Source: a bacterium (lineage in GTDB: Bacteria; Eisenbacteria; RBG-16-71-46; CAIMUX01). From it: a DNA stretch of 64,000 nucleotides. The notes below the pieces were generated by a model that saw only the letters and a program-made list of their open reading frames with translations, searched no databases and had not been told where the DNA came from. The DNA lies in NCBI GenBank assembly GCA_030431975.1, contig JAUIHP010000015.1, forward strand, positions 1 through 64,000. The letters run 5' to 3'. Below, piece after piece: positions 1 to 64,000 of the stretch. The position numbers were made by a program, and so were the translations under genes. Each line of letters begins with the position of its first letter. Positions within the stretch are counted from its first letter, which is position 1.

Positions 1-1062
1 GGGAGCCGTGAAGGACGCGGGAGCTGTCAATAAGTCGTGGTCGCCCAACTGATCGAGACGAAGTTGGTCGTGCTTCGATGCCGCCGCTGCGCTCAGCGTG
101 TTGTAGTACACGGCCAGCGATTGTGCCTCGTACCCTCCGATGACGAGGTCGACTTGGTCGTCGTCATCCAGGAGACCGCAGGCGACGGTTGAAACTCCCC
201 GGGGCGGTTCCACATCGAGCGCTTGCTCTCTACGTCCGGCGTGATTCGGCGCAGATACTCGCTTCGCCTTTCCCGCGTCCTCCGGCGCGACTGGCGGCGC
301 CGTGCCTGCGGAGGGAACCGCTGCGAGTGTCAGGCCGCTGCCTTGCGCGTTCGGAGTGAGAAGATGTCGGCGACCATTCCCGTCCGTGGTGACGATGACG
401 TCGTAGGGGTGTTCTCCGGTCTTTGCCAGCGGGGCGGCTTCATCGAATCTTCCCGTACCGTCACCGAGCATGGCCAGGACGACATTCCACTCCGCCTGCG
501 CGGTCAGGAGGTCGAGGTGGCCGTCGTCGTTGATGTCGACGGCGCGTACGCTGTGGGTGTGAGGGCTTCCGGTTTCCTCGGGTCGGAACGTGACCTCAAT
601 GTTCCGGCGTTCAAATCGGATCGGGTCGCGGGATTGCAATAGGACGACAAGGCGAGCCTCACTGTGGAGAGAGACAACCAGGTCGGGTCGTCCGTCTTCA
701 TTGAAGTCGCCGCTTGCGAGGCCGGTGGCGGACTCGCCGACCTCCGCCTCGAAGAGGAGATCGAACGGAGGCGTGGTCGCGAAGACCTGGAGCCGCCCGT
801 CCTCCCCGTTGCGACGGCCGAGAGCGGCGACCTTGAGCGAGCCGTCCCCGTCGAAGTCGGCGGGAGCCACGGCGTGGACTCGTGTCAGATCGCCGATTCG
901 GACAACTTTCGCGCCTGTCGAACCCAGGGGTCCGTCGCCGAGACCCGGAGCGTCCGCGAAAACTGGGAAACTGCCAAACAGGATGGGCAGGATGCACAGC
1001 AGAGCGCTGCGCCCCCACAGGCAACCCCGGCTGAATCTATTGCGTCTCAGGAAGTTCTCCAG
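1..1062 (-). CDS. FG-GAP/VCBS-repeat secreted protein, C-terminus beyond window edge
   Basis: The reading frame is open on the minus strand from an in-frame stop at 1153-1155 through to base 1. A hydrophobic signal-peptide core (SALLCILPILFGSFPVFA) is followed by calcium-binding-type FG-GAP motifs: APADFDGDGSLKVAALG, ASGDFNEDGRPDLVVSL, AVDINDDGHLDLLTA and GLLDDDDQVDLVIGG. Such repeats usually fold into a secreted or surface beta-propeller. No ATG, GTG or TTG lies in frame between the upstream stop and the signal peptide. The CTG at 1060-1062 is used here as a provisional start, but a sequencing error or another rare start is equally possible. The 3' end lies outside the window. Family call is firm; exact function is unknown. 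Confidence 0.75.
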   Translation of the reverse strand, partial: MENFLRRNRFSRGCLWGRSALLCILPILFGSFPVFADAPGLGDGPLGSTGAKVVRIGDLTRVHAVAPADFDGDGSLKVAALGRRNGEDGRLQVFATTPPFDLLFEAEVGESATGLASGDFNEDGRPDLVVSLHSEARLVVLLQSRDPIRFERRNIEVTFRPEETGSPHTHSVRAVDINDDGHLDLLTAQAEWNVVLAMLGDGTGRFDEAAPLAKTGEHPYDVIVTTDGNGRRHLLTPNAQGSGLTLAAVPSAGTAPPVAPEDAGKAKRVSAPNHAGRREQALDVEPPRGVSTVACGLLDDDDQVDLVIGGYEAQSLAVYYNTLSAAAASKHDQLRLDQLGDHDLLTAPASFTAP

Positions 1063-1628
1063 TTTGTATGGTGTAACGGCCGTTTGCTGTTTGGATCGGG
1101 CGGCGATGCCTGCGCCCTCTCTCTTTGAGTGTGGACGGCGGCCCTCCTCGTTTCAGTGGACTTTGCCGGATTCGAGCCACCGGGTCATCTCACCCGAACA
1201 ATCCGCTCACGGAGCCGGGCCGGGCCGGGCCGGCCGCCGAACTGGCCTGGCCTGGCCTGGCCTGGCTTGGCTTGGCTTGGCCCGGACCGACCGGACCGAC
1301 CGGACCGACCGGACCGACCGGACCGACCGGACCGACCGGACCGACCGGACCGACCGGACCGACCGGACCGACCGGACCGACCGGGGCCGACCGGGGCCTG
1401 CCGCGAACGTTCCACTCCCAGACGAATCTCGTTGCGTAACCCGTCCCATAGTGGTCTCATCTAACCTTGTAGTCTGGCACGCTGATGCTGTCCGGTTGTC
1501 CTCCCTAAAAGGCCTACCTCCAGATCCCCGTGTTTGTCTATACGACCAAGTTGGTCGGCCAGGCCCTTTGGGCTTGGAGTTCTTTGAGGCGGATGGCGAC
1601 CAAGCCTCCGCAGTCCTGGAGTCTGTTC
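1063..1628. other. Non-coding gap with microsatellite block
   Basis: About 560 bases between the divergent FG-GAP gene and the RRM gene. The only structure I see is the compound tandem repeat at 1214-1400. Reading frames across the repeat give GPT, DRP or SGR tripeptide runs in every frame simply because the unit is 9 bp, so I do not call a gene here. The leader of the RRM gene, with a GGAG ribosome-binding site at 1618-1621, occupies the right end. Confidence 0.6.
1214..1400. repeat. Compound tandem repeat: CCGGG, CTGGC/TTGGC and 9-bp CCGGACCGA units
   Basis: From left to right: a short GGGCC array (about 1214-1234), then CTGG/CTTGG 5-bp units (about 1242-1281), then eleven perfect tandem copies of CCGGACCGA at 1282-1380, then two decayed copies (CCGGGGCCGA type) to about 1400. 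The perfect identity of the 9-bp copies implies recent expansion or homogenisation. It lies in an intergenic gap between divergent genes. Confidence 0.9.
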
Positions 1629-1910
1629 TTGAATATCTTTGTTGGAAATCTCCCGTTCTCTGCCACTGAAGACGAAGTTCGCGATCTCTTTGCCCAGCAT
1701 GGCCAGGTCGATCGCACGAACCTGATCACCGACCGTGAAACCGGCCGCCCGCGCGGATTCGGATTCGTGGAAATGTCCAGCGGTGGGGAAGAGGCGATTG
1801 CCGCCCTCAACGGCGTTGAGCTTGGCGGTCGTGCCCTCAACATCAATGAGGCTAAGCCGCGTGAGAGCCGTGGCGGCGGTGGTGGCGGAGGCCGTCGCAA
1901 CAACTGGTAA
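1629..1910 (+). CDS. RRM-domain RNA-binding protein with Gly-rich tail
   Basis: Small single-RRM RNA-binding protein of the bacterial/cyanobacterial Rbp type, probably an RNA chaperone or cold-shock factor. The start chosen is TTG 1629, which gives the family's canonical N-terminus (M)NIFVGNLPFSAT and has GGAG 7 nt upstream; ATG 1593 in the same frame would add 12 residues. RNP2 is NIFVGNLPF at the extreme N-terminus. RNP1 is RGFGFVEM near residue 40. The beta-alpha-beta-beta-alpha-beta fold ends at LNINEAKPR. The tail is RESRGGGGGGGRRNNW, a typical Gly/Arg tail. Length (93 aa) fits the family. A strong terminator follows. Confidence 0.9.
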   Translation: MNIFVGNLPFSATEDEVRDLFAQHGQVDRTNLITDRETGRPRGFGFVEMSSGGEEAIAALNGVELGGRALNINEAKPRESRGGGGGGGRRNNW

Positions 1911-1992
1911 TGCATCTGAAGCGAGCTAGCGGCTCGAGAAGACTCGTCCCGACGGGACATCTTCAACAGCCCGCCGGATCGTGAATCTTGAG

Positions 1993-2028
1993 GAAGCGGG
2001 GTCGTACGGCCCCGCTTCTCTCATTTCC
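1993..2028 (+). terminator. Hairpin terminator after RRM gene
   Basis: A perfect 9-bp stem, GAAGCGGGG / CCCCGCTTC (1993-2001 with 2010-2018), with an 8-nt loop, followed by a pyrimidine-rich tail TCTCATTTCCC. It lies about 80 bases after the RRM stop codon. Confidence 0.75.
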
Positions 2029-2323
2029 CTCTGATCGCAGGCTGAATCCAGTCTGAACTCTTGGCCGCATGCCGCGCCCGTCAGTCTTGCGCGGCATTCC
2101 CACCTCGGCGTTTCATCGTTCTCCGTCGAACCCGTTTTCATACTGTGTAGTCAGGGTCAAAAGCGGTCCCAGGATCATCGATCGCCCGTCAAATATGACG
2201 GCGGTCAAAAAACCTAGTAAGGGATTCCCGCAGTTTCTTCCTTGCTGCTTGTGAAGACCCGAATGGAGGAGCAGGATCGTTTCGATCGCAAATACAACGT
2301 CCATGAGGGAAGGAGGCTCGGCG
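2029..2323. other. Non-coding gap upstream of cytochrome gene
   Basis: About 295 bases, moderately AT-richer than its surroundings toward the right end. I see no gene or clear repeat. It presumably carries the promoter of the cytochrome gene. A possible -10 TACTGT is visible near 2140, but there is no convincing -35. Confidence 0.5.
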
Positions 2324-3385
2324 ATGTGGTTGAAACGATGCACTTACTTGTTGTTGGTTCTTCCACCGTTGTTTGCTTGGGGCTGTACAGGTGATGAGGG
2401 TCCTATGGGGCCCGCGGGACCCGCAGGACAGGACGGTGTCGACGGCACGGACGGAACCGATGGCGCCGACGGAACGGACGGTGTGGATGGCAACGTGACC
2501 TGCCTTTCCTGCCACAACACCGAAGCCAAGCGCGACATCTCGCTACAGTATGCGCGGTCGCAGCATGCGCTGGGTGAGTACGTCGACTATGCCGGCGGCC
2601 GTTCCAGTTGTGCGCGCTGTCACTCGGGAGGTGGATTCGTTGAGTACGTGGAGACTGGTGACGTCAACGGGAACATCAACGTCCCGGAAGCGATCGGCTG
2701 CTCCCACTGTCACAGCGTCCACACCACATTCGAGGAGTCGGACTACGCACTGCGTCAGATCGATCCGGTTCCGTTCATCGCAGATCCGTCGGTCTCGGCA
2801 GATTTTGCGAGCAACTCGAACCTGTGTGCGAATTGCCATCAGTCACGGCGTCCGGAGCCGAACATTGACAGCCCCGGGGAGACCTACACGATCACGAGCT
2901 CGCACTACGGGCCGCACCATGGAGCGCAGGCGAATGTCTTGGCTGGGTTCGGTTTCGCCGAGATTCCAGGCAGCTTCGCCTATCCTTCGACGAGCTTGCA
3001 TCTCGAAGAGGGTGCAACCTGCGTGACCTGCCACATGGGTGAGCACACCAACGGTGCCGGTGGTCACACCTGGATTCCGAACGTGGCGTCGTGCAACGCG
3101 TGCCACACGACGAGCGACTTCAACTATCGCAACGTCCAGGCCGAGACGCAGACGAAGCTCAACACGCTGCGTGACCTCCTGGTCGACGCGGGTGTGGTCG
3201 AGTACCACCCCGATGATGACGCCTACGAGCCGGTTGTCGGAACCTATCCGATGCTTCATGCGCAGGCGTTCTTCAACTGGGTCGGGCTGTCTGAGGATCG
3301 GAGCCTCGGTGTTCACAATCCGGACTACATCAACGCTCTGTTGACCAATTCGATCGAGGCGATGCAGGCAGACCCGCTGCCATAG
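2324..3385 (+). CDS. Collagen-like hexaheme c-type cytochrome, probable lipoprotein
   Basis: Exported multiheme cytochrome of 353 aa. The ATG at 2324 follows an AGGAGG site at good spacing; an in-frame ATG at 2303 is less likely. Residues 1-20 form a signal peptide ending FAWGC, a weak lipobox. Residues about 24-57 are Gly-X-Y repeats (GPMGPAGPAGQDG, then GTDGTDGADGTDG), a collagen-like stalk. Six CxxCH heme sites follow: CLSCH, CARCH, CSHCH, CANCH, CVTCH and CNACH. The C-terminal 80 residues lack heme motifs. The architecture suggests a surface-exposed electron carrier held off the membrane by a triple-helical stalk; that is inference. It is monocistronic with a strong terminator behind it. 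Confidence 0.88.
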   Translation: MWLKRCTYLLLVLPPLFAWGCTGDEGPMGPAGPAGQDGVDGTDGTDGADGTDGVDGNVTCLSCHNTEAKRDISLQYARSQHALGEYVDYAGGRSSCARCHSGGGFVEYVETGDVNGNINVPEAIGCSHCHSVHTTFEESDYALRQIDPVPFIADPSVSADFASNSNLCANCHQSRRPEPNIDSPGETYTITSSHYGPHHGAQANVLAGFGFAEIPGSFAYPSTSLHLEEGATCVTCHMGEHTNGAGGHTWIPNVASCNACHTTSDFNYRNVQAETQTKLNTLRDLLVDAGVVEYHPDDDAYEPVVGTYPMLHAQAFFNWVGLSEDRSLGVHNPDYINALLTNSIEAMQADPLP

Positions 3386-3408
3386 TCGTCAACCCATACG
3401 CGAACAAC

Positions 3409-3446
3409 AACGCGCCGCGGACTGGATCCGCGGCGCGTTTCTTCTT
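3409..3446. terminator. Bidirectional terminator between cytochrome gene and katG
   Basis: Perfect 13-bp inverted repeat (AACGCGCCGCGGA at 3409-3421 and its complement at 3427-3439) with a 5-nt loop, followed by TTTCTTCTTC. It sits between two convergent genes and can serve both. Confidence 0.9.
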
Positions 3447-3458
3447 CTCTTCGAACTC

Positions 3459-6069
<2,611 letters not shown>

Positions 6070-6077
6070 CGAGAGGG

Positions 6078-6106
6078 AGCTTAGGGTCAATTCTGGAACT
6101 TGTCAA
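6078..6106 (-). promoter_or_regulatory. Sigma70-type promoter of perR-katG, apparently leaderless
   Basis: On the minus strand TTGACA (6101-6106) and TAAGCT (6078-6083) are separated by exactly 17 bp. The ATG begins 8 bp after the -10 box, so transcription would start at or next to it. Just upstream, ATTACTCTAAT is a short palindrome (ATTA-N3-TAAT) in AT-rich DNA, a plausible but unproven Fur/PerR operator. Confidence 0.7.
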
Positions 6107-6146
6107 ATATTAGAGTAATTCGAAAAAGATTCACGTACCGCTTTGG

Positions 6147-6307
6147 TTGTGGACGGAAGATTGCGGACAGGATCGGGCTAAGTATTTTTGAGTGCTTGAG
6201 GTTGCCGCGACGATCCGCCGTCTTGGTTGCTTCCCCCGATTGGATCCCCAAGGACGCTGTGTCGTCGCCGCTTAGAAGGTTTGGCGTCCGCAATCTTCCG
6301 TCCACAA
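6147..6307. repeat. Perfect 22-bp inverted repeat flanking 117 bp
   Basis: The left arm (6147-6168, starting TTGTGGACGG) and right arm (6286-6307) are exact reverse complements. The 117-bp interior has no open frame of note. The right arm starts 8 bp after the stop codon of the dioxygenase-like gene on the minus strand. It could be a small MITE-like insertion or a long-range RNA stem. I see no clear target-site duplication. Confidence 0.85.
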
Positions 6308-6315
6308 CGTGCGTC

Positions 6316-7017
6316 TCACACGACGACGGTTTTGAGCAGGACATAGCCGTCCGTAACGTTGCCCGTAATCGAGTCGGCCATGTTCCGCTCGAGGCTGTCC
6401 GAGAAGACGTTGTCCCCCGTGTTCGACGTGTCCGCAACTCCGTTGTATCCCTCGCTCGCGTAGACCGCATTGGACACGTCTTCGGGAAATGCGATCTGTG
6501 TGACCCGAATCGAGCTTTCGTTCGGGTCGAGAATCTCCAGGTGGATGTGTGGAGCACGTCCGCGATACCAGCCGGGATAGATGCTGATGAACGAGGCCTC
6601 GCCTTTGGCGTCTGTCATCTGCCGGCCACGCAGAAAGTGCACGCCGGTGTAGTCGACCTTCTGCATTCCGCTACCGCCATACTCTGAGTAGTCGCCGTCC
6701 TTGTCACAGTGCCACAGGTCGACGTAGACGCCTTCCATGGGAGCGCAGTCGGCGCTCTGATCGACGACGGTGATCGTGATGAGCAGTGCGACGCCGATGC
6801 GATCCGAAATGATGTTGGCGCGAACCAGTTCGGCCGGGGTCTTGATCGGAAACGGCCCCGCCGTTTCACTTGGGGAGAGGTTGCAATCGCCGTCCGGGGT
6901 TGCGCCGGTGATTTCGGCGACGGCATTGTCTTTCGAACAGCCTACGAGCGCCGCGGGGAGCGCGATGAACGAACTGGGGCCCACGATTCCGGCCTTGAGA
7001 AACTTTCTGCGATCCAT
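6316..7017 (-). CDS. Tat-exported intradiol ring-cleavage dioxygenase-like protein
   Basis: 233-aa protein of the intradiol (protocatechuate 3,4-dioxygenase-like) family, which opens catechol-type rings using non-heme Fe(III). The N-terminus MDRRKFLKAGIVG is a twin-arginine signal, and AALVGC may be a lipobox, so it probably acts outside the cytoplasm. Core motifs are ETAGPF, VYVDLWHCDKDGDYSEY (Tyr ligand near 110) and IYPGWYRGRAPHIHLEI (second Tyr, His157, His159), so the Fe ligands look intact. The ATG before DRRKFLK is chosen; a GTG 24 nt upstream is possible. Such exported members are common, but substrates are mostly unknown. No aromatic pathway genes are adjacent. Confidence 0.85.
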   Translation of the reverse strand: MDRRKFLKAGIVGPSSFIALPAALVGCSKDNAVAEITGATPDGDCNLSPSETAGPFPIKTPAELVRANIISDRIGVALLITITVVDQSADCAPMEGVYVDLWHCDKDGDYSEYGGSGMQKVDYTGVHFLRGRQMTDAKGEASFISIYPGWYRGRAPHIHLEILDPNESSIRVTQIAFPEDVSNAVYASEGYNGVADTSNTGDNVFSDSLERNMADSITGNVTDGYVLLKTVVV

Positions 7018-7195
7018 CCGTCCCGTCCCTTCTCCTCGCACTGCCGCGCCGAGGCGTGAGTTCGACTGATCAAAGTTCGGCTACTCTGAACTACTCACAG
7101 GACGTGGCAGATTCTTGTCAGGGCTGTGGAGATATCGCGGCGAGAGCTGTTCCCGGGCGGCCCGGGGGAGGAGGGCGTGGTGAGATCCTCTCCCG

Positions 7196-7230
7196 CGGCC
7201 GGTCGAGGATGTTCACTCATCGACCGGCCG
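7196..7230. terminator. Hairpin downstream of secreted-protein gene
   Basis: Perfect 11-bp stem CGGCCGGTCGA (7196-7206) with complement (7220-7230) and a 13-nt loop. It lies just after the minus-strand gene that ends at 7244. No U-run follows, so termination efficiency is uncertain. Confidence 0.5.
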
Positions 7231-7243
7231 GGAAGGGGATCGC

Positions 7244-8272
7244 TCAGCGAACGACGATGGCTTTCGCGATGTCACCGCCGGAGTCCAGGCGCACAAAGTA
7301 GACACCTGGAGAAACCCGATCGCCGGCGCCGTCCTTCATGTCCCAGAGGATGTTTCGGGTGCCGGCCGCAGCATTCCATTCGCGGATCTTTCGGCCGTTG
7401 GCATCGTGGACGGAGATCTTGTCGTTCGTTCTAAGCGGCTCGGACAGTTCGAGGTTTGCTTCCGCGAAAGCCGGATTGGGCCACACCCGTAGAGAGGGGA
7501 CCGGCGTCGGTTCGAGTACGGGTGCGTCCGCCGGATCGGCGTCCTCAAAGAGAATGCCGACCTCGTAAAGTCCGCTGGAAACGGCCGTGACCTGCCCTCC
7601 ACCGGCCGCGCTCGCGCTCGACTCGATGAAGAGTGTGTATGAACCCGGCATCAGGATTCCCTCCACGCCGATTGGGAGGCTGGTGCCGGTGATCTCGAAC
7701 TCGTCCACCGTTCCTTCCGGGCCGGAAAGCTCGAGGACCGTGATGGCGTCCCCGTCGGCGAGAATGATTCCGGAGAGAAGGTAGGCTTGGGGGACCACGA
7801 CTTCGAAGGTAAACACGAACCGGCTCTCTGCCGCGGCGAGTGCCACGCCGTCCGGGTGCGTCGACTCACCCCTCGTGCCGGCCAGGCCCTGGGCCGAGGT
7901 GTAGTCGGTCGAGATGAACGAGTTTTGATAGGAAGAGGCGTAGGTGGCGGCGCCTTCGGTGTCGAGGTCGACAGCGACGCTCAATCCGTAGGGACCGGGT
8001 CCGTCGAACGAATCCGAGTTGCTGTCCTGATCCGTTCCCTGCGGGCCTTCGACGAAGCCCGTGACCTCGCCGCTCCTTTCCTGAGTTTGAAGGACGACCT
8101 CGGCGACGGCGTCGCTTCCGGTCAGAGTCAGAGTCAGAGTCAGACACAGGGCGAAGGCAGGGACAAGGACGGAACCAAGGACGGAAGCCGGAAGGTAAGC
8201 AGGACCGAAAGCAGGACCGAAAGCGGGAACGGAAGCGGGAACGGAAACAAAGGCCGAGAGCTTATGAGACAT
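7244..8272 (-). CDS. Secreted protein with FlgD/T9SS-like C-terminal domain
   Basis: 342-aa exported protein of unknown function. ATG 8272 gives MSHKLSAFVSV followed by an unusually long, repetitive signal region (PASVPAFGPAFGPAYLPASV ... LCLTLTLTLT) encoded by 12-bp and 6-bp tandem repeats. The middle (residues about 65-250) is beta-rich with no family I recognise; VTGFVEGPQGTDQDSNSDSFDGPG suggests a lectin- or PEP-like extracellular domain. The last 80 residues (SLRVWPNPAFAEANLELSEP ... GVYFVRLDSGGDIAKAIVVR) are the FlgD-like domain typical of secretion/sorting in FCB bacteria. It appears to be a single-gene unit. Confidence 0.75.
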   Translation of the reverse strand: MSHKLSAFVSVPASVPAFGPAFGPAYLPASVLGSVLVPAFALCLTLTLTLTGSDAVAEVVLQTQERSGEVTGFVEGPQGTDQDSNSDSFDGPGPYGLSVAVDLDTEGAATYASSYQNSFISTDYTSAQGLAGTRGESTHPDGVALAAAESRFVFTFEVVVPQAYLLSGIILADGDAITVLELSGPEGTVDEFEITGTSLPIGVEGILMPGSYTLFIESSASAAGGGQVTAVSSGLYEVGILFEDADPADAPVLEPTPVPSLRVWPNPAFAEANLELSEPLRTNDKISVHDANGRKIREWNAAAGTRNILWDMKDGAGDRVSPGVYFVRLDSGGDIAKAIVVR

Positions 8273-8595
8273 GGTTTTCCCCTTAGCCGAGTGGATGCTT
8301 GGGAGATAAGAGAAACGAACTCGTCCTAAAGCGAGATTCTCGGCGCCTTTGCGACACGTTTTCTGTCCTCGATCCGCCAATTTCTCGAGCTGCAACGCTA
8401 TGGCGCGAGCCGAAGGCGGTTTCTGCCGCGAAGAAATGACGAATCGAGGTGAATTCCTTAGCCACACCATCAGAGCTGGGGAAGGTCAACGCACCAACGT
8501 TCATCGCGGTGAGATCGAGAAGTCGTCTCTGACGATCCTCACGTGAACGCCGGAAGCTTTGTGTTTCGCGGTTCGGACCGAGTACCCGAACTGGG
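8273..8595. other. Non-coding gap with dispersed repeat copy A
   Basis: 323 bases between the motB stop and the start of the secreted-protein gene. It contains one copy of a repeat of about 50 bp (8404-8452) also found at 10491-10540. Nothing else is recognisable. Confidence 0.55.
8404..8452. repeat. Dispersed intergenic repeat, copy A
   Basis: Begins CGCGAGCCGAAGGCGG and ends ATCGAGGTGA. It matches 10491-10540 in the same orientation with about six substitutions and one 1-bp indel. The internal GCGG-TTTCTG-CCGC can form a 4-bp hairpin, and the other copy keeps pairing through a G-T wobble. Confidence 0.75.
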
Positions 8596-9375
8596 CTACT
8601 CGAGGAGAAAGACGAACTCGACTCGGCGGTTCTTGGCTCGTCCTTCCGGCGTGTCGTTGGATGCGACGGGGCGGGTGTGAGCAAAGCCCGTGATGCGGAG
8701 TTTGCTCTGATCGACATCCTTCTGCGTCGTCATGTACTCGAGGGCGGCCGCGGCGCGCGCTGCCGAGAGTTCCCAGTTGGACGCATAGCGACTACCGCCG
8801 ACGGGAACGTTGTCGGTGTGACCTTCGATGGCCACCCCGGCCGGGAACTGCTTGGCGATGTCGGCGATGGTGTCGAGAACCGGATTACCCTTTCCGAGCA
8901 GATCCGAGCCCCCGAGTTCAAAGAAAAGCTGGTCCTTGACCTTGACCACGACTCCGCGCGAAGACGACTCGACGTCGATCTGGTCCTCGAAGCCCAGCTT
9001 GTCGAGGACGTTGGTCAGGACCTCGGCGACTTCCTCTCCGACCTCGGCTTTCTTGGCCTGGGCTTCCAGGTGCTCCATGGCCTCAGCCATTGCCTGTTGC
9101 TGTTCCGGAGTCGGGCGACCACGTTCCGGTTGGTCGAACATCTCCGGGATGGGAGATGTCTTTTCGAACTCGAGCATGCTGTCGGTGCCCTGTGCCGTCC
9201 CGAGGGCTTGTTTCAACGAGCCCAGGGCCAACTCGAACTTCTTTGCGTCGAGCTCGGCGAAGGTAAAAAGAAGGACGAAAAATGTCAGAAGGAGAGTCGA
9301 GAGATCGGCGAAGGTCGCCATCCACGCGGGGGCTCCCTCTTCTCCGCCATCATCATCGTCGTCTTCGACACTCAT
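8596..9375 (-). CDS. motB: Flagellar stator protein MotB (OmpA-type)
   Basis: 259 aa. The N-terminal PAWMATFADLSTLLLTFFVLLFTFAELD is the single stator transmembrane helix with the ion-binding Asp24. A linker of about 90 charged residues follows, then a C-terminal OmpA/peptidoglycan-binding domain (FELGGSDLLGKGNPVLDTIADI ... IEGHTDNVPVGGSRYASNWELSAARA ... RRVEFVF). It couples ion flow to flagellar rotation and anchors the stator to peptidoglycan. The ATG overlaps the motA stop by 4 bp (ATGA), so the two are translationally coupled. No other flagellar gene is in the window. Confidence 0.95.
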   Translation of the reverse strand: MSVEDDDDDGGEEGAPAWMATFADLSTLLLTFFVLLFTFAELDAKKFELALGSLKQALGTAQGTDSMLEFEKTSPIPEMFDQPERGRPTPEQQQAMAEAMEHLEAQAKKAEVGEEVAEVLTNVLDKLGFEDQIDVESSSRGVVVKVKDQLFFELGGSDLLGKGNPVLDTIADIAKQFPAGVAIEGHTDNVPVGGSRYASNWELSAARAAAALEYMTTQKDVDQSKLRITGFAHTRPVASNDTPEGRAKNRRVEFVFLLE

Positions 9376-10154
9376 GCTGCGGCGGCTTCCTCTCCTCCGC
9401 CTTCCTCGCTGGCGCGTTCGCCCGGTGCGAGATGAGCCGACAGCTTTGCCTTGAGCAGGCGCGGAGGGGCTCCCTTGACGATTCCTGCAATCCCGTCCAT
9501 GACGATGTTCATAGCCACCTTCTCACGTTCCGTTCGCTCGGCGAGCTTTTCCGCGATGGGGTTGAAGATGACGAAGGCCAGGACGGCGCCGTAGAAGGTG
9601 GTAAGCAACGCGACGGCCATGGCGGGCCCGATCGATGCCGGATCCTCGAGACTACCGAGCATCTGTACCAGACCGATGAGTGTACCGATCATCCCCATGG
9701 CCGGTGCTGTCGCCCCCATGAACTTGAACACCTTCTGGCCGACTTTGTGACGACGGGTCACGCCCTGCATCTCCGTCTCGAGGGAAGCACGGATCTCTTC
9801 GATGTCGATTCCGTCGACGGCCATCTGAACGCCGCGGGCGAGGAAACCCGGCGGGATGTCTTCGTTGTCCAGAACGAGGACGCCGCCCTTCTTGGCCTTG
9901 TACGTGAAGTCGATGAGCTGGTCGATGAGCTCCCCGTGGTCCTGCGACTTGTCCTTGAAGGCGTGGGACGCAACCTTGAAGGCGCCCAGCACGACCTTGA
10001 GTCGCTCCATGACCAGGGTGACCATGAAGGTACCGCCGACCACCACGACGAGGCTTGGGATATCGATGAAGGCGGAAAGGGGGCTCCCCATCACGATGGA
10101 AACGATGATGAGGGTGAAACCACCCACGATGCCGATGATAGTTGCGATATCCAT
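9372..10154 (-). CDS. motA: Flagellar stator protein MotA
   Basis: 260-aa four-helix stator subunit. MDIATIIGIVGGFTLIIVSIVMG is TM1, SLVVVVGGTFMVTLV TM2, then a large cytoplasmic loop with a conserved charged stretch (ESSxE-like 'IDFTYKAKKGGVLVLDNE'), then APAMGMIGTLIGLVQML (TM3) and MAVALLTTFYGAVLAFVIFNPIAEKL (TM4). It resembles PomA/MotA of the proton/sodium class; ion choice is not decidable. The ATG is preceded by GGGAAG. An acidic Glu-Ala tail ends the protein. Confidence 0.95.
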   Translation of the reverse strand: MDIATIIGIVGGFTLIIVSIVMGSPLSAFIDIPSLVVVVGGTFMVTLVMERLKVVLGAFKVASHAFKDKSQDHGELIDQLIDFTYKAKKGGVLVLDNEDIPPGFLARGVQMAVDGIDIEEIRASLETEMQGVTRRHKVGQKVFKFMGATAPAMGMIGTLIGLVQMLGSLEDPASIGPAMAVALLTTFYGAVLAFVIFNPIAEKLAERTEREKVAMNIVMDGIAGIVKGAPPRLLKAKLSAHLAPGERASEEGGGEEAAAA

Positions 10155-10537
10155 CGAGTGCTTCCCAGAGTGATTTGCGGCGCGAGGTCTCATTGACCGA
10201 AGGCGGTAAGCAACCACCGGTCACCGATAATCTCGGAGGGTTCCCGGCTCTTCCTAAGGGTTGGGCTACAGAAGTTGGGTTCTTCGTTGGGGAGATGGGC
10301 CGTCCGGCGTAGGGCAGAAGGACACAGGAAGGGATGCCGGCCCGTGTGTGGGTCAAATAGCGCGGAATGGATCAGACGTCGTTACGGCGTGGGGTTCTCG
10401 TCGGTTGCGTCGGCTGCGTCGGCTGAAGACGGAGCTGGCCGACATCGTGTCCCGTGCGGCAAGAGACTTCCTGCACGGGACCCAGGATGTCGCGAGCCGA
10501 AGGTGGTTTCAGCCGCGAAAAAATGGACGGATCGAGG
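10155..10537. other. Non-coding gap between motA and aldo/keto reductase
   Basis: 383 bases holding the motAB promoter region, a 9-bp direct array (CGTCGGTTG/CGTCGGCTG, about 10398-10425), a hairpin GTCCCGTGC (10449-10457) / GCACGGGAC (10473-10481), and immediately after it dispersed repeat copy B. No gene is seen. Confidence 0.6.
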
Positions 10538-10540
10538 TTA
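10491..10540. repeat. Dispersed intergenic repeat, copy B
   Basis: Second copy of the repeat at 8404-8452, same orientation, about 87% identical. It abuts the 3' end of the aldo/keto reductase gene and is preceded by a 9-bp hairpin. Confidence 0.75.
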
Positions 10541-11503
10541 GTACCGGGATCCCGCCGTCTCTTTGGGCAGACGGGTGCGGATATCCGAGAGCTCGTCTTC
10601 GCTGAACCGGACGTTCCATGCCCCCAGGTTGTCCTTCAGCCGATCGATGCGGCGCGTTCCCGGAATCATAAAGATGTCCTCACCCTGTGCCAGAACCCAA
10701 GCGAGAGCAACCTGTGCGGGGGTGGCACCTTTCTTCGTCGCAATATCCTGGATCAGCTCCACGAAGCGCACGTTCTCGGCGAAGGCCTCGTCGGTGAATC
10801 GGGGATTCTGACGGCGCCAGTCATGCGCATCGAGCGCGTCCTTGTTCGCGATGGCCCCGGTCAGGAATCCGCGACCGAGTGGTGAGTAGGCGACAAAAGC
10901 AATGCCCAGGTCACGGCAGGTATCGAGGACGCCGTTGTCCTCGACGTCCCGGCTCCAAAGGGAGTACTCGGTTTGCAGTGCGGTGATGGGGTGGACCGCG
11001 TGGGCGGCTTTGATCTGTTCCGCCGAGAACTCACTAACTCCGATGTAGCGGACCTTACCTTCGTCGACCAGTTCCTTCATCGCGCCGACACTCTCCTCCA
11101 CCGGGACTTCCGGGTCGGGTCGGTGCTGGTAGTAGAGGTCGATGGTGTCCACGCCCAGCCTCTTCAAGCTCTTCTCGCACGCTTCCCTTACGTACTCCGG
11201 ACGGCCGGAAACGCCCAGGAACTCACCTTCTTCCGACCTCCTGACGCCGAACTTCGTGGCGACGGTCACCTTGTCCCATCTGTCCGAGAAGGCTTTGGAA
11301 ACCAGCTCTTCGTTGTGCCCGTTTCCGTAGATGTCGGCCGTGTCGAAATGATGGACTCCAAGATCGATGGCGGCGTGAAGCGTCTTGATGTGGGCCTCTT
11401 CGTCGCGGGTGCCTCCGTAGAATTCCGACATTCCCATACAGCCGAGACCGATGCGGCCGACTTCGAGTTTGCTGTTACCGAGAGTCCGGGGAGCATTCGT
11501 CAT
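10538..11503 (-). CDS. Aldo/keto reductase
   Basis: 321-aa NADPH-dependent oxidoreductase with a TIM-barrel fold that reduces aldehydes or ketones. Catalytic tetrad visible as D54, Y59 ([15 protein letters not shown]), K84 (VATKFGVRR) and H127 (LYYQHRPD). The cofactor phosphate-binding end is [17 protein letters not shown]. It resembles the AKR13/YakC-type group ('[13 protein letters not shown]'). ATG 11503 is preceded by AGAGGAGAT. It is divergent from the ABM gene with 184 bp between them. The physiological substrate is unknown. Confidence 0.92.
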
Positions 11504-11687
11504 GTGGTCATCTCCTCTGGTCGGGGAAGGTGTGGATCGAGCGCGCAGTGTAGCAGAAGTTGCCCGTGAACCGAGTTTGAGTGCTCTGCGGGCATTGGGT
11601 ACTCTTCGCGCCACGATAGAAGCCGGAATGGCCCGCGCAGGAGAGATACTTGAGCGTGCCTGGAATCGCGAAGGGATGGAGGAAGGA

Positions 11688-11978
11688 ATGGCAAAGCTCA
11701 CGATTGTCGCAAGAATCACGGCCAAGCCCGACCAGATCGAGTTCATGAAGAAGGAGCTTGAGAAGCTCGTCGAGCCGACCCGCGCGGAAGAGGGTTGCCT
11801 GCAGTACGACCTGCACCAGGACGACGAGAGTCCCGCGCACTTCCTGTTCTACGAGAACTGGACGACTCGTGAACACTGGTTGGCCCATATGGAGAATGAT
11901 CATCTGGCAGCCTACAAGGCCGCGACCGAGGATGCCGTAGAGGACTTCGCCCTCTACGAGATGACTCACATTCAGTAG
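11688..11978 (+). CDS. ABM-superfamily (antibiotic biosynthesis monooxygenase-like) protein
   Basis: 96-aa ferredoxin-like dimeric alpha+beta barrel protein of the ABM/YgiN type. Motifs are [44 protein letters not shown] and [22 protein letters not shown]. YgiN-type members act as quinol/quinone monooxygenases, but many have no assigned substrate. The start has GGAGGAAGG immediately upstream. It converges on the cohesin-like gene. Confidence 0.88.
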
Positions 11979-12058
11979 ATCCCTTCGATCGCGAAGCGGT
12001 TTACGCCGTTTCGTCGATCCACCCGTCTTTCGCCACAACCGGCCGTCATCTCGGCCGT

Positions 12059-12955
12059 TCAGTCGATCACGACCAGTTTCCTTTGAGCTCGTTCGCCACC
12101 TGGGCTGCTTGCCTTGATGTAGTAGACCCCGGCTGGAATCGTCCCGTGACTCGGGAGTGACCACGAGTGGGCGGCCGAGTGGCTCTGCACCCTCTCCTCC
12201 CAAACGACCCGCCCCCCGGCATCCGTCATGGATAGTTGTATCGGCTCATTCACGTCTCGACCTAGGAGCGTCAGGACTGCTTGGCCACGAACCGGGTGGG
12301 GGAATACGTTCAACTCCATCGATGAGGCGGTCCACTCGGATTCGTTTGGTTCGACCGGATCGACATCGGACGTTGGATCCAGAACGCAAACCTCCGTGTC
12401 CTCGAACGTGACCTGCCGCGGGAAGGTCGAGTGTCCGGGCCAAATCCAAAGTCCGGCGTCGAGGAACGTGCGGTCGGGGTCCGAAACGATCTCGACCGCG
12501 CTCGTCCCCGGAGTTGCGGCGAGAAAGGTGAACGAAGCGATCTCCCCCGGCCCGTTGGCAGAGACTCCATCGCAAAGAAGGACGTGGGTCAGGGTGATCG
12601 TCGAATCGGTAAAGGAGGCTTCCACAAAGTGTGTCGGGCAGGAATTGATCATCAAGGGACCTTCTTCGAAACCGTTGAAGGCCAGAACGTCGGGATCGAA
12701 CTGTACGGTGACCTCGAATCCGTTGAACTGAACCGCGGTTTCGTCGACGAGCAGGTCGACCGCGATGGTGTCACCCGGAACGAGGTAGCAATCCTCCGGT
12801 GGGGATAGGAACGCGTTGAAGTCCGGGACGCCTCCGGCACTGGCCAGTGTCGTCGAAGTGACGAGCCACAGGAGGAACCAGTGGATGCCCCAGACCGAGG
12901 CTCTGCTGTGGTCAGAATTGTGGGACGAAGGAAGAGGCGAAGAAAGGCGCAACAT
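12059..12955 (-). CDS. Secreted cohesin-like protein with FlgD-like C-terminus
   Basis: 298-aa exported protein. A signal peptide (to about residue 40, ending LASAGG) precedes a cohesin-like beta-sandwich: YLVPGDTIAVDLLVDETAVQFNGFEVTVQFDPDVLAFNGFEEG ... ITLTHVLLCDG ... GEIASFTFLA. In the cohesin family such domains bind dockerin partners, but in FCB secreted proteins they often act simply as Ig-like modules. The C-terminal 80 residues (MELNVFPHPVRGQAVLTLLG ... GVYYIKASSPGGERAQRKLVVID) are the FlgD/T9SS-like domain. It lies 72 bp downstream of, and co-directional with, a dockerin-like protein gene, so co-expression is plausible. Confidence 0.8.
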   Translation of the reverse strand: MLRLSSPLPSSHNSDHSRASVWGIHWFLLWLVTSTTLASAGGVPDFNAFLSPPEDCYLVPGDTIAVDLLVDETAVQFNGFEVTVQFDPDVLAFNGFEEGPLMINSCPTHFVEASFTDSTITLTHVLLCDGVSANGPGEIASFTFLAATPGTSAVEIVSDPDRTFLDAGLWIWPGHSTFPRQVTFEDTEVCVLDPTSDVDPVEPNESEWTASSMELNVFPHPVRGQAVLTLLGRDVNEPIQLSMTDAGGRVVWEERVQSHSAAHSWSLPSHGTIPAGVYYIKASSPGGERAQRKLVVID

Positions 12956-13027
12956 GGGGTCTCCATCGCTGACAAACGGGGCCACGGCACGAAGCCGCGA
13001 CCCCGATTTGTCACTTGGGTGGTGCTA

Positions 13028-16000
13028 CTAACGGTAGAGATAGAGTTTCTGCGTGGTTTCCAGTCCGTCTCCCTGGAAGCGGTAGAGGTAGACCCCCATA
13101 CCTACGCGGTCTCCAAGGTCACTGCGACCGTCCCACTGGATGCTGTGATCGCCGGCCGGCATCTCCTGGTTGACCAGCGACCGAACGAGTCGGCCTTCCA
13201 CGTCGAAGACCTGGATCGAAACCCGGTCTCGATTCGCGATTCGGAAGCGAATGTCGACCGGACCCGATGTCGGGTTGGGCCGTGCTCCCAGAACTTCCGT
13301 CGTCGTGACGACCGATTCATCGGCGAGCGTGGCCCGGTTCGGCAACAGGCTCTTGGCCGGGGTGACCGACGCGGACTTTCCGATCGATTGGTTGGCGTGA
13401 TCCCGGAGGTCGGCGACCACGATCCTTGGCAACTGTCCCGGCAAGACCTCGAGTACGGCCAGTTCGCCGGCGCCGCGCAGCGGCTGTCCGAGTCCGGCGC
13501 CATCGACGACCAGGCCTTCGTCGGAGTCCAGTGTCTCGAAGAAGACGTTCTGTCCATCGAGCAGTGAACCGGACGATGCCGCTCGGACACCTTCGACCAC
13601 GACGTGGAAGCCCTGGACGAGTTGCTCATTCGAATCGAGGACCAGGCGGGCCTGGGTAGAACCGAACCCGGCTTGGTTTGCATCGAACTCGAGTCGGACG
13701 GATGGGAGAACGCTTCCCGACTCCAGATCGGCGGCCACGACCCACTCTTCGGGCCGCGAGACCTGATCGAAGTTGATCGCGAAGAGGATCAAGTCCTCGA
13801 ATGCCACCAGGTCGTCCGTCTCCGGAAGGGTCGAGGTCGTTCCGTCCGCTGTTGGGCCGACATCGAGATAGTTGAAGGAGTCGTTGAAGATCAGAGAGGC
13901 TCCGTAGTGGGCGCCGAGAAGACTGATGTCTTCGGATGCGACCATGTTGTCGCCCTGACCCATGACGAAACCGTCGGACACGTCGCCGAGGTGGTAGTTC
14001 AGGGATCCCGCCGACAGGTTGGATACTGCGGAGATGTTCCCGCACACGTCTTTGGTGAAGACGACGTAGTACCAGAATCCCCGGTCGACGGTCTCATCGT
14101 CCTCGCCGCTTAGCGTCACACTCGTCAGTGACCACGGGGCCGCCGGAGGATAGGTGGGCACGGCGGGTGCACTCGCGCCGGCCAGGTCGTCGTACTCCGG
14201 GTAGGCGTTGGTCGTCGTCGTGCCGTAGGGAGCGCGGTAGACCTCCGTGACCGCTGCGTCGCCCGGGGCGGTGAAGTTCACGGTAACCGCGGTCGTCCCG
14301 TCGCCGTCGTTTCCGCTCGTGACCTGCGAGGTCGCGAGATCGGCCACCGGCGACGGAGCCATCGTGTCGATGTCGATGTCGAGCGGTGCTCCCGGCGCGC
14401 CCGGGATGTCGATGTTTTCGCAGTCCCGGAAGATGATGTCGGTAACGGTCACCGTACCGATACCGTCGGTACCTCCCGTTGTAACCGCGAGGTCGAAGAG
14501 GTTCCCCGTCATTGCGTCCTGCCCGCAGGGGAGTCCCAGGATTGCGCAGTCCACCGTGTAGGACCCACCGCCGTTGTCCAGGACCTGGAAGGCGGTTCCG
14601 CCGATCGACGAGAGGTAGGTGCCTTCCGTGATCTCCGTTCCGCAAAGCTCCAGGTTGGTCAACTGCAGGTCGACGCTGAAGCCGCGCATCTGCGCGTTGT
14701 CCGACCGGGTGATCTCGACCGGAACGGTCACGCAGAGGCTCGGTCCGGCAATGCAGCTTCCGGGAGACATCGGCGTGACTTCGTTCGTTGCGACTGGGGT
14801 GAAGCCGCATGGCGTGCTGGAAGCGTCGTCCAGCCGCCAGGGATCGAAGTCGACTCCCGCGCCAAGAACAGCGTCTCCGCTACCCGTCCCCACGCCGCTG
14901 GGGCCGTCCGACGCACCCCACCAGTTCTGGGTTGCGTCCTGCGATGCGCCGCTCAACGTGTTGTCAAAGCCGGCAGAGGTGTTTCCGGCGATGAAGCTGT
15001 TCGTGATGTCGATGGTCGTTGCGGCGCCGTCGGCAACGAGGCCGTAGTCGAAGTCCGCGATGCGCATGTTCTCGGCAAGGATGGTCAACGGCTCGCCACC
15101 GGAGTATCCGTAGATACCGACAAGCGGGGAAGACGCCACGACCCCGCTGAAACAGCCGCCCGTGTAGTTGATCGTGATTCCGGTCTGCGCGGACGGCGGC
15201 TCGGAGTCGGACGCGTCCCAGGGGGAGGCCTGAACCGGACCGGCTCCGCTTCCATTGCGGTGGGCGGCGGCCGTCAGGTTGTAGATCAAAGATCCGTACT
15301 CGACGTCGCCGGAAGCGTTGATGCCGCCGATCGTACCCGGGGTGTCCTGCCACCAGGCGGGCACCTGGACATTGGTGATGTCGTGGGTTCCGGTGGCGTC
15401 GATGTTGGAACCCGAGATCATGAGCAGGCCGCCGGCCGCGTAGGTCGGGCCGGTGTAGCCGATTTCGGAGATCGTATTGTTGGTGACGGTTCCGCCCGTC
15501 CCGTAGCCGATCTGGATTCCGTTCTGCGCCGTGGTCGATGTCCAGCCCTTTCCGGTGACGACGCAGTCATGAACGTCGACGGTCAGGCCGCTGCCGGAGA
15601 TGACCATGGCGTTCTTCTGAAACTCCGAGACCTCGACTCCGTCGATCTCGAGGTCATAAGGGCCGCCTGTGTCGTTGGCGGTGAGGATCCCGACGCCGTG
15701 CTGCACTCCGGAGAACGGCGTGTCGATGATGTTGACGACGTCACAATCGACGATGGCGCCGCCGGCATTCCAGTACCCGACACCAACGAAGCGATTGTTG
15801 GCGTTGCCGAGTCCCATTCCGTCGACCGTGAGGTCTTGAAGGACAACGCTCTCGGCGTTCATGGCCGTGACGATGGGCTTGTTGCTTCCGCTCGTCGTGA
15901 AGGTCACGTCGAGAGAGGCGGGCGAGGCCACCGTCGTGCTTCCGCTACCCGAGCCGCGCAGAGTCAGGTCCTTGCCGTCCACGATGACCTGCTCGGTGTA

Positions 16001-17011
16001 GGTGCCGGGAAGGATGTCGACGATGACTCCGGAAGGCGCACCCAAGGCAGCGGTTTGAACGCTGTGTCCGATCGTTCCGATCGCACCATCGACGTAGACG
16101 CCCTTGTCGAACGTGTTGGCGAGGGCGATGACCGACAGATTCGCGCCCGTGCTTTGCGCGTAAATGTGTCCCGTCGTCGGGGTCAGTCCTGCGGAGCTGA
16201 AGTTGTTTCCGCTGACGGATGTGGACGGGCCGCGGACGCGGAGGCTGGCTCCAAACCTCGTGGTCGTACCGGCGAACGTGTTTCCGGTGATGATCATTCC
16301 GTCACCGTCCAGGGTACAAAGGGTGTTGCCCTGTTCGTCTCCGTCGATGTTGATGCCACCGGCGTTTCCAGATATCACGTTGTTCGAGAAGGTCACAGCC
16401 GAAGTGTTGGTGCATCCGCCGCAGCCCATGACGACCAGTTGGCGGGGCACGTTCGGGATGTCGAACTGCATCGAGAATCCTTCACCTGCGGGAGGATCGA
16501 AATAGGTCATCCCGGAGAATTCATTTCCGTCGATGACGAAGCCGGAGATGGTCGCGCCGTACTCGGTGATGAGTCCCGCGTCTTCGCGAGCCACGATCTC
16601 GTTGTCGTAGATCTCGGCGCCACTGTGGCTGCCCTGAAAGTAGACGGCAGCGTTCTCGATTCCGGGGCTCCCGTTGTCGATACCGAGGATGGTGAAGCCT
16701 TGGCCCACAGCCCCGATCTGGACGTCACTGGTCCCGCCCGTGATGGTGATCGTGCCCAGGGCGCCTGCGCTCGAGGTTCCGTCGATCGTGGTCACGGCTC
16801 GACCGCCGGATGACAAGAGCGCGATGTCCTTGTTGATGCTTACGTTTTCAAAGTACGTCCCGGGTGCGACGAGAATCTCGTCACCCGCGACGGCTGCGTC
16901 TACAGCGTCCTGGATTGTGGGTTGATCGCCGGGGACAGTGATGGTGACGGCATGCGCTTGTGTGCCGCAAAAGGACAGCGCACAAAGGACCGCCAGCGTG
17001 CTCCGCTGCAT
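13028..17011 (-). CDS. Large secreted right-handed beta-helix protein with cohesin- and dockerin-like modules
   Basis: 1327-aa surface/exported protein. The start is the ATG of MQRSTLAVLCALSFCG, with an upstream GGAGG and a signal peptide to about residue 21 (AHA). Residues about 25-730 are parallel beta-helix (PbH1) repeats opening with VPGDQPTIQDAVDAAVAGDE, as in pectate-lyase-like and Omp-type secreted proteins. Residues about 745-860 are cohesin-like (VCVTVPVEI ... MRGFSVDLQLTN). About 870-985 is fibronectin-III-like. About 1000-1083 holds two dockerin-like EF motifs (LGDVSDG..., YLDVGPTADG...). The end is a FlgD-like domain (GVYLYRFQGDGLETTQKLYLYR). Adhesin or polysaccharide-binding roles are possible; no catalytic residues were identified. 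Confidence 0.82.
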   Translation of the reverse strand: MQRSTLAVLCALSFCGTQAHAVTITVPGDQPTIQDAVDAAVAGDEILVAPGTYFENVSINKDIALLSSGGRAVTTIDGTSSAGALGTITITGGTSDVQIGAVGQGFTILGIDNGSPGIENAAVYFQGSHSGAEIYDNEIVAREDAGLITEYGATISGFVIDGNEFSGMTYFDPPAGEGFSMQFDIPNVPRQLVVMGCGGCTNTSAVTFSNNVISGNAGGINIDGDEQGNTLCTLDGDGMIITGNTFAGTTTRFGASLRVRGPSTSVSGNNFSSAGLTPTTGHIYAQSTGANLSVIALANTFDKGVYVDGAIGTIGHSVQTAALGAPSGVIVDILPGTYTEQVIVDGKDLTLRGSGSGSTTVASPASLDVTFTTSGSNKPIVTAMNAESVVLQDLTVDGMGLGNANNRFVGVGYWNAGGAIVDCDVVNIIDTPFSGVQHGVGILTANDTGGPYDLEIDGVEVSEFQKNAMVISGSGLTVDVHDCVVTGKGWTSTTAQNGIQIGYGTGGTVTNNTISEIGYTGPTYAAGGLLMISGSNIDATGTHDITNVQVPAWWQDTPGTIGGINASGDVEYGSLIYNLTAAAHRNGSGAGPVQASPWDASDSEPPSAQTGITINYTGGCFSGVVASSPLVGIYGYSGGEPLTILAENMRIADFDYGLVADGAATTIDITNSFIAGNTSAGFDNTLSGASQDATQNWWGASDGPSGVGTGSGDAVLGAGVDFDPWRLDDASSTPCGFTPVATNEVTPMSPGSCIAGPSLCVTVPVEITRSDNAQMRGFSVDLQLTNLELCGTEITEGTYLSSIGGTAFQVLDNGGGSYTVDCAILGLPCGQDAMTGNLFDLAVTTGGTDGIGTVTVTDIIFRDCENIDIPGAPGAPLDIDIDTMAPSPVADLATSQVTSGNDGDGTTAVTVNFTAPGDAAVTEVYRAPYGTTTTNAYPEYDDLAGASAPAVPTYPPAAPWSLTSVTLSGEDDETVDRGFWYYVVFTKDVCGNISAVSNLSAGSLNYHLGDVSDGFVMGQGDNMVASEDISLLGAHYGASLIFNDSFNYLDVGPTADGTTSTLPETDDLVAFEDLILFAINFDQVSRPEEWVVAADLESGSVLPSVRLEFDANQAGFGSTQARLVLDSNEQLVQGFHVVVEGVRAASSGSLLDGQNVFFETLDSDEGLVVDGAGLGQPLRGAGELAVLEVLPGQLPRIVVADLRDHANQSIGKSASVTPAKSLLPNRATLADESVVTTTEVLGARPNPTSGPVDIRFRIANRDRVSIQVFDVEGRLVRSLVNQEMPAGDHSIQWDGRSDLGDRVGMGVYLYRFQGDGLETTQKLYLYR

Positions 17012-17582
17012 GAGGAGAACCTCCTGGGATAGGCAGGTTGGCCTTGATGACATCAAGGTCGGTTTCTTGAAACGAGTCCAGGCCACGAAACGGTTTTGGT
17101 GCGCCCGTGCCATCGTGTACGGCACTGATTCGATCGGAGGCACACGGAAACGGTCAGATCGAGAGCAGAACTTGGCGCGGACCTATGAGGTGGAGCAGGA
17201 GGTGTACGGACTTCAGCAGGATGCGAAAACTCAGATGCAAGGTTCGGTGTCGAGTGTGCGTTCGTGGTCCAGGGACTCACTGAACTGCGAGTTAGTCTAG
17301 GCATCGGAGTGGTGGCAGGCAACGAGTCATTGGTGAAGAAACGGTTCAGAGTAAGAATCCGTCTGTAAAAGAGATTTGAAAAGGTTGAACACGCCCCACG
17401 CCAACGGGGCTCGGTGTCGGCGAAAGCGCCTCACACTTCGCGGGGCGCGGCTCGGTCGGGATCCGCTTCCGCATCCATCGACTCGACAGAGGCTGGAACT
17501 GCGCGCTCTCTGGGCAGCCTCGTAGGATTCTGGTACCGTTCTTGTTTGGACTTCTTCGCTATTCGGATGGGAGCGAGTCGCC
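17012..17582. other. Non-coding gap between divergent beta-helix and kinase genes
   Basis: 571 bases, the longest gene-free stretch in the window. It must hold both divergent promoters. Short overlapping frames exist on both strands but have no ribosome-binding site or family resemblance. I see no long inverted or tandem repeats in it. Confidence 0.55.
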
Positions 17583-20500
17583 GTGATCGGGAAAACTCTC
17601 GGGCACTACGAGATCAAAGACCGCCTGGGTCGGGGTGGAATGGGCGAGGTCTTTCTCGCTCGTGATACTCGACTTGGGAGAGATGTCGCTCTCAAGATCC
17701 TTCCTCCGGCCACGGCCAAGAACCCGGAGCGCCGGGCGCGCTTCGAGCGGGAGGCACGGGCCGTCGCTGCTCTCCGACATCCGGGCATTGTCACCATTCA
17801 CTCCATCGAAGAACTGGATGGAGTCCACTTCTTTACGATGGAGCGGATCGAGGGCCGCCCATTGTCCGATCGCATCCCCGCGACCGGCATGGATCTCGAG
17901 CCGCTCCTGGACTTTGCGATTGCCCTGACTGAGGCGGTAGGGGTGGCCCACGCGAGTGGAATCACTCATCGGGATCTGAAGCCCGCGAACGTCATGGTCG
18001 ATGCCGACGGGCGGGTCAAGGTGCTCGACTTCGGACTCGCAAAGGCGGTTGCCTCCGAGACTGCGTTGGCCGAAGCGGAAGGGAATGAGGCGACGCAGGA
18101 CGAGCTGGATCTGGAAACAGCGGTGGCGAACTTCGCTCCGGGAGCTTCCGGTCGCGCGGATGAATTGACGGCCGATGGGCGAATCGTGGGGACGGTCCAT
18201 TACATGTCCCCGGAACAGGCCGAGGGCAAGCCGGTCGACCCCCGTTCGGATGTGTTTGCTTTGGGCGTTCTTCTTTACGAGATGGCTGTCGGGGAGCGTC
18301 CCTTCCAGGGGGACACCTCGATCTCCGTTCTCTCCGCGATCCTGAAGGAAGAACCGCGGCCGTTGTCGGGCCGTGTCGACGGCCTCCCCCCGGCACTCGA
18401 TCAGGTCGTTGCCCGCTGCCTGGCGAAGTCGCCGGCGGAGCGCTATCCGGACGCCACCGCGCTTCGGGAGGCGTTGGAGTCCGTCCGAACCGAGTACCTG
18501 GCCAACACGGGAACGTCCTCGCAATCGGTTCCAATCGGGAAGGAGATGTCGGGGGACGTGGAGGGCAGACGAGTTTCCGAGTCCGGCCCGGGATCCGGGT
18601 CGGACGCGTCGTCGACTTCTGTGACGCCCCAACGAAGCTCCCGGATTCCGATGGTCCTCGGACTGATCGCCGGAGCGATCGTTCTCGGGTTGCTTCCAAT
18701 CCTCCTCCGGCGCTCCGATGATTCAGGGAGCGGGACCGCCATCGGCGCCTCCGGGCGTCCCTCGGTTGCGGTCTTTCAGTTTCGAACTCACGGTGGCGAC
18801 GAAGAGATCCGTTGGCTCGAGTCCGGTGTTCCGAGCCTTCTCCTGACCGGGTTGGCGCAGACGCCGGGGCTGGATGTCGTCAGCAGTGCGCGGATCGAGG
18901 AGATCCTCGAAAAGATCGGCCGCGCGGGCGCAAAGGAGGTCGACCAGGCCATCCTGGCGGAGGTGGCCCGGAGGTCTGGGGCCGGAGCGGTCGTCATCGG
19001 AAACATCTACAAGTCCGGTGACTCGATCCGGATCGATGTACAGGTCGAAGATGTGGAAACGGGTCGCCTGCTATTTGCCCGGGACGCAAGCGGCCCCGAA
19101 GTGTTTCCGATCGTCGATCGATTGGCCTCCGGGATTCGTGAGGGGCTTGCCGTAAAGACCGCGCAAGTCGACGAGCGCTCCGTGGCCGAGATCAGCTCCC
19201 AGTCCATCGAAGCCTATCGCGAGTACGAGGAGGGACGGAAAGCCTTCACCGAGTTTCGACTGGGGGAGGCAAAGCGTCGCTTCGAGCGTGCGCTGGATCT
19301 CGATTCGGATTTCGCACTCGCCCTTGCCAGCATGGCGGAGATCTACCGCTATCAGGGTGAGGTCGAGACGGCCAACGAATGGTTCGAGAGGGCCCATGAC
19401 TTAGCTGTTCACCTTCCTACGCGGGAGCGGCTCCTTGTCGAGGCCGAGTACCAGTTGCGAATCGAGCAGGACCGGGAGGCCGCCGTCGGGACGTTGGAGG
19501 GGCTGATCGACCGGTTCCCGGACGAAGAAGAAGCGTACCTCCTCCTCTCGTCCACTGAAGGTCAGGAGGGGGACAGCGAGAACGCGATCCGGATTCTCGC
19601 GAAAGCGGTGGAGGCCATCCCGAACTCGGGGACGCTTCATAACCACTACGCGTATCACCTGCGATCCGTGGGGCGTTTCGAAGACGCGATTCGCGAGCTG
19701 GAGAAGTACCAGGAAATCGAGCCCGAGGAAGCCAATCCGTGGGACAGCATGGGAGAGATCTACCTCACCACCGGGCGGCCTGAGGAAGCGATCGCGAAGT
19801 TCAGTAAAGCCATCGAGGTGGACCCGACGTTCGAGTCGTCCCACCGTGGTCGTGCCTTCGCCCTCGCTTTGCTGGGACGGTACCCGGAAGCACTCGAGGA
19901 ACTCGATCGATCCGTGGCCCTGATCACGGCGTCCGGATTGTCCCCACGCGGATTGTTTGGAACCCGCGGGCTCCTACTTCAAATGATGGGAAGGCCGAAG
20001 GAGGCTTTCGAAGAAGCAAGTAAGGACGACGGTGGTGACGAACGCGCCGATCTCCCAGGGTCTTCGGCAGAACGAACTGCTGAAAACGGAACCGCTCTCG
20101 ATTCTGGATTTGCGGAGTCCTGGATACGCATGGTTCATGCCTTCGCGGCAGGAGAGTTCGAAGCCTGCGTCCTGGCATCACGGCGTGCGCGCGAAACCAT
20201 CGCCCCAATGGCTCCGCCGTTCTATCAGTGGGCGATTCGGGTCATGACTTTGCAATTCGAAGGAACGGCTGAAGCCAGGAACAAACAGGTCGAAGCGGCC
20301 CGGGCGGCTCAACAGAGGATCGTTGAGTTGGGCGTCCACCCGTTCGTGCCCTGGGCCCAAGTCTGGTTGGAGGGCGAAATCGCTCTCGCCGAGAACGATC
20401 TTGCTGCGGCCGAGACGGCGTTTCGAAACGGTGAGCCGACGGAACCCGTTGCCTTCACGAACGCGCAACCGGGACTGACGACGTCCCTTGTCGTGAACAT

Positions 20501-20783
20501 CCCGCCCTCTCGAGATTGGAACGCGCGGCTCCATATCCTGCGCGGGGACCTACACGCTGCAGTCGAGGAGTATCGCCGGCTGAACACTCGGGACGCGTCA
20601 TCGATGTTCAGCTCCCTCTTCCAGCCGCGCTACGTTCTTGAAGTGGCGCGCCTCCTCGACCGCCAGGGCGATCGGGAAGGGGCGGTTCGGGAGTACGAGC
20701 GGTTCCTCCAGTACTGGAAAGACGCCGAACCGGGTCAGCCGGAAGTGCAGGAAGCCCGGGACTACCTCGCGTCCGGGTCCTGA
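17583..20783 (+). CDS. Ser/Thr protein kinase with TolB/FlgO-like and TPR regions
   Basis: 1066-aa membrane kinase starting at GTG. An N-terminal kinase domain (GRGGMGEVFLA, VALKIL, ITHRDLKPANVM, LDFGLA, HYMSPEQ; residues about 8-300) is followed by a linker and one TM helix (MVLGLIAGAIVLGLLPILL, about 357-375). A FlgO/TolB-N-like domain follows (SVAVFQF ... IRWLESGVPSLLLTGL ... VVIGNIY), then about 12 TPR repeats to the C-terminus. All kinase catalytic residues are present. The topology puts kinase inside and TPR outside. Proteins of this build are common in Acidobacteria and FCB genomes; the ligand and targets are unknown. Confidence 0.9.
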   Translation: MIGKTLGHYEIKDRLGRGGMGEVFLARDTRLGRDVALKILPPATAKNPERRARFEREARAVAALRHPGIVTIHSIEELDGVHFFTMERIEGRPLSDRIPATGMDLEPLLDFAIALTEAVGVAHASGITHRDLKPANVMVDADGRVKVLDFGLAKAVASETALAEAEGNEATQDELDLETAVANFAPGASGRADELTADGRIVGTVHYMSPEQAEGKPVDPRSDVFALGVLLYEMAVGERPFQGDTSISVLSAILKEEPRPLSGRVDGLPPALDQVVARCLAKSPAERYPDATALREALESVRTEYLANTGTSSQSVPIGKEMSGDVEGRRVSESGPGSGSDASSTSVTPQRSSRIPMVLGLIAGAIVLGLLPILLRRSDDSGSGTAIGASGRPSVAVFQFRTHGGDEEIRWLESGVPSLLLTGLAQTPGLDVVSSARIEEILEKIGRAGAKEVDQAILAEVARRSGAGAVVIGNIYKSGDSIRIDVQVEDVETGRLLFARDASGPEVFPIVDRLASGIREGLAVKTAQVDERSVAEISSQSIEAYREYEEGRKAFTEFRLGEAKRRFERALDLDSDFALALASMAEIYRYQGEVETANEWFERAHDLAVHLPTRERLLVEAEYQLRIEQDREAAVGTLEGLIDRFPDEEEAYLLLSSTEGQEGDSENAIRILAKAVEAIPNSGTLHNHYAYHLRSVGRFEDAIRELEKYQEIEPEEANPWDSMGEIYLTTGRPEEAIAKFSKAIEVDPTFESSHRGRAFALALLGRYPEALEELDRSVALITASGLSPRGLFGTRGLLLQMMGRPKEAFEEASKDDGGDERADLPGSSAERTAENGTALDSGFAESWIRMVHAFAAGEFEACVLASRRARETIAPMAPPFYQWAIRVMTLQFEGTAEARNKQVEAARAAQQRIVELGVHPFVPWAQVWLEGEIALAENDLAAAETAFRNGEPTEPVAFTNAQPGLTTSLVVNIPPSRDWNARLHILRGDLHAAVEEYRRLNTRDASSMFSSLFQPRYVLEVARLLDRQGDREGAVREYERFLQYWKDAEPGQPEVQEARDYLASGS

Positions 20784-20908
20784 AGCACTGAGTACAGTCC
20801 TTTCTCCTCCTGTGTGTACTTCCCCTAAGTTCGCAGCTCGCTCCGGGCTCGCTATCCTCTCGGGTTGTTCGCGAAACTACTTACGCTCTCACTCGAGGAG
20901 GGTTGCCC

Positions 20909-22030
20909 ATGTCGAACAAAGTCGCGGACCTTGCCGGTCCCGGAATCAGTACCTACGACGAAGTGGCCAAAGTCCTACCCACGGATTACGAATCGGTCCT
21001 CAGCCCCATGGAAACGCAGAAGGCGCTCTATGCGGTCAAGCGTTGCGTCGAGGACGGCCTCGCCCGGGAACTCAACCTTCAGCTGGTTCAGTGTCCTTTG
21101 ATCATGGACAAGAACAGCGGGATGAACGACTACCTCGATCGGGACGGATCCCGAACCCCGGTGGACTTCCTAGCGGGTCTGGGACTGGACAAGCGCATCG
21201 ACGCGCAGGTCGTTCAGGCGGTGACGAAGTGGAAGCGGTTTGCTCTGAAGCAGTACGGTTGCCGCGAAGGGGAAGGCATCAACACGGACATGCGGGCCGT
21301 GCGGAAGGACTACTTCCTCGACCACGACCACAGCTCCTATGTCGACCAGTGGGACTGGGAGAAGGTCATCTCTGCAGGTAACAGGAATCTGGACTACCTG
21401 ACCACGGTCGTGCAGAAAATCTGGAAGGTCTTTGTCGAGGCGGAAAACCTGGCCCATGATCTCTACCCGCAGCTCGACAAGTATCCGAGGATGCCGAGCA
21501 ACCTCACCTTCATCCACGCCGAAGAAATTCTGGAGAAGTATCCGGATCTGCCGCGGAAGCAGCGGGAAACGGAGATCGTCAAGGAGTACCCGGCCATTTT
21601 CATCTACGGGATCGGTCACACCCTGGACGACGGTTATCCCCACGAGATGCGGGCTGCCGACTATGACGATTGGACCAGCCCATCGGTGGTCAAGAACGGA
21701 AAGCAGATGCATGGATTGAACGGGGACATCCTCGTTTGGAACCCGATCACGAAACGTCGGCACGAGCTGAGCAGCATGGGTATTCGGGTAACGAAGGACA
21801 GTCTTCGCAAACAGCTCGAGATCACCGGGCAGGAAGACTTCCTGCGGATGCCGTATCACCAGATGGTGCTCAACGATCAGATCCCACTCAGCATCGGTGG
21901 CGGAATCGGACAGAGCCGGCTCTACAGCTACATCCTGAAGAAGGTGGCGTTGGGCGAGGTCAGCGTGACGATCTGGCCGGAACAGCTCCACGAGATCTGT
22001 ACCGACCGGAACGTTCACCTACTTCGCTGA
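20909..22030 (+). CDS. asnA: Aspartate-ammonia ligase (asparagine synthetase A)
   Basis: 373-aa AsnA, which makes asparagine from aspartate, ammonia and ATP through an aspartyl-AMP intermediate; the fold is a class II tRNA-synthetase-like core. Recognisable blocks are LQLVQCPLIMDKNSGMNDYL, VVQAVTKWKRFAL, INTDMRAVRKDYFLDHDHSSYVDQWDWEK, and the C-terminal GGGIGQSRLYSYILKKVALGEVSVTIWP. ATG 20909 follows GAGGAGGGTTG; the in-frame TTG at 20903 is less likely. Slightly longer than the E. coli enzyme (330 aa), with an insert around IEKYPDLPRKQRETEIVKEYP. It is followed by a strong bidirectional terminator. Confidence 0.96.
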   Translation: MSNKVADLAGPGISTYDEVAKVLPTDYESVLSPMETQKALYAVKRCVEDGLARELNLQLVQCPLIMDKNSGMNDYLDRDGSRTPVDFLAGLGLDKRIDAQVVQAVTKWKRFALKQYGCREGEGINTDMRAVRKDYFLDHDHSSYVDQWDWEKVISAGNRNLDYLTTVVQKIWKVFVEAENLAHDLYPQLDKYPRMPSNLTFIHAEEILEKYPDLPRKQRETEIVKEYPAIFIYGIGHTLDDGYPHEMRAADYDDWTSPSVVKNGKQMHGLNGDILVWNPITKRRHELSSMGIRVTKDSLRKQLEITGQEDFLRMPYHQMVLNDQIPLSIGGGIGQSRLYSYILKKVALGEVSVTIWPEQLHEICTDRNVHLLR

Positions 22031-22049
22031 GTTCAGTCAGAACCCAGGA

Positions 22050-22085
22050 AAGCCCTCGGAGCTTCACACTCCGAGGGCTTTCTCT
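22050..22085. terminator. Bidirectional terminator after asnA
   Basis: Perfect 12-bp stem AAGCCCTCGGAG (22050-22061) with its complement (22069-22080), 7-nt loop, then TTCTCTGTT. On the opposite strand an A/T-rich flank also gives a U-tract. It separates two convergent genes. Confidence 0.93.
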
Positions 22086-22102
22086 GTTGGACCTTGCGTG
22101 TC

Positions 22103-23434
22103 CTACCTTCTTGCGCGTCGCGAGTTAACGGCTTCCTCGATGTACGGCCGCAGCTCTTCTTTCCCCGCCTCGTCGAGTTCGTAGCGAACCCGGACGGCCG
22201 GTTTGTTGATGTTGAGCAGCTTCCCGAGATCAATGGGCGTTCCGATCAGAACGACATCGCAGTCGACGGCGTTGATCGTTTGCTCCAACTCGTCCATCTG
22301 CTTCTGACCGTAGCCCATGGCCGGAAGGATCTCCTCCATGTGGTCGTACTTCTCATAGGTGGAACGGATCGAGCCGACCGCGAAAGGACGGGGATCGACG
22401 ATCTTCGAGGCGCCGAACTTGCGCGCAGCGACGTGACCGGCTCCGTAGCGCATACCTCCGTGCGTCAGGGTCGGTCCGTCTTCGACGACGAGAACCTTCC
22501 TGCCTTCAACGGCGGTCGGATCGTCGACCGCGACAGGAGACGCCGAGCGGATGATTCGGGCCTGCGGATTGACGGCGCGGATGTTGTCCTCGACGGTCGA
22601 AACATCTTCCGGCTTGGCCGTCCCCACCTTGTTGATGACGACGACATCAGCCAGGCGTACGTTCGTCTCGCCGGGGAAGAAGCCGACTTCGTGACCCGGG
22701 CGGTGCGGGTCGGCGATGACGATGGTGAGGTCCGGTTTGTAGAACGAGGTGTCGTTGTTACCGCCGTCCCAAAGGATGACGTCCGCCTCCTTCTCAGCCT
22801 CTTCCAGGATCTTCTCGTAGTCCACGCCCGCGAAGATGAGATTGCCCATCACGATGTGCGGTTCGTATTCCTCGCGCTCTTCGATCGTGCACTCATGACG
22901 GTTTAGGTCTTCGTACTCGCCGTAACGCTGCCAGATCTGTTTGCGAAGATCTCCGTAGGGCATGGGGTGACGTATGGTCGCCACCTTCCTACCCATGTCG
23001 GCGAGGACTTCGTTGACGCGTCGAGAGGTTTGGCTCTTGCCGCATCCGGTACGCACGGCACAGATGGCGATGACGGGTTTGGTCGACTTCACCATCGTGT
23101 GCTCCGGACTGATCATTTTGAAGTCGGCTCCCGCCGCGTTGACCAGAGCGGCCTTGTGCATGACGACTTCGTGGGGCAGGTCAGAGTACGACATGCTGCA
23201 TTCCTGCACGTCGTACTTCCGGATGAGGTCAGTCAGGTCATCCTCGGAGAAGATCGGAATTCCTTCCGGGTAGACCGGGCCGGACAGTTCCGGCGGATAG
23301 GTTCGGCCCTCGATGTTGGGGATCTGCGTAGCGGTGAACGCGACGACCCGGTACTCCGGGTTCTTCTTGTAGTAGACGTTGAAGTCATGAAAGTCGCGTC
23401 CGGCGGCGCCGAGGATGATGACGTTCTTGGGCAT
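22103..23434 (-). CDS. Cyclic 2,3-diphosphoglycerate synthetase-like P-loop GTPase
   Basis: 443-aa protein of the cDPGS-like family. Residues 1-110 are a Rossmann-like domain (VIILGAAGRDFHDFNVYYKKNPEYRVVAFTATQIP). A P-loop AVRTGCGKSQ follows at about 126-135, with the switch-like VILWDGGNNDTSFYKPDL, NKVGTAKPEDV and later GGMRYGAGHVAARK. In methanogens the named enzyme makes cyclic 2,3-diphosphoglycerate, but most bacterial members are uncharacterised and I do not assign that activity. The ATG gives MPKNVIILG with GGGAGGTTGAG upstream. It is divergent from a saccharopine-reductase-like gene across 275 bp, hinting at shared regulation. Confidence 0.8.
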   Translation of the reverse strand: MPKNVIILGAAGRDFHDFNVYYKKNPEYRVVAFTATQIPNIEGRTYPPELSGPVYPEGIPIFSEDDLTDLIRKYDVQECSMSYSDLPHEVVMHKAALVNAAGADFKMISPEHTMVKSTKPVIAICAVRTGCGKSQTSRRVNEVLADMGRKVATIRHPMPYGDLRKQIWQRYGEYEDLNRHECTIEEREEYEPHIVMGNLIFAGVDYEKILEEAEKEADVILWDGGNNDTSFYKPDLTIVIADPHRPGHEVGFFPGETNVRLADVVVINKVGTAKPEDVSTVEDNIRAVNPQARIIRSASPVAVDDPTAVEGRKVLVVEDGPTLTHGGMRYGAGHVAARKFGASKIVDPRPFAVGSIRSTYEKYDHMEEILPAMGYGQKQMDELEQTINAVDCDVVLIGTPIDLGKLLNINKPAVRVRYELDEAGKEELRPYIEEAVNSRRARR

Positions 23435-23521
23435 CTCAACCTCCCGAGTGGATGTAGCCAGGCAATCCGGGACTGGACGCATTCTGGCTCCTACCTACCG
23501 TGCCTGTCGATTGAGTGGAGG

Positions 23522-23549
23522 CCCTACGGGAGTAGGTATTCCTACGGAT
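23522..23549. promoter_or_regulatory. Possible operator between divergent genes
   Basis: The divergent intergenic region contains GTAGG-TATT-CCTAC (23532-23545), a 5-bp inverted repeat, with another CCTAC half-site at 23523-23527, so CCTACGG occurs twice. Its position between two divergent metabolic genes is suggestive only. Confidence 0.25.
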
Positions 23550-23709
23550 GAGAAGGCCCGGGCACGCGAGCCCCCGCGAGCAAGCCGGGCGTGACAGACC
23601 GAAACCATCGGGTATCGATAGCCAGGCCGGATCGGGTCGGATAGAGTGAAGGGCTGCTCCAGATCCGGAGCCAATGACACCGAACCCGGGCAACCATGGG
23701 AGGATGGAG

Positions 23710-25065
23710 ATGCGTCAGATTCTCGTTCTGGGCGCAGGAAAATCGGCCGGCTACCTCATCCACAAGCTCTTGGAAGACGCGGTCGACGAGGACTGGTTTG
23801 TCACCGTCGGTGACGTCGATCTGGCCACTGCGCGGGAGTGCGTCAAGAATCACCCTAGGGGAACGGCCATCGAGTTCGATGTCAACGACAGCTCCCACCG
23901 CGAAACGCAGATCGCGAACTCGGACGTCGTCGTCAACATGCTGGCACCGGCTTTCCAGGGAATGTTGGCCGTCGATTGCATTCACAGCGGCAAGCCGCTT
24001 GTTTCCGTCTCCTACCAGGATCAGGTCATTCGCGATCTCGGCCCGGACGCTCATCGCAAGGGTGTTCTTCTGTTGACCGAACTCGGTCTCGATCCGGGCA
24101 TCGACCACATGTCGGCCATGGCCATGATCCAGAAGATCCGATCGGAAGGGGGGCGCGTTCGGCTCTTCTGTTCCTATGGAAGTGGCGTACCGGCCGCGGA
24201 TGAGCCCTCGAATCCGTTGCGCTACGTCATTACCTGGAATCCCCGCAACGTGGTCATGGGTGGTGAGGACGGGGCGCAGTATCTCGAGGACGGAAGAATC
24301 AAGATCGTTCCCCATCACGAGGTGTTTCATCACACCTGGCCGGTCGAGGTCCCGGGCATCGGAACGATGGAGGCCTACCCGAATCGGGACTCTCTTTCCT
24401 ACATGGAGACGTTCGGGCTCGACGATGTCCGCACCATGGTTCGCGGCACGCTGCGCTATCCGGGATGGAGCGAGACATGGGCTCAGATCGTGAAGTTGGG
24501 ACTTCCGAACGAGACCATTCGGATCTCCGATCTCTCCGACCGTACCTATCGGGAGGTCATCGAGATGTTCCTCCCGACCAACAACGAAGATCCCGAAATC
24601 GAGCAACGCCTGGCCCGGTACCTCCGCATTAGTCCGACGGGCCAAATCATGGAGAAGCTGCGTTGGCTGGGACTGTTTTCCGAGGAGAAGACCGGCTGCG
24701 ACGGTGAGACGGCCGCGCGGATGATGGCCGAGCTCATCCAGCGCAAGCTGCCTCTGGAGAAGGGGCGGCGGGACACGGTCATCCTTCTGCACAAACTGGA
24801 AGTGGACTACCCGGGCACCGACCGCGAACCGGAGCGAATCCTGTCGACGATGATCTGCAACGGGGAACCGAATGGCTTCACCGCGATGTCGAAGACGGTG
24901 GGATTGCCGACTGCGATCGCCGTTCGACTGCTACTGCGCGGTGAGATTCCGCTGAGTGGGGCAGCCATTCCGACCCATCCGTCGATCTACACGCCGATTC
25001 TGGAAGAACTGCAAGAGGAGGGAATTGCGTTCACGGAAACGACGGAACCGATCACTCGCGGGTAG
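23710..25065 (+). CDS. Saccharopine dehydrogenase (glutamate-forming)-like, Lys9-type
   Basis: 451-aa NAD(P)-dependent enzyme. The N-terminal Rossmann domain starts ILVLGAGKSAGYLIHKLL. Then VVVNMLAPAFQGMLAVDCIHSGKPLVSVSY, ELGLDPGIDHMSAMAMI and the hallmark ITWNPRNVVMGG belong to saccharopine reductases (EC 1.5.1.10 type). The C-terminal 90 residues resemble the Lys9 dimerisation end. ATG 23710 has GGGAGG 6 nt upstream; an ATG 6 nt earlier is in frame but too close to the ribosome site. The next gene, an AlaDH/PNT-fold reductase, follows after 30 bp, so the pair probably forms an operon acting on an amino-acid-derived opine or saccharopine. Confidence 0.85.
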   Translation: MRQILVLGAGKSAGYLIHKLLEDAVDEDWFVTVGDVDLATARECVKNHPRGTAIEFDVNDSSHRETQIANSDVVVNMLAPAFQGMLAVDCIHSGKPLVSVSYQDQVIRDLGPDAHRKGVLLLTELGLDPGIDHMSAMAMIQKIRSEGGRVRLFCSYGSGVPAADEPSNPLRYVITWNPRNVVMGGEDGAQYLEDGRIKIVPHHEVFHHTWPVEVPGIGTMEAYPNRDSLSYMETFGLDDVRTMVRGTLRYPGWSETWAQIVKLGLPNETIRISDLSDRTYREVIEMFLPTNNEDPEIEQRLARYLRISPTGQIMEKLRWLGLFSEEKTGCDGETAARMMAELIQRKLPLEKGRRDTVILLHKLEVDYPGTDREPERILSTMICNGEPNGFTAMSKTVGLPTAIAVRLLLRGEIPLSGAAIPTHPSIYTPILEELQEEGIAFTETTEPITRG

Positions 25066-25095
25066 CTCCACCTGTATCTGAAAGGAAAAGAGACG

Positions 25096-26226
25096 ATGTC
25101 ACAGTTGACCCTCGGAGTTGTCGGAACGGCGAGAAAGCCCGACGAACACCGTCTTCCCATCCATCCTGATCACCTCGATCGGATACCGGAGACGCTCCGT
25201 ACGCGCATCTATCTGGAGAACGGTTACGGCGAACCCTTTGGGCTGGCCGACGACGAGATTCGCGCTCAGGTGGGTGGGTTTCTGCCTCGTGGCGAATTGC
25301 TGAAACAGGACATCGTTCTCTTGCCCAAACCGCTTCCGGACGACCTGAGAGAGTTGCGGGAAGGCACACTCCTTTGGGGTTGGCCGCACTGTGTGCAGCA
25401 GGAGGAGATCACGCAGGTTGCGATCGACCGGAATCTGACGCTTCTGGCGTGGGAAGCGATGTTCACCTGGCGCGGAGAAGTTCGGGACTGCCACTCGTTC
25501 TACAAGAACAACGAAATGGCCGGGTACTGCGCCGTCCTGCATTCCCTGGAGTTGGCAGGAGAGGACGGTCTCTACGGCCGCCCCAAGCGGGCGGTTGTAC
25601 TCAGCTTCGGGTCGGTGGCGCGTGGGGCGGTCTATGCGCTTCAAGGTCGGGGGGTCGCGGACATCGAAGTCTTCACGCGCCGGCCGCCGTGGTCGGTACG
25701 TGATCAGGTTCCGGGATGTCGGTACGGACAGATGCTAGTCGGCGAAGATGGCCAAATCACCTGCGAAGACGCGGACGGCAATGAGCGTCCTTTGATCGAC
25801 AGGCTCGGAGACGCCGACGTCATCGTAAACGGCATTCTTCAGGACACCGATCGGCCGTTGAACTACATGGGTGAAGGCGAAGAGGCGCGTCTACGCCGCG
25901 GAGCTCTTATCGTTGATGTGAGCTGTGACCTTGGAATGGGATTCCCGTTTGCGCGTCCCACGTCTTTTGCCGATCCGGTGTTTCAGGCTGGCCCGGCGAC
26001 TTACTACGCGGTCGATCACACGCCGTCCTATCTCTGGAAGAGCGCAACCTGGGAAATCTCCTCGGTCATCTGTGAGTTTCTACCGCGCGTTATGGAAGGG
26101 GTAGGAAGTTGGGATGATGAACCGGTTCTCGCCCGCGCGGTCGAGATTCGGGATGGTGTCATTCAGAACCCGAAGATCCTGAGCTTTCAGGGTCGCGACC
26201 CAAAGTATCCCCACCCGATTCTGTAG
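25096..26226 (+). CDS. AlaDH/PNT-fold opine-type reductase (N5-(carboxyethyl)ornithine synthase- or Lys1-like)
   Basis: 376-aa NAD(P)-dependent oxidoreductase of the alanine dehydrogenase/transhydrogenase fold. N-terminal RKPDEHRLPIHPDHL and YLENGYGEPFG form the substrate domain. VVLSFGSVARGAVYALQGRG is the nucleotide-binding loop. GILQDTDRPLNYM, IVDVSCDLGMGFPFARPT and VDHTPSYLWKSATWEIS match the CeoS/Lys1-like branch rather than true alanine dehydrogenase. Such enzymes join a keto acid to an amino-acid side chain, or split saccharopine, using NAD(P)H. The ribosome site is GAAAGGA. Its last 68 bp overlap the 3' end of the opposing kinase gene. The exact substrate is not assignable. Confidence 0.75.
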   Translation: MSQLTLGVVGTARKPDEHRLPIHPDHLDRIPETLRTRIYLENGYGEPFGLADDEIRAQVGGFLPRGELLKQDIVLLPKPLPDDLRELREGTLLWGWPHCVQQEEITQVAIDRNLTLLAWEAMFTWRGEVRDCHSFYKNNEMAGYCAVLHSLELAGEDGLYGRPKRAVVLSFGSVARGAVYALQGRGVADIEVFTRRPPWSVRDQVPGCRYGQMLVGEDGQITCEDADGNERPLIDRLGDADVIVNGILQDTDRPLNYMGEGEEARLRRGALIVDVSCDLGMGFPFARPTSFADPVFQAGPATYYAVDHTPSYLWKSATWEISSVICEFLPRVMEGVGSWDDEPVLARAVEIRDGVIQNPKILSFQGRDPKYPHPIL

Positions 26227-29200
26227 GTTCGGCAGAAAACGCCAGATCGACGGCCGCGTCCAGGCTTAGAGACTGTCCTCTGTGAAGCAGCTTCTGGACG
26301 GAATCTTGCCGGTCGGATTCGTCGAGCCCGTTCAGACATTGCCTTTCGAAGGAACTCAGGCTCTCGGCCGCCCGCTTGTTGGCCTGCTTCGCGAATCCCA
26401 GAACGATGATGGATGGTTCGGTTCGCCCTGTCCGGGCCAGAAGTGCCGCCGCGTGGTGAAGAACAGTGACCAGCTCTCCTGTTTCACCCAACTCATTCCA
26501 AAGATCCCGGGCTTTGGAGAGAGAGGACCAGGCGCCGGCGATGTCTCCCAACTCGGAACGGAATCCGGCCAGGTTTGTGTAGGCGGAAGCCTCCCGGCTT
26601 CGGTATCCGGACCGTCGATAGAGTGAAATGGATTGCTCGATCTTCTCCACAGCCTCCTTCGGCTTTCCGGCGGCCCCCAGAATCATGCCGAAGTTGTGCA
26701 GGGGAAGCGCGCTGCCTTCCGGTGACGCCAAGGACAGGCTCTCTTCGACGCAGCGCTGGGCGAGTTCCAGGTTGCCCCTTTGGTAATGAAACGCGGCAAG
26801 GTTGTGCAGTGAGGAGGCCACTGCATCACGGTTCCCAATCCTGCGATTGTCGGCGAGACTGCTCTCCAGGAGACGTTCCGCCTCGCCGTCGTTCCCACTG
26901 TCCGCAAGGACGATGGCCAGGGACTCTTTCCCCCGGGCGATGTTTCTTGCGTCTCCGTGCGCGATCGCGATATCGAGACACTCCTCCAGAAACTCCCGGG
27001 CCACGCTCAGCCGACGAGCGGTGTATGCGGTGAGCCCCGTCGAATACAGGGCCTGGCGTCGCAGTTCAGTTCGTTCCTGTGCACCGGGATTGGCCAGTAC
27101 TTGGATACCGAGTTCGACGCCCTCCACGTGGCGGGAGACGGCGGTCCAGTAGGTGATGAGCGAACCTGCCAACCGCAGTCCGTCTTCAGCCGCGCCCGCA
27201 AGACCCGCGGACGACAGGATGGCCGCGCGGAGGTTTTCGTGATCGTCCGCGAGTCGTTGGAACCAGCTCCCCGCTTCCACTCCGGATCGAAGATGGGATC
27301 CACTTTCCGCGAAGGTAGTGAAGAACGAACGGTGACGAGCCACGGCCACATCCGTTTCGCTGGATTGTTCGAGCCGTTCCCGCGCATAGGCTCGGACCGA
27401 GTCGAGCATGCGGTAGCGAGTGGGGCGCGGCGCACCGCTCGGTTCACGCACACGATGGACGAGAGACTTTTCGAGGAGAGTCGTAAACACCTCGAGAACT
27501 TCCCACTCTTCGATCTCCCCGCCGGCACAGACAGCCTCGGCGGCTTCGAGAGTCCACGATCCTGCGAACACGGCCAGTCTCCGCAGCACAGCCTTCTCCT
27601 TGTCTCCGAGAAGGTCATAGCTCCAGTCGATCATTCCGCGGAGGGTTCGGTGGCGTGGGGAGGAGGACTTCCTGCCGGCGGTGAGGATGCGAAAGCGTTG
27701 GTCGAGACGGCTGGCGATCTCTGCAGGTGTGAAAACATTGGTTCGGGCCGCGGCAAGTTCGATCGCCAGCGGGAGGCCGTCCAGGCGACGGCAAATCTCA
27801 CTGACGGCGTCCGAGTTTCGCACCGTCAGTTCGAAGGACGGGTCGACGGCTGCGGCGCGCTCAACGAACAGCTGCACCGCCGGATTCGATCGCACTTCTT
27901 CGAAACCGAGTCCGGGACCTGAGGTCGGGAGTGGGGCGAGCGGAAAGACGGCCTCTCCTTCGATTCCCATGGGGACCTGGCTCGTCGTCAGCACACGAAG
28001 CCCAGAGCAGCTTCGAGCCAGGACCGTGACGAGCTCGCGACACGGGGCGACCACGTGCTCGGCATTGTCGAGGATGAGGAGCATCGGGCCTCGGCCGATG
28101 AGCGTTGCAATGGCATCGAGCGGATCGTCGCCTTCGACGACGCTGATCTTGAGTAGGTTGGCAACCGCACCGCAGACGAGGGAAGGGTCGTTCAAGTCCG
28201 CCAGTTCGACGAACCACGGACCCTGTTCCCGTGCGCCAAGCCGCCGCAACGCCAGTTCCAAGGCGATTCGCGTCTTGCCGCAGCCTCCGGCCCCGACCAC
28301 CGTGACGATCCGCTCCCTGTCCAAAAGCGAGTCCAGTCGTTGCAACTCCGCTTCCCGGCCCAGGAGGCTGCTGAGAGCGGGAGGGATGTTGTGGTCAGCC
28401 TTCGGGTTGCTCATGACGGCTTCGCCACATCGGCTTCCGGTCCCCGCCGGAAGCTCGACAAAGCCATGGTTGCTGAGTGCGTCGATCGCCTGCCGGACAC
28501 CCTTCATCGTCGCCGGTCGGTTCTCGGGAGGCTTGGCCAGGCAGCGTTGCAGCAGCGACAGGAACTCGGACGGCAAGTCCGCGGGTAGTTGTGACCATTC
28601 AGGCTCCGAACGGAGGGTCGCTGCAATCGACTCCATGGCCGTCGCCATTTGAAACGGGGACCGTCCCGTCACGCAGGCAAAAAGCAGGCAGCCAAACGCC
28701 CATATATCCGTAGCCACACCTGTCGGCTCGCCGCGCAGCTGTTCCGGGCTCATGTAACCTGGCGTTCCCATGACCGTACCCGCGGTCGTCACCTCTGTCG
28801 GCATCGAGATCGATTTGGCCAGACCGAAGTCGAGGACCTTGACCCGGCCGTCGGGGGTGATCATGACGTTTCCCGGTTGTAGGTCTCGGTGGATGGCGCC
28901 CCGGTTGTGCGCGCTTTCCAGTGCGGCCGCAATCTGGCGCGCGATCGGAAGTGCCCTGTCCAACCCCAGCGTTCCCTGCTTGATTCGTTCAGACAATGTC
29001 CGACCCTGAACGTGCTCCATGGTCAGAAAGTGTCGACCGTCTTCCTCTTCGAGGGAGTAGACGGTTGCGATGTGAGGGTGGTCCATGACCGCAAGCAGCT
29101 GCGCCTCGCGCTCGAACCGCACGAAGGACTCGGGATCCTCGGCGAACTCTTTGGAGAGGACCTTGATCGCGATGGTGCGGTCGAGTCTCGTATCTTTGGC

Positions 29201-29485
29201 GAGATAGACGATCCCCATACCGCCCCGTCCCAACTCATCGAGGATCTCGTAGGAGCCGATTCGCGTCGGCGTACCTTCAGCGGCGGGAGGGGCGGCGGGA
29301 GGTTCGTGAGCCAGGAGCGCCTGGACTTCTGCGCGTAGTTCGTCGTCGCCCCCGCAGGAGATGTCGATGTGGGCTTCCCGGTCGGGGCCGGTCAGACCCT
29401 CGACTTCGATCAGGATCTGTTTGATTCGAGCGAATCGCTGGGTAGCTTGGCGCGAGCCGCTGTCCTCTGGGTCCGGGGGTGTCAT
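26159..29485 (-). CDS. Ser/Thr kinase fused to NB-ARC-type ATPase and TPR repeats
   Basis: 1108-aa cytoplasmic signalling protein. ATG 29485 ([13 protein letters not shown]) is taken; upstream in-frame starts would add up to 41 residues. An N-terminal helical stretch of about 70 residues precedes a complete kinase domain ([48 protein letters not shown]). The middle is an AfsR/SARP-like NTPase: P-loop [16 protein letters not shown], Walker [25 protein letters not shown]. The C-terminal 400 residues are TPR-like helical repeats. It is divergent from an ECF sigma gene, a pairing known from ECF-kinase systems. The 3' end overlaps the convergent gene by 68 bp. Confidence 0.9.
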
Positions 29486-29921
29486 CCCAAGGGTCTCATC
29501 TCTTGCGCTGTTGTCAGTGACCTCTACTGAGATTGTCACAAAGTAGAACAGTGTAGGCCAAGTCCGGCCAGAGGTGGGGAGGTTGCGATTGAAGCGCTGC
29601 CCAAACATTCCCGGCCATGGGAGGCCGCACCCCCATCTCCCAAAGCGGCTCTCCCATGGCGGGAACTCTTTGAAGTCCGGGTCGAATCGCAGCTCAATCC
29701 TCGGGTCGGGCTGCGGCGGCCGACGTTCGACCGGGCCTCTACAACTTCATGCGAGAACCCGCCTCGAAGTGTCAGAAGTTTCTTGTTGGGCTTTGCAGTT
29801 CTTGGAGAAATGCCCCGATCGCGGCTCAGGTATGTGAGTTTCCGTAGGGCGATCGTAGTTTCGGACGAGAGGGAACGGCCAATCGAGGGTAAGCTATCGG
29901 TCCTACGGAGGATGCCGGGCT
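29486..29921. other. Divergent control region between kinase/NB-ARC gene and ECF sigma gene
   Basis: 436 bases. It carries an imperfect inverted repeat at 29608-29665 and presumably both promoters. GGGTAAGCTATCGG near 29890 contains a TAAGCT -10-like element upstream of the sigma gene. No gene is recognised. Confidence 0.5.
29608..29665. repeat. 15/16-bp inverted repeat with one-base bulge
   Basis: TTCCCGGCCATGGGAG (29608-29623) pairs with CTCCCATGGCGGGAA (29651-29665), one C being bulged; the loop is 27 nt. It lies about 120 bp upstream of the kinase start and could be an operator or an RNA stem in the leader. Confidence 0.65.
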
Positions 29922-30506
29922 TTGAACACTTCTCCGGGCGACGAGATCACCCGAGTTCTGGACGAGATGCGGGCCTACCCTTCTCAGCGAAAGGGATTGG
30001 ACCGTCTGTTTTCGCTGGTTCAAGCGGAGCTTCGGAGCATGGCGGGTGACCTCATGCAACAGGAACGCCCGTCCCATACATTGCAGCCCACCGCTCTGGT
30101 CAACGAAGCCTATCTGCGCCTTGTTCGCAGTCCGAACGTTGATTGGCAGAACCGGGCCCACTTCTTCGGAGCGGCGGCCCGGGCCATGCGTCAGATTCTG
30201 GTCGACCACGCTCGGGCACGGGCCACGGAAAAGCGTGGGGGAGAACTCGAGCGGATTCCTCTGGAAGAGAGTCTCCACGTTCAAGGCAGGAACGATGTCG
30301 ACGTCATCTTTCTCGACGACCTTCTGAACCGTCTTGCCGAACTGGATGAGCGGATGGCGCGGGTTGTCGAACTGCGGGTCTTTGCCGGCCTCACCGGAAA
30401 GGAGACGGCGGCGGCCCTCGGCGTTTCCCGCCAGACGGTGCACGAGGATTGGCGGGTCGCGACGTTGTGGTTGCGGAAACAGATGGCGGAGACTTCAGAC
30501 CCGTGA
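29922..30506 (+). CDS. ECF-type RNA polymerase sigma factor
   Basis: 194-aa sigma factor of the ECF group often linked to Ser/Thr kinases in Acidobacteria and Planctomycetes. Region 2: LVQAELRSMAGDLMQQERPSHTLQPTALVNEAYLRL and FFGAAARAMRQILVDHARAR. Region 4: LDERMARVVELRVFAGLTGKETAAALGVSRQTVHEDWRVATLWLRKQM (helix-turn-helix). The start is TTG 29922 with GGAGGA upstream. Divergent from the kinase/NB-ARC gene, which may regulate it by phosphorylation instead of a classical anti-sigma; this is inference from known pairings. Confidence 0.93.
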   Translation: MNTSPGDEITRVLDEMRAYPSQRKGLDRLFSLVQAELRSMAGDLMQQERPSHTLQPTALVNEAYLRLVRSPNVDWQNRAHFFGAAARAMRQILVDHARARATEKRGGELERIPLEESLHVQGRNDVDVIFLDDLLNRLAELDERMARVVELRVFAGLTGKETAAALGVSRQTVHEDWRVATLWLRKQMAETSDP

Positions 30507-30582
30507 TCTCCGTGCAGTGCACGAAAAGAGCCGGGCATGTGCTCTCGATTCTTGGGTTACAGCCGACAAGGGGAATTGCGTC

Positions 30583-31806
30583 GTGACTGTCAGTTTGTGG
30601 CAACGAATGGATTCATCGCGGGGCGTAACCCAGGCCGGGACCGAGGCCGACATCGTTATCGTCGGAGGCGGTCTCTGCGGGTTGGGCGCGGCTTTGGCCT
30701 GTGAGGAAGCCGGGGTCGACTGGCAGCTACTCGAGCAAACGCGGATCGGTTGGGGAGCGAGCGGCCGCAATGCCGGCTTTCTCATTCGCGGCGCCGCCGA
30801 GAACTTCGCGCGGGCCTGTCGGGACATGGGCCGCGACTCCGCGAAATCTCTGTGGAAGCTGACGGAGGCGAACATCGCGCGTCTCGAGTCGTATGGACTG
30901 ACCGAACTCTCGTCCTTTGAACGCCGGCCTTCCGTCGTCCTGGCCTACACGGAGGAAGAGGCGAAGGAGCTACGCGACTCGGCCCGGATGCTTCGTGAGG
31001 ACGGGTTTGACGTCGACGTTCCCAGTTCAGGGACGGACAGCCTTTGGCGGAAGTATCCACCGCTGGCCGCGCTCGCGAATCCGGGTGATGCCGTCGTCAA
31101 CCCGATCGAACTTGTCTCCATGTTGGCCGAACGGGCTCGGGCCGGAACCCGGGCGGGGAACCGGACGGGGGCCCGGGTCGGAACTGGTGACGGCGGCGCC
31201 GGCACCGGGGCTGGAGTTGGGAAGGAGCGGATTCACGAGGGAGTCGAAGTGCACGCCATCGATCCGGTGACCGATTCTTCCGACGCACGGGTCGAGGTGC
31301 GTGCGCGAGATCGGATCCTGCGGGCACGAAAGGTCCTCGTCTGCACGAACGCCTGGGGCCCGCTGCTTCTGGACGAACTTCGAGATCGCGTTTCTCCTCG
31401 TCGCGGCCAAATGTTGGCGCTTCGTGCCGATGGTGAGTCGTTGGACGCGGCCTACTACTCGAACTTCGGTTCCGAGTATTTCCGTCCGGGCCCGGACGGT
31501 TTGCTCGTCTTCGGAGGGCGACGCCTCGCAGATGAAGCAGGTGAGGTCGGCTACGAAGACAAGACCACGCCGGTCGTGCAGGAGGCGATCGAAGAATTCG
31601 CGCGCCGCATCGTCGGCCCTTCTTTCGAGGTCGTGGCGCGATGGGCCGGTACGATGGGCTTCAGCCCCACCGGTCTACCGATGACCGTCGAAGTGCGGCC
31701 CAATGTTTGGTTCTGCGGAGGTTTTACCGGTCACGGCATGTCCATGGCAGTCGAGACCGCCCACCAAGCTGTTTCGAGCATGCTCGGTTCCGGTGCAGGA
31801 CATTGA
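30583..31806 (+). CDS. FAD-dependent amine/amino-acid oxidoreductase (DadA/PuuB-like)
   Basis: 407-aa flavoprotein of the DAO family. GTG 30583 follows AAGGGGA. The dinucleotide fold is ADIVIVGGGLCGLGAALACEEAG, then WGASGRNAGFLIRGAAENF, typical of glutamylputrescine/glycine oxidase-like enzymes. C-terminal VVARWAGTMGFSPTGLPM ... NVWFCGGFTGHGMSMAVETAHQAV is the FAD-binding second signature. Residues about 185-212 are a Gly/Ala/Arg/Thr-rich insert encoded by degenerate 6-bp repeats, atypical for the family and probably a surface loop. The substrate is unknown; it is likely a D-amino acid or N-substituted amino acid. Confidence 0.85.
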   Translation: MTVSLWQRMDSSRGVTQAGTEADIVIVGGGLCGLGAALACEEAGVDWQLLEQTRIGWGASGRNAGFLIRGAAENFARACRDMGRDSAKSLWKLTEANIARLESYGLTELSSFERRPSVVLAYTEEEAKELRDSARMLREDGFDVDVPSSGTDSLWRKYPPLAALANPGDAVVNPIELVSMLAERARAGTRAGNRTGARVGTGDGGAGTGAGVGKERIHEGVEVHAIDPVTDSSDARVEVRARDRILRARKVLVCTNAWGPLLLDELRDRVSPRRGQMLALRADGESLDAAYYSNFGSEYFRPGPDGLLVFGGRRLADEAGEVGYEDKTTPVVQEAIEEFARRIVGPSFEVVARWAGTMGFSPTGLPMTVEVRPNVWFCGGFTGHGMSMAVETAHQAVSSMLGSGAGH

Positions 31807-31887
31807 TGATCTCTCTTCCGACATGTCTATGAGGACCTGCGACAGGCAGTTCGGCGGACTCTCCCGGGAGAAGGTCGCGAAGGGCTT

Positions 31888-32847
31888 TCACTCCGTGCCG
31901 GGATCCCGTTTGCTCTCCCGGCGACGACCGAAAGCCATTTCCTTTTCCAGCCGTCCTCGTTGGGCCGCGTAGAACGCGCTGAGGAATTCTCTGGAGTGGT
32001 GGCGGCGGCTCGACTCCCATCCGATTCGCTTTTGAATCGTTTCGGCAAGGCGATCGAGCAGCCGGTAGCCGACGTCTCCCACTGGGCGTCGTAGGACGTC
32101 CTCCAGGACTTGGAGTTCGTGGATTCCGTAGACATCGAGTTGCGCCTGGGTGAAGACGGGAACGTCAGGATCCGTCGTCTTCGGTCCTGTCGCGCTCTGC
32201 GGTGACGGCCTTTCAGCGAGATCCCGAAGAAGCGCCGGCCGCGGTACGCGCACGACCAAGGTTCCCGCGACCAGGTCTCCAAGGCGGGCTTTGGATCGGG
32301 TCCGAATCGGGATGAAGCACATGACGAGGATCCAGGACACGGCAACGATTCTGATGACGATTGGCGGGATCCCACCGACACCGACATCAGAGAAGACCAT
32401 AGCCAGCGGAAACAGGAATTCCAGTTCACGGGTCAGGTTCCGCGCGAAGACCAATCCTGTGGAGAGGCTACCGCCGTCTGCGGCGACGACGCGGATTCCC
32501 GTGGCCCGCTTTCCCAACGTTTGGCCGGAGAAGCGAAGCTCCATGAAGATGAAGTAGAAGTTGCGAAGGGCGAAGATGACGAGGATCCCGGCGGAGTGGA
32601 TCCACGGACCGAAGATGTTGTCGAGAACCCACATCGCGGCCAGAACGCCCAACGTCATTCCAAGAAGAACGATGGTGTCGACGAGGACCGCCGACAGGCG
32701 GGAGCCCAGGGTCGCGAGTTCGAAGCGAAGCAGTACCTGTTCCGGCGTGACGAGCTCGCCGGCGACCAGGGGAGCCCGGGGTGAAACCTCTTCGGGGCGT
32801 GAAGCTCCGCCCTGGGGTCGGACGTTGACGCCGGCCACCGAATTCAT
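31888..32847 (-). CDS. RDD-family membrane protein
   Basis: 319-aa membrane protein, last gene of a six-gene overlapping operon. RDD-domain features: LGSRLSAVLVDTIVLLGMTLGVLAAMWVL (TM1 with Arg/Asp), IFALRNFYFIFMELRFSGQTLGKRATGIRVV, and RIVAVSWILVMCFIPIRTRSKARLGDLVAGTLVVR. About four TM segments. A hydrophilic C-terminal tail of about 120 residues is unusually long and carries no known domain. ATG 32847 overlaps the stop of the SpoIIM-like gene (ATGA). RDD proteins are often transporters or accessory factors; this one's role is tied to the MoxR/DUF58 cluster by context only. Confidence 0.88.
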   Translation of the reverse strand: MNSVAGVNVRPQGGASRPEEVSPRAPLVAGELVTPEQVLLRFELATLGSRLSAVLVDTIVLLGMTLGVLAAMWVLDNIFGPWIHSAGILVIFALRNFYFIFMELRFSGQTLGKRATGIRVVAADGGSLSTGLVFARNLTRELEFLFPLAMVFSDVGVGGIPPIVIRIVAVSWILVMCFIPIRTRSKARLGDLVAGTLVVRVPRPALLRDLAERPSPQSATGPKTTDPDVPVFTQAQLDVYGIHELQVLEDVLRRPVGDVGYRLLDRLAETIQKRIGWESSRRHHSREFLSAFYAAQRGRLEKEMAFGRRRESKRDPGTE

Positions 32848-33944
32848 CGGGCGTCCTCTCCATGCGCTGGCCAACGGCCACCCGAATCCGATCCGCGGCC
32901 GACGAACCCGAAGTATCCGACGACGGCAAGGAAGGAGACCGTAGCTACGACGAGCCGGACCGTTGTCGAGGTCACGAGTTGACGGAAGAATCCCTCGAGC
33001 AGAGCGGCGAGCATGAAAAGAGCCACGGCTCCGACGACCAAGGTTGCGGATCGGCGACCGGCTCGTGTCACTGCATCCCAACGGCGGTACGGGCCGGGGA
33101 AGAGCAAGGCCTGGCCTACGGAGAGGCCGGCTGCGGCGCAGAGGCACATCGCGAACATCTCCGGAATGCCGTGGGGTAGGACCCATGCCCAGAAGTCCAA
33201 CCCGAGTCCTGCGCGTTCGTGGATGGCGACAAACGCGCCCAGTCCCAGGCCATTGACGAGCACGAGTATGAGTGCGGGAAGGCCGCCCAGGAATCCGATT
33301 CCGAAACTGAGAAGTCCGATCTGTGCGTTGTGACTGAGGAGAAACGAAGCAAAGACGGAGAGCTCGCCCGCGGATTCCGGGTCGCCCTTGAGGATCTCGA
33401 GCAGTTCTGCCGGTTCGGTGTGCGGTCCGCGGCCCTGCGCCATCTCTTGCGAAACGAAGGAGTAGAAACGCTCCGAGTCTCCGTGAACGATTCGATTGCC
33501 CGTGAGGATGCCGGCCAGAAACACCGTGATCGTCAGGGTCAAAGGGACGCGGAGGCGGCGGACCCAGCGCGGGAAGTCGCGGGTGAAGAACTCGGCAATC
33601 GCGCCGAGGAACCTTCTTCGTGGGGCGTACAGCACCAGGTAGGCGCGCTGCGTCAATCCTTCCAGGTACTCGACGACGTTGCGGTCGAGGGAGATGGCCC
33701 GCGCGACCGAGAGAGACGAGCCCGCCGCGCGGTAGAGCTCGACGAGGCGAACGATCTCGTCGTTGCGAAGTTTGGGAAGGCCGGCGCCACCGGTTCGGGA
33801 GAGGAGTCCTTCCAGTTCTTGCCATGAGGCCTCACGTTCCTTCCGAAACTGAAGCGAACGGAGGGTGTACGGAATCCGTGTCGCCGGTCCAGGAGCGGTG
33901 TACGTGTCCGTCGAATGAGCTTCACGACGCGTTCCCCCGTTCAT
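32844..33944 (-). CDS. SpoIIM-like (stage II sporulation protein M family) membrane protein
   Basis: 366 aa. Hydrophilic N-terminus of about 120 residues (FRKEREASWQELEGLLSRTGG ... EIVRLVELYRAAGSSLSVA), then TM segments (VPLTLTITVFLAGILTGNRI; FASFLLSHNAQIGLLSFGIGFLGGLPALILVLVNGLGLGAF; WVLPHGIPEMFAMCLCAAAG; ATLVVGAVALFMLAALLEG). The 'HNAQIGLLSFGIGFLGG' and 'LPHGIPE' blocks define the SpoIIM/DUF95 family. No sporulation genes are nearby; these proteins typically sit beside MoxR-DUF58 modules in non-sporulating bacteria. 4-bp overlaps occur on both sides. Confidence 0.9.
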   Translation of the reverse strand: MNGGTRREAHSTDTYTAPGPATRIPYTLRSLQFRKEREASWQELEGLLSRTGGAGLPKLRNDEIVRLVELYRAAGSSLSVARAISLDRNVVEYLEGLTQRAYLVLYAPRRRFLGAIAEFFTRDFPRWVRRLRVPLTLTITVFLAGILTGNRIVHGDSERFYSFVSQEMAQGRGPHTEPAELLEILKGDPESAGELSVFASFLLSHNAQIGLLSFGIGFLGGLPALILVLVNGLGLGAFVAIHERAGLGLDFWAWVLPHGIPEMFAMCLCAAAGLSVGQALLFPGPYRRWDAVTRAGRRSATLVVGAVALFMLAALLEGFFRQLVTSTTVRLVVATVSFLAVVGYFGFVGRGSDSGGRWPAHGEDAR

Positions 33945-35263
33945 GCGATCCGCTCCCGCCGCTTCACGTCGAGGTAGCGGTTCAGCAGCTGCGAACGGAT
34001 GGCGCCGGGCTCCGCGTCGATGCACCCGACGCCGGAACGGCGCAGGCGGCGAATGACGCGCTCCCGCTCCGCATTCATCCCCTGCAGGACGGCGGCCTGG
34101 TGCACCTGGACTGCGCTCCGCGGGCGTTCACGTGCGACCTTTCCGAACAGTGGATCCCTGACGGCGACGAAAAGGACGAGATGGCGTCGGGCCAGCCGGT
34201 CGAGATTCTCGATCATGAGCTCCGCCGTGACGGCATCGACAAAGTCCGAAACGACGACGATGAGGGAGCGACGATCCAGGCGTCCCGCAAGATCGGTGAG
34301 CCCGAGTGTGAAGTTGGTTTCGTCGTGACCGTAGTCGAGCGCGGAGACATGAGCTCGAAGCGCAGGAAACGAGTGCACACCGGCTCTGGGAGCGAAGTAC
34401 CCTCGGATTTGGCTGTCGAAGGCATAGGCTCCGATCCGGTCTCCTGTCCGCAGTCCGACATAGCCGAGGAGAAGTGCGGCATGCACCGCGTGGTCCAGTC
34501 TGGGTAGACCGTCGATGGTCTCACCCATGAGGCGGCCGACATCGAGGCCAAGAACGATCTGATGGTTTCGTTCAGCCCGAAACTGCCGCACGTAAAGCCG
34601 CTTGTGTCGAGCCGAGGCTTTCCAGTCGATGACGCGAGGGTCGTGTCCGGGAAGATACTCGCGCAAAGACTCGAACTCCGATCCTTCTCCCATCAGTCGC
34701 TCGATCTTGAGTCCCGTCCGGTAGTCGTTCGAGCCGAAGAAGCGGATGGCCGCTTCCTGCACCGGAGCGATGTCGGGAACGCCGACGCTCTGTTCGTTCA
34801 AGGGAAGAACGACCGTGCAACGAAGAAGTCGCAGCCGCCCGCCAAAGCGCAAAGAGACGGCCTCCACGCGAACAGATCCGCGCCTCCGAGCACGAAGAGG
34901 AAGGGAGACCACTGCGCTTCCTTCCGTGAGCTCTATCCGCGTCGGAGAAACCGGATCCAAAGGATCGGACAATGTAGGGACGAGGTCGATGGAAAGAGGG
35001 CGCTTCTTTCGATCCTCGATCCGCAGGGGAACGGAAACGGATCGGCCGACCGGCAGCGTCGACGGGAGTTCGATCGAAGCCCGGAGGAAGCGACCGGAAC
35101 CGAGTTGTAGAAACTCCAAACCGAGACAGACTGCGAACCCAACCCAGAAGGCGGCCCAGAGCGGAATGAATCTCTCCGACACGATCACGCTGACGAAGGC
35201 GAGGAAGAGGCCGCCGGCGGCAATGATGAGTGCGCCCCGGGTCGGATGAAACGACGGCCTCAT
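33941..35263 (-). CDS. DUF58 protein with VWA-like region
   Basis: 440-aa membrane-anchored protein. Two N-terminal TM helices ([39 protein letters not shown]), a beta-rich domain, the DUF58 core [35 protein letters not shown], then a von Willebrand A-like domain with a partial metal site ([11 protein letters not shown] ... [10 protein letters not shown]). DUF58 proteins pair with MoxR ATPases, which are thought to act as chaperones or metal-insertion factors for VWA partners. 4-bp overlaps with both neighbours. Confidence 0.92.
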
Positions 35264-36216
35264 CGCGGAGCCGGCACCGAGTCCAGGATGCCGTCGAGGA
35301 TGGCGTCGACCGAAAGCCCCTCGACTTCCGCCGAAGGAGAAAGCACGACACGGTGACGCATGGCCGGACGGAAGAGTTCCTTGACGTCATCCGGAAGCAC
35401 GAAGTCCCGTCCCCGGACTGCAGCAAGGGCCCGGGACGCGGTGGCGATCATGTTGGCTGCTCGAGGTGAACCTCCATGAAGAATGGATGGGTGCTCCCGG
35501 CTGGCCCGAACGAGGTCGACGACGTAGGCCACGACTTCGTCGGCGATTCGAAGACTGCGAACGCACTTGCGCGCAGCTTCGATCCCGGAACGGTTGGTCA
35601 CCGGACGAAGGTCGAAGTCCTCCGGCTTAGGTGTTGCGCTGCGATGGCCGTGCAGTCGGACGATATCGATTTCCTCTTCGCGGGAAGGGAAGGGAACCTC
35701 GGTCTTGAAGAGAAAGCGATCGAGCTGCGCTTCCGGCAGCGGATAGGTCCCTTCGTGCTCGATCGGATTCTGCGTGGCCACGACCAGAAACTCGTCACGA
35801 AGGGCATGCGTCTCGCCGTCGATCGTGACGCTGCGCTCGGCCATGGCCTGCAGGAGTGCCGCCTGCGTTTTGGGAGGCGTTCGGTTGATCTCGTCGGCGA
35901 GTAGGAAGTCGGTGAAGATGGGACCGTGCGTCAGTTGGAACTCACCGGTCTTGAAGTCGAAGATGTTCGTTCCCAGAACGTCTCCCGGCATGAGGTCGGG
36001 TGTGAACTGGATCCGCGTGAACTCGAGGTCGAGACAGGTCGCGAACGTACGCGCCAGAAGCGTCTTTCCCGTCCCTGGAGCTCCTTCGAGGAGAACGTGT
36101 CCTTCAGAGAAGAGAGCGATGAGCAGCAGCTCGACCGCTCGACTCTGCCCGACGACGACACGCCCAATGGCTTCCTCCAAACGACTGCCCAGGGACTGGA
36201 CCTCAGCGAGCTCCAT
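35260..36216 (-). CDS. MoxR-family AAA+ ATPase
   Basis: 318-aa AAA+ chaperone-like ATPase. Walker [12 protein letters not shown], Walker [22 protein letters not shown], sensor 1 [22 protein letters not shown], sensor 2 region [13 protein letters not shown] 36216 gives [15 protein letters not shown]. MoxR ATPases work with VWA/DUF58 partners, here the next gene. Its start overlaps the DUF4350 gene by 14 bp. Confidence 0.96.
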
Positions 36217-37564
36217 CGGTTCTCCTTCCGTAGAGTGTTTCCGTTCTCCATGCATCGATCCGGTGAGCGGCTGCGAGCAGGGCAGAGGGTGCGAGCTTCT
36301 TCCCGGAAAGGCCGTCGATCTCTCGTTCGAGGGCAGCATAATCGGGATTCGAGTCGGGTGCCTCGGTGTTCCCGCGCGATTGGCCGAGAGCGAGGAGCCT
36401 CTTTCGACGCTCGGGACGCGGAAGCTCTCCCCATCCCAAAGAGTGGGAGACATCGGACTCGACGAGCGCCAGGTAGCGAACCAAACTGTCACCTCCATGG
36501 CCGGCCAGCTGCAGGAGTTCAGCCGTGTGATCCAACAGGTGCTCTCTTCCCGCCTCGAAGCGGGGCGCGAGACGTTGCCGAGGCCCGAATCGCTGCGTTC
36601 CCGCCCAGGCGGCAAGCAGTGCGAGAGCGAGAACGTGCAGGGTGATCAGGATGAGCGGGAAACGAAAGAGCTCTGACCAGACTCCGCCGCCGGCGTGCGC
36701 GTAGTGAGTCGACTCGTCCATCCAGATCGTTCCGGAGTAGTCGTCGAACTGATCGATCAGGTGTCCGATCGCGGCTGCGTTGGAACCGCGGCCGATTCCC
36801 GCGTTGCTGATGAGATCCGGGTCGGAGATGACGAAGAAGTCGGGAGCCAGCTGAGCGGCGACGATTGCGCCTTCGTCGGTCAGGATCGGGATCCATTGAC
36901 GACCGGTTAGACTCATCGACTGTGCACCGGGCAGGACGAGGGTCGTATCATTTTCCGACGGCGTCGAGTGACGGTGAATGTGGCCTTCCGGAACCAGCGC
37001 AAGGCCTCCTTCCGAGAACTCAACGGGACGATCTCTACTCTCAACCTCATCCCCGTCCCCGCCCCCGCCCCAGTTGAACTCGCCGTCCTCGTACCAGCCG
37101 ATGTGTTGCGCCTCGCCGATCGCCACGTCGAGAACCTGCTTGGCTACGTCGGCGCCCCTCAGTTGTGAGTCTCGGATCCAGCCCGGGTGAGAAGGATCGG
37201 GAGTCCCGGATCTTTTCGGCAATACAAGTACGACTGTGCCGTTGATCCAGCTGTCATAGACAAGGCTTTGCAAGGCCTCGGAGTCACCCTCGACAACTCG
37301 CGGCTCGAGGACGAAGACGCAGTCTCCATCGGCGAGTTTCTGCACCGTGTTCGACTTGGACGTGTGCACCGTTTCGCCCCGAGATCGCAGCCACTCGACG
37401 AAGGCGCCGGTTCCCATCGCAGACCGCGCCTCGGGTCCTGAAAGTTCCCTCTCCGTTGTCACGGGGGGCGAACCGAAGAAGAGAGCGCCGAAAAGCAGCG
37501 TCACGACGATGGCCGCGACGACGAAGAGGATGCCGGATCGTCCCTCGAATCCTGGATTGCTCAT
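36203..37564 (-). CDS. DUF4350 membrane protein
   Basis: 453 aa. An N-terminal TM ([20 protein letters not shown]) is followed by an exported DUF4350 domain resembling a GATase/ThuA-like fold ([17 protein letters not shown] ... [14 protein letters not shown] ... [16 protein letters not shown] ... [16 protein letters not shown]). A second TM ([21 protein letters not shown]) leads to a cytoplasmic helical tail. The start is the ATG of MSNPGFEGR, overlapping the DUF4129 stop by 4 bp. It is a standard companion of DUF58/MoxR/DUF4129; biochemical function unknown. Confidence 0.85.
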
Positions 37565-38337
37565 CGAACCGACTCCGGTCGTGCCGACGTTGCCCGAAGG
37601 GTGTCGACAAGGGAGTGATAGGCCGTCAGACACCGTTCGTAGTCGATCCGGCTGACGTTCTCACCTCCAAAGAGAGAGTTCTCCACTGTCGTGGCAAGAT
37701 CGGAGAGGGCCGCCCGCCCTTCCGTCGAGAGCTGGAGCTGACGCACGATCTCTCTCGAGGTCAGAGCTTCCCGAAGAGGCACTCGTTGCTGTATCGCCAG
37801 CGACTCGAAGGTCTTCCGCAGGAGTTCTCGGACCGCGGGAGCGAACCGTCCGTGCCGGACCAGATCCTCGATGTCTTCCCACGGGATCTCGAGACGCACC
37901 GGTGCGGACTCGTCGTACCTCTCTTCGCGAGCCTCCTTCAGGACCCGACGGTCCCGGGCTTCACGGAGCAGATAGGTCGAGACCAGAAAGAGAACGAAGA
38001 CCGCCGTTCCGACGAGGAAGATTTGAGTGAGAAACGCGTTTCCCTGCGGCACCGTGACTTGGTGTCGCGCGTAGGCTTCCGGGTCGACGCTGCTGTCGGG
38101 GTAGCGAGTCTGGTAGTTGCTGTCCCTAAGGATGTCCTGGATGTTCGTCAGGTCCTGGGCCGCCGCTGCTTCGTCCAACAGCGCGATCCACTCGTTCGGT
38201 TCGGTCGATGTGTCATGGGCCGAGTTTGGATCTGGGAGTGCCGCGTCTATTGTGGTTTCCGCTGCCGTGCAGAAATTGCAGATCAACGGCCAGACCGTAC
38301 ACAGAACCAACAACAGCCAGGCTTGATGTCTGTTCAA
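37561..38337 (-). CDS. DUF4129 membrane protein, first gene of MoxR operon
   Basis: 258 aa, starting at TTG 38337 with GGAGG about 10 nt upstream. Signal peptide or N-terminal TM (AWLLLVLCTVWPLICNFCTA), periplasmic stretch, TM (IFLVGTAVFVLFLVSTYLL), then the DUF4129 helical domain (GRFAPAVRELLRKTFESLAIQQRVPLREALTSREIVRQL). It heads the operon DUF4129-DUF4350-MoxR-DUF58-SpoIIM-RDD, in which every junction overlaps by 4-14 bp, so subunits of one membrane assembly are likely made together. Confidence 0.85.
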   Translation of the reverse strand: MNRHQAWLLLVLCTVWPLICNFCTAAETTIDAALPDPNSAHDTSTEPNEWIALLDEAAAAQDLTNIQDILRDSNYQTRYPDSSVDPEAYARHQVTVPQGNAFLTQIFLVGTAVFVLFLVSTYLLREARDRRVLKEAREERYDESAPVRLEIPWEDIEDLVRHGRFAPAVRELLRKTFESLAIQQRVPLREALTSREIVRQLQLSTEGRAALSDLATTVENSLFGGENVSRIDYERCLTAYHSLVDTLRATSARPESVR

Positions 38338-38444
38338 GATTCGTCGGCCTCCACGATTGCGAGTCAGGGGCCGACGCGAAGTCGGCCGGGAGAGAGGCTA
38401 GCACACGAGGTCGGTTGCGTCCGTTCGAGCGTCGAGCCCGGCGT

Positions 38445-38510
38445 CGAGTCGGGATCGAGTCGGGATCGCGTCCGGATCGAGTCGGGATCGAGTCGGGATC
38501 TAGTCGGGCG
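38445..38510. repeat. Six tandem copies of an 11-bp unit (CGAGTCGGGAT)
   Basis: CGAGTCGGGAT units at 38445, 38456, 38467 (two changes), 38478, 38489 and 38500 (decayed end). The 11-bp period is close to one DNA helical turn, so all copies face the same side of the helix. The array ends 9 bp before the -35 box of the kinase promoter. Confidence 0.9.
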
Positions 38511-38519
38511 AAGGTGTGA

Positions 38520-38549
38520 TTGGCGCAGCTGACGAAACAGGTCTAGAAT
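38520..38549 (+). promoter_or_regulatory. Promoter of membrane kinase gene, apparently leaderless
   Basis: TTGGCG (38520-38525), 18-bp spacer, TAGAAT (38544-38549), then CGGCCGC and the ATG at 38557. The start codon lies 7 bp after the -10 box and no Shine-Dalgarno sequence is present, so the transcript probably starts at the ATG. Confidence 0.6.
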
Positions 38550-38556
38550 CGGCCGC

Positions 38557-40296
38557 ATGTCAGACAGCCGCACGACACCGATCGGTCTGGCCGGCCCAGA
38601 GTCGACGCTGCGCAGTTCCTCGGACTTCGCCGGACTGGCTCCCGAGATCCAGGATCAGATGTACCGTCGGCTCGGCGGCCTGGGCCTCATCTACGCCGGC
38701 GCGTGGATCGCGAATTTCACCTACTTCAAGCTCTCGCCCCACGCGATGGGCGATTCCGGGCGGGTCACTTTCTGGGCGACGATGACGGCGCTCGGGGCGG
38801 GCGCCGGGATCGGACTGTACTGGCTGTGTCGAACCCGTCGAATCCCTGCGAACCGGTTCATGAGCTTTGCCAGCATCTTTCAAGTGGCGGCGGGACTTGG
38901 GATCGTTCTCGGATTATTCGGCTTCGAGCATCTAGGCCACACGTTCGTGACGAGTATCGGAGTGGCCCTCGGTATCCTGCCGCAGAACATTCTTTCGGAG
39001 TTGATCGAGCCGCTGGATCGGGCCGGGCTCCGATTGCTCTATATGGACGGGGTGACGTGGACCGGGATTTGGTTGTTGGCGTTTCCGTTGATCATCCCCG
39101 CCCCCCTCATGCGGACCATCGTGACGACGCTGGCTACGGCCTTGACGGTGCCGTCCGTCATGCTGTTGTCGATCTGGCTCAACGGAGTACCGGAAACGGT
39201 GCGACCCTGGGTCGGGGAGTACATCCTGGAAGTGACGGTCCCGACACTGATCTGCGGGATCATCGCGATCTACAGCTCCCGCGTCGTCTACCGATTGACT
39301 CGGGACCTATCCAAAGCGCGGCAGATGGGAAGCTATCAGCTCGTCGAACGCATCGGAGTCGGAGGGATGGGGGAGGTCTGGAAGGCGAGGCACCGCCTCC
39401 TCGCTCGACCCGCGGCGATCAAGCTCATTCGTCCGGAGCGTCTGGGTTCGGACACCGTTTCCGCGCAGTCGGTCATTCGCCGGTTCGAACGGGAAGCTCA
39501 GGCCACCTCCGGCCTGACCTCGCCTCACACCATTCAGCTCTTCGACTTCGGCGTGGCCAACGACGGAACCTTCTACTACGTCATGGAACTGCTAGACGGA
39601 ATCGATCTGAAGACCCTGGTCGACCGGGAAGGTCCGATGCCGGCGGAGCGGGTCGTTCACGTCCTGCAACAGATGTGTCATTCCCTGCAGGACGCTCATC
39701 TGAGCGGCATCGTCCATCGCGACATCAAACCGGCCAACGTCTTTCTGTGCCGCTACGGAGCCGACCTCGACTTCGTCAAGGTTCTGGACTTCGGTCTGGT
39801 CAAGGAGGAAGGACGGGCCACCGGAGAAACGCAGCTTACGGTCGAAGGCATTGCCTGCGGAACGCCGGGCTACATGGCTCCGGAGATGATCTCCGGCGGT
39901 GGGAAAGTCGGTCCACCGGCGGATATCTACGCGGTCGGTTGCGTCGGCTACTGGTTGTTGACGGGACAGCAGGTCTTCGACGGCAGCTCCGCCATGGAGA
40001 TTATCATCCAGCACGCGAAGGACGATCCCGTTCCTCCGTCTCGTAGGACCGAACTCCCTGTGCCCGAGGCCCTGGAAGAAATCATTCTTTCCTGTCTGGT
40101 CAAGGCTCCCGACGACCGGCCGGAAAGTGCGCGAGAGTTGCGTCGCCGCCTCGAGGGTTGCGCGCGTTCGATCCCGGCCTGGAGCGAAGAACAGGCGGAG
40201 CGCTGGTGGCAGCTGCACCTTCCGAAAGCGACTTCGCAAGCGGAAGGGGAGACGCTTCCCTACGCGGAAATCGGTGCGCCCGGCGGGTTGCACTGA
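38557..40296 (+). CDS. Ser/Thr kinase with N-terminal multi-pass membrane domain
   Basis: 579 aa. Residues about 40-255 contain six predicted TM helices (LGLIYAGAWIANFTYF; VTFWATMTALGAGAGIGLYW; IFQVAAGLGIVLGLFGF; WTGIWLLAFPLIIPAPLM; ILEVTVPTLICGIIAIYSS among them). The kinase domain fills residues about 275-545: GVGGMGEVWKARH, AAIKLI, IVHRDIKPANVFLC, VLDFGLVKEEG, GTPGYMAPEM. Catalytic residues are intact. The membrane part suggests an integral sensor, but I do not recognise the sensory family. It is transcribed from a promoter preceded by the 11-bp array. Confidence 0.92.
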   Translation: MSDSRTTPIGLAGPESTLRSSSDFAGLAPEIQDQMYRRLGGLGLIYAGAWIANFTYFKLSPHAMGDSGRVTFWATMTALGAGAGIGLYWLCRTRRIPANRFMSFASIFQVAAGLGIVLGLFGFEHLGHTFVTSIGVALGILPQNILSELIEPLDRAGLRLLYMDGVTWTGIWLLAFPLIIPAPLMRTIVTTLATALTVPSVMLLSIWLNGVPETVRPWVGEYILEVTVPTLICGIIAIYSSRVVYRLTRDLSKARQMGSYQLVERIGVGGMGEVWKARHRLLARPAAIKLIRPERLGSDTVSAQSVIRRFEREAQATSGLTSPHTIQLFDFGVANDGTFYYVMELLDGIDLKTLVDREGPMPAERVVHVLQQMCHSLQDAHLSGIVHRDIKPANVFLCRYGADLDFVKVLDFGLVKEEGRATGETQLTVEGIACGTPGYMAPEMISGGGKVGPPADIYAVGCVGYWLLTGQQVFDGSSAMEIIIQHAKDDPVPPSRRTELPVPEALEEIILSCLVKAPDDRPESARELRRRLEGCARSIPAWSEEQAERWWQLHLPKATSQAEGETLPYAEIGAPGGLH

Positions 40297-40367
40297 TGAG
40301 GTGATCGGGCAGGACTTCGCTTCGTCGACTCTGCGGTTGGAAGCCGACTCACGGACGGAATCCCACC

Positions 40368-42689
40368 CTACTTTCGTCGTTCTTCCATCATCCTGCGCAA
40401 CGCTTCCCGATCGGCTGTGTCGATGAAGGCGGAAGCTCCACTCTTGAGGAGATCCGAAACGACATCGTCCACGGGGCGACTCTTCTTCTTTCGTTGCCGT
40501 TCGCTGATGTCGCCGATGAACGGCCAGAGTTTGCGACGAATATCCGCAGGGAGCACCAGCTCGAGAAACTCCAGCGAATAGCTCTTCAATTTCTCATCGT
40601 CGACGAGAATTCCGTGGAATGCCGTCCGCACGGCTTCAGGGTCAAGGACCAGGGAAAGGAGCCGGAAGGTGTGCTCCAGACTGAGTTCGCCCCGCTTTCC
40701 CACCTGCCCCGCGACCAGGCCGTCGACGTCCGCTTCACGCACATCGAGAAGACGTTGCATCTCCCAAACCGGGCGTTCCCGGTTGACCTCGGCTCGGACC
40801 GCGGCCCAGATCTCGTCTTTCGCGGACTCGTCGAGTTCGATGTGCGATCCGCGGCGAAGCCGGGCCAGGGCAATGGCGGAGCGGTAGCGAATCTCGAAGC
40901 GCCTGGTCGAGAGCGCCGCGAGAAGTGCTTGCGAAGATTCGGCTCCACCGATGGACGCGAGGACGGCAGGGATTCGACGTCGAACCACGAAATCCGCGGA
41001 GTTGTCGAGCAGTCGCTCGCGCAAACAGGGAACGGCTTCGGCTCCGCGGTCCTGAATGGCTCGTGCGGCACGGGTTTGGTGCCGGTCGCGTGCCAACAGG
41101 TCAACGAGAGCGCTGGTATCCGGTCCGCTTTCGATCTCAGTCCCGGAACCGTTCCCACTCCCATCCTCTGCTGCGTTCTGGACTTCGATTCCTTTGCCGC
41201 CGGTGACTCCATCGACCGCGGTTCCTCCACTCGGGAACACCGAACTCCACGTGCTGTCGTCTGTGCCGCCTGCCGCAAGAAAGATCGTCTGCAAGTCAAG
41301 GCGGGTGAACGAAGCACTGAGAAGGTCCCTGCCGCCCAGCCCTTGTTCCTCGATCAGGCGCTCCGCCTGCGGCGTGCCTTCCTCCAGGCGGTCGCGGACC
41401 GCCTTCGGGTACTCGACCGACATCCTTCTGGCCAAACCGAGAAGGGCCACACCGAGAAGAAGCACCGCCGCGGACAGGTACCGGGACTCGAGCCCGGAGA
41501 GGGTGACACAGAGAAAGATCACCCCTGCACCGGCGCCTTCGGCCAGCGAGTCGATTACGGAGTCGATAAAGGACTTCGTGCGCCGCCTCGTCTCGGTCGG
41601 CACCGGGATGAAAAGCACTTCCAGAACCGGCCGGTGAGCTGCTTTGCGGAGTGCGTTGTCGGCGCCTCGAACAAGGGTCGCGACGATGAGTCCCGGTGCA
41701 GCAAGAAGCGAGACCGAACCGAGGACCAGCACCGTGGGCAGGACGGAGAGTCCCGGACCGACGCCCCATTTCGAGAGGAGCCGCCCCGCGATCAGGAGTT
41801 GAAAGACAAGCGCTGCGGCGCCGGCCCAACCGTAGAACGACCCAAGGAATGCGGTGAGAGACTCGGCTGTGGCGAAACTCTTCGATGCCCAGTCTTTGAA
41901 CTGAAAGTCGATGAGGGTACTGGCGAGCGTGGCTACGAAGACAATCAGTGCGATCGTCCGCAGATACGGAGAGCGGTGAATCATGCGCAACGACTCCGTG
42001 AACGAAGTCGACTCCTCATCTGTCAGGTCAGGATCAACGTCGTTGCCTGTTCCTTTCGCATGATTCTCCGGGGAACTTGCGGGAGCCGCTTCGAAACCTG
42101 CGCTCTCCAGGCGAGTCATGACGACGAAGAGGAGTCCAAGTACGACGACCAGGCCGAGGATCAGCCCCGTCAGCGGAGTCACCTCCAAGAACCAACCCAG
42201 CGAACTGCCCGCGACCATTGCACCGAACGTGCCCCCCGCGGCTATGAGGCCGAAGGCTCGCTTGGCGCCCCGAACGACGAAGCTCTCCGAGGCGAGCAGC
42301 CAGAAGCCCGACGTGAGGGTGATCGTGCTGAGCGCGGTCCAAAGATAGAAGACGACCGCGCCTGCCGTCGTGGATCCCGCGACCGGCCAAAGTAGGAGCA
42401 GACCGGCTGCCGTGACCGCAATGAGTCGGTAGAGCACTGTTCTCGGCCCGCGCGCAAGGACGGCTCGCGAGAAGACCGCAACGACCGGAATGGAACCGAG
42501 AGCGACCGCGACCATGAGGTAGGGCAACATCTCGACACCGAAACGGGAGATGAAGATCGACTCCCGCAAGGCGCGGCCCAGGACCATGAAGGCCATGACG
42601 AGAAAAGCTCCGGTGAAGCAGACAGCGACCTTGCGTCCCTCTCCGGGGCGGATGTCGAGCCAGTGCAGGAGTGGGTTCGTTGAGGGCAC
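40368..42689 (-). CDS. ADP/ATP-carrier (Ntt)-like MFS transporter with C-terminal HEAT-type repeats
   Basis: 773 aa, GTG start with GGAG upstream. The N-terminal 440 residues form about 12 TM helices with the Ntt/TLC-like start (VAVCFTGAFLVMAFMVLGRALRESIFISRFG) and IDFQFKDWASKSFATAESLTAFLGSFYGWAGAAALVFQLL and PTETRRRTKSFIDSVIDSLAEGAGA in the second half. The C-terminal 300 residues are soluble and alpha-helical with HEAT-like units (VPCLRERLLDNSADFVVRRRIPAVLASIGG; ALLAALSTRRFEIRYRSAIALARL). Obligate parasites use relatives to import ATP; free-living bacteria carry such fusions with unknown substrates. A low-complexity insert (GTAVDGVTGGKGIEVQ...) lies between halves. Confidence 0.82.
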   Translation of the reverse strand: MPSTNPLLHWLDIRPGEGRKVAVCFTGAFLVMAFMVLGRALRESIFISRFGVEMLPYLMVAVALGSIPVVAVFSRAVLARGPRTVLYRLIAVTAAGLLLLWPVAGSTTAGAVVFYLWTALSTITLTSGFWLLASESFVVRGAKRAFGLIAAGGTFGAMVAGSSLGWFLEVTPLTGLILGLVVVLGLLFVVMTRLESAGFEAAPASSPENHAKGTGNDVDPDLTDEESTSFTESLRMIHRSPYLRTIALIVFVATLASTLIDFQFKDWASKSFATAESLTAFLGSFYGWAGAAALVFQLLIAGRLLSKWGVGPGLSVLPTVLVLGSVSLLAAPGLIVATLVRGADNALRKAAHRPVLEVLFIPVPTETRRRTKSFIDSVIDSLAEGAGAGVIFLCVTLSGLESRYLSAAVLLLGVALLGLARRMSVEYPKAVRDRLEEGTPQAERLIEEQGLGGRDLLSASFTRLDLQTIFLAAGGTDDSTWSSVFPSGGTAVDGVTGGKGIEVQNAAEDGSGNGSGTEIESGPDTSALVDLLARDRHQTRAARAIQDRGAEAVPCLRERLLDNSADFVVRRRIPAVLASIGGAESSQALLAALSTRRFEIRYRSAIALARLRRGSHIELDESAKDEIWAAVRAEVNRERPVWEMQRLLDVREADVDGLVAGQVGKRGELSLEHTFRLLSLVLDPEAVRTAFHGILVDDEKLKSYSLEFLELVLPADIRRKLWPFIGDISERQRKKKSRPVDDVVSDLLKSGASAFIDTADREALRRMMEERRK

Positions 42690-42884
42690 ATCGTCTCCGG
42701 GGTCCAGGATTGGCTCTCAGATCCTAGCCCATTCGGCTGAGACTAGTGACCCGGTCTAAACCCGGAAGCCGCGTCCAAGCGGGATGAAGACTCCGGCGGA
42801 GCGCCTCGATTCGTCGGGTTCGGGCCGACCCTATCCGGTACACTCCAGGTGTCGCGCCAAACACAGCCGGAAAGGAGTGGCCTC

Positions 42885-44567
42885 ATGCCACGTGCGATCC
42901 TTTTGGCCGCGAGCGCGCTCTCCCTCGCGGTCGCTCTCAGTGTGCCCACCGCCTCTCTCGCCGTTCAAGCCCCTCCGGGTTTCATGGTCGAAGAGGAGTT
43001 TCCCGACGTCAGTTTGATCCTTCCCATCGAGTTCGACCTCCTGCCGGACGGGCGAACTCTCGTGGCCACCAAGTTCGGAACGATTCACGTCATCAGTTCC
43101 GAAGGGATGTTGGAGCCCACTCCGTTCCTGCAGCTATCGGACATCACGACGTCGGGAGACCTGGGCCTCCTGGGAATGGCTGCAGGCCCCGACTATAACT
43201 CCGACCCATGGGTCTACTTTGCCTACACCGTCGATCCCACGCCGGATGTGGATGAGGACTACTATTCCCGTGTCGAGCGTGTTCGTCCGAGTGTCGCTGA
43301 TCCCAACGTTGCGGATGAGTCGACACGGGAGATCTTGATCGGGGCGACCTGGCCGTCGGGCATTCCCTCTCTCCATTCCTCGCACGGATTGGGTGCCCTT
43401 CGTTTCGGGGAAGACGGAACCCTTCTCATCGCCCACGGAGATGGAGCTCACTTCGAACTGACCGACCGCGGAGGAGAGGATCCCGATGCTTTCGGCCCCG
43501 GTCGGGTGGATGCGGCCGAGGATATTGGCGCCTTCAGAGCCCGAAGCGTTCAGAGTCTTTCCGGAGGAATCCTTCGCGTTGACCGCGCCACCGGATTAGG
43601 CGTCTCGTCGAACCCGTACTGGACGGGCGACGGAGATGACTTTGCCTCACGCGTCTGGTGCTACGGCCTTAGGAACCCGTTCCGCTACGATGTTCGCCCC
43701 GGAACGGGAACGGTCGACTTCCCAGGTGCGCTCTACATCGGTGATGTCGGGTGGAACAACTACGAAGAGATGTCGATTGCAGGCAGCGGGGGTGAGAACT
43801 TCGGCTGGCCGTGCTTCGAAGGCAACTGGGCACAGCCTCAGTACCAGGCAGTTACCGACACCGAAGCAGGGAACGTCAATGTCCTATGTGGTGCCGGAGC
43901 GAATGCGGACAATCCGACTGCGGAAACGATCCCGCCGATTTGGTGGCATCAAAACAACCCCGCGGCATCCAATCCGCCCGGCTTAACAGCGCAGAGTATC
44001 ATCGGTGGAACCTTCGCCGGGGGATCCGAGTGGCCGGATGAGTACCGGGACGCCTACTTCATCGCCGACTTCCTTCAGGACTGGATGGTGGCTGTCGAAG
44101 TCGACGAAAACGATCAGGTCGTGGACGTTCATCCGTTCCTCGACAATGCCGGAGGAGCGATTTCCTTCCGACGCGACCCCGCCACGGGTGACCTTCTCTA
44201 TCTGACCCTCGTTACGGGCGAGATTCGCAGAGTCCGCTTTGACTCCGCGACATCCGTCGGTTCGGAGTTACCCAGCCCTGAGACCCCAAGCTCGCTGAGG
44301 GTCCGCGTCTCGCCGCAGCCGGCTTCGACCCAAGCCGCGATCGAGTTCGGCACACCGGATTTCGAGACGGCCGCAGTCGTTCGCGTGTTCGGAGCGGCCG
44401 GCCGATTGGTGCGGACACTCCGCTCGCCTCTCGGACCGGTCTCCGGCGAGCGGAGCGTCGTTTGGGACGGGCGGGATGAAAGAGGTTCCAGAGTTGCTTC
44501 CGGTGTCTATGTCGCTCACGTCGAGTGCGGCGGCTTGCAGGGATCGGCCAAGGTGCTGATTCGGTAG
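42885..44567 (+). CDS. Secreted PQQ-type sugar (glucose/sorbosone) dehydrogenase-like protein
   Basis: 560 aa. The ATG giving MPRAILLAASALSLAVALS follows AAAGGAGTGG; signal peptide to about residue 26. A six-bladed propeller of the glucose/sorbosone dehydrogenase family follows: LPIEFDLLPDGRTLVATKFG, LGLLGMAAGPDYNSDPWVYFAYT, HGLGALRFGEDGTLLIAHGD, VWCYGLRNPFRYDVRPGTG, GDVGWNNYEEMS, GGENFGWPCFEG. It would oxidise sugars extracellularly with PQQ if the cofactor is supplied; no PQQ synthesis genes are in view. The last 80 residues (SLRVRVSPQPASTQAAIEFG ... GVYVAHVECGGLQGSAKVLIR) are the FlgD-like sorting domain. Confidence 0.87.
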   Translation: MPRAILLAASALSLAVALSVPTASLAVQAPPGFMVEEEFPDVSLILPIEFDLLPDGRTLVATKFGTIHVISSEGMLEPTPFLQLSDITTSGDLGLLGMAAGPDYNSDPWVYFAYTVDPTPDVDEDYYSRVERVRPSVADPNVADESTREILIGATWPSGIPSLHSSHGLGALRFGEDGTLLIAHGDGAHFELTDRGGEDPDAFGPGRVDAAEDIGAFRARSVQSLSGGILRVDRATGLGVSSNPYWTGDGDDFASRVWCYGLRNPFRYDVRPGTGTVDFPGALYIGDVGWNNYEEMSIAGSGGENFGWPCFEGNWAQPQYQAVTDTEAGNVNVLCGAGANADNPTAETIPPIWWHQNNPAASNPPGLTAQSIIGGTFAGGSEWPDEYRDAYFIADFLQDWMVAVEVDENDQVVDVHPFLDNAGGAISFRRDPATGDLLYLTLVTGEIRRVRFDSATSVGSELPSPETPSSLRVRVSPQPASTQAAIEFGTPDFETAAVVRVFGAAGRLVRTLRSPLGPVSGERSVVWDGRDERGSRVASGVYVAHVECGGLQGSAKVLIR

Positions 44568-44700
44568 GCTTCGCGGACTGCGCATCGGTTCTCCGGGCGC
44601 TGCGATCTGGCTCTGGGGCGGGTGCGCTCCCCGTGGGGTTCCAATCCGTGGACACTCCGAAGGGCTTCCTCCCGAGGCCGAGCTGAGGCATTCTTGTGGA

Positions 44701-46017
44701 TTGCGGGTGCGACGCGGAGGGAACCGAATCCAGCAGCAGAAATCCAAGCATGCCCTCGAACCGATCCTGCGCGGAGCGTCGGTTCTCCTTGCCGGATACG
44801 GACTGAGGATCCTCGTTCAGTCTCTCTACTTCGTCGTCGTGACGCGAGGGCTCGGGGCCGAAGACTTTGGCCGCTACTCCGGAATTCAGGCTGTCCTCCT
44901 GACCCTCGTGGCGTTTACCTCACTTGGCTACCCGGTTCTGGCGGTGCGAGACGTCTCCCGCCAGCCTTCGATGGATCGTCAGGTCTGGAGCGACGGGCTT
45001 CGGGTGACGCTGCTCGTTGGGGGCCTTCTCGCCGTTGCCGTCAGTTTCTTCGGACCGCCGCTTCTTGGCGTCGAGTTTCCGCGTCTGCCGCTGCTCCTTT
45101 TGGCCCTGGCGGAGCTTCCGGTTTACGGACTCATCCTCGTACTCAACGCGATCCAGCAAGGCCGCGGGCAACTACGACAGATGGCGGTCGTGGAAGTGGG
45201 GTTGGCCATCTCGCGGCTGATCACGGTCGGAGGGACCTGGTGGTTCCTCGGGTTGGATCTCGGTCGTTTCGCATTGGCTCACGCTTCCGGATCGATTCTG
45301 TGGCTGTTCATCGCGGTGGCTGTTTTCGGTCGAGGCTGGACGTGGCCACTGCTCAACTTTGACTCCCGCGGCGTTCGGGCCCGTCTTCACGATGGCATCA
45401 ATGTCTGTCTCTACAACGCGGGTCGCAGCTTTCTTCTCGGCGCAGACAAGATGTTGCTGCCGGGAATGGCCGGACTCGTCGTGGCTGGTCAGTACGCGGC
45501 CGCGTTTCGCGTTGCCGCTTTCGCTCTGCTACCGATTCAGGCGCTGATGTCCGCCCTCTATCCTCGGTTCTTCCTGGAAGGTGGGAAGAAGACATCGCGA
45601 TCGCTGGAGGCCTTGTGGCGTCGGACTGCCCCGCTCGCTGCAGTCTACGGAGCCGTTGTTGCGGCGGTCGTCTTCGCTGCCGCGCCTCTGCTCCAGCCCA
45701 TTCTCGGGATGGAGTATCCAGACGCCCCTCGTTATCTACGGCACCTCATCTGGCTGGTTGTCATTCAAGCCGTCTATCTTCCTCTCGGGGACACGCTGGC
45801 CGCGCAGGACCGGTTCGGTTTCCGTACGGCGAGCATTGCTTTGGCGATTCTCGTCAACCTGTCGTTGAATCTCTGGCTCATCCCGGCGATGGCTTGGAAG
45901 GGAGCCGTCATCGCGGCGTACGCGTCTCACTTTTGTCTCCTCATTTCGTTCGTGTTCGGAGCGGTCTACTCTTTCCGGCGAGTCTCTGTTGCGGAGAACG
46001 GAGATGGTCGTGAGTGA
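44701..46017 (+). CDS. Polysaccharide flippase (Wzx/MOP superfamily)
   Basis: 438-aa integral membrane protein with about 12-14 TM helices, starting at TTG (a GTG two codons later is possible). The N-terminus SVLLAGYGLRILVQSLYFVVVTRGLGAEDFGRYSGIQAV is the polysaccharide-biosynthesis (PST/Wzx) signature, with ADKMLLPGMAGLVVAGQYAAAFRVA in the middle. It moves lipid-linked glycan precursors across the inner membrane. It overlaps the next gene by 14 bp and heads a four-gene glycan operon. Confidence 0.9.
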   Translation: MRVRRGGNRIQQQKSKHALEPILRGASVLLAGYGLRILVQSLYFVVVTRGLGAEDFGRYSGIQAVLLTLVAFTSLGYPVLAVRDVSRQPSMDRQVWSDGLRVTLLVGGLLAVAVSFFGPPLLGVEFPRLPLLLLALAELPVYGLILVLNAIQQGRGQLRQMAVVEVGLAISRLITVGGTWWFLGLDLGRFALAHASGSILWLFIAVAVFGRGWTWPLLNFDSRGVRARLHDGINVCLYNAGRSFLLGADKMLLPGMAGLVVAGQYAAAFRVAAFALLPIQALMSALYPRFFLEGGKKTSRSLEALWRRTAPLAAVYGAVVAAVVFAAAPLLQPILGMEYPDAPRYLRHLIWLVVIQAVYLPLGDTLAAQDRFGFRTASIALAILVNLSLNLWLIPAMAWKGAVIAAYASHFCLLISFVFGAVYSFRRVSVAENGDGRE

Positions 46018-47299
46018 GCGCGTTCCGAGGTCGACGGCGCATCTGGACCCGCGTCAGGACTCGCATCAGGCAGCGCGTCAGGGCGCGCGCCTGGACACGC
46101 CCCTGGACCCGAGTCTGGGTATCGTGATCATGGCGTCCAGCGAGTGGCGCAATGAACTACCTCTCAACGTTCACTACATCTCGCGCCACTTCGCGGCCAG
46201 CCACCGGCTTCTCTTCGTCGAGTCTTCCGGTCTGCGGGCGCCATCGGCGTCGAAACGGGATCTGACCAAGGTGTTTCGTCGGCTCCGGGCGTTGATGAAC
46301 GGTTTGCGACAGGAAGGGGACGTGTTCGTCCTCAGCCCCTTCGCGATTCCCGGGATCGGTCACGGATGGGTTCAGGCACTCAACCGGTGGATTCTCGGGC
46401 AGACCGTACGTCGGGCGGCCGGGAAGCTTGGGATTCGTCGGCCTCTTCTCTGGGTCTTTCTGCCGACCGGAATCGGCGTCGTCGGGAAGCTCGAGGAGAG
46501 GCTTCTCATCTACCACGTGGTCGACGACTACGCGGAGAATCCCGGGGTGGACCGGGATGCCGTTCTGCAAATGGAGAAAGAGCTGCTTCGCAGGTGTGAC
46601 CTACGTTTCGCGACTTCCGAGCCTCTTCACGAGGACAAGACGCCGCAGCGGGGAGCCGCTCACTACCTTCCCAACGTGGCCGACAGCGAACGCTTTCTTC
46701 GCGCGGGAGACCCGCCGGCGGAGTTGGCGTCTGTTCCTCATCCGAGGATCGGCTACACCGGAAACATCGCGGCGTACAAAGTGGACATCGACCTGCTGGC
46801 GCGGGTCGCGGAAGCCAATCGCGATTGGCAGTTCTGTCTGGTCGGGCCTGTTGGCGCCGGGGATACGGCGACTGATATCGATCGACTCCGGGGCCTCCCA
46901 AACGTTCACCTCTTCGGACCAAAGGGCCACGAGGAGCTACCGGACTGGGTCACGGGATTCGACGTTTGCATGATTCCCTTCTGTCTCAATCGCTCGACAC
47001 GATCGTCCTTTCCTCTGAAGTTTTTCGAGTACATGGCGGCGGGCAAGGAGATCGTGACCACGCCGCTGCCTTCTTTGCGTGGGTACGCCAATCGTTCCGA
47101 ACTCTGCCGGCAGGCCGAAGGACCGGAGGCATTTGGCGCGGCCGTGGCCGCGGCCTTGAAACGCACGCAAAGCGAGGATCTCCTACAAATGCGTCGCGAA
47201 GAAGCCCTGCAGCATTCATGGACGAATCGCCTTCCTGAGATCGAACGCATCCTGGTAGCGGCCCTCGAGGACTCGGAGTCTTCATCGTGCCGCGTCTAG
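46004..47299 (+). CDS. Glycosyltransferase, GT-B fold (GT4-like)
   Basis: 431 aa; ATG 46004 (MVVSERVPRS) has GGAG just upstream. After the start comes a stretch of about 30 residues of repetitive sequence (HLDPRQDSHQAARQGARLDT) encoded by degenerate repeats and absent from typical relatives. The enzyme then begins properly at GIVIMASSEWRNELPLNVHYI. C-terminal half: PHPRIGYTGNIAAYKVDIDLLARVA, FCLVGPVGAG, LPNVHLFGPKGHEELPDW, FPLKFFEYMAAGKEIVTTPLP (donor nucleotide-sugar site with catalytic-type Glu). It probably adds a sugar to a lipid-linked glycan. Confidence 0.85.
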   Translation: MVVSERVPRSTAHLDPRQDSHQAARQGARLDTPLDPSLGIVIMASSEWRNELPLNVHYISRHFAASHRLLFVESSGLRAPSASKRDLTKVFRRLRALMNGLRQEGDVFVLSPFAIPGIGHGWVQALNRWILGQTVRRAAGKLGIRRPLLWVFLPTGIGVVGKLEERLLIYHVVDDYAENPGVDRDAVLQMEKELLRRCDLRFATSEPLHEDKTPQRGAAHYLPNVADSERFLRAGDPPAELASVPHPRIGYTGNIAAYKVDIDLLARVAEANRDWQFCLVGPVGAGDTATDIDRLRGLPNVHLFGPKGHEELPDWVTGFDVCMIPFCLNRSTRSSFPLKFFEYMAAGKEIVTTPLPSLRGYANRSELCRQAEGPEAFGAAVAAALKRTQSEDLLQMRREEALQHSWTNRLPEIERILVAALEDSESSSCRV

Positions 47300-48519
47300 C
47301 CGTCCTCAAGAACACTTATCTGCCGGTTTCCGAGACGTTCGTGCATGAGCAGCTGCGGACCTTGTCGAGATACGAGCCGCTGCTTCTGGTGCGCGAACTT
47401 GCGAACACGGATCGGTTTCCTCCGCAATGGCCTGTGCAAAGCCTGCCGACTTTTCCGCAGCGATTGCTCTACATGCTACGAGGGCGCTCGCCTCTCCTCG
47501 AGAAGAGCGCCCGGGCGTACGCGCCGCAACTGGTACATGCGCACTTCGCCGTCGACGGAGTCTACGCCTTGGAGTTGGCGAGACGTCTTCAGGTGCCGTT
47601 GGTCGTGACGCTTCATGCCTACGACATCGTCAAGCTCCCGCGGGTTCCGAGCCGCCATTTGGCCTGGTGGCGTCACGCTCTTCGGTGGCGTCGGTTGCAG
47701 GCGGAAGCGGCTGCGTTCGTCGTCATCTCCGAGGCAATGCGGCAAGCCGCGATCGAGAAAGGATATCCGGAGAATCGCATCCATCTCATACGCCTGGGAG
47801 TCGACTTGCAGCGGTTCTGTCGAGAGAATCCTGCGGGTGACGAATCCAAGGATCGATCGGAAGACGCTTCGAACGTCGACGCAAACGCTGTCGGGCGTCC
47901 GCAGGCGGAGCTTCCCAATCGTGACCCCGAGGGAGATTCATCGAGACCTCTACGGATTCTCCACGTCGGGCGTCTCGTTCCGAAGAAGGCGCTGGGCACT
48001 CTTCTGGATGCGCTGGGTCGCACGGCCGGAAACGGCGCAGGGTTTCATCTCACGGTCATCGGAGACGGCCCGCTTCGGGAACGTCTCAACGAGCAGGCTG
48101 GGAGCCTGGGCGCCAAGGTCGAGTTTCTCGGCGCCCGATCGTCCGACGACGTGCGTAGTGCCATGGCCGATGCGGACGTCTTCTGCCTTCCCAGCGAAAC
48201 CGTCGAGGACGGAGACATGGAAGGATTGCCCGTCGTCCTCATGGAAGCGGCGGCGATGGGGCTTCCGCTGGTCGGTACCGATCACAGCGGGATCGGTGAG
48301 ATCGTCATCCATGAAGAGACCGGCCTACTCGTGCCCGAACGCGCTCCTCAGGAACTGGCAAACGCGCTCGAGAAGCTTTCGAAGGATCCGAGTCTTCGAA
48401 AGCGACTGGCCCAGGGGGCCCGCGCCAAGGTCGAAGCAGAGTTCGATCTGAGAACTCAGGTCGGGAAGCTCGAAGAACTTTTCGACCGGGTGGTCGAAGA
48501 GGGCTTGGTTCCCCGATGA
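47287..48519 (+). CDS. Glycosyltransferase family 4
   Basis: 410 aa, GTG start, overlapping the previous gene by 13 bp. N-terminal LKNTYLPVSETFVHEQLRTLSRYEP and HAHFAVDGVYALELARRLQVPLVVTLHAYDI form the acceptor domain. C-terminal LHVGRLVPKKALGTLLDAL, LTVIGDGPLRERLNEQAG, VEFLGARSSDDV, FCLPSETVEDGDMEGLPVVLMEAAAMGLPLVGTDHSGIGEIV form the donor domain with the EX7E-type motif. A polar insert of about 38 residues (GDESKDRSEDASNVDAN...) at the interdomain linker is unusual. Role: glycan chain assembly. Confidence 0.92.
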   Translation: MPRLAVLKNTYLPVSETFVHEQLRTLSRYEPLLLVRELANTDRFPPQWPVQSLPTFPQRLLYMLRGRSPLLEKSARAYAPQLVHAHFAVDGVYALELARRLQVPLVVTLHAYDIVKLPRVPSRHLAWWRHALRWRRLQAEAAAFVVISEAMRQAAIEKGYPENRIHLIRLGVDLQRFCRENPAGDESKDRSEDASNVDANAVGRPQAELPNRDPEGDSSRPLRILHVGRLVPKKALGTLLDALGRTAGNGAGFHLTVIGDGPLRERLNEQAGSLGAKVEFLGARSSDDVRSAMADADVFCLPSETVEDGDMEGLPVVLMEAAAMGLPLVGTDHSGIGEIVIHEETGLLVPERAPQELANALEKLSKDPSLRKRLAQGARAKVEAEFDLRTQVGKLEELFDRVVEEGLVPR

Positions 48520-49781
48520 AGATCGCCGTCTTTTCTCGGTCGACGCCTGTTCATCATCCGGCGGGTGGAATGGAGAGGCACCTTGAACAACTTGTTCAGG
48601 GCCTGGAACGGAAGCATACAGTGACCGTGTTCACGACGGCGCGTCCCGCACCTGGTTCATCCGCGACTGCAGGCGCCGACGTCAAAGCGGAGACCGACCA
48701 GACCGACCCGGCGAGCGATCGCGCTGAGAGCAGGGTGGCTGGCAACGGGCTCGCAACTGGGGCTGAGATTGAGTCTCTGCGTTACGTCTACGTGGAGGGA
48801 ACCGTTCCCGGTACGTACCGTGGGGACTTCTGGGGTCGATCCCGCGCTGCTTTTGAGGAAACACAAAGCAGCCTTGGCGCATTCGATGCCGTGGTCTCAC
48901 AAAGTGCGGGAGCCTGGGGAATCCTGCGCCACCAGACCGATGCAACACCTCCCGTCCTGGCCATCATGCATGGGACGGCTCGGGGTGAGATGGAAACAGC
49001 CTTCCGTTCGCAGCCGTTTCATCCCAAGTCCTATGCAAAGATCCTGCTCGGTGCCCGCAACTACTTCCGAAACGACCGTGTTCTTCTGCCGCGTTGCGAT
49101 CAGGTTGTTGCTGTCTCGGAAGCCGTGGCCCAGAGGCTCCGTCGTGAAATCCCCGGATTGCGTCGCGACGTTGAGGTCATTCTCAACGGAGTCGACACCG
49201 AGGCGATACGGCCGCACGCGGAGTCGTCCCTGCGGGTGCTGTTCGCCGGACGCGTCATTCCCGAGAAGGGTGTTTTCGTCCTGCTGGAAGGGTTCGCCCG
49301 AGTTGCCGACCGTTTCGCCGATGCGGAGCTCGTCTTCGTTGGAGGCGGAGACCTGCGCCGACTGGACGAGGCCGTCGACCGTTCTGGGCTGGCCGACCGG
49401 GTCCGGATCGTTGGACCGGTCAGCCACGAGAGGATGCCGTCGCACCTTGCGTCAGGCAGCGTTTTCGTTCTGCCGAGTCTGCGAGACGAAGGGCTACCGC
49501 TCAGTATTCTCGAGGCCATGGCTGCCGGTCTTCCGGTCATTGCGAGCCGGAGAGGTGGGATCGGAGAGGTCATTCGGGACGGAGAGGAAGGAGCGCTACT
49601 TTCCGACGTCAATGCGGAGAGCGTTGCCAATGCGTTGACCGAGTTCTTGGAGTCCTCTGAGCTGCGGCGCCGCCTGGGTGCGGCGGGAAGATCGGCCGTC
49701 GAAGCAAGGTTCGGCCTCGATTCGATGGTGGACGCCTACGAAGCGGCGATTGAATCGATGGTGGCTCGTCGCAACCTGTAG
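48516..49781 (+). CDS. Glycosyltransferase family 4
   Basis: 421 aa; ATG overlaps the previous stop by 4 bp. N-terminal FSRSTPVHHPAGGMERHLEQLVQGLE, then a polar insert (ADVKAETDQTDPASDRAESR) in the first domain. C-terminal VLFAGRVIPEKGVFVLLEGFA, LVFVGGGDLRRLDEA, VRIVGPVSHERMP, FVLPSLRDEGLPLSILEAMAAGLPVIASRRGGIGEVIRDGEEG. It is a retaining GT-B enzyme of the GT4 type and the last gene of the flippase-glycosyltransferase operon. Confidence 0.92.
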   Translation: MKIAVFSRSTPVHHPAGGMERHLEQLVQGLERKHTVTVFTTARPAPGSSATAGADVKAETDQTDPASDRAESRVAGNGLATGAEIESLRYVYVEGTVPGTYRGDFWGRSRAAFEETQSSLGAFDAVVSQSAGAWGILRHQTDATPPVLAIMHGTARGEMETAFRSQPFHPKSYAKILLGARNYFRNDRVLLPRCDQVVAVSEAVAQRLRREIPGLRRDVEVILNGVDTEAIRPHAESSLRVLFAGRVIPEKGVFVLLEGFARVADRFADAELVFVGGGDLRRLDEAVDRSGLADRVRIVGPVSHERMPSHLASGSVFVLPSLRDEGLPLSILEAMAAGLPVIASRRGGIGEVIRDGEEGALLSDVNAESVANALTEFLESSELRRRLGAAGRSAVEARFGLDSMVDAYEAAIESMVARRNL

Positions 49782-49809
49782 AAACGAACTGTGGTTCTTG
49801 CGTCGACCT

Positions 49810-50601
49810 CTACTGGTCGTCCACCTCATCGAGTGAACGTATCAGCTTCTCACTGAAGTCCGATTTGGGTCCAAAGTAGGACGCGAGGATCCCTTCCGCC
49901 CGGAGCTCGCCGCTACGATCCGTAGCTTCCAACTTGTTCCCATCGACGTCGAAGAAGGAAATCCGAACCCGGTCGCCGTCGGTCCGGTAGTAGACCGCGT
50001 CACCCTTCTTGACTCCGCGCTCTTCCAAAGACGCGAAGTCGGTCACGAACTCCGTTTCCAGTCGCTGATAGTCTTCTTCAGACAGGAGGTCGGCTTCGTA
50101 GGCGTGCTTGAGGTTTCGCTGCGTGGCCTTGAGATATCTTTCCCAGGAGGCATCCCGAAGGAGGGTCATGCGGATGACGCAGGGATCCGCCTGCAGAAGC
50201 ACTGCCCGAATCTGATCGCGCTCTTCGCGCTCCAACTCGTCATCGGCCGTACTCAGGATGGCAGCGACCTGTTCCGCGTCCGCGTCTGTCAGGAACGCAT
50301 CGACGGTGGCAACATCGAGTCCGAAGAATGTGACCTCGAAGAGCATGCTCATATGGGAGCTCGGCGACTGGCCGACACCGTTCATGATCTCTTCCGGCGA
50401 GAAGGCTGTCGCCCGGCCGGGAAGAATCAGCCCGAGGAAGAGACACATGATCGCCGCGGCAGCCATGCCGACTCTGAAGCCTGCACCGACTCCCGCGCCC
50501 GCACCGACTCCCGCATCCGCACCGACTCCCGCATCCGCACCGACTCGCGCGCCCGCGCGCGCTCCCGCTCCCCGCAACGTCAACACTCTCTCCACCCTCA
50601 T
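49810..50601 (-). CDS. Chalcone-isomerase-fold exported protein with repeat-expanded N-terminus
   Basis: 263 aa. ATG 50601 has an excellent GGGAGGAAG site 5-8 nt upstream. Residues about 10-44 are GAGARAGARV GADAGVG-type repeats encoded by five 18-bp units, placed before a normal signal core (MAAAAIMCLFLGLILPGRATA). The mature part fits the chalcone isomerase-like fold (SMLFEVTFFGLDVATVDAFL; CVIRMTLLRDASWERYLKATQ; DFASLEERGVKKGDAVYYRTDGDRVRISFFDVDGNKLE; ASYFGPKSDFSEKLIRSL). Bacterial relatives are mostly uncharacterised, and some bind fatty acids. It lies back-to-back with a type III polyketide synthase, 44 bp apart. True isomerase activity is not shown. Confidence 0.68.
   Translation of the reverse strand: MRVERVLTLRGAGARAGARVGADAGVGADAGVGAGAGVGAGFRVGMAAAAIMCLFLGLILPGRATAFSPEEIMNGVGQSPSSHMSMLFEVTFFGLDVATVDAFLTDADAEQVAAILSTADDELEREERDQIRAVLLQADPCVIRMTLLRDASWERYLKATQRNLKHAYEADLLSEEDYQRLETEFVTDFASLEERGVKKGDAVYYRTDGDRVRISFFDVDGNKLEATDRSGELRAEGILASYFGPKSDFSEKLIRSLDEVDDQ
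50483..50572. repeat. Five tandem 18-bp units
   Basis: Units of GCACCGACTCCCGCATCC (plus strand) start at 50483, 50501, 50519, 50537 and 50555, the last two diverged. They encode six-residue Gly/Ala/Val repeats in the chalcone-isomerase-like gene and at the same time lie 74-163 bp upstream of the type III PKS start. Confidence 0.9.
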
Positions 50602-50645
50602 GAATCTTCCTCCCGTGCGGGGGCCCCACACGATACGATCCCGGC

Positions 50646-51707
50646 ATGACGCCTCTTCCCAAGATTCTGTCGACGGCGACGGAGCTGCCTCCGTTCACCA
50701 AGTCCACGGACGAGATTCTAGAGGAGATGGAGCAACATCTGGTCGGTCAGGATGACCGTTTTCGACAAAAAGTGCTTCGGATCTTCAAGTACTCCCAAGT
50801 CGACCGCCGATACTCCATCCTTCCCGCCGACAAAGTGCTGGGTCGCCTTTCCTTCGAACAGCGAAACGATCTCTATTGTGAGGGCGCGAAGAAGCTTGCC
50901 GAAGATGTTTTGCGTAGTGCCTTGCAGAAGGGCAGCGTTCGGCCGGAGGACATTGACTTCATCATCACCGTAAGTTGCACGGGATTCATGATTCCGTCGG
51001 TGGACGCCTATCTGGTCAACCGACTGCGCCTGCGACACGATGTCGTTCGCCTTCCGGTCACCGAGATGGGTTGCGCCGCGGGAGTCTCGGGTATTATCTA
51101 CGCCAACGATTTCCTCCGAGCGCGCGGACGCGGGCTGGCCGCGGTTATCGCGGTCGAGTCTCCGATGTCGACGTTTCAGATCGGCGATTTCTCCATGGCC
51201 AACATGGTCAGCGCGGCCATCTTCGGAGACGGAGCGGCCTGTGCTCTGGTCGGATTCGACGCGGACCGGTTGGCGCCCGCAATCGTGGACACGTCGATGT
51301 ACCACTTCTACGACGAGACGGAGCTGATGGGTTTTCGTTTGCGAAACTCCGGCTTCGAGATGGTCCTGGACCCGGATGTCCCCGTTCGAATTCGCGACGA
51401 GTTTGAAAAGATCGTCCATCCCTTCCTCGAGCGGAACGAACTGACTGCTGCGGACATCGACCACCTCGTCTTTCATCCGGGAGGGAAGAAGATCATCGAT
51501 ATGGTCGAGTCTCTCTTTGGAGCTCTGGGAAAGAATCTCGACGAGACAAAGGGCGTTCTTCGTGACTTTGGAAACATGTCCAGCGCCACCGTCCTCTACG
51601 TGCTCGACCGGTTCCTACAGAAGCCGATCGATCGTGGGGATCACGGGCTCATGCTCAGTTTCGGTCCCGGCTTTTCCGCTCAGAGTGCGCTACTGCGGTG
51701 GGAGTGA
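50646..51707 (+). CDS. Type III polyketide synthase
   Basis: 353-aa chalcone/stilbene-synthase-like homodimeric ketosynthase that extends a CoA/ACP-bound starter with malonyl units and cyclises the chain. Catalytic triad C143 (VTEMGCAAGVSGI), H277 (VFHPGGKKI) and N310 (DFGNMSSATVLYVLD) is intact. VSCTGFMIPSVDAYLVNRL and the C-terminal GLMLSFGPGFSAQSALLRW are family signatures. It resembles long-chain alkylpyrone/alkylresorcinol synthases more than plant CHS; this is a judgement by eye. There is no Shine-Dalgarno site; TACGAT lies 6 bp before the ATG, so it may be leaderless. First gene of the PKS-FabZ-FabF-ACP operon, overlapping the next by 10 bp. Confidence 0.94.
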   Translation: MTPLPKILSTATELPPFTKSTDEILEEMEQHLVGQDDRFRQKVLRIFKYSQVDRRYSILPADKVLGRLSFEQRNDLYCEGAKKLAEDVLRSALQKGSVRPEDIDFIITVSCTGFMIPSVDAYLVNRLRLRHDVVRLPVTEMGCAAGVSGIIYANDFLRARGRGLAAVIAVESPMSTFQIGDFSMANMVSAAIFGDGAACALVGFDADRLAPAIVDTSMYHFYDETELMGFRLRNSGFEMVLDPDVPVRIRDEFEKIVHPFLERNELTAADIDHLVFHPGGKKIIDMVESLFGALGKNLDETKGVLRDFGNMSSATVLYVLDRFLQKPIDRGDHGLMLSFGPGFSAQSALLRWE

Positions 51708-52369
51708 CTCTCTGCGACAGAGTTCTGGAGTGGCTGCCCTACTCGGAACCGTTTCTGTTCGTCGATGGTTTTGACCACATTGACGAGAATGGGGCGTCCG
51801 GGCACTACACGTTCCGGCACGATCAATCCTTCTACCAGGGGCACTTTCCGGGAAACCCGGTGACCCCTGGAGTCATTCTGATCGAGACGATGGCCCAGAT
51901 TGGGCTGGTTGGCTTGGGCATGTATCTCGAACTGCTGCGACGCACGGGTAGAAGCGAGCCGAAGAAAAGCGAGTCACTACCTTCGACCGACAACAGCGTT
52001 GATGGGTCCGGTGGCGTAGATTACTCAGAATCTGTGAGAGAACTGCCGTCGCTTTCCCAGGCTCCTGGATTGGCCTTCACCGAATCGGAAGTCGCCTTTC
52101 TCCATCCCGTGCTGCCCGGCCAAACGGTGTTCGTTCGCTCCGAAAAGATTTACTTCCGACTCGGAAAACTAAAGTGCCGGGTCGAGATGTTCCTCCGTGA
52201 GGGATCCAAAAACACGGTTCGAGTCTGCAAAGGCCGGATGTCGGGAATGATCCTTCCGCCGCCACCCACCAATGACTTCCCCTCGAAGGAAGGAAGCACC
52301 TCAACGGAACAAGGCACCTCAACAGAAGAAGGCCTCTCGACGGAACAGGACCGCTCGACGGAATCATGA
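51698..52369 (+). CDS. FabZ-like 3-hydroxyacyl-ACP dehydratase
   Basis: 223-aa hot-dog fold dehydratase, GTG start. The catalytic segment FYQGHFPGNPVTPGVILIETMAQIG carries H49 and E63. FabZ is normally about 150 aa. This one has a polar insert of about 45 residues (SEPKKSESLPSTDNSVDGSGG...) after the central helix and a C-terminal tail of Ser-Thr-Glu repeats (STSTEQGTSTEEGLSTEQDR). C-terminal beta strands (LAFTESEVAFLHPVLPGQTVFVRSEKIYF) are present, so the enzyme appears complete. It is likely to dehydrate beta-hydroxyacyl chains on the operon's own ACP. Its stop overlaps the FabF ATG by 4 bp. Confidence 0.88.
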   Translation: MGVTLCDRVLEWLPYSEPFLFVDGFDHIDENGASGHYTFRHDQSFYQGHFPGNPVTPGVILIETMAQIGLVGLGMYLELLRRTGRSEPKKSESLPSTDNSVDGSGGVDYSESVRELPSLSQAPGLAFTESEVAFLHPVLPGQTVFVRSEKIYFRLGKLKCRVEMFLREGSKNTVRVCKGRMSGMILPPPPTNDFPSKEGSTSTEQGTSTEEGLSTEQDRSTES

Positions 52370-53643
52370 CGCGACGTGTCGTCATCACCGGAATGGGAGT
52401 CGTCGCTCCGAACGGAGTTGGACTTTCCGCATTCGAAACCGCCGTCCGCGCGGGGGAATCCGGTGTCCGATTCATCCAGGAACTGGCGGACCGAAACTTT
52501 GCCTGCCAACTCGGGGCGGTCCCGCCTCTCGAAGCGTCCCACCTTCAGGTGCTGACCACGCTCGAACGAAAGACGCTTGAGGCGAGCGGGATCATCTACG
52601 GACTGCTGGCCGCAGTCGAGGCCTGGTCGAATGCCGGCCTCGATGTTCCCGGGAACGAAGAGGACCCGGACTGGGAGAGTGGCTGCATCTTCGGCTCGGG
52701 CATCGCCGGCGCCGAAGTGATGCGGGATGCGACCTATCTCATCGACGAAGGCCGGGTCAAGCGACTGGGCAGCGGAGCCGTATCGCAGGTCATGGCCTCT
52801 GGAATCAGTGCCTACCTCGGGGGACGTTTCGGCCTTGGCAATCGTGTCAGCTCCAACGCTTCCGCCTGTGCCACCGGCACGGAAAGTCTGCTTCTGGCGG
52901 CGGAGCACATTCGGTCCGGGGCAGCAACCCGCATGATCTGCGGCGCGTGTGACAGTGGCGGGCCGTACGCATGGGGAGGCTTCGACGCGATGCGTGTCAC
53001 CAACCGAAGATCGAACGAAGCCCCGGAAGCTGCATCCAGACCCTTGAGTGCGACGGCGGCCGGGTTTGTTCCGGGTTGCGGAGCGGGTGCTCTGGTTTGC
53101 GAGGAACTGGAATCCGCGATCCAACGCGGTGCGACTATTCACGCCGAAGTCCTGGGCGGTGCAATCAACTCGGGAGGCCAACGGAAGGGCGGCAGCATGA
53201 CGGCGGCCAACAAAGAGGGGATCGTCCGTTGCATCCGTCACGCCGTCGAGAACGCCGGAATTCACCCCCGCGAGATCGATGCCATCTCCGGACACCTGAC
53301 GGCCACGCTCTTCGACCCGATCGAAATCGAACAGTGGTCCGTTGCACTCGAACGCTCCGGGTCCCAGTTCCCCTACGTCAACTCCCTCAAGTCGATGGTC
53401 GGGCACTGTCTGAGTGCTTCCGGAGCCATCGAAATCATCGCCGCCATCCTCCAAATCAAAGGTGAGTGGTTGCATGGATCGCTCAACTGCGAGAATCTGC
53501 ACCCGAAGATTGCGGAGTGCATCGATCCGGAGCGGGTCCCGCAAACATTTCGCAAACATGCGGTTCGTACGCTGGCCAAAAGCAGCTTCGGCTTCGGGGA
53601 TGTCAATACTTGTGCAATCCTCCGCCGTTACGATCCCGAGTGA
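52366..53643 (+). CDS. Beta-ketoacyl-ACP synthase, FabF-like
   Basis: 425-aa condensing enzyme. Triad C168 (SSNASACATGTESLL), H310 (ISGHLTATLFDPIEIEQW) and H347 with K342 (VNSLKSMVGHCLSASGAIE). The usual THGTGT motif is replaced by GHLTAT, a variant I associate with pathway-dedicated ketosynthases of flexirubin/dialkylresorcinol-type clusters in Bacteroidetes; that association is from memory. C-terminal AKSSFGFGDVNTCAILRRY is typical. It would elongate the acyl chain held on the ACP encoded next. Translationally coupled to the FabZ gene. Confidence 0.93.
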   Translation: MTRRVVITGMGVVAPNGVGLSAFETAVRAGESGVRFIQELADRNFACQLGAVPPLEASHLQVLTTLERKTLEASGIIYGLLAAVEAWSNAGLDVPGNEEDPDWESGCIFGSGIAGAEVMRDATYLIDEGRVKRLGSGAVSQVMASGISAYLGGRFGLGNRVSSNASACATGTESLLLAAEHIRSGAATRMICGACDSGGPYAWGGFDAMRVTNRRSNEAPEAASRPLSATAAGFVPGCGAGALVCEELESAIQRGATIHAEVLGGAINSGGQRKGGSMTAANKEGIVRCIRHAVENAGIHPREIDAISGHLTATLFDPIEIEQWSVALERSGSQFPYVNSLKSMVGHCLSASGAIEIIAAILQIKGEWLHGSLNCENLHPKIAECIDPERVPQTFRKHAVRTLAKSSFGFGDVNTCAILRRYDPE

Positions 53644-53652
53644 AAGGTCCAT

Positions 53653-53916
53653 GTGGCACCATCGCGTCCCGATATCATCGATCGTCTCCATCGCATCGTC
53701 GAACCGTACGTCGAAGATGAAGAGGCTTTGACCTCGGTCGACGAGGACACGAACCTTCTTGAAGACCTCAGTATCGACTCGATGAACCTTGTCGACATCA
53801 TCCTGGATGTGGAAGAGGAGTTCGGAATCGAGATCGATGACGAAGCGGCGGAACAGATGACGACAGTGGGCAGCGCGGTCGACATCATCGCGTCCCGCCT
53901 GGCAGCAGCCGACTAG
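53653..53916 (+). CDS. Acyl carrier protein
   Basis: 87-aa ACP starting at GTG 53653, 9 bp after the FabF stop. Four-helix carrier with the phosphopantetheine site Ser43 in DLSIDSMNLVDIILDVEEEFGIEIDDE. A dedicated carrier for the fatty-acyl branch feeding the type III PKS is the simplest reading. Last gene of its operon. Confidence 0.95.
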   Translation: MAPSRPDIIDRLHRIVEPYVEDEEALTSVDEDTNLLEDLSIDSMNLVDIILDVEEEFGIEIDDEAAEQMTTVGSAVDIIASRLAAAD

Positions 53917-53940
53917 TGGACCGATTCCTTGGTTACGATC

Positions 53941-53965
53941 CACTGCACTGCACTGCACTGCACTC
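53941..53965. repeat. CACTG pentanucleotide array between convergent genes
   Basis: Four perfect CACTG copies and a fifth ending CACTC, in the 65-bp gap between the ACP and methyltransferase stops. Confidence 0.85.
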
Positions 53966-53981
53966 CAGACCATGATTTGGC

Positions 53982-54857
53982 CTAGCCTACAGAGTTGCGA
54001 TCGGCTGAGGGCGGTTCACGGTCGAGCGGCAGAAGCACCTGATAGCGGAAGGCCCAGCGCCAGCGGACGCTCACCGAAGGCGTAAACCGCGATGACAGCT
54101 CCACAAGCTCCTCGTGACGGAAGCCCTTTCGTACGGAGAGGAGTCCGTCTTCACGGGCGATTCGCGGAATCCGAAAGGCGAAACAGAACAGTCTGAACAG
54201 GTGGTAAGCCCACGCGCTTCGATGCAGGTCATTGATCAGTACCGCCTTTGTCCCGGCACGACGGCAGACCTCGAGAAGTCCAAGAATCTGTTGATCCGTG
54301 AAGTGATGAAGGCAGAGATTGAAGGTCACGATGTCCGCGGAGGCGAGATCATCGGGGCCAAGATTCAGAATGTCCTGACACCGCCACTCGATCTCGGGCC
54401 AGTCTCGGCTTTGCTGCCTTGCATACTCGATCACGGCAGGGTTGGCGTCGAGGCCGACGAATTCCAGTGGCCTGCCGGCCTTCCGTCCCCAGGCGGCGAG
54501 GGCGCGGAGCCCGTCTCCACCTCCGCAACCGAGATCCCACACGACAAACGGCCGCTCTTCCTGACTCGCGCCTTGCGAGGCCGGCCCCGGCCCAGCATCT
54601 CGCGCGCCCGGCCCTGGCCCCGCATCTCGTGCACCCACACCTGGCCCCGCGTCTCGCGCACCCGGTCCCGGCCCCCGGTTCAAAGTCGCTACAAGTCGTC
54701 CGAAGCCGTCCGTGAGAACCCGGTTTCCACCCAGCCACCGATTGACCCGCTCGATGCTACGTAGACACCCGATCAGTTCCTCTCCCTCCATGGCGAAATC
54801 GTCGATGATTTCCGCCTCGTGGGAGCGCGTCGCGAAGTCAGGCAATCTCGTTTCCAT
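53982..54857 (-). CDS. Class I SAM-dependent methyltransferase
   Basis: 291 aa. The SAM motif I is VVWDLGCGGGDGLRALAAW, motif II region LEFVGLDANPAVIEYARQQS, post-II CQDILNLGPDDLASADIVTFNLCLHHFTD. Residues about 61-95 are a Gly/Pro/Ala/Arg repeat (GPGPGARDA-type, three 27-bp units) inserted just before motif I, not expected in the family. It overlaps the flavoprotein gene by 20 bp and converges on the PKS operon. Likely a tailoring methyltransferase for the polyketide, by analogy with type III PKS-methyltransferase-flavoprotein clusters for phenolic lipids. Confidence 0.85.
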   Translation of the reverse strand: METRLPDFATRSHEAEIIDDFAMEGEELIGCLRSIERVNRWLGGNRVLTDGFGRLVATLNRGPGPGARDAGPGVGARDAGPGPGARDAGPGPASQGASQEERPFVVWDLGCGGGDGLRALAAWGRKAGRPLEFVGLDANPAVIEYARQQSRDWPEIEWRCQDILNLGPDDLASADIVTFNLCLHHFTDQQILGLLEVCRRAGTKAVLINDLHRSAWAYHLFRLFCFAFRIPRIAREDGLLSVRKGFRHEELVELSSRFTPSVSVRWRWAFRYQVLLPLDREPPSADRNSVG

Positions 54858-55965
54858 GGGTTCTGCGGATGATGGGAGTCAGAAGATTGGGAACGCGTCG
54901 CAGGCCGGCGATGGCCGCTTCGGAAGAGAACGAGCGACAAAGAACCGGATGAAGCACGCGCCCCCAGGAAAGTCTCGAACCGAGTTCCTTCTTCCACGAT
55001 TGGGCGAACTGTGACTCCATTTCCGGCCGAAGGGTGACGCCGCGAAGGAACCGGTCGGCGGATTCGGCCGCGAGCTTGGCAGCATGAACGGCCATGGCCA
55101 TGCCGTTGCCGCAAACGGGCGGAATCATCCCGGCGGCATCTCCAATCATCAGGATGTGTTGGACCACGGGCTCCTTCGGTCGCAACGAAACGTTGGCAAT
55201 GGAAAGGTCCGAGTCCGGAACCCGACGCGACTTCTGAAGAAGCTCGTTCAACGCCGGATTCCGACGGAGAAGCTGACTCTCCAGTTGCGAGACTCCTCCC
55301 GCGCTTTGCAGGTCATCCTGCCTCACGAGATAGGCGACGTCGACCGTTCCGTCCTCGACTCGTACCGCGCCGGCGTATCCTCCGGGGAACGCGAAGAGGG
55401 CAACCAGATCTGCCGGGAATTCACCCTTCACGTAGAACTTGCCGGCAAAGAGTCCGCTCTTCTCGCGGACGAAGGCGCGGTCCAGCCGATGGTCCAAAGG
55501 CGCATGCCGCCCGTGGGCGCCGAGCACGACGCGGGCCTTCCACGACGATCCCTTCCGTGACGTCAACGTGGTCGCCATGTCTCCGTGGCGGGCCTCGGAC
55601 ACGGCCGTCTCCAAGTGTACGGTGACTCCACTCTGCAGTGCGAACTGGTAGAGCTTTCCATCGAGGGCATAGCGTCGAAGCCCGAAACCGCCGAGGGGGA
55701 GTGCGCTTTCCACCCAACTTCCGGAAGGCGCGTGAAGTCGAAAACGATCAACCGGGGAGACCGGCCATTCGGACAGGGAGATGCCGAGACGTTGGAAGTA
55801 GGGGCGAATCTCATTTGAGACATACTCGCCGCAAACCTTGTGGCGCGGGTATGACTTTCGCTCGAGCACGACGACGTCGTGGCCCTTCTGCGCGAGGTCG
55901 ATGGCTGCCGTCAAGCCGGCCAGGCCGCCGCCCACGATCGCAACGTCATGCGTCCGGGGAGACAT
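54838..55965 (-). CDS. FAD-dependent oxidoreductase, geranylgeranyl-reductase-like
   Basis: 375 aa. N-terminal FAD fold DVAIVGGGLAGLTAAIDLAQKGHDVVVLERKSYPRHKVCGEYVSNE, with the 'HKVCGEY' motif of the geranylgeranyl reductase/FixC-like group. VVLGAHGRHAPLDHRL and ILMIGDAAGMIPPVCGNGMAMAVHAAKLAAESADRFL are the second FAD signature. It could hydroxylate or reduce the lipid product of the adjacent PKS operon. It overlaps the GNAT remnant upstream (20 bp) and the methyltransferase downstream (20 bp). Confidence 0.9.
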   Translation of the reverse strand: MSPRTHDVAIVGGGLAGLTAAIDLAQKGHDVVVLERKSYPRHKVCGEYVSNEIRPYFQRLGISLSEWPVSPVDRFRLHAPSGSWVESALPLGGFGLRRYALDGKLYQFALQSGVTVHLETAVSEARHGDMATTLTSRKGSSWKARVVLGAHGRHAPLDHRLDRAFVREKSGLFAGKFYVKGEFPADLVALFAFPGGYAGAVRVEDGTVDVAYLVRQDDLQSAGGVSQLESQLLRRNPALNELLQKSRRVPDSDLSIANVSLRPKEPVVQHILMIGDAAGMIPPVCGNGMAMAVHAAKLAAESADRFLRGVTLRPEMESQFAQSWKKELGSRLSWGRVLHPVLCRSFSSEAAIAGLRRVPNLLTPIIRRTHGNEIA

Positions 55966-56245
55966 CTGTCCCAGAACGCCTCATGTCGAGGACGTGGGTG
56001 GCGGTATCACTTTCTGAGAGACGAAAGCCAAGCCGTTCATAGAAGGAACCGGCGTCCTTCGTTCTCAGCCGAACTTCCGTGAAGGTTTGTGGAGCATCAT
56101 GGAAGCAGTTCTGCCCGGACTCCCAGTCCTGGACGAGCCGGGCGGCGAAGGAAAACCCCTCCGCCGTACCGGCGTCGACGAGAGCCCGAATCTCGGTGGG
56201 AAGCGTGGTCAGTCGCCGAATCTCGATCCTGCCGACGCTCATCAT
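55946..56245 (-). pseudogene. GNAT acetyltransferase remnant with internal deletion
   Basis: 99 residues from ATG 56245 (GGAG 7 nt upstream). The N-terminal part (IEIRRLTTLPTEIRALVDAGTAEGFSFAARLVQDWESGQNCF) matches the start of a GNAT subfamily. It jumps directly to the C-terminal end (EVRLRTKDAGSFYERLGFRLSESDTATHVLDM). The central acetyl-CoA-binding block (R/Q-x-x-G-x-G/A), about 80 residues in intact relatives, is missing, apparently in frame. It is therefore probably non-catalytic. Still embedded in a helicase-flavoprotein-methyltransferase gene string. Confidence 0.65.
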
Positions 56246-56290
56246 CTCTGCTCCAGTCTGGAGCATTCACGAAGGTCTATCGTGAATGAT

Positions 56291-58087
56291 CTACCGCGTC
56301 GCCCCTCGGGATCCGCCGGAGCGGGACGTCGGGCGGCCGTTCCGCTTTGCGTTCGGGCGCGAGCTGCGAGTGGATCCGTTCCTCGAAGAGCGGGTGCCGT
56401 TCTCGGAACCGTATCGTCTCGAGCCTCCGCTGTTTTCTCCCGAACTTCTTCTCGGTCGCGAACGCTCGTCATTACGGCCGCGTCCGGAGGGACGGGTTCC
56501 ATCCTCCTGGCGGCGTCGACTCGGTCGTTGACCGTGAGGGCGTTGCCCCTGAGTTCGAGATCCACCGTCGTCGTACGAGCGACCACCGTGACCGCGCCGC
56601 TCCGTGCCGGACTGCCCGTTGCGGTCGTACCCATCGGAACGGGTGTGCCGTTTCCGTTCGCGCCGATCCGAGTCGGAGCGCCCGTTGCGGTCGTACCCGT
56701 CCGTGCGATTGTGTCTGCTGCGGTCACGCCCTTCTGTGCGGGAGTGACCGCTACGGTCGTTTCCATCCGATCGGGAGTAGCCGTTTCGGCTGCGGCCTTC
56801 CGGTTGGGACTGACCGGCGCGACCACCGGGACCGGAGCGATTCCGTCGAGGTCGAACCGATTTGGCCGATCGCGCATTTCGGGGATGATCGTGCGAAGTC
56901 CCCGGCTTCTTTCGGCGCTGTGGTTTTGGAGCCCGTTCCATCTCGACCTTCTCCAGATCGGAACCGAAAGTGGCGATCTCCATGCCGAGAACTCGCTCGG
57001 TGTCACGCACCCAATGACGATCCTCGTGAGTCACGAAGGTCCGGGCCATTCCAAACTTGGCGGAGCGACCCGTCCGCCCGATGCGGTGCGTATACGCTTC
57101 GGGACTGCCGGGGACATCGAAGTTGATGACGTAGGAGACGTCCGGTACGTCGATGCCGCGCGCGGCGATGTCGGTCGCGACCAGAACCTGGAACTTGCCC
57201 ATGCGGAAGCCGCGCATGGCCCGGTCCCGTTGGTTCTGCGAAAGGTTCCCGTGCAGCTCCGTCGCCTTGATCTTCGCAGCGTGGAGCTTCTCCGTCAGAC
57301 GACGGGCGCGGTATTTCGTTCGGGTGAAGACGATGGCCGAGTTGCAGTCCGGCTGATTCAACATCCGAATGAGCAGCGGCCTCTTTTCGGACTCTTCGAC
57401 GAGACACAGGGCGTGATCGACCGTAACCGGCGGGGCACTGTGAGCCAGCTCGACGACGTGCGGATTGTGCAAGAGGTCGTCGGCCAGTCCGCGGATAGCC
57501 GTCGGCATTGTCGCCGAAAACAGAAGGTTCTGACGACGGGGAGGGCAGGCCTCGATGACCCGCTTGATGTCGGGGAGGAAGCCCATGTCGAACATCTGGT
57601 CCGCCTCGTCGAGGACGAGCGTCTGGATCCTCCGAAGGTCGAGCTTCTTCTGACCCACCAGGTCAAGGACACGACCGGGACATCCGACGACGATCTCCGG
57701 CTTCTTCTTCAGTGCCTGGATCTGTCGGACCATGGAGGACCCGCCGTAGATCGAAACGACGCCGAGACCGGTGTACTGGCCGAGGTCGCGAAACTCCTTG
57801 GTGATCTGAACAGCCAGCTCCCGCGTCGGCGCGAGGACCAGGGCCAGGGGACCGCGCCCCGTCGTGTCGACCAGACGGCTGAGAATGGGAAGCGCAAAAG
57901 CGGCCGTCTTGCCGGTTCCGGTCTGGGCCAGCCCCAGAACATCGAGGCCGTCGAGGGCTGCGGGAATGGTTTCGTCCTGAATCGGACGAGGTGCTTCAAA
58001 GCCAACAGCATCCAAACCACGGTACAGGGAGTCGTCGAGGCCGAAACGATGAAAGCCGGTCTCGCGAACGATTGCATTTGTGGACAT
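56291..58087 (-). CDS. DEAD-box RNA helicase with long Arg/Ser/Gly-rich tail
   Basis: 598 aa. Q motif FEAPRPIQDETIPAAL, motif I GLAQTGTGKTAAF, Ia APTRELAVQ, II LVLDEADQMFDMGF, III FSATMP, V ATDIAARGIDVPDVSYVINFD, VI HRIGRTGRSAKFG: a complete RhlE/DeaD-type core (residues about 1-380). The remaining 200 residues are extremely basic and low complexity (repeating SRSDGYDRNGRS-like units), suited to RNA binding or condensation. ATG 58087 gives MSTNAIVRETGF. First gene of a minus-strand string that continues into the GNAT remnant 45 bp on. Confidence 0.95.
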   Translation of the reverse strand: MSTNAIVRETGFHRFGLDDSLYRGLDAVGFEAPRPIQDETIPAALDGLDVLGLAQTGTGKTAAFALPILSRLVDTTGRGPLALVLAPTRELAVQITKEFRDLGQYTGLGVVSIYGGSSMVRQIQALKKKPEIVVGCPGRVLDLVGQKKLDLRRIQTLVLDEADQMFDMGFLPDIKRVIEACPPRRQNLLFSATMPTAIRGLADDLLHNPHVVELAHSAPPVTVDHALCLVEESEKRPLLIRMLNQPDCNSAIVFTRTKYRARRLTEKLHAAKIKATELHGNLSQNQRDRAMRGFRMGKFQVLVATDIAARGIDVPDVSYVINFDVPGSPEAYTHRIGRTGRSAKFGMARTFVTHEDRHWVRDTERVLGMEIATFGSDLEKVEMERAPKPQRRKKPGTSHDHPRNARSAKSVRPRRNRSGPGGRAGQSQPEGRSRNGYSRSDGNDRSGHSRTEGRDRSRHNRTDGYDRNGRSDSDRRERKRHTRSDGYDRNGQSGTERRGHGGRSYDDGGSRTQGQRPHGQRPSRRRQEDGTRPSGRGRNDERSRPRRSSGENSGGSRRYGSENGTRSSRNGSTRSSRPNAKRNGRPTSRSGGSRGATR

Positions 58088-58295
58088 ACGTTTAGAGAAT
58101 GTACTCCGAGAGTCGCACCACCCAGGCGCGAGCGTATTTTCGGTCTGACCCAAAACAACAGGAAGGGAAAGAGGGGTAGATGTGCGGTGTGACCCGAACG
58201 AGATTCAAGGGTCCTGCTGTTCACCGCAATTCGGGATAGGATTTTCGAACTCCCGAAAGCCTAGCAACAATGGTTCCTTTTGAGAAGAGATTCTG

Positions 58296-59438
58296 ATGGA
58301 TCGATTTTTGGGGGGCGCCGGGAGCTCCCGTGAGGCGAATCTGGTGACTCGGCGGTTCTCCGGTTCCGGCTCGCCAAGCCGTCATCGGGTCGGAGCTGTC
58401 CTCCGGCCTCTGCACCTGCTCCGTGTTCTGGCCCTGCTGGGATCGATTGGAGTCGGTCCAACCGGGTGCGCCTCGTCCACGCCTCCGGCGGGCGATCCGG
58501 TGTCCAGCGACATGCCCCGGGCCGTTTCTTTCGATCGGGACCTGGGATGGAGGGGCCATGCCGTCTGCTACGGCCCCTTCCGAGACGGACAAAGCCCTGA
58601 TGGTGCGTCGCCGACCCCGGAGCAACTTCTGGAAGACCTTCGCATCATGGAACGCCACTGGAGCCTGCTTCGGGTCTACGGTTCCCGTGGAGCCACGGAG
58701 ACGCTGGTCGGGCTGATCCACGAGCACGACTTGAAGATGAAGGTCGTCGTCGGCGCCTGGATTGCTGCGGAAGAAACGCGGGACGAAAGCGGCGAGGTCA
58801 TCGAGCGTTTCCCGGATGTGGCGGAAGCCAACCAGGCCGAGGTGGCGACGGCAGCCCAGTTGGCCCATCGCTACCCGGACGTCGTCGCGGCCATCAGTAT
58901 CGGTAATGAGACTCAAGTTTACTGGTCCGGACACCGCAGCCCGCTCGACATCCTTATCACTTATGTCCGAGAGGCCCGTTCGAAGGTTTCGGTTCCCGTG
59001 ACGGTGGCGGACGACTTCAACTTCTGGAACAAGCCGGAAAGTCGGGAGCTGGCCGTCGAACTCGACTTCCTCCTGCTGCACGCCCATCCCATGTGGAACG
59101 GTCTGCAGTTGGACGCAGCGCTCGGCTGGCTGCAAGCGCAGGTCGCCGACGTAGAGACGCTTCACCCCGATCGTCCCGTCGTCGTGGGGGAGACAGGTTG
59201 GGCCACCTCCGTCCACTCCGAAGGAGAGCAAGCGACGTTGATCCAGGGCCGGCCGGGGGAAGACGAGCAGGAAGCGTTCTATGACTCTGTCCGCAACTGG
59301 TCGGCCGAAAGCCGCTTTCCGGTCTTTTGGTTCGAGGCGTTCGACGAGAAGTGGAAAGGCGGGTCGCATCCGGCCGAGGTGGAGAAACACTGGGGGGTGT
59401 TTCGATCGGATCGGTCTTCCAAGGCGGCTGTGAAGTAG
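58296..59438 (+). CDS. GH17-like glycoside hydrolase lipoprotein
   Basis: 380 aa. An N-terminal hydrophobic segment ends in GPTGCASS, a probable lipobox. The TIM-barrel core has GHAVCYGPFRDGQSPDG, WSLLRVYGSRGATETLVGL, ISIGNETQVYWSG (acid/base Glu), LHAHPMWNG, VVGETGWATSVHSEG (nucleophile Glu) and FWFEAFDEKWKGG, all typical of family 17 beta-1,3-glucanase-like proteins. It probably trims beta-glucans at the cell surface. The ATG at 58296 lacks a strong ribosome site. Divergent from the helicase. Confidence 0.82.
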   Translation: MDRFLGGAGSSREANLVTRRFSGSGSPSRHRVGAVLRPLHLLRVLALLGSIGVGPTGCASSTPPAGDPVSSDMPRAVSFDRDLGWRGHAVCYGPFRDGQSPDGASPTPEQLLEDLRIMERHWSLLRVYGSRGATETLVGLIHEHDLKMKVVVGAWIAAEETRDESGEVIERFPDVAEANQAEVATAAQLAHRYPDVVAAISIGNETQVYWSGHRSPLDILITYVREARSKVSVPVTVADDFNFWNKPESRELAVELDFLLLHAHPMWNGLQLDAALGWLQAQVADVETLHPDRPVVVGETGWATSVHSEGEQATLIQGRPGEDEQEAFYDSVRNWSAESRFPVFWFEAFDEKWKGGSHPAEVEKHWGVFRSDRSSKAAVK

Positions 59439-59512
59439 TCGGAGGCTCATTGCCGGACAGCCGCCGGAGATCCGTCGGTCCGGACAAGCCATGCCGTTCC
59501 GGTCCGGTCCGA

Positions 59513-60664
59513 CTATGGCCCAATCAAGGGAAACGTCGACCCGTCTTCGACCACTCCGTCCTTGTCCACATAGTGAACCTGCCCGGTCAGCATTCCTGAC
59601 GCCGCCACTTCGACCCTCATGAACTGGTTTCGCTCGTTGTCCACCATGACGTCTTCCTGAACCACATCCCACGCTTCCATGCGCGAGAACCCCTTCTCCC
59701 TCAGAAACTCGCTCTCTTCGCCCCGAATGTCCTTGGCCCGACGCGCCCCGTCGCCGATCCAAAGAAACCCGGTCCTCGGCCGGCCCGAGACGTTGATCAC
59801 CTGCATCGATCGTCCAAGGTGGCGAATGCTGAAGCGTTCGTAGGTGTGAGTGTGGCCGACGACGAGAGCGTCGATTTCCAGGTTCAGCAACCACTCCGGC
59901 AGGAACGTCCCATCGACTTGAAGGTCCCAAAGACGCTGTGCGGCTTTGCGGTGCTTCTTGCTCGTTTGGATGAACGGATGGTGGAACGCGGCGACGACGG
60001 TTTCCTGAAACGGTTCAGTCGTCTGCTCTCGCTGCAACCACTCGAACTGCGCGTAGATCTCAGGAGCCGTCTCGGACGTGACGTCGGTGACCGTCTCCGG
60101 CAGCTCGTAGATCCATGGATTCGAATCGAGGAAGAGAAACGTCACGGGTCCGACATCCTTCCGGTAGTAGCGACGCTCTTCCGAGAAGGCCGGGTCCAGG
60201 TAGGAGAGGAACTGGAAGGTGTGACGGGAACTCTCTTCGTACTCCAGGTTGTTCAACTCGTGATTGCCGACGGCGACCAGGTAAGGCCACAGCGAGATGG
60301 GTTCGAGGATGTCCTTCAGCATGTGGAACTGGTCAGAGTGTCGGCCGCTGTAGACGATGTCCCCAGTATCCATGATGAAGAGCATGTGCGGGTCCTGTTC
60401 GAAACGCTCTCGGATGGCGGCGTTCATCAACTGCCACTCTCCATCCGCCAAGGCGCGCTGGTCTCCGAAGACGACAAAGCGGTAGCCGTTGGCTGCGCCA
60501 CTGGGATCCGCGTCCAGAACGTCCTCGAGGGTGGGGTGGTCGAGCCGCTCGACAGGGTGATCCGATGAGCTGGGCCAGGGTGCGCCGACTTCCCACGGCC
60601 ATGTGAAGGCGTAGAGGGCGAGAGCTGAACCCAGAAGTAGTAGCGTGAGGACAGTTGTCTTCAT
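59513..60664 (-). CDS. Exported calcineurin-like metallophosphoesterase
   Basis: 383 aa with an N-terminal signal peptide or anchor (MKTTVLTLLLLGSALALYAF). Metal-site motifs in order: FVVFGDQR, MDTGDIVYSGR, VAVGNHE, FHHPFIQT and VVGHTHTYER, so the two-metal centre looks complete. This is the layout of purple-acid-phosphatase-like secreted enzymes. The substrate is unknown. It converges on the GH17 gene with a 74-bp gap. Confidence 0.9.
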   Translation of the reverse strand: MKTTVLTLLLLGSALALYAFTWPWEVGAPWPSSSDHPVERLDHPTLEDVLDADPSGAANGYRFVVFGDQRALADGEWQLMNAAIRERFEQDPHMLFIMDTGDIVYSGRHSDQFHMLKDILEPISLWPYLVAVGNHELNNLEYEESSRHTFQFLSYLDPAFSEERRYYRKDVGPVTFLFLDSNPWIYELPETVTDVTSETAPEIYAQFEWLQREQTTEPFQETVVAAFHHPFIQTSKKHRKAAQRLWDLQVDGTFLPEWLLNLEIDALVVGHTHTYERFSIRHLGRSMQVINVSGRPRTGFLWIGDGARRAKDIRGEESEFLREKGFSRMEAWDVVQEDVMVDNERNQFMRVEVAASGMLTGQVHYVDKDGVVEDGSTFPLIGP

Positions 60665-60887
60665 AGTCGGCCTCCGAATCCGGCCCCGGGGCTTGGGGTT
60701 TTGTCGGTCATCATCCGGCGGACTCTACTGGCCTCTCAAGATCCTCGCTAGCAACCTGTTGGACGACGGGAAGCGAAAAGGGTTTCTACCAAAACGACGC
60801 GTTCCGAAAACTCCATTCCGGGGATCTCCCACGTGCTACCCTTTTGAGGTTGGCTCGGAGGACTCCTGAGAAGAGGAGGTTCCACTC

Positions 60888-61118
60888 ATGAAAAGTCGAT
60901 GGCCAGGTTTCCTCGTGGCCCTGGCTGCGGTTGGATCGCTCTTGGGTTGTGGGGCCGAAGTTCCATCTCGGCCTGAAACCGGGTTTGGCGCTCCGGCGTC
61001 AGACGGTGTTGCAACCCATGTCTGCCTGGGTCTTTGCAGCGGGAACACTCATTTCAGCCCCGACGGTAGCCCGTTGGTGGTTGACCCAGTGACCGGCTTG
61101 CCAGGCGAGAAGAAGTAG
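60888..61118 (+). CDS. Small lipoprotein of unknown function
   Basis: 76 aa, ATG preceded by GAAGAGGAGG. Signal peptide with lipobox SLLGC (Cys about 21), then a short mature part with CLGLC and a Pro/Gly-rich end (SPDGSPLVVDPVTGLPGEKK). No family recognised. It is followed after 19 bp by the His-rich gene and may share its transcript; the CxxxC pair could bind metal or form a disulfide. Confidence 0.7.
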   Translation: MKSRWPGFLVALAAVGSLLGCGAEVPSRPETGFGAPASDGVATHVCLGLCSGNTHFSPDGSPLVVDPVTGLPGEKK

Positions 61119-61137
61119 TCCATTACGAAAATCTGGC

Positions 61138-61617
61138 ATGCATAGCGCTCGTCTCAAAAGCTGGAGGATGATCCTTGTCGCGGCGGTCACCGTCGCCACG
61201 CTGGCTCATCCTCTGCTCTTGCAGCTTCACGAGCAGATCGAGCACGACTGCGGTCACGAGCATGCTGTTGCTGCCGTCGGTGCGCATCACGCGCCTTCCA
61301 AAGTCACCGAGGATCACGGCCACTGTGACGGTGCCGATCACCTCGGGCACCATTCGCACCACGACACGCCGTCCGACGTCGTCCACGACGAACCGGTCGA
61401 GACAGGTGACAGTCACGACCACCACTGCTTCCATTGCGTTCTCTGCTACGCAGCCGCGCACACTGGGCTGAGCGAAACTACGGTCAGCCTTTCCGCTTGC
61501 ACGATCGACTCCGGGGATGCCCCGGAATCACGAACCCTCGACCCCCTCACAGCATCCGCCAACCCGGGTTCTCCCCGGGCTCCGCCCATCTCTCTGTTCG
61601 ACAGTCCGCTTTCCTAG
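61138..61617 (+). CDS. His-rich exported/membrane protein (DUF2946-like)
   Basis: 159 aa. N-terminal helix (RMILVAAVTVATLAHPLLLQL), then a very His-rich stretch (EQIEHDCGHEH ... HHAPS ... DHGHCDGADHLGHHSHHD) with at least 20 His, then DHHCFHCVLCYAAAHTG with CxxC. The pattern resembles DUF2946/metal-resistance accessory proteins, and zinc or copper binding is a reasonable inference. An alternative ATG at 61165 sits immediately after GGAGG, too close. It lies upstream of the 117-residue-repeat genes. Confidence 0.72.
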   Translation: MHSARLKSWRMILVAAVTVATLAHPLLLQLHEQIEHDCGHEHAVAAVGAHHAPSKVTEDHGHCDGADHLGHHSHHDTPSDVVHDEPVETGDSHDHHCFHCVLCYAAAHTGLSETTVSLSACTIDSGDAPESRTLDPLTASANPGSPRAPPISLFDSPLS

Positions 61618-61870
61618 CAACTATCCAGGAAAAGAGAGATCGGAGTTTCAAAAGGGGAACTCCGCCCACTCGCGCGTCAGATCTTGCGCCCGATCTCGCT
61701 CCCGATTCGGAGGGCCGCATCGTGGCACCTACCGCGTTCCCAGAGCTGATGGCTCTGGCTGAGCGGACGGTCTGCGCGCTCTAACAGGGTTCGACAATTT
61801 CGGACGGGACGACCTTCGACTCGGATCGTCGCCGTACCGCCGTTGTCGGACGCGAAAGGAATTGGCGAAC

Positions 61871-63304
61871 ATGCATCGCTTTGGGATTTCTGCGTGGCTG
61901 ACGGTTCTGGTCCTCGCCATGCTGCCGTTGAGTACGAGTTTTGCCGGGGATCACGCTGAAGCCGAGGGAATGATCCTGCGCCAGGACGGAGAAGTCATCG
62001 TCACGGTTTGGGAAGGTGTCGTCACCGGCGAGATCGAGATCCATCACGAAGAGACGACGTCAGACATCACGGTGTCCTTCCTCGATCCGGAGATGGACGA
62101 GTTCACTCCGGAAGTGACCGAGGGATTCTCGCTCTACGCGGAGTTGGCCGACTCGTCGGCTTTGACATACATGTCCACCGGCGACTGGACGTTTACCCTC
62201 ACCGGTGACGTCGAAGGCGTGACAGGCATGTTCCTCGGGGTCTTCCACGAGGGCCATACCGACTGGGTGTCCCCCGAAGTCGAGGTCCACGTTGAAGAAG
62301 AGCACGCCGAGGCCGAGGGCTTGGTCCTTCGTCAGGACGGCGAGGTCATCGTCACGGTTTGGGAAGGTGTCGTTACCGGTGAGATCGAGATCCATCACGA
62401 AGAGACGACGTCGGACATCACGGTGTCCTTCCTCGATTCGAAGATGGACGAGTTCACGCCGGAAGTGACCGAGGGCTTTTCTCTCTACGCCGAGTTGGCT
62501 GATTCGTCGGCCTTGACCTACATGGCGACCGGTGACTGGACGTTTACGCTGACTGGTGACGTCGAAGGCGAGACGGGGATCTTTCTCGGAATCTTCCACG
62601 AAGGCCATACGGACTACGTGTCTCCTGAGATCGAAGTCCACGTTGAAGAAGAGCACGCCGAGGCCGAGGGTCTGGTGATCCGTCAAAACGGCGTCCAGCA
62701 GGTTCGGGTCTTCGAAGGGGTCGTCGAGGGGACGCTCTATGCAGTGAACGGTGTCACGTCCGATGACTTCGAGGTGACTTTCCTCGACCACGATGGTGAC
62801 GAGTTCCAGCCCGAGACGGCGGAAGGCTTCCTGCAGTGGGCGGAGATGGCTGACTCGAGTTTCGCGGACTACTCCCAGTCGGGAGACTGGACGTTTACAC
62901 TGCACGGTTTGGTCAACGGGTCCACGGGAATCTCGCTTGGCATCTTCCACGAGGGGCATCTGGACTACCAGTCCCCAGTCGTTCCGCTCGAGGTCTTGAG
63001 CCCGTCGAGCACGGATGACTTCGAGCCTGCGGTCACCGAGGTCGTACTCAATCCGCCGAGCCCGAACCCGGTCCGTTCGATGGCACGGTTGTCGTTCGGT
63101 CTCCCCCAGGCCTCTCGCGTGGACATTCGTGTCTTCGACGCAACGGGACGCCAGGACGAGATGTTGATGCAGGGATCCCGCGACGCAGGAATGCACAGCG
63201 TGAATTGGCAAACCGGCGGAGTCGCAGAAGGTGTGTACTTCGTTCGTATGTGGACGCCTGACGCGGTTCGGACGAGCCGTGTCGTTGTCATCGCCGGTAG
63301 GTAG
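61871..63304 (+). CDS. Secreted protein with three tandem ~117-aa repeats and FlgD-like C-terminus
   Basis: 477 aa. Signal peptide to about residue 25 (STSFAG). Three tandem domains start at about 61955, 62306 and 62657, exactly 351 bp apart. Each opens HAEAEGxxxRQxGE, continues VWEGVVTGEIEI, SDITVSFLDxxMDEFTPE, FSLYAELADSS, GDWTFTLTGDVEG, and closes FHEGHTDxxSPEVEVHVEEE. Repeats 1 and 2 are nearly identical at DNA level and repeat 3 is older. The end (LNPPSPNPVRSMARLSFGL ... GVYFVRMWTPDAVRTSRVVVIAGR) is a FlgD-like sorting domain. His/Glu-rich linkers suggest metal binding. No named family recognised. Confidence 0.8.
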   Translation: MHRFGISAWLTVLVLAMLPLSTSFAGDHAEAEGMILRQDGEVIVTVWEGVVTGEIEIHHEETTSDITVSFLDPEMDEFTPEVTEGFSLYAELADSSALTYMSTGDWTFTLTGDVEGVTGMFLGVFHEGHTDWVSPEVEVHVEEEHAEAEGLVLRQDGEVIVTVWEGVVTGEIEIHHEETTSDITVSFLDSKMDEFTPEVTEGFSLYAELADSSALTYMATGDWTFTLTGDVEGETGIFLGIFHEGHTDYVSPEIEVHVEEEHAEAEGLVIRQNGVQQVRVFEGVVEGTLYAVNGVTSDDFEVTFLDHDGDEFQPETAEGFLQWAEMADSSFADYSQSGDWTFTLHGLVNGSTGISLGIFHEGHLDYQSPVVPLEVLSPSSTDDFEPAVTEVVLNPPSPNPVRSMARLSFGLPQASRVDIRVFDATGRQDEMLMQGSRDAGMHSVNWQTGGVAEGVYFVRMWTPDAVRTSRVVVIAGR

Positions 63305-63407
63305 ACAGGTCCTGATCGCGACTTCCGCGCGGGGCACGACCATCCCGGTCGTGCCCTGCCGGGTTGCGGCGACCGAAGTGGGTTGTCAGGACATGAAGGG
63401 AGTCCAA

Positions 63408-64000
63408 ATGTCTGAGAGCAGGTTGAGTCACGGGCTGACGAAGTCGTGGTCGATGATGGCTGTCGCGCTGTTTTGCGCGCTGCTGACACTAAACGGTTGT
63501 AGTGATGACAATCCGGCCGATCCGACGGTCGATGGCTGCTCGCACTTCGATGCCGACGGCGTCATCCTCGAGGTGGACGGCAAGCATCTGGTCGCTCAAT
63601 GGGAAGGCTCGATCGACGGGGAAGTCGAGGTCGAACAGGGATCCGAGATCGACATCGATGTGATGTTTCTGACCCCGGACAGCTCTCGGGCCGTCCCGTC
63701 GGCAGATTGCGACGACCAGTCCCTTGAAGTGATCGTCGATGATGAAAAGGTAGCGACGGTCTCGACTTCTGCGGCGAGTGGACGCTGGTCTTTCCGACTC
63801 ACCGGCGTCGAGGCGGGCGAGACCTCGGTTTCGGTCCGCATCATCCACATCGATCATCCGGACTTCACCTCGCTCGACCTCCCGGTTCACGTACATCACG
63901 CGGAAGAAGTCGAGATCGAAGGATTCGAGATCCGGTCCGGCGCCACGGTCCTGGCTTCGCAGATGGAAGGAACGGTGACCGGAGAGCTTCTCGCCATGCC
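63408..64000 (+). CDS. Lipoprotein with the same repeat domain, truncated by window edge
   Basis: ATG 63408 has AAGGGAG 5 nt upstream. The signal peptide ends CALLTLNGCSDDNPAD, a good lipobox. The mature part begins with DADGVILEVDGKHLVAQWEGSIDGEVEV, clearly the same domain as the preceding gene's repeats. A second copy starts near 63898 (EVEIEGFEIRSGATVLASQMEGTVTGELL) and runs off the window. The cell-anchored partner of the preceding secreted repeat protein is a natural guess. It is co-directional, 103 bp downstream. Confidence 0.78.
   Translation, partial: MSESRLSHGLTKSWSMMAVALFCALLTLNGCSDDNPADPTVDGCSHFDADGVILEVDGKHLVAQWEGSIDGEVEVEQGSEIDIDVMFLTPDSSRAVPSADCDDQSLEVIVDDEKVATVSTSAASGRWSFRLTGVEAGETSVSVRIIHIDHPDFTSLDLPVHVHHAEEVEIEGFEIRSGATVLASQMEGTVTGELLAM

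Follow-up and report, generated by a model that had tools for sequence, protein, structure and literature searches.

What might four genes lying in a row on the + strand of this bacterial contig, within positions 60888-65045, be doing together, and do all four belong to the same system? The stretch analysed, hereafter the window, covers positions 1-64000 of contig C59 of genome G000 and stops inside the fourth gene; as the contig extends past the window, that gene can be read to its end at contig position 65045 (it is complete in our stretch L009). The initial annotation had described the row as a small Cys-containing lipoprotein, a protein with more than 20 His, and two proteins sharing a repeated domain of ~117 residues, one with a sorting domain and the other with a lipobox, and had proposed an extracellular system for capturing or sensing zinc or copper. 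These elements are all present in the ORF list. The first ORF (60888-61118, +) encodes a predicted lipoprotein of 76 aa with the lipobox LLGC and an HVCLGLC motif. It is followed by a 159-aa exported ORF with 21 His and 6 Cys (61138-61617, +), by a 477-aa secreted protein consisting of a signal peptide and three Ig-like His units of ~117 aa (61871-63304, +), and by a 545-aa lipoprotein with the lipobox LNGC and the same kind of unit (63408-64000, + strand, continuing to 65045). The view of the cluster as a single system stands for the latter three, which belong together, as their order is conserved elsewhere. It does not stand for the 76-aa lipoprotein, for which we detected no relative in the 47 genomes of the phylum or in any fetched locus: it appears to be an orphan with no demonstrated part in the system, and its membership is unproven.

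The repeats themselves are clear. In the secreted protein the units start at residues 28, 145 and 262, a spacing of 117, with units 1 and 2 sharing 91% identity and unit 3 sharing 52% with unit 1; the first two units of the lipoprotein are 33-36% identical to these, after which more divergent repeats continue. A search of the same genome recovers the second repeat protein at E 1.6e-30, and the unit profile, which was built from these same units, matches them at E 1e-47 to 1e-60, so that, judged by sequence, the repetition is far beyond chance. The secreted protein ends in a C-terminal type A sorting domain of the type IX secretion system (T9SS; residues 398-473, 63062-63289, +), scoring 24 bits against a TIGR04183 cut-off of 23, and the T9SS translocon SprA is encoded in the genome with a score above its own cut-off. 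The genome also gives about 150 matches, mostly to such C-terminal T9SS tails. With sorting domain and translocon both present, the protein is a predicted T9SS cargo.

How far does this arrangement extend beyond the window? Within its phylum, the unit occurs in only two of the 47 genomes, G000 and G018, and G018 likewise carries a His-rich ORF upstream of the unit gene. A first scan of genome contigs with a WEG motif gave zero matches and a tblastn search of plasmid records gave none, whereas a scan of GTDB genomes with the motif HxxHxD returned 13 loci, labelled Desulfocapsa, Latescibacterota, Gemmatimonadetes, Melioribacteraceae, Kapaibacterium, Calditrichota, Ignavibacteria or unnamed bacterium (the labels were taken over from the records; some of these metagenome-assembled genomes may be mis-binned). 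Sampling the phylum of the Melioribacteraceae, by our reading Bacteroidota, yielded the unit in 94 of 396 genomes, and the Latescibacterota in 31 of 64. Relatives thus span several phyla, usually as a lipoprotein with a single unit. Tandem lipoproteins are also found in Latescibacterota, and a clearly non-lipidated unit protein within the operon was seen only in G000, G018 and the nearest relative, L026 (62% identity), in which the leader ORF, secreted tandem protein, lipoprotein and a TonB-dependent receptor stand all together. In two Latescibacterota loci away from the receptor, the unit is the last domain of a larger protein, by eye WD40/protease-like in one (L205:5672-8746) and cohesin/dockerin-like in the other (L206:4737-5801). 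Overall, the operon is widespread in bacteria and yet uncurated.

The regular partner of the unit gene is this receptor. In all 71 scored loci a TonB receptor gene follows it in the same orientation, either directly or one gene further on; a few have a small ORF in between (in L028, a decayed second copy), and two of the 71 receptors are split into two frames. Of 20 control stretches drawn from these genomes, just one contained any such TonB match. The association also holds across the 396 sampled genomes, the receptor being found in 94/94 of those with the domain and 17/302 of those without (p 5e-74, by a statistic that ignores relatedness). The relatives' receptors carry plug and barrel Pfam domains, and their best PDB match is Neisseria ZnuD (4rdr, E 1e-28 to 6e-35). 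Their best NCBIfam match is Zn_piracy_ZnuD (NF038289, E 1e-48 to 1e-58); as their 163-199 bits fall below its strict cut-off of 950 bits, we call them ZnuD-like rather than ZnuD. The zinc ligands of ZnuD are D99, H100, E340 and H499 (PMC4557270), which correspond to D113, H114, E354 and H513 in our chain alignment (an offset of 14, counted by eye). The residues aligned with them, D192, H193, E377 and H520 in L026 numbering, are conserved in 100, 100, 99 and 100% of 67 adjacent receptors, whilst the DHA and GPH motifs are mostly missing from the non-adjacent TonB receptors of the loci and from the single control receptor. G000 encodes one such receptor, of the plug/barrel type and with the four zinc ligands in place (the aligned stretches read SDHA, KELE and GPHLA), unlinked from the cluster at G000:C11:93525-95801, and we found no RAPP leader upstream of it. 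The linkage was probably lost in the window's lineage. Two very similar loci, L115 and L117, have a second ZnuD-like receptor beside the operon, broken in the former and intact in the latter, which suggests a duplication.

What, then, would a lipoprotein next to a ZnuD-like receptor be for? AlphaFold2, run with 23 related sequences, gives an all-beta unit with a pLDDT of 94.5, a confidently predicted Ig-like domain. The domain had been described as one that could not be named, and this remains accurate: neither Pfam nor NCBIfam names a family for single-unit homologues, apart from sub-threshold Ig matches, although some multi-unit members match a small pilus N-terminal domain (PF13629). The nearest families are Big_2 and its relatives, which share the predicted fold and give weak profile matches, but the unit stays under the Big_2 cut-off (17.8 vs 22.8 bits), and Big_2-type families, to our knowledge, do not share the conserved H...HxxHxD pattern. 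A PDB sequence search returned only a nucleoporin Ig domain (E 0.8), and Foldseek gave modest scores to Ig-like domains of the phage lambda tube protein, the S-layer protein SbsC, Nup210 and filamin, with no metal proteins among the top matches. SusD- and TbpB-type partners of outer membrane receptors are lids or ligand docks. Perhaps, then, the lipoprotein is a mere structural lid or scaffold for the receptor, its His residues being structural or pH-sensing, and the receptor takes up zinc, another metal or a heme chelate; the resemblance to tube, S-layer and filamin domains fits this reading, which we regard as a real if minority possibility. The pattern of conservation speaks against it. Across 127 units, His1 is kept in 95%, His100 in 94%, His103 in 82% and Asp105 in 80%, and the units are almost without Cys and poor in Met. 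By this profile, H1, HxxH and D are the unit's most conserved potential ligands, and they rank among the most conserved residues of a fast-evolving domain.

Turning to the His-rich ORF, the initial annotation had by implication counted it among the capture proteins, and here our reading departs from it. The ORF has CFHC at residues 97-100 (nt 61426-61437) and RAPP at residues 147-150 (nt 61576-61587), nine residues before the stop. In CruR of Bordetella, a CxxC is followed after 45 residues by RAPP, and copper-relieved stalling together with Rho termination controls a TonB-receptor operon (PMC9426467); CutF is related to CruR (PMC9973294). More generally, RAPP and RGPP act as strong arrest motifs; proteomes avoid them, and leaders that precede genes for TonB receptors are enriched in them (PMC12992588). 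The window's ORF has both hallmarks of the CruR type, a C-terminal RAPP and a CxxC about 45 residues before it, the gap being 46 from CFHC and 43 from a CVLC. Where relatives have a CxxC the gap is mostly 41-46, and many keep only one Cys. A small ORF of this kind, with a C-terminal RxPP in which x is mostly A, G or S, precedes the lipoprotein gene in 64 of 71 homologous loci, as against 5 of 767 background genes. Its Pfam DUF2946 score is below the gathering cut-off (12.7 vs 23.7 bits; relatives 12.5-13.6), and so we call the leader CruR-like rather than a DUF2946 member. At the RNA level, a C>G bubble runs across its 3' end (61490-61620, +; C minus G reaches 0.29 per 78 nt, which ranks within the top 0.3% of 78-nt stretches on the window's + strand), a candidate Rho loading region by base composition, and the 253-bp intergenic region that follows (61618-61870, +) is predicted to be highly structured, folding with its flanks at -144 kcal/mol (z -4.8). 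These RNA-level correlates of metal-dependent stalling and Rho control match CruR, as does the spacing from CxxC to RAPP. The ORF probably encodes a short leader peptide that would sense metal by stalling the ribosome translating it, and thereby switch the genes behind it on or off. With 21 His, 6 Cys and a signal-anchor-like N-terminus, it could alternatively buffer or chaperone metal in the periplasm or outside the cell. We consider this unlikely, given a motif near the C-terminus from a class of tetrapeptides that proteomes strongly avoid (PMC12992588), the position of the ORF directly before the unit gene, and a length and sequence that vary apart from that motif. One leader, L123:7142-7486, resembles the NCBIfam family LIC10965 (Leptospira by name) below its cut-off, hinting that the class may extend to spirochaetes.

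Which metal would such a leader sense? The characterised leaders, CruR and CutF, are both copper-responsive: CruR is copper-specific, senses the metal through its CxxC and heads a TonB-receptor operon (PMC9426467), and Cys-type CutF-like proteins mostly head copper genes (PMC9973294). With a CxxC in many leaders of these loci, the same architecture could be a CruR-regulated copper import operon resembling cruR-bfrG (crtA) of Bordetella, the lipoprotein acting as a Cu(II) collector. We hold this to be very unlikely: the receptor has ZnuD and not a copper receptor as its nearest relative and keeps the full set of four zinc ligands, the units have almost no Cys and little Met, and in some loci genes for ZnuABC, Fur and COG0523 are linked. 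CrtA, a family of copper receptors, was also considered and set aside, as it is reported to have two conserved His only and a PepSY_TM neighbour, unlike these receptors and loci (PMC12914433). The linkage to metal genes, which the initial annotation had proposed to check in homologues, is borne out by the adjoining receptor and, in single loci, by ZnuABC, a Fur-family regulator, COG0523, ZIP and CDF genes. L031 reads znuA-znuC-znuB-fur-leader-lipoprotein-receptor; L030 has a CDF, an ArsP permease and a COG0523 GTPase along with ZnuABC and Fur, and L028 the same three along with a ZIP. Loci of this kind are a minority. For most Bacteroidota loci the fetched stretch contains no further zinc gene, so the case for specificity depends mainly on the receptor. 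G000 itself encodes ZnuABC (G000:C5) and an ArsP-like permease away from the window; directly after znuABC, at G000:C5:487664-490057, the ArsP/YraQ-like permease has a long His/Asp-rich loop. Taken together, the evidence favours zinc over copper. A palindrome search upstream of the leaders found no Zur box. The best candidate, TATGGAGTAAATCCCAT-like and about 100-240 bp upstream, is confined to one synteny group and coincides by eye with the YGVNPI codons of a divergent neighbour, and as it seems to be conserved coding sequence of that neighbour we rejected it. The window's Fur-family gene (5647-6090, minus) was not taken as a Zur, lying as it does beside katG: a katG-like catalase-peroxidase gene and the Fur gene occupy 3479-6090 on the minus strand in a PerR-like arrangement, and a similar Fur-katG pair lies near one homologous locus (L136:11235-13857).

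The best explanation of the cluster, and one in which we have considerable confidence, is thus a zinc-acquisition module. The earlier idea of extracellular zinc or copper capture is strongly supported by the context of the homologues. Outside the outer membrane, the His/Asp-bearing Ig-like units would bind or concentrate Zn(II), carried on the lipoprotein and, in the window's clade, on the T9SS-secreted tandem protein, which may be either anchored or released. The lipoprotein, presumably surface-exposed, would hand Zn(II) over to the ZnuD-type TonB-dependent receptor, encoded elsewhere in G000. As the leader is translated, its metal-sensing region ~45 residues before RAPP would decide whether the ribosome stalls and, through this, between Rho termination and expression of the downstream genes. 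Some facts sit less comfortably with this module, namely a receptor that is unlinked in the window's own genome, nearby zinc genes in a minority of loci with no Zur box found, a leader under the DUF2946 cut-off, and the copper response of the characterised leaders CruR and CutF.

How would such a module compare with known systems? ZnuD/TdfJ of Neisseria is the nearest solved relative of these receptors and has the four zinc ligands that they keep, but it has no lipid-modified partner (PMC6965322), whereas here a lipoprotein and a leader precede a receptor scoring below the NCBIfam ZnuD cut-off. CruR-BfrG/CrtA of Bordetella and CutF-CutO of Rhodobacter share the exported CxxC leader, the C-terminal RAPP (Pro-rich in CutF) and a metal operon (PMC9426467, PMC9973294), and CruR further shares the TonB receptor, the C>G bubble, the long intergenic region and a gap of 45 where the window has 46 (PMC9426467). 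Those systems respond to copper, and the loci described here differ from them in the Ig-like lipoprotein that follows and in their ZnuD-like receptor. As in TbpAB, SusCD and BtuBG, a lipoprotein gene stands beside a receptor gene, with substrate capture presumed to take place outside; the lipoprotein folds are unrelated, and the presumed substrate here is a free metal ion and not a protein, glycan or cobamide. Associations of leaders with TonB receptors are already known in bulk. In the literature that we searched, we found neither an Ig-like His lipoprotein as a regular neighbour of ZnuD-like receptors, nor a zinc rather than copper setting for this type of leader, nor a tandem T9SS-secreted form of the unit. 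We tentatively put forward, as a speculation that could well prove wrong, that a widespread operon for zinc uptake is under the control of a nascent-chain arrest peptide which senses zinc instead of copper, that ZnuD-type receptors have their dedicated partner in the so far unnamed Ig-like His lipoprotein, and that its T9SS-secreted tandem form is a released protein zincophore in the window's clade. The zinc-acquisition reading itself proposes a dedicated lipoprotein partner for ZnuD-type zinc import, extends control by RAPP arrest peptides to an apparent zinc system, and offers a likely function for a lipoprotein family that is conserved yet uncurated and that about a quarter of the genomes sampled from one large phylum encode.

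Some further features of the surroundings deserve mention. Just upstream of the operon, at window positions 58296-60664, the genes for a GH17-like glycosidase lipoprotein and a calcineurin-like phosphoesterase converge. Just downstream, a predicted protein encoded at L009 5103-6038 (contig C59:65103-66038, minus) combines, by eye, an acyltransferase-like N-terminal part with C-terminal SH3-like repeats. Near the start of the window, at 1200-1500, a tandem DNA repeat encodes a run of DRT/TDR tripeptides within an otherwise unremarkable open frame.
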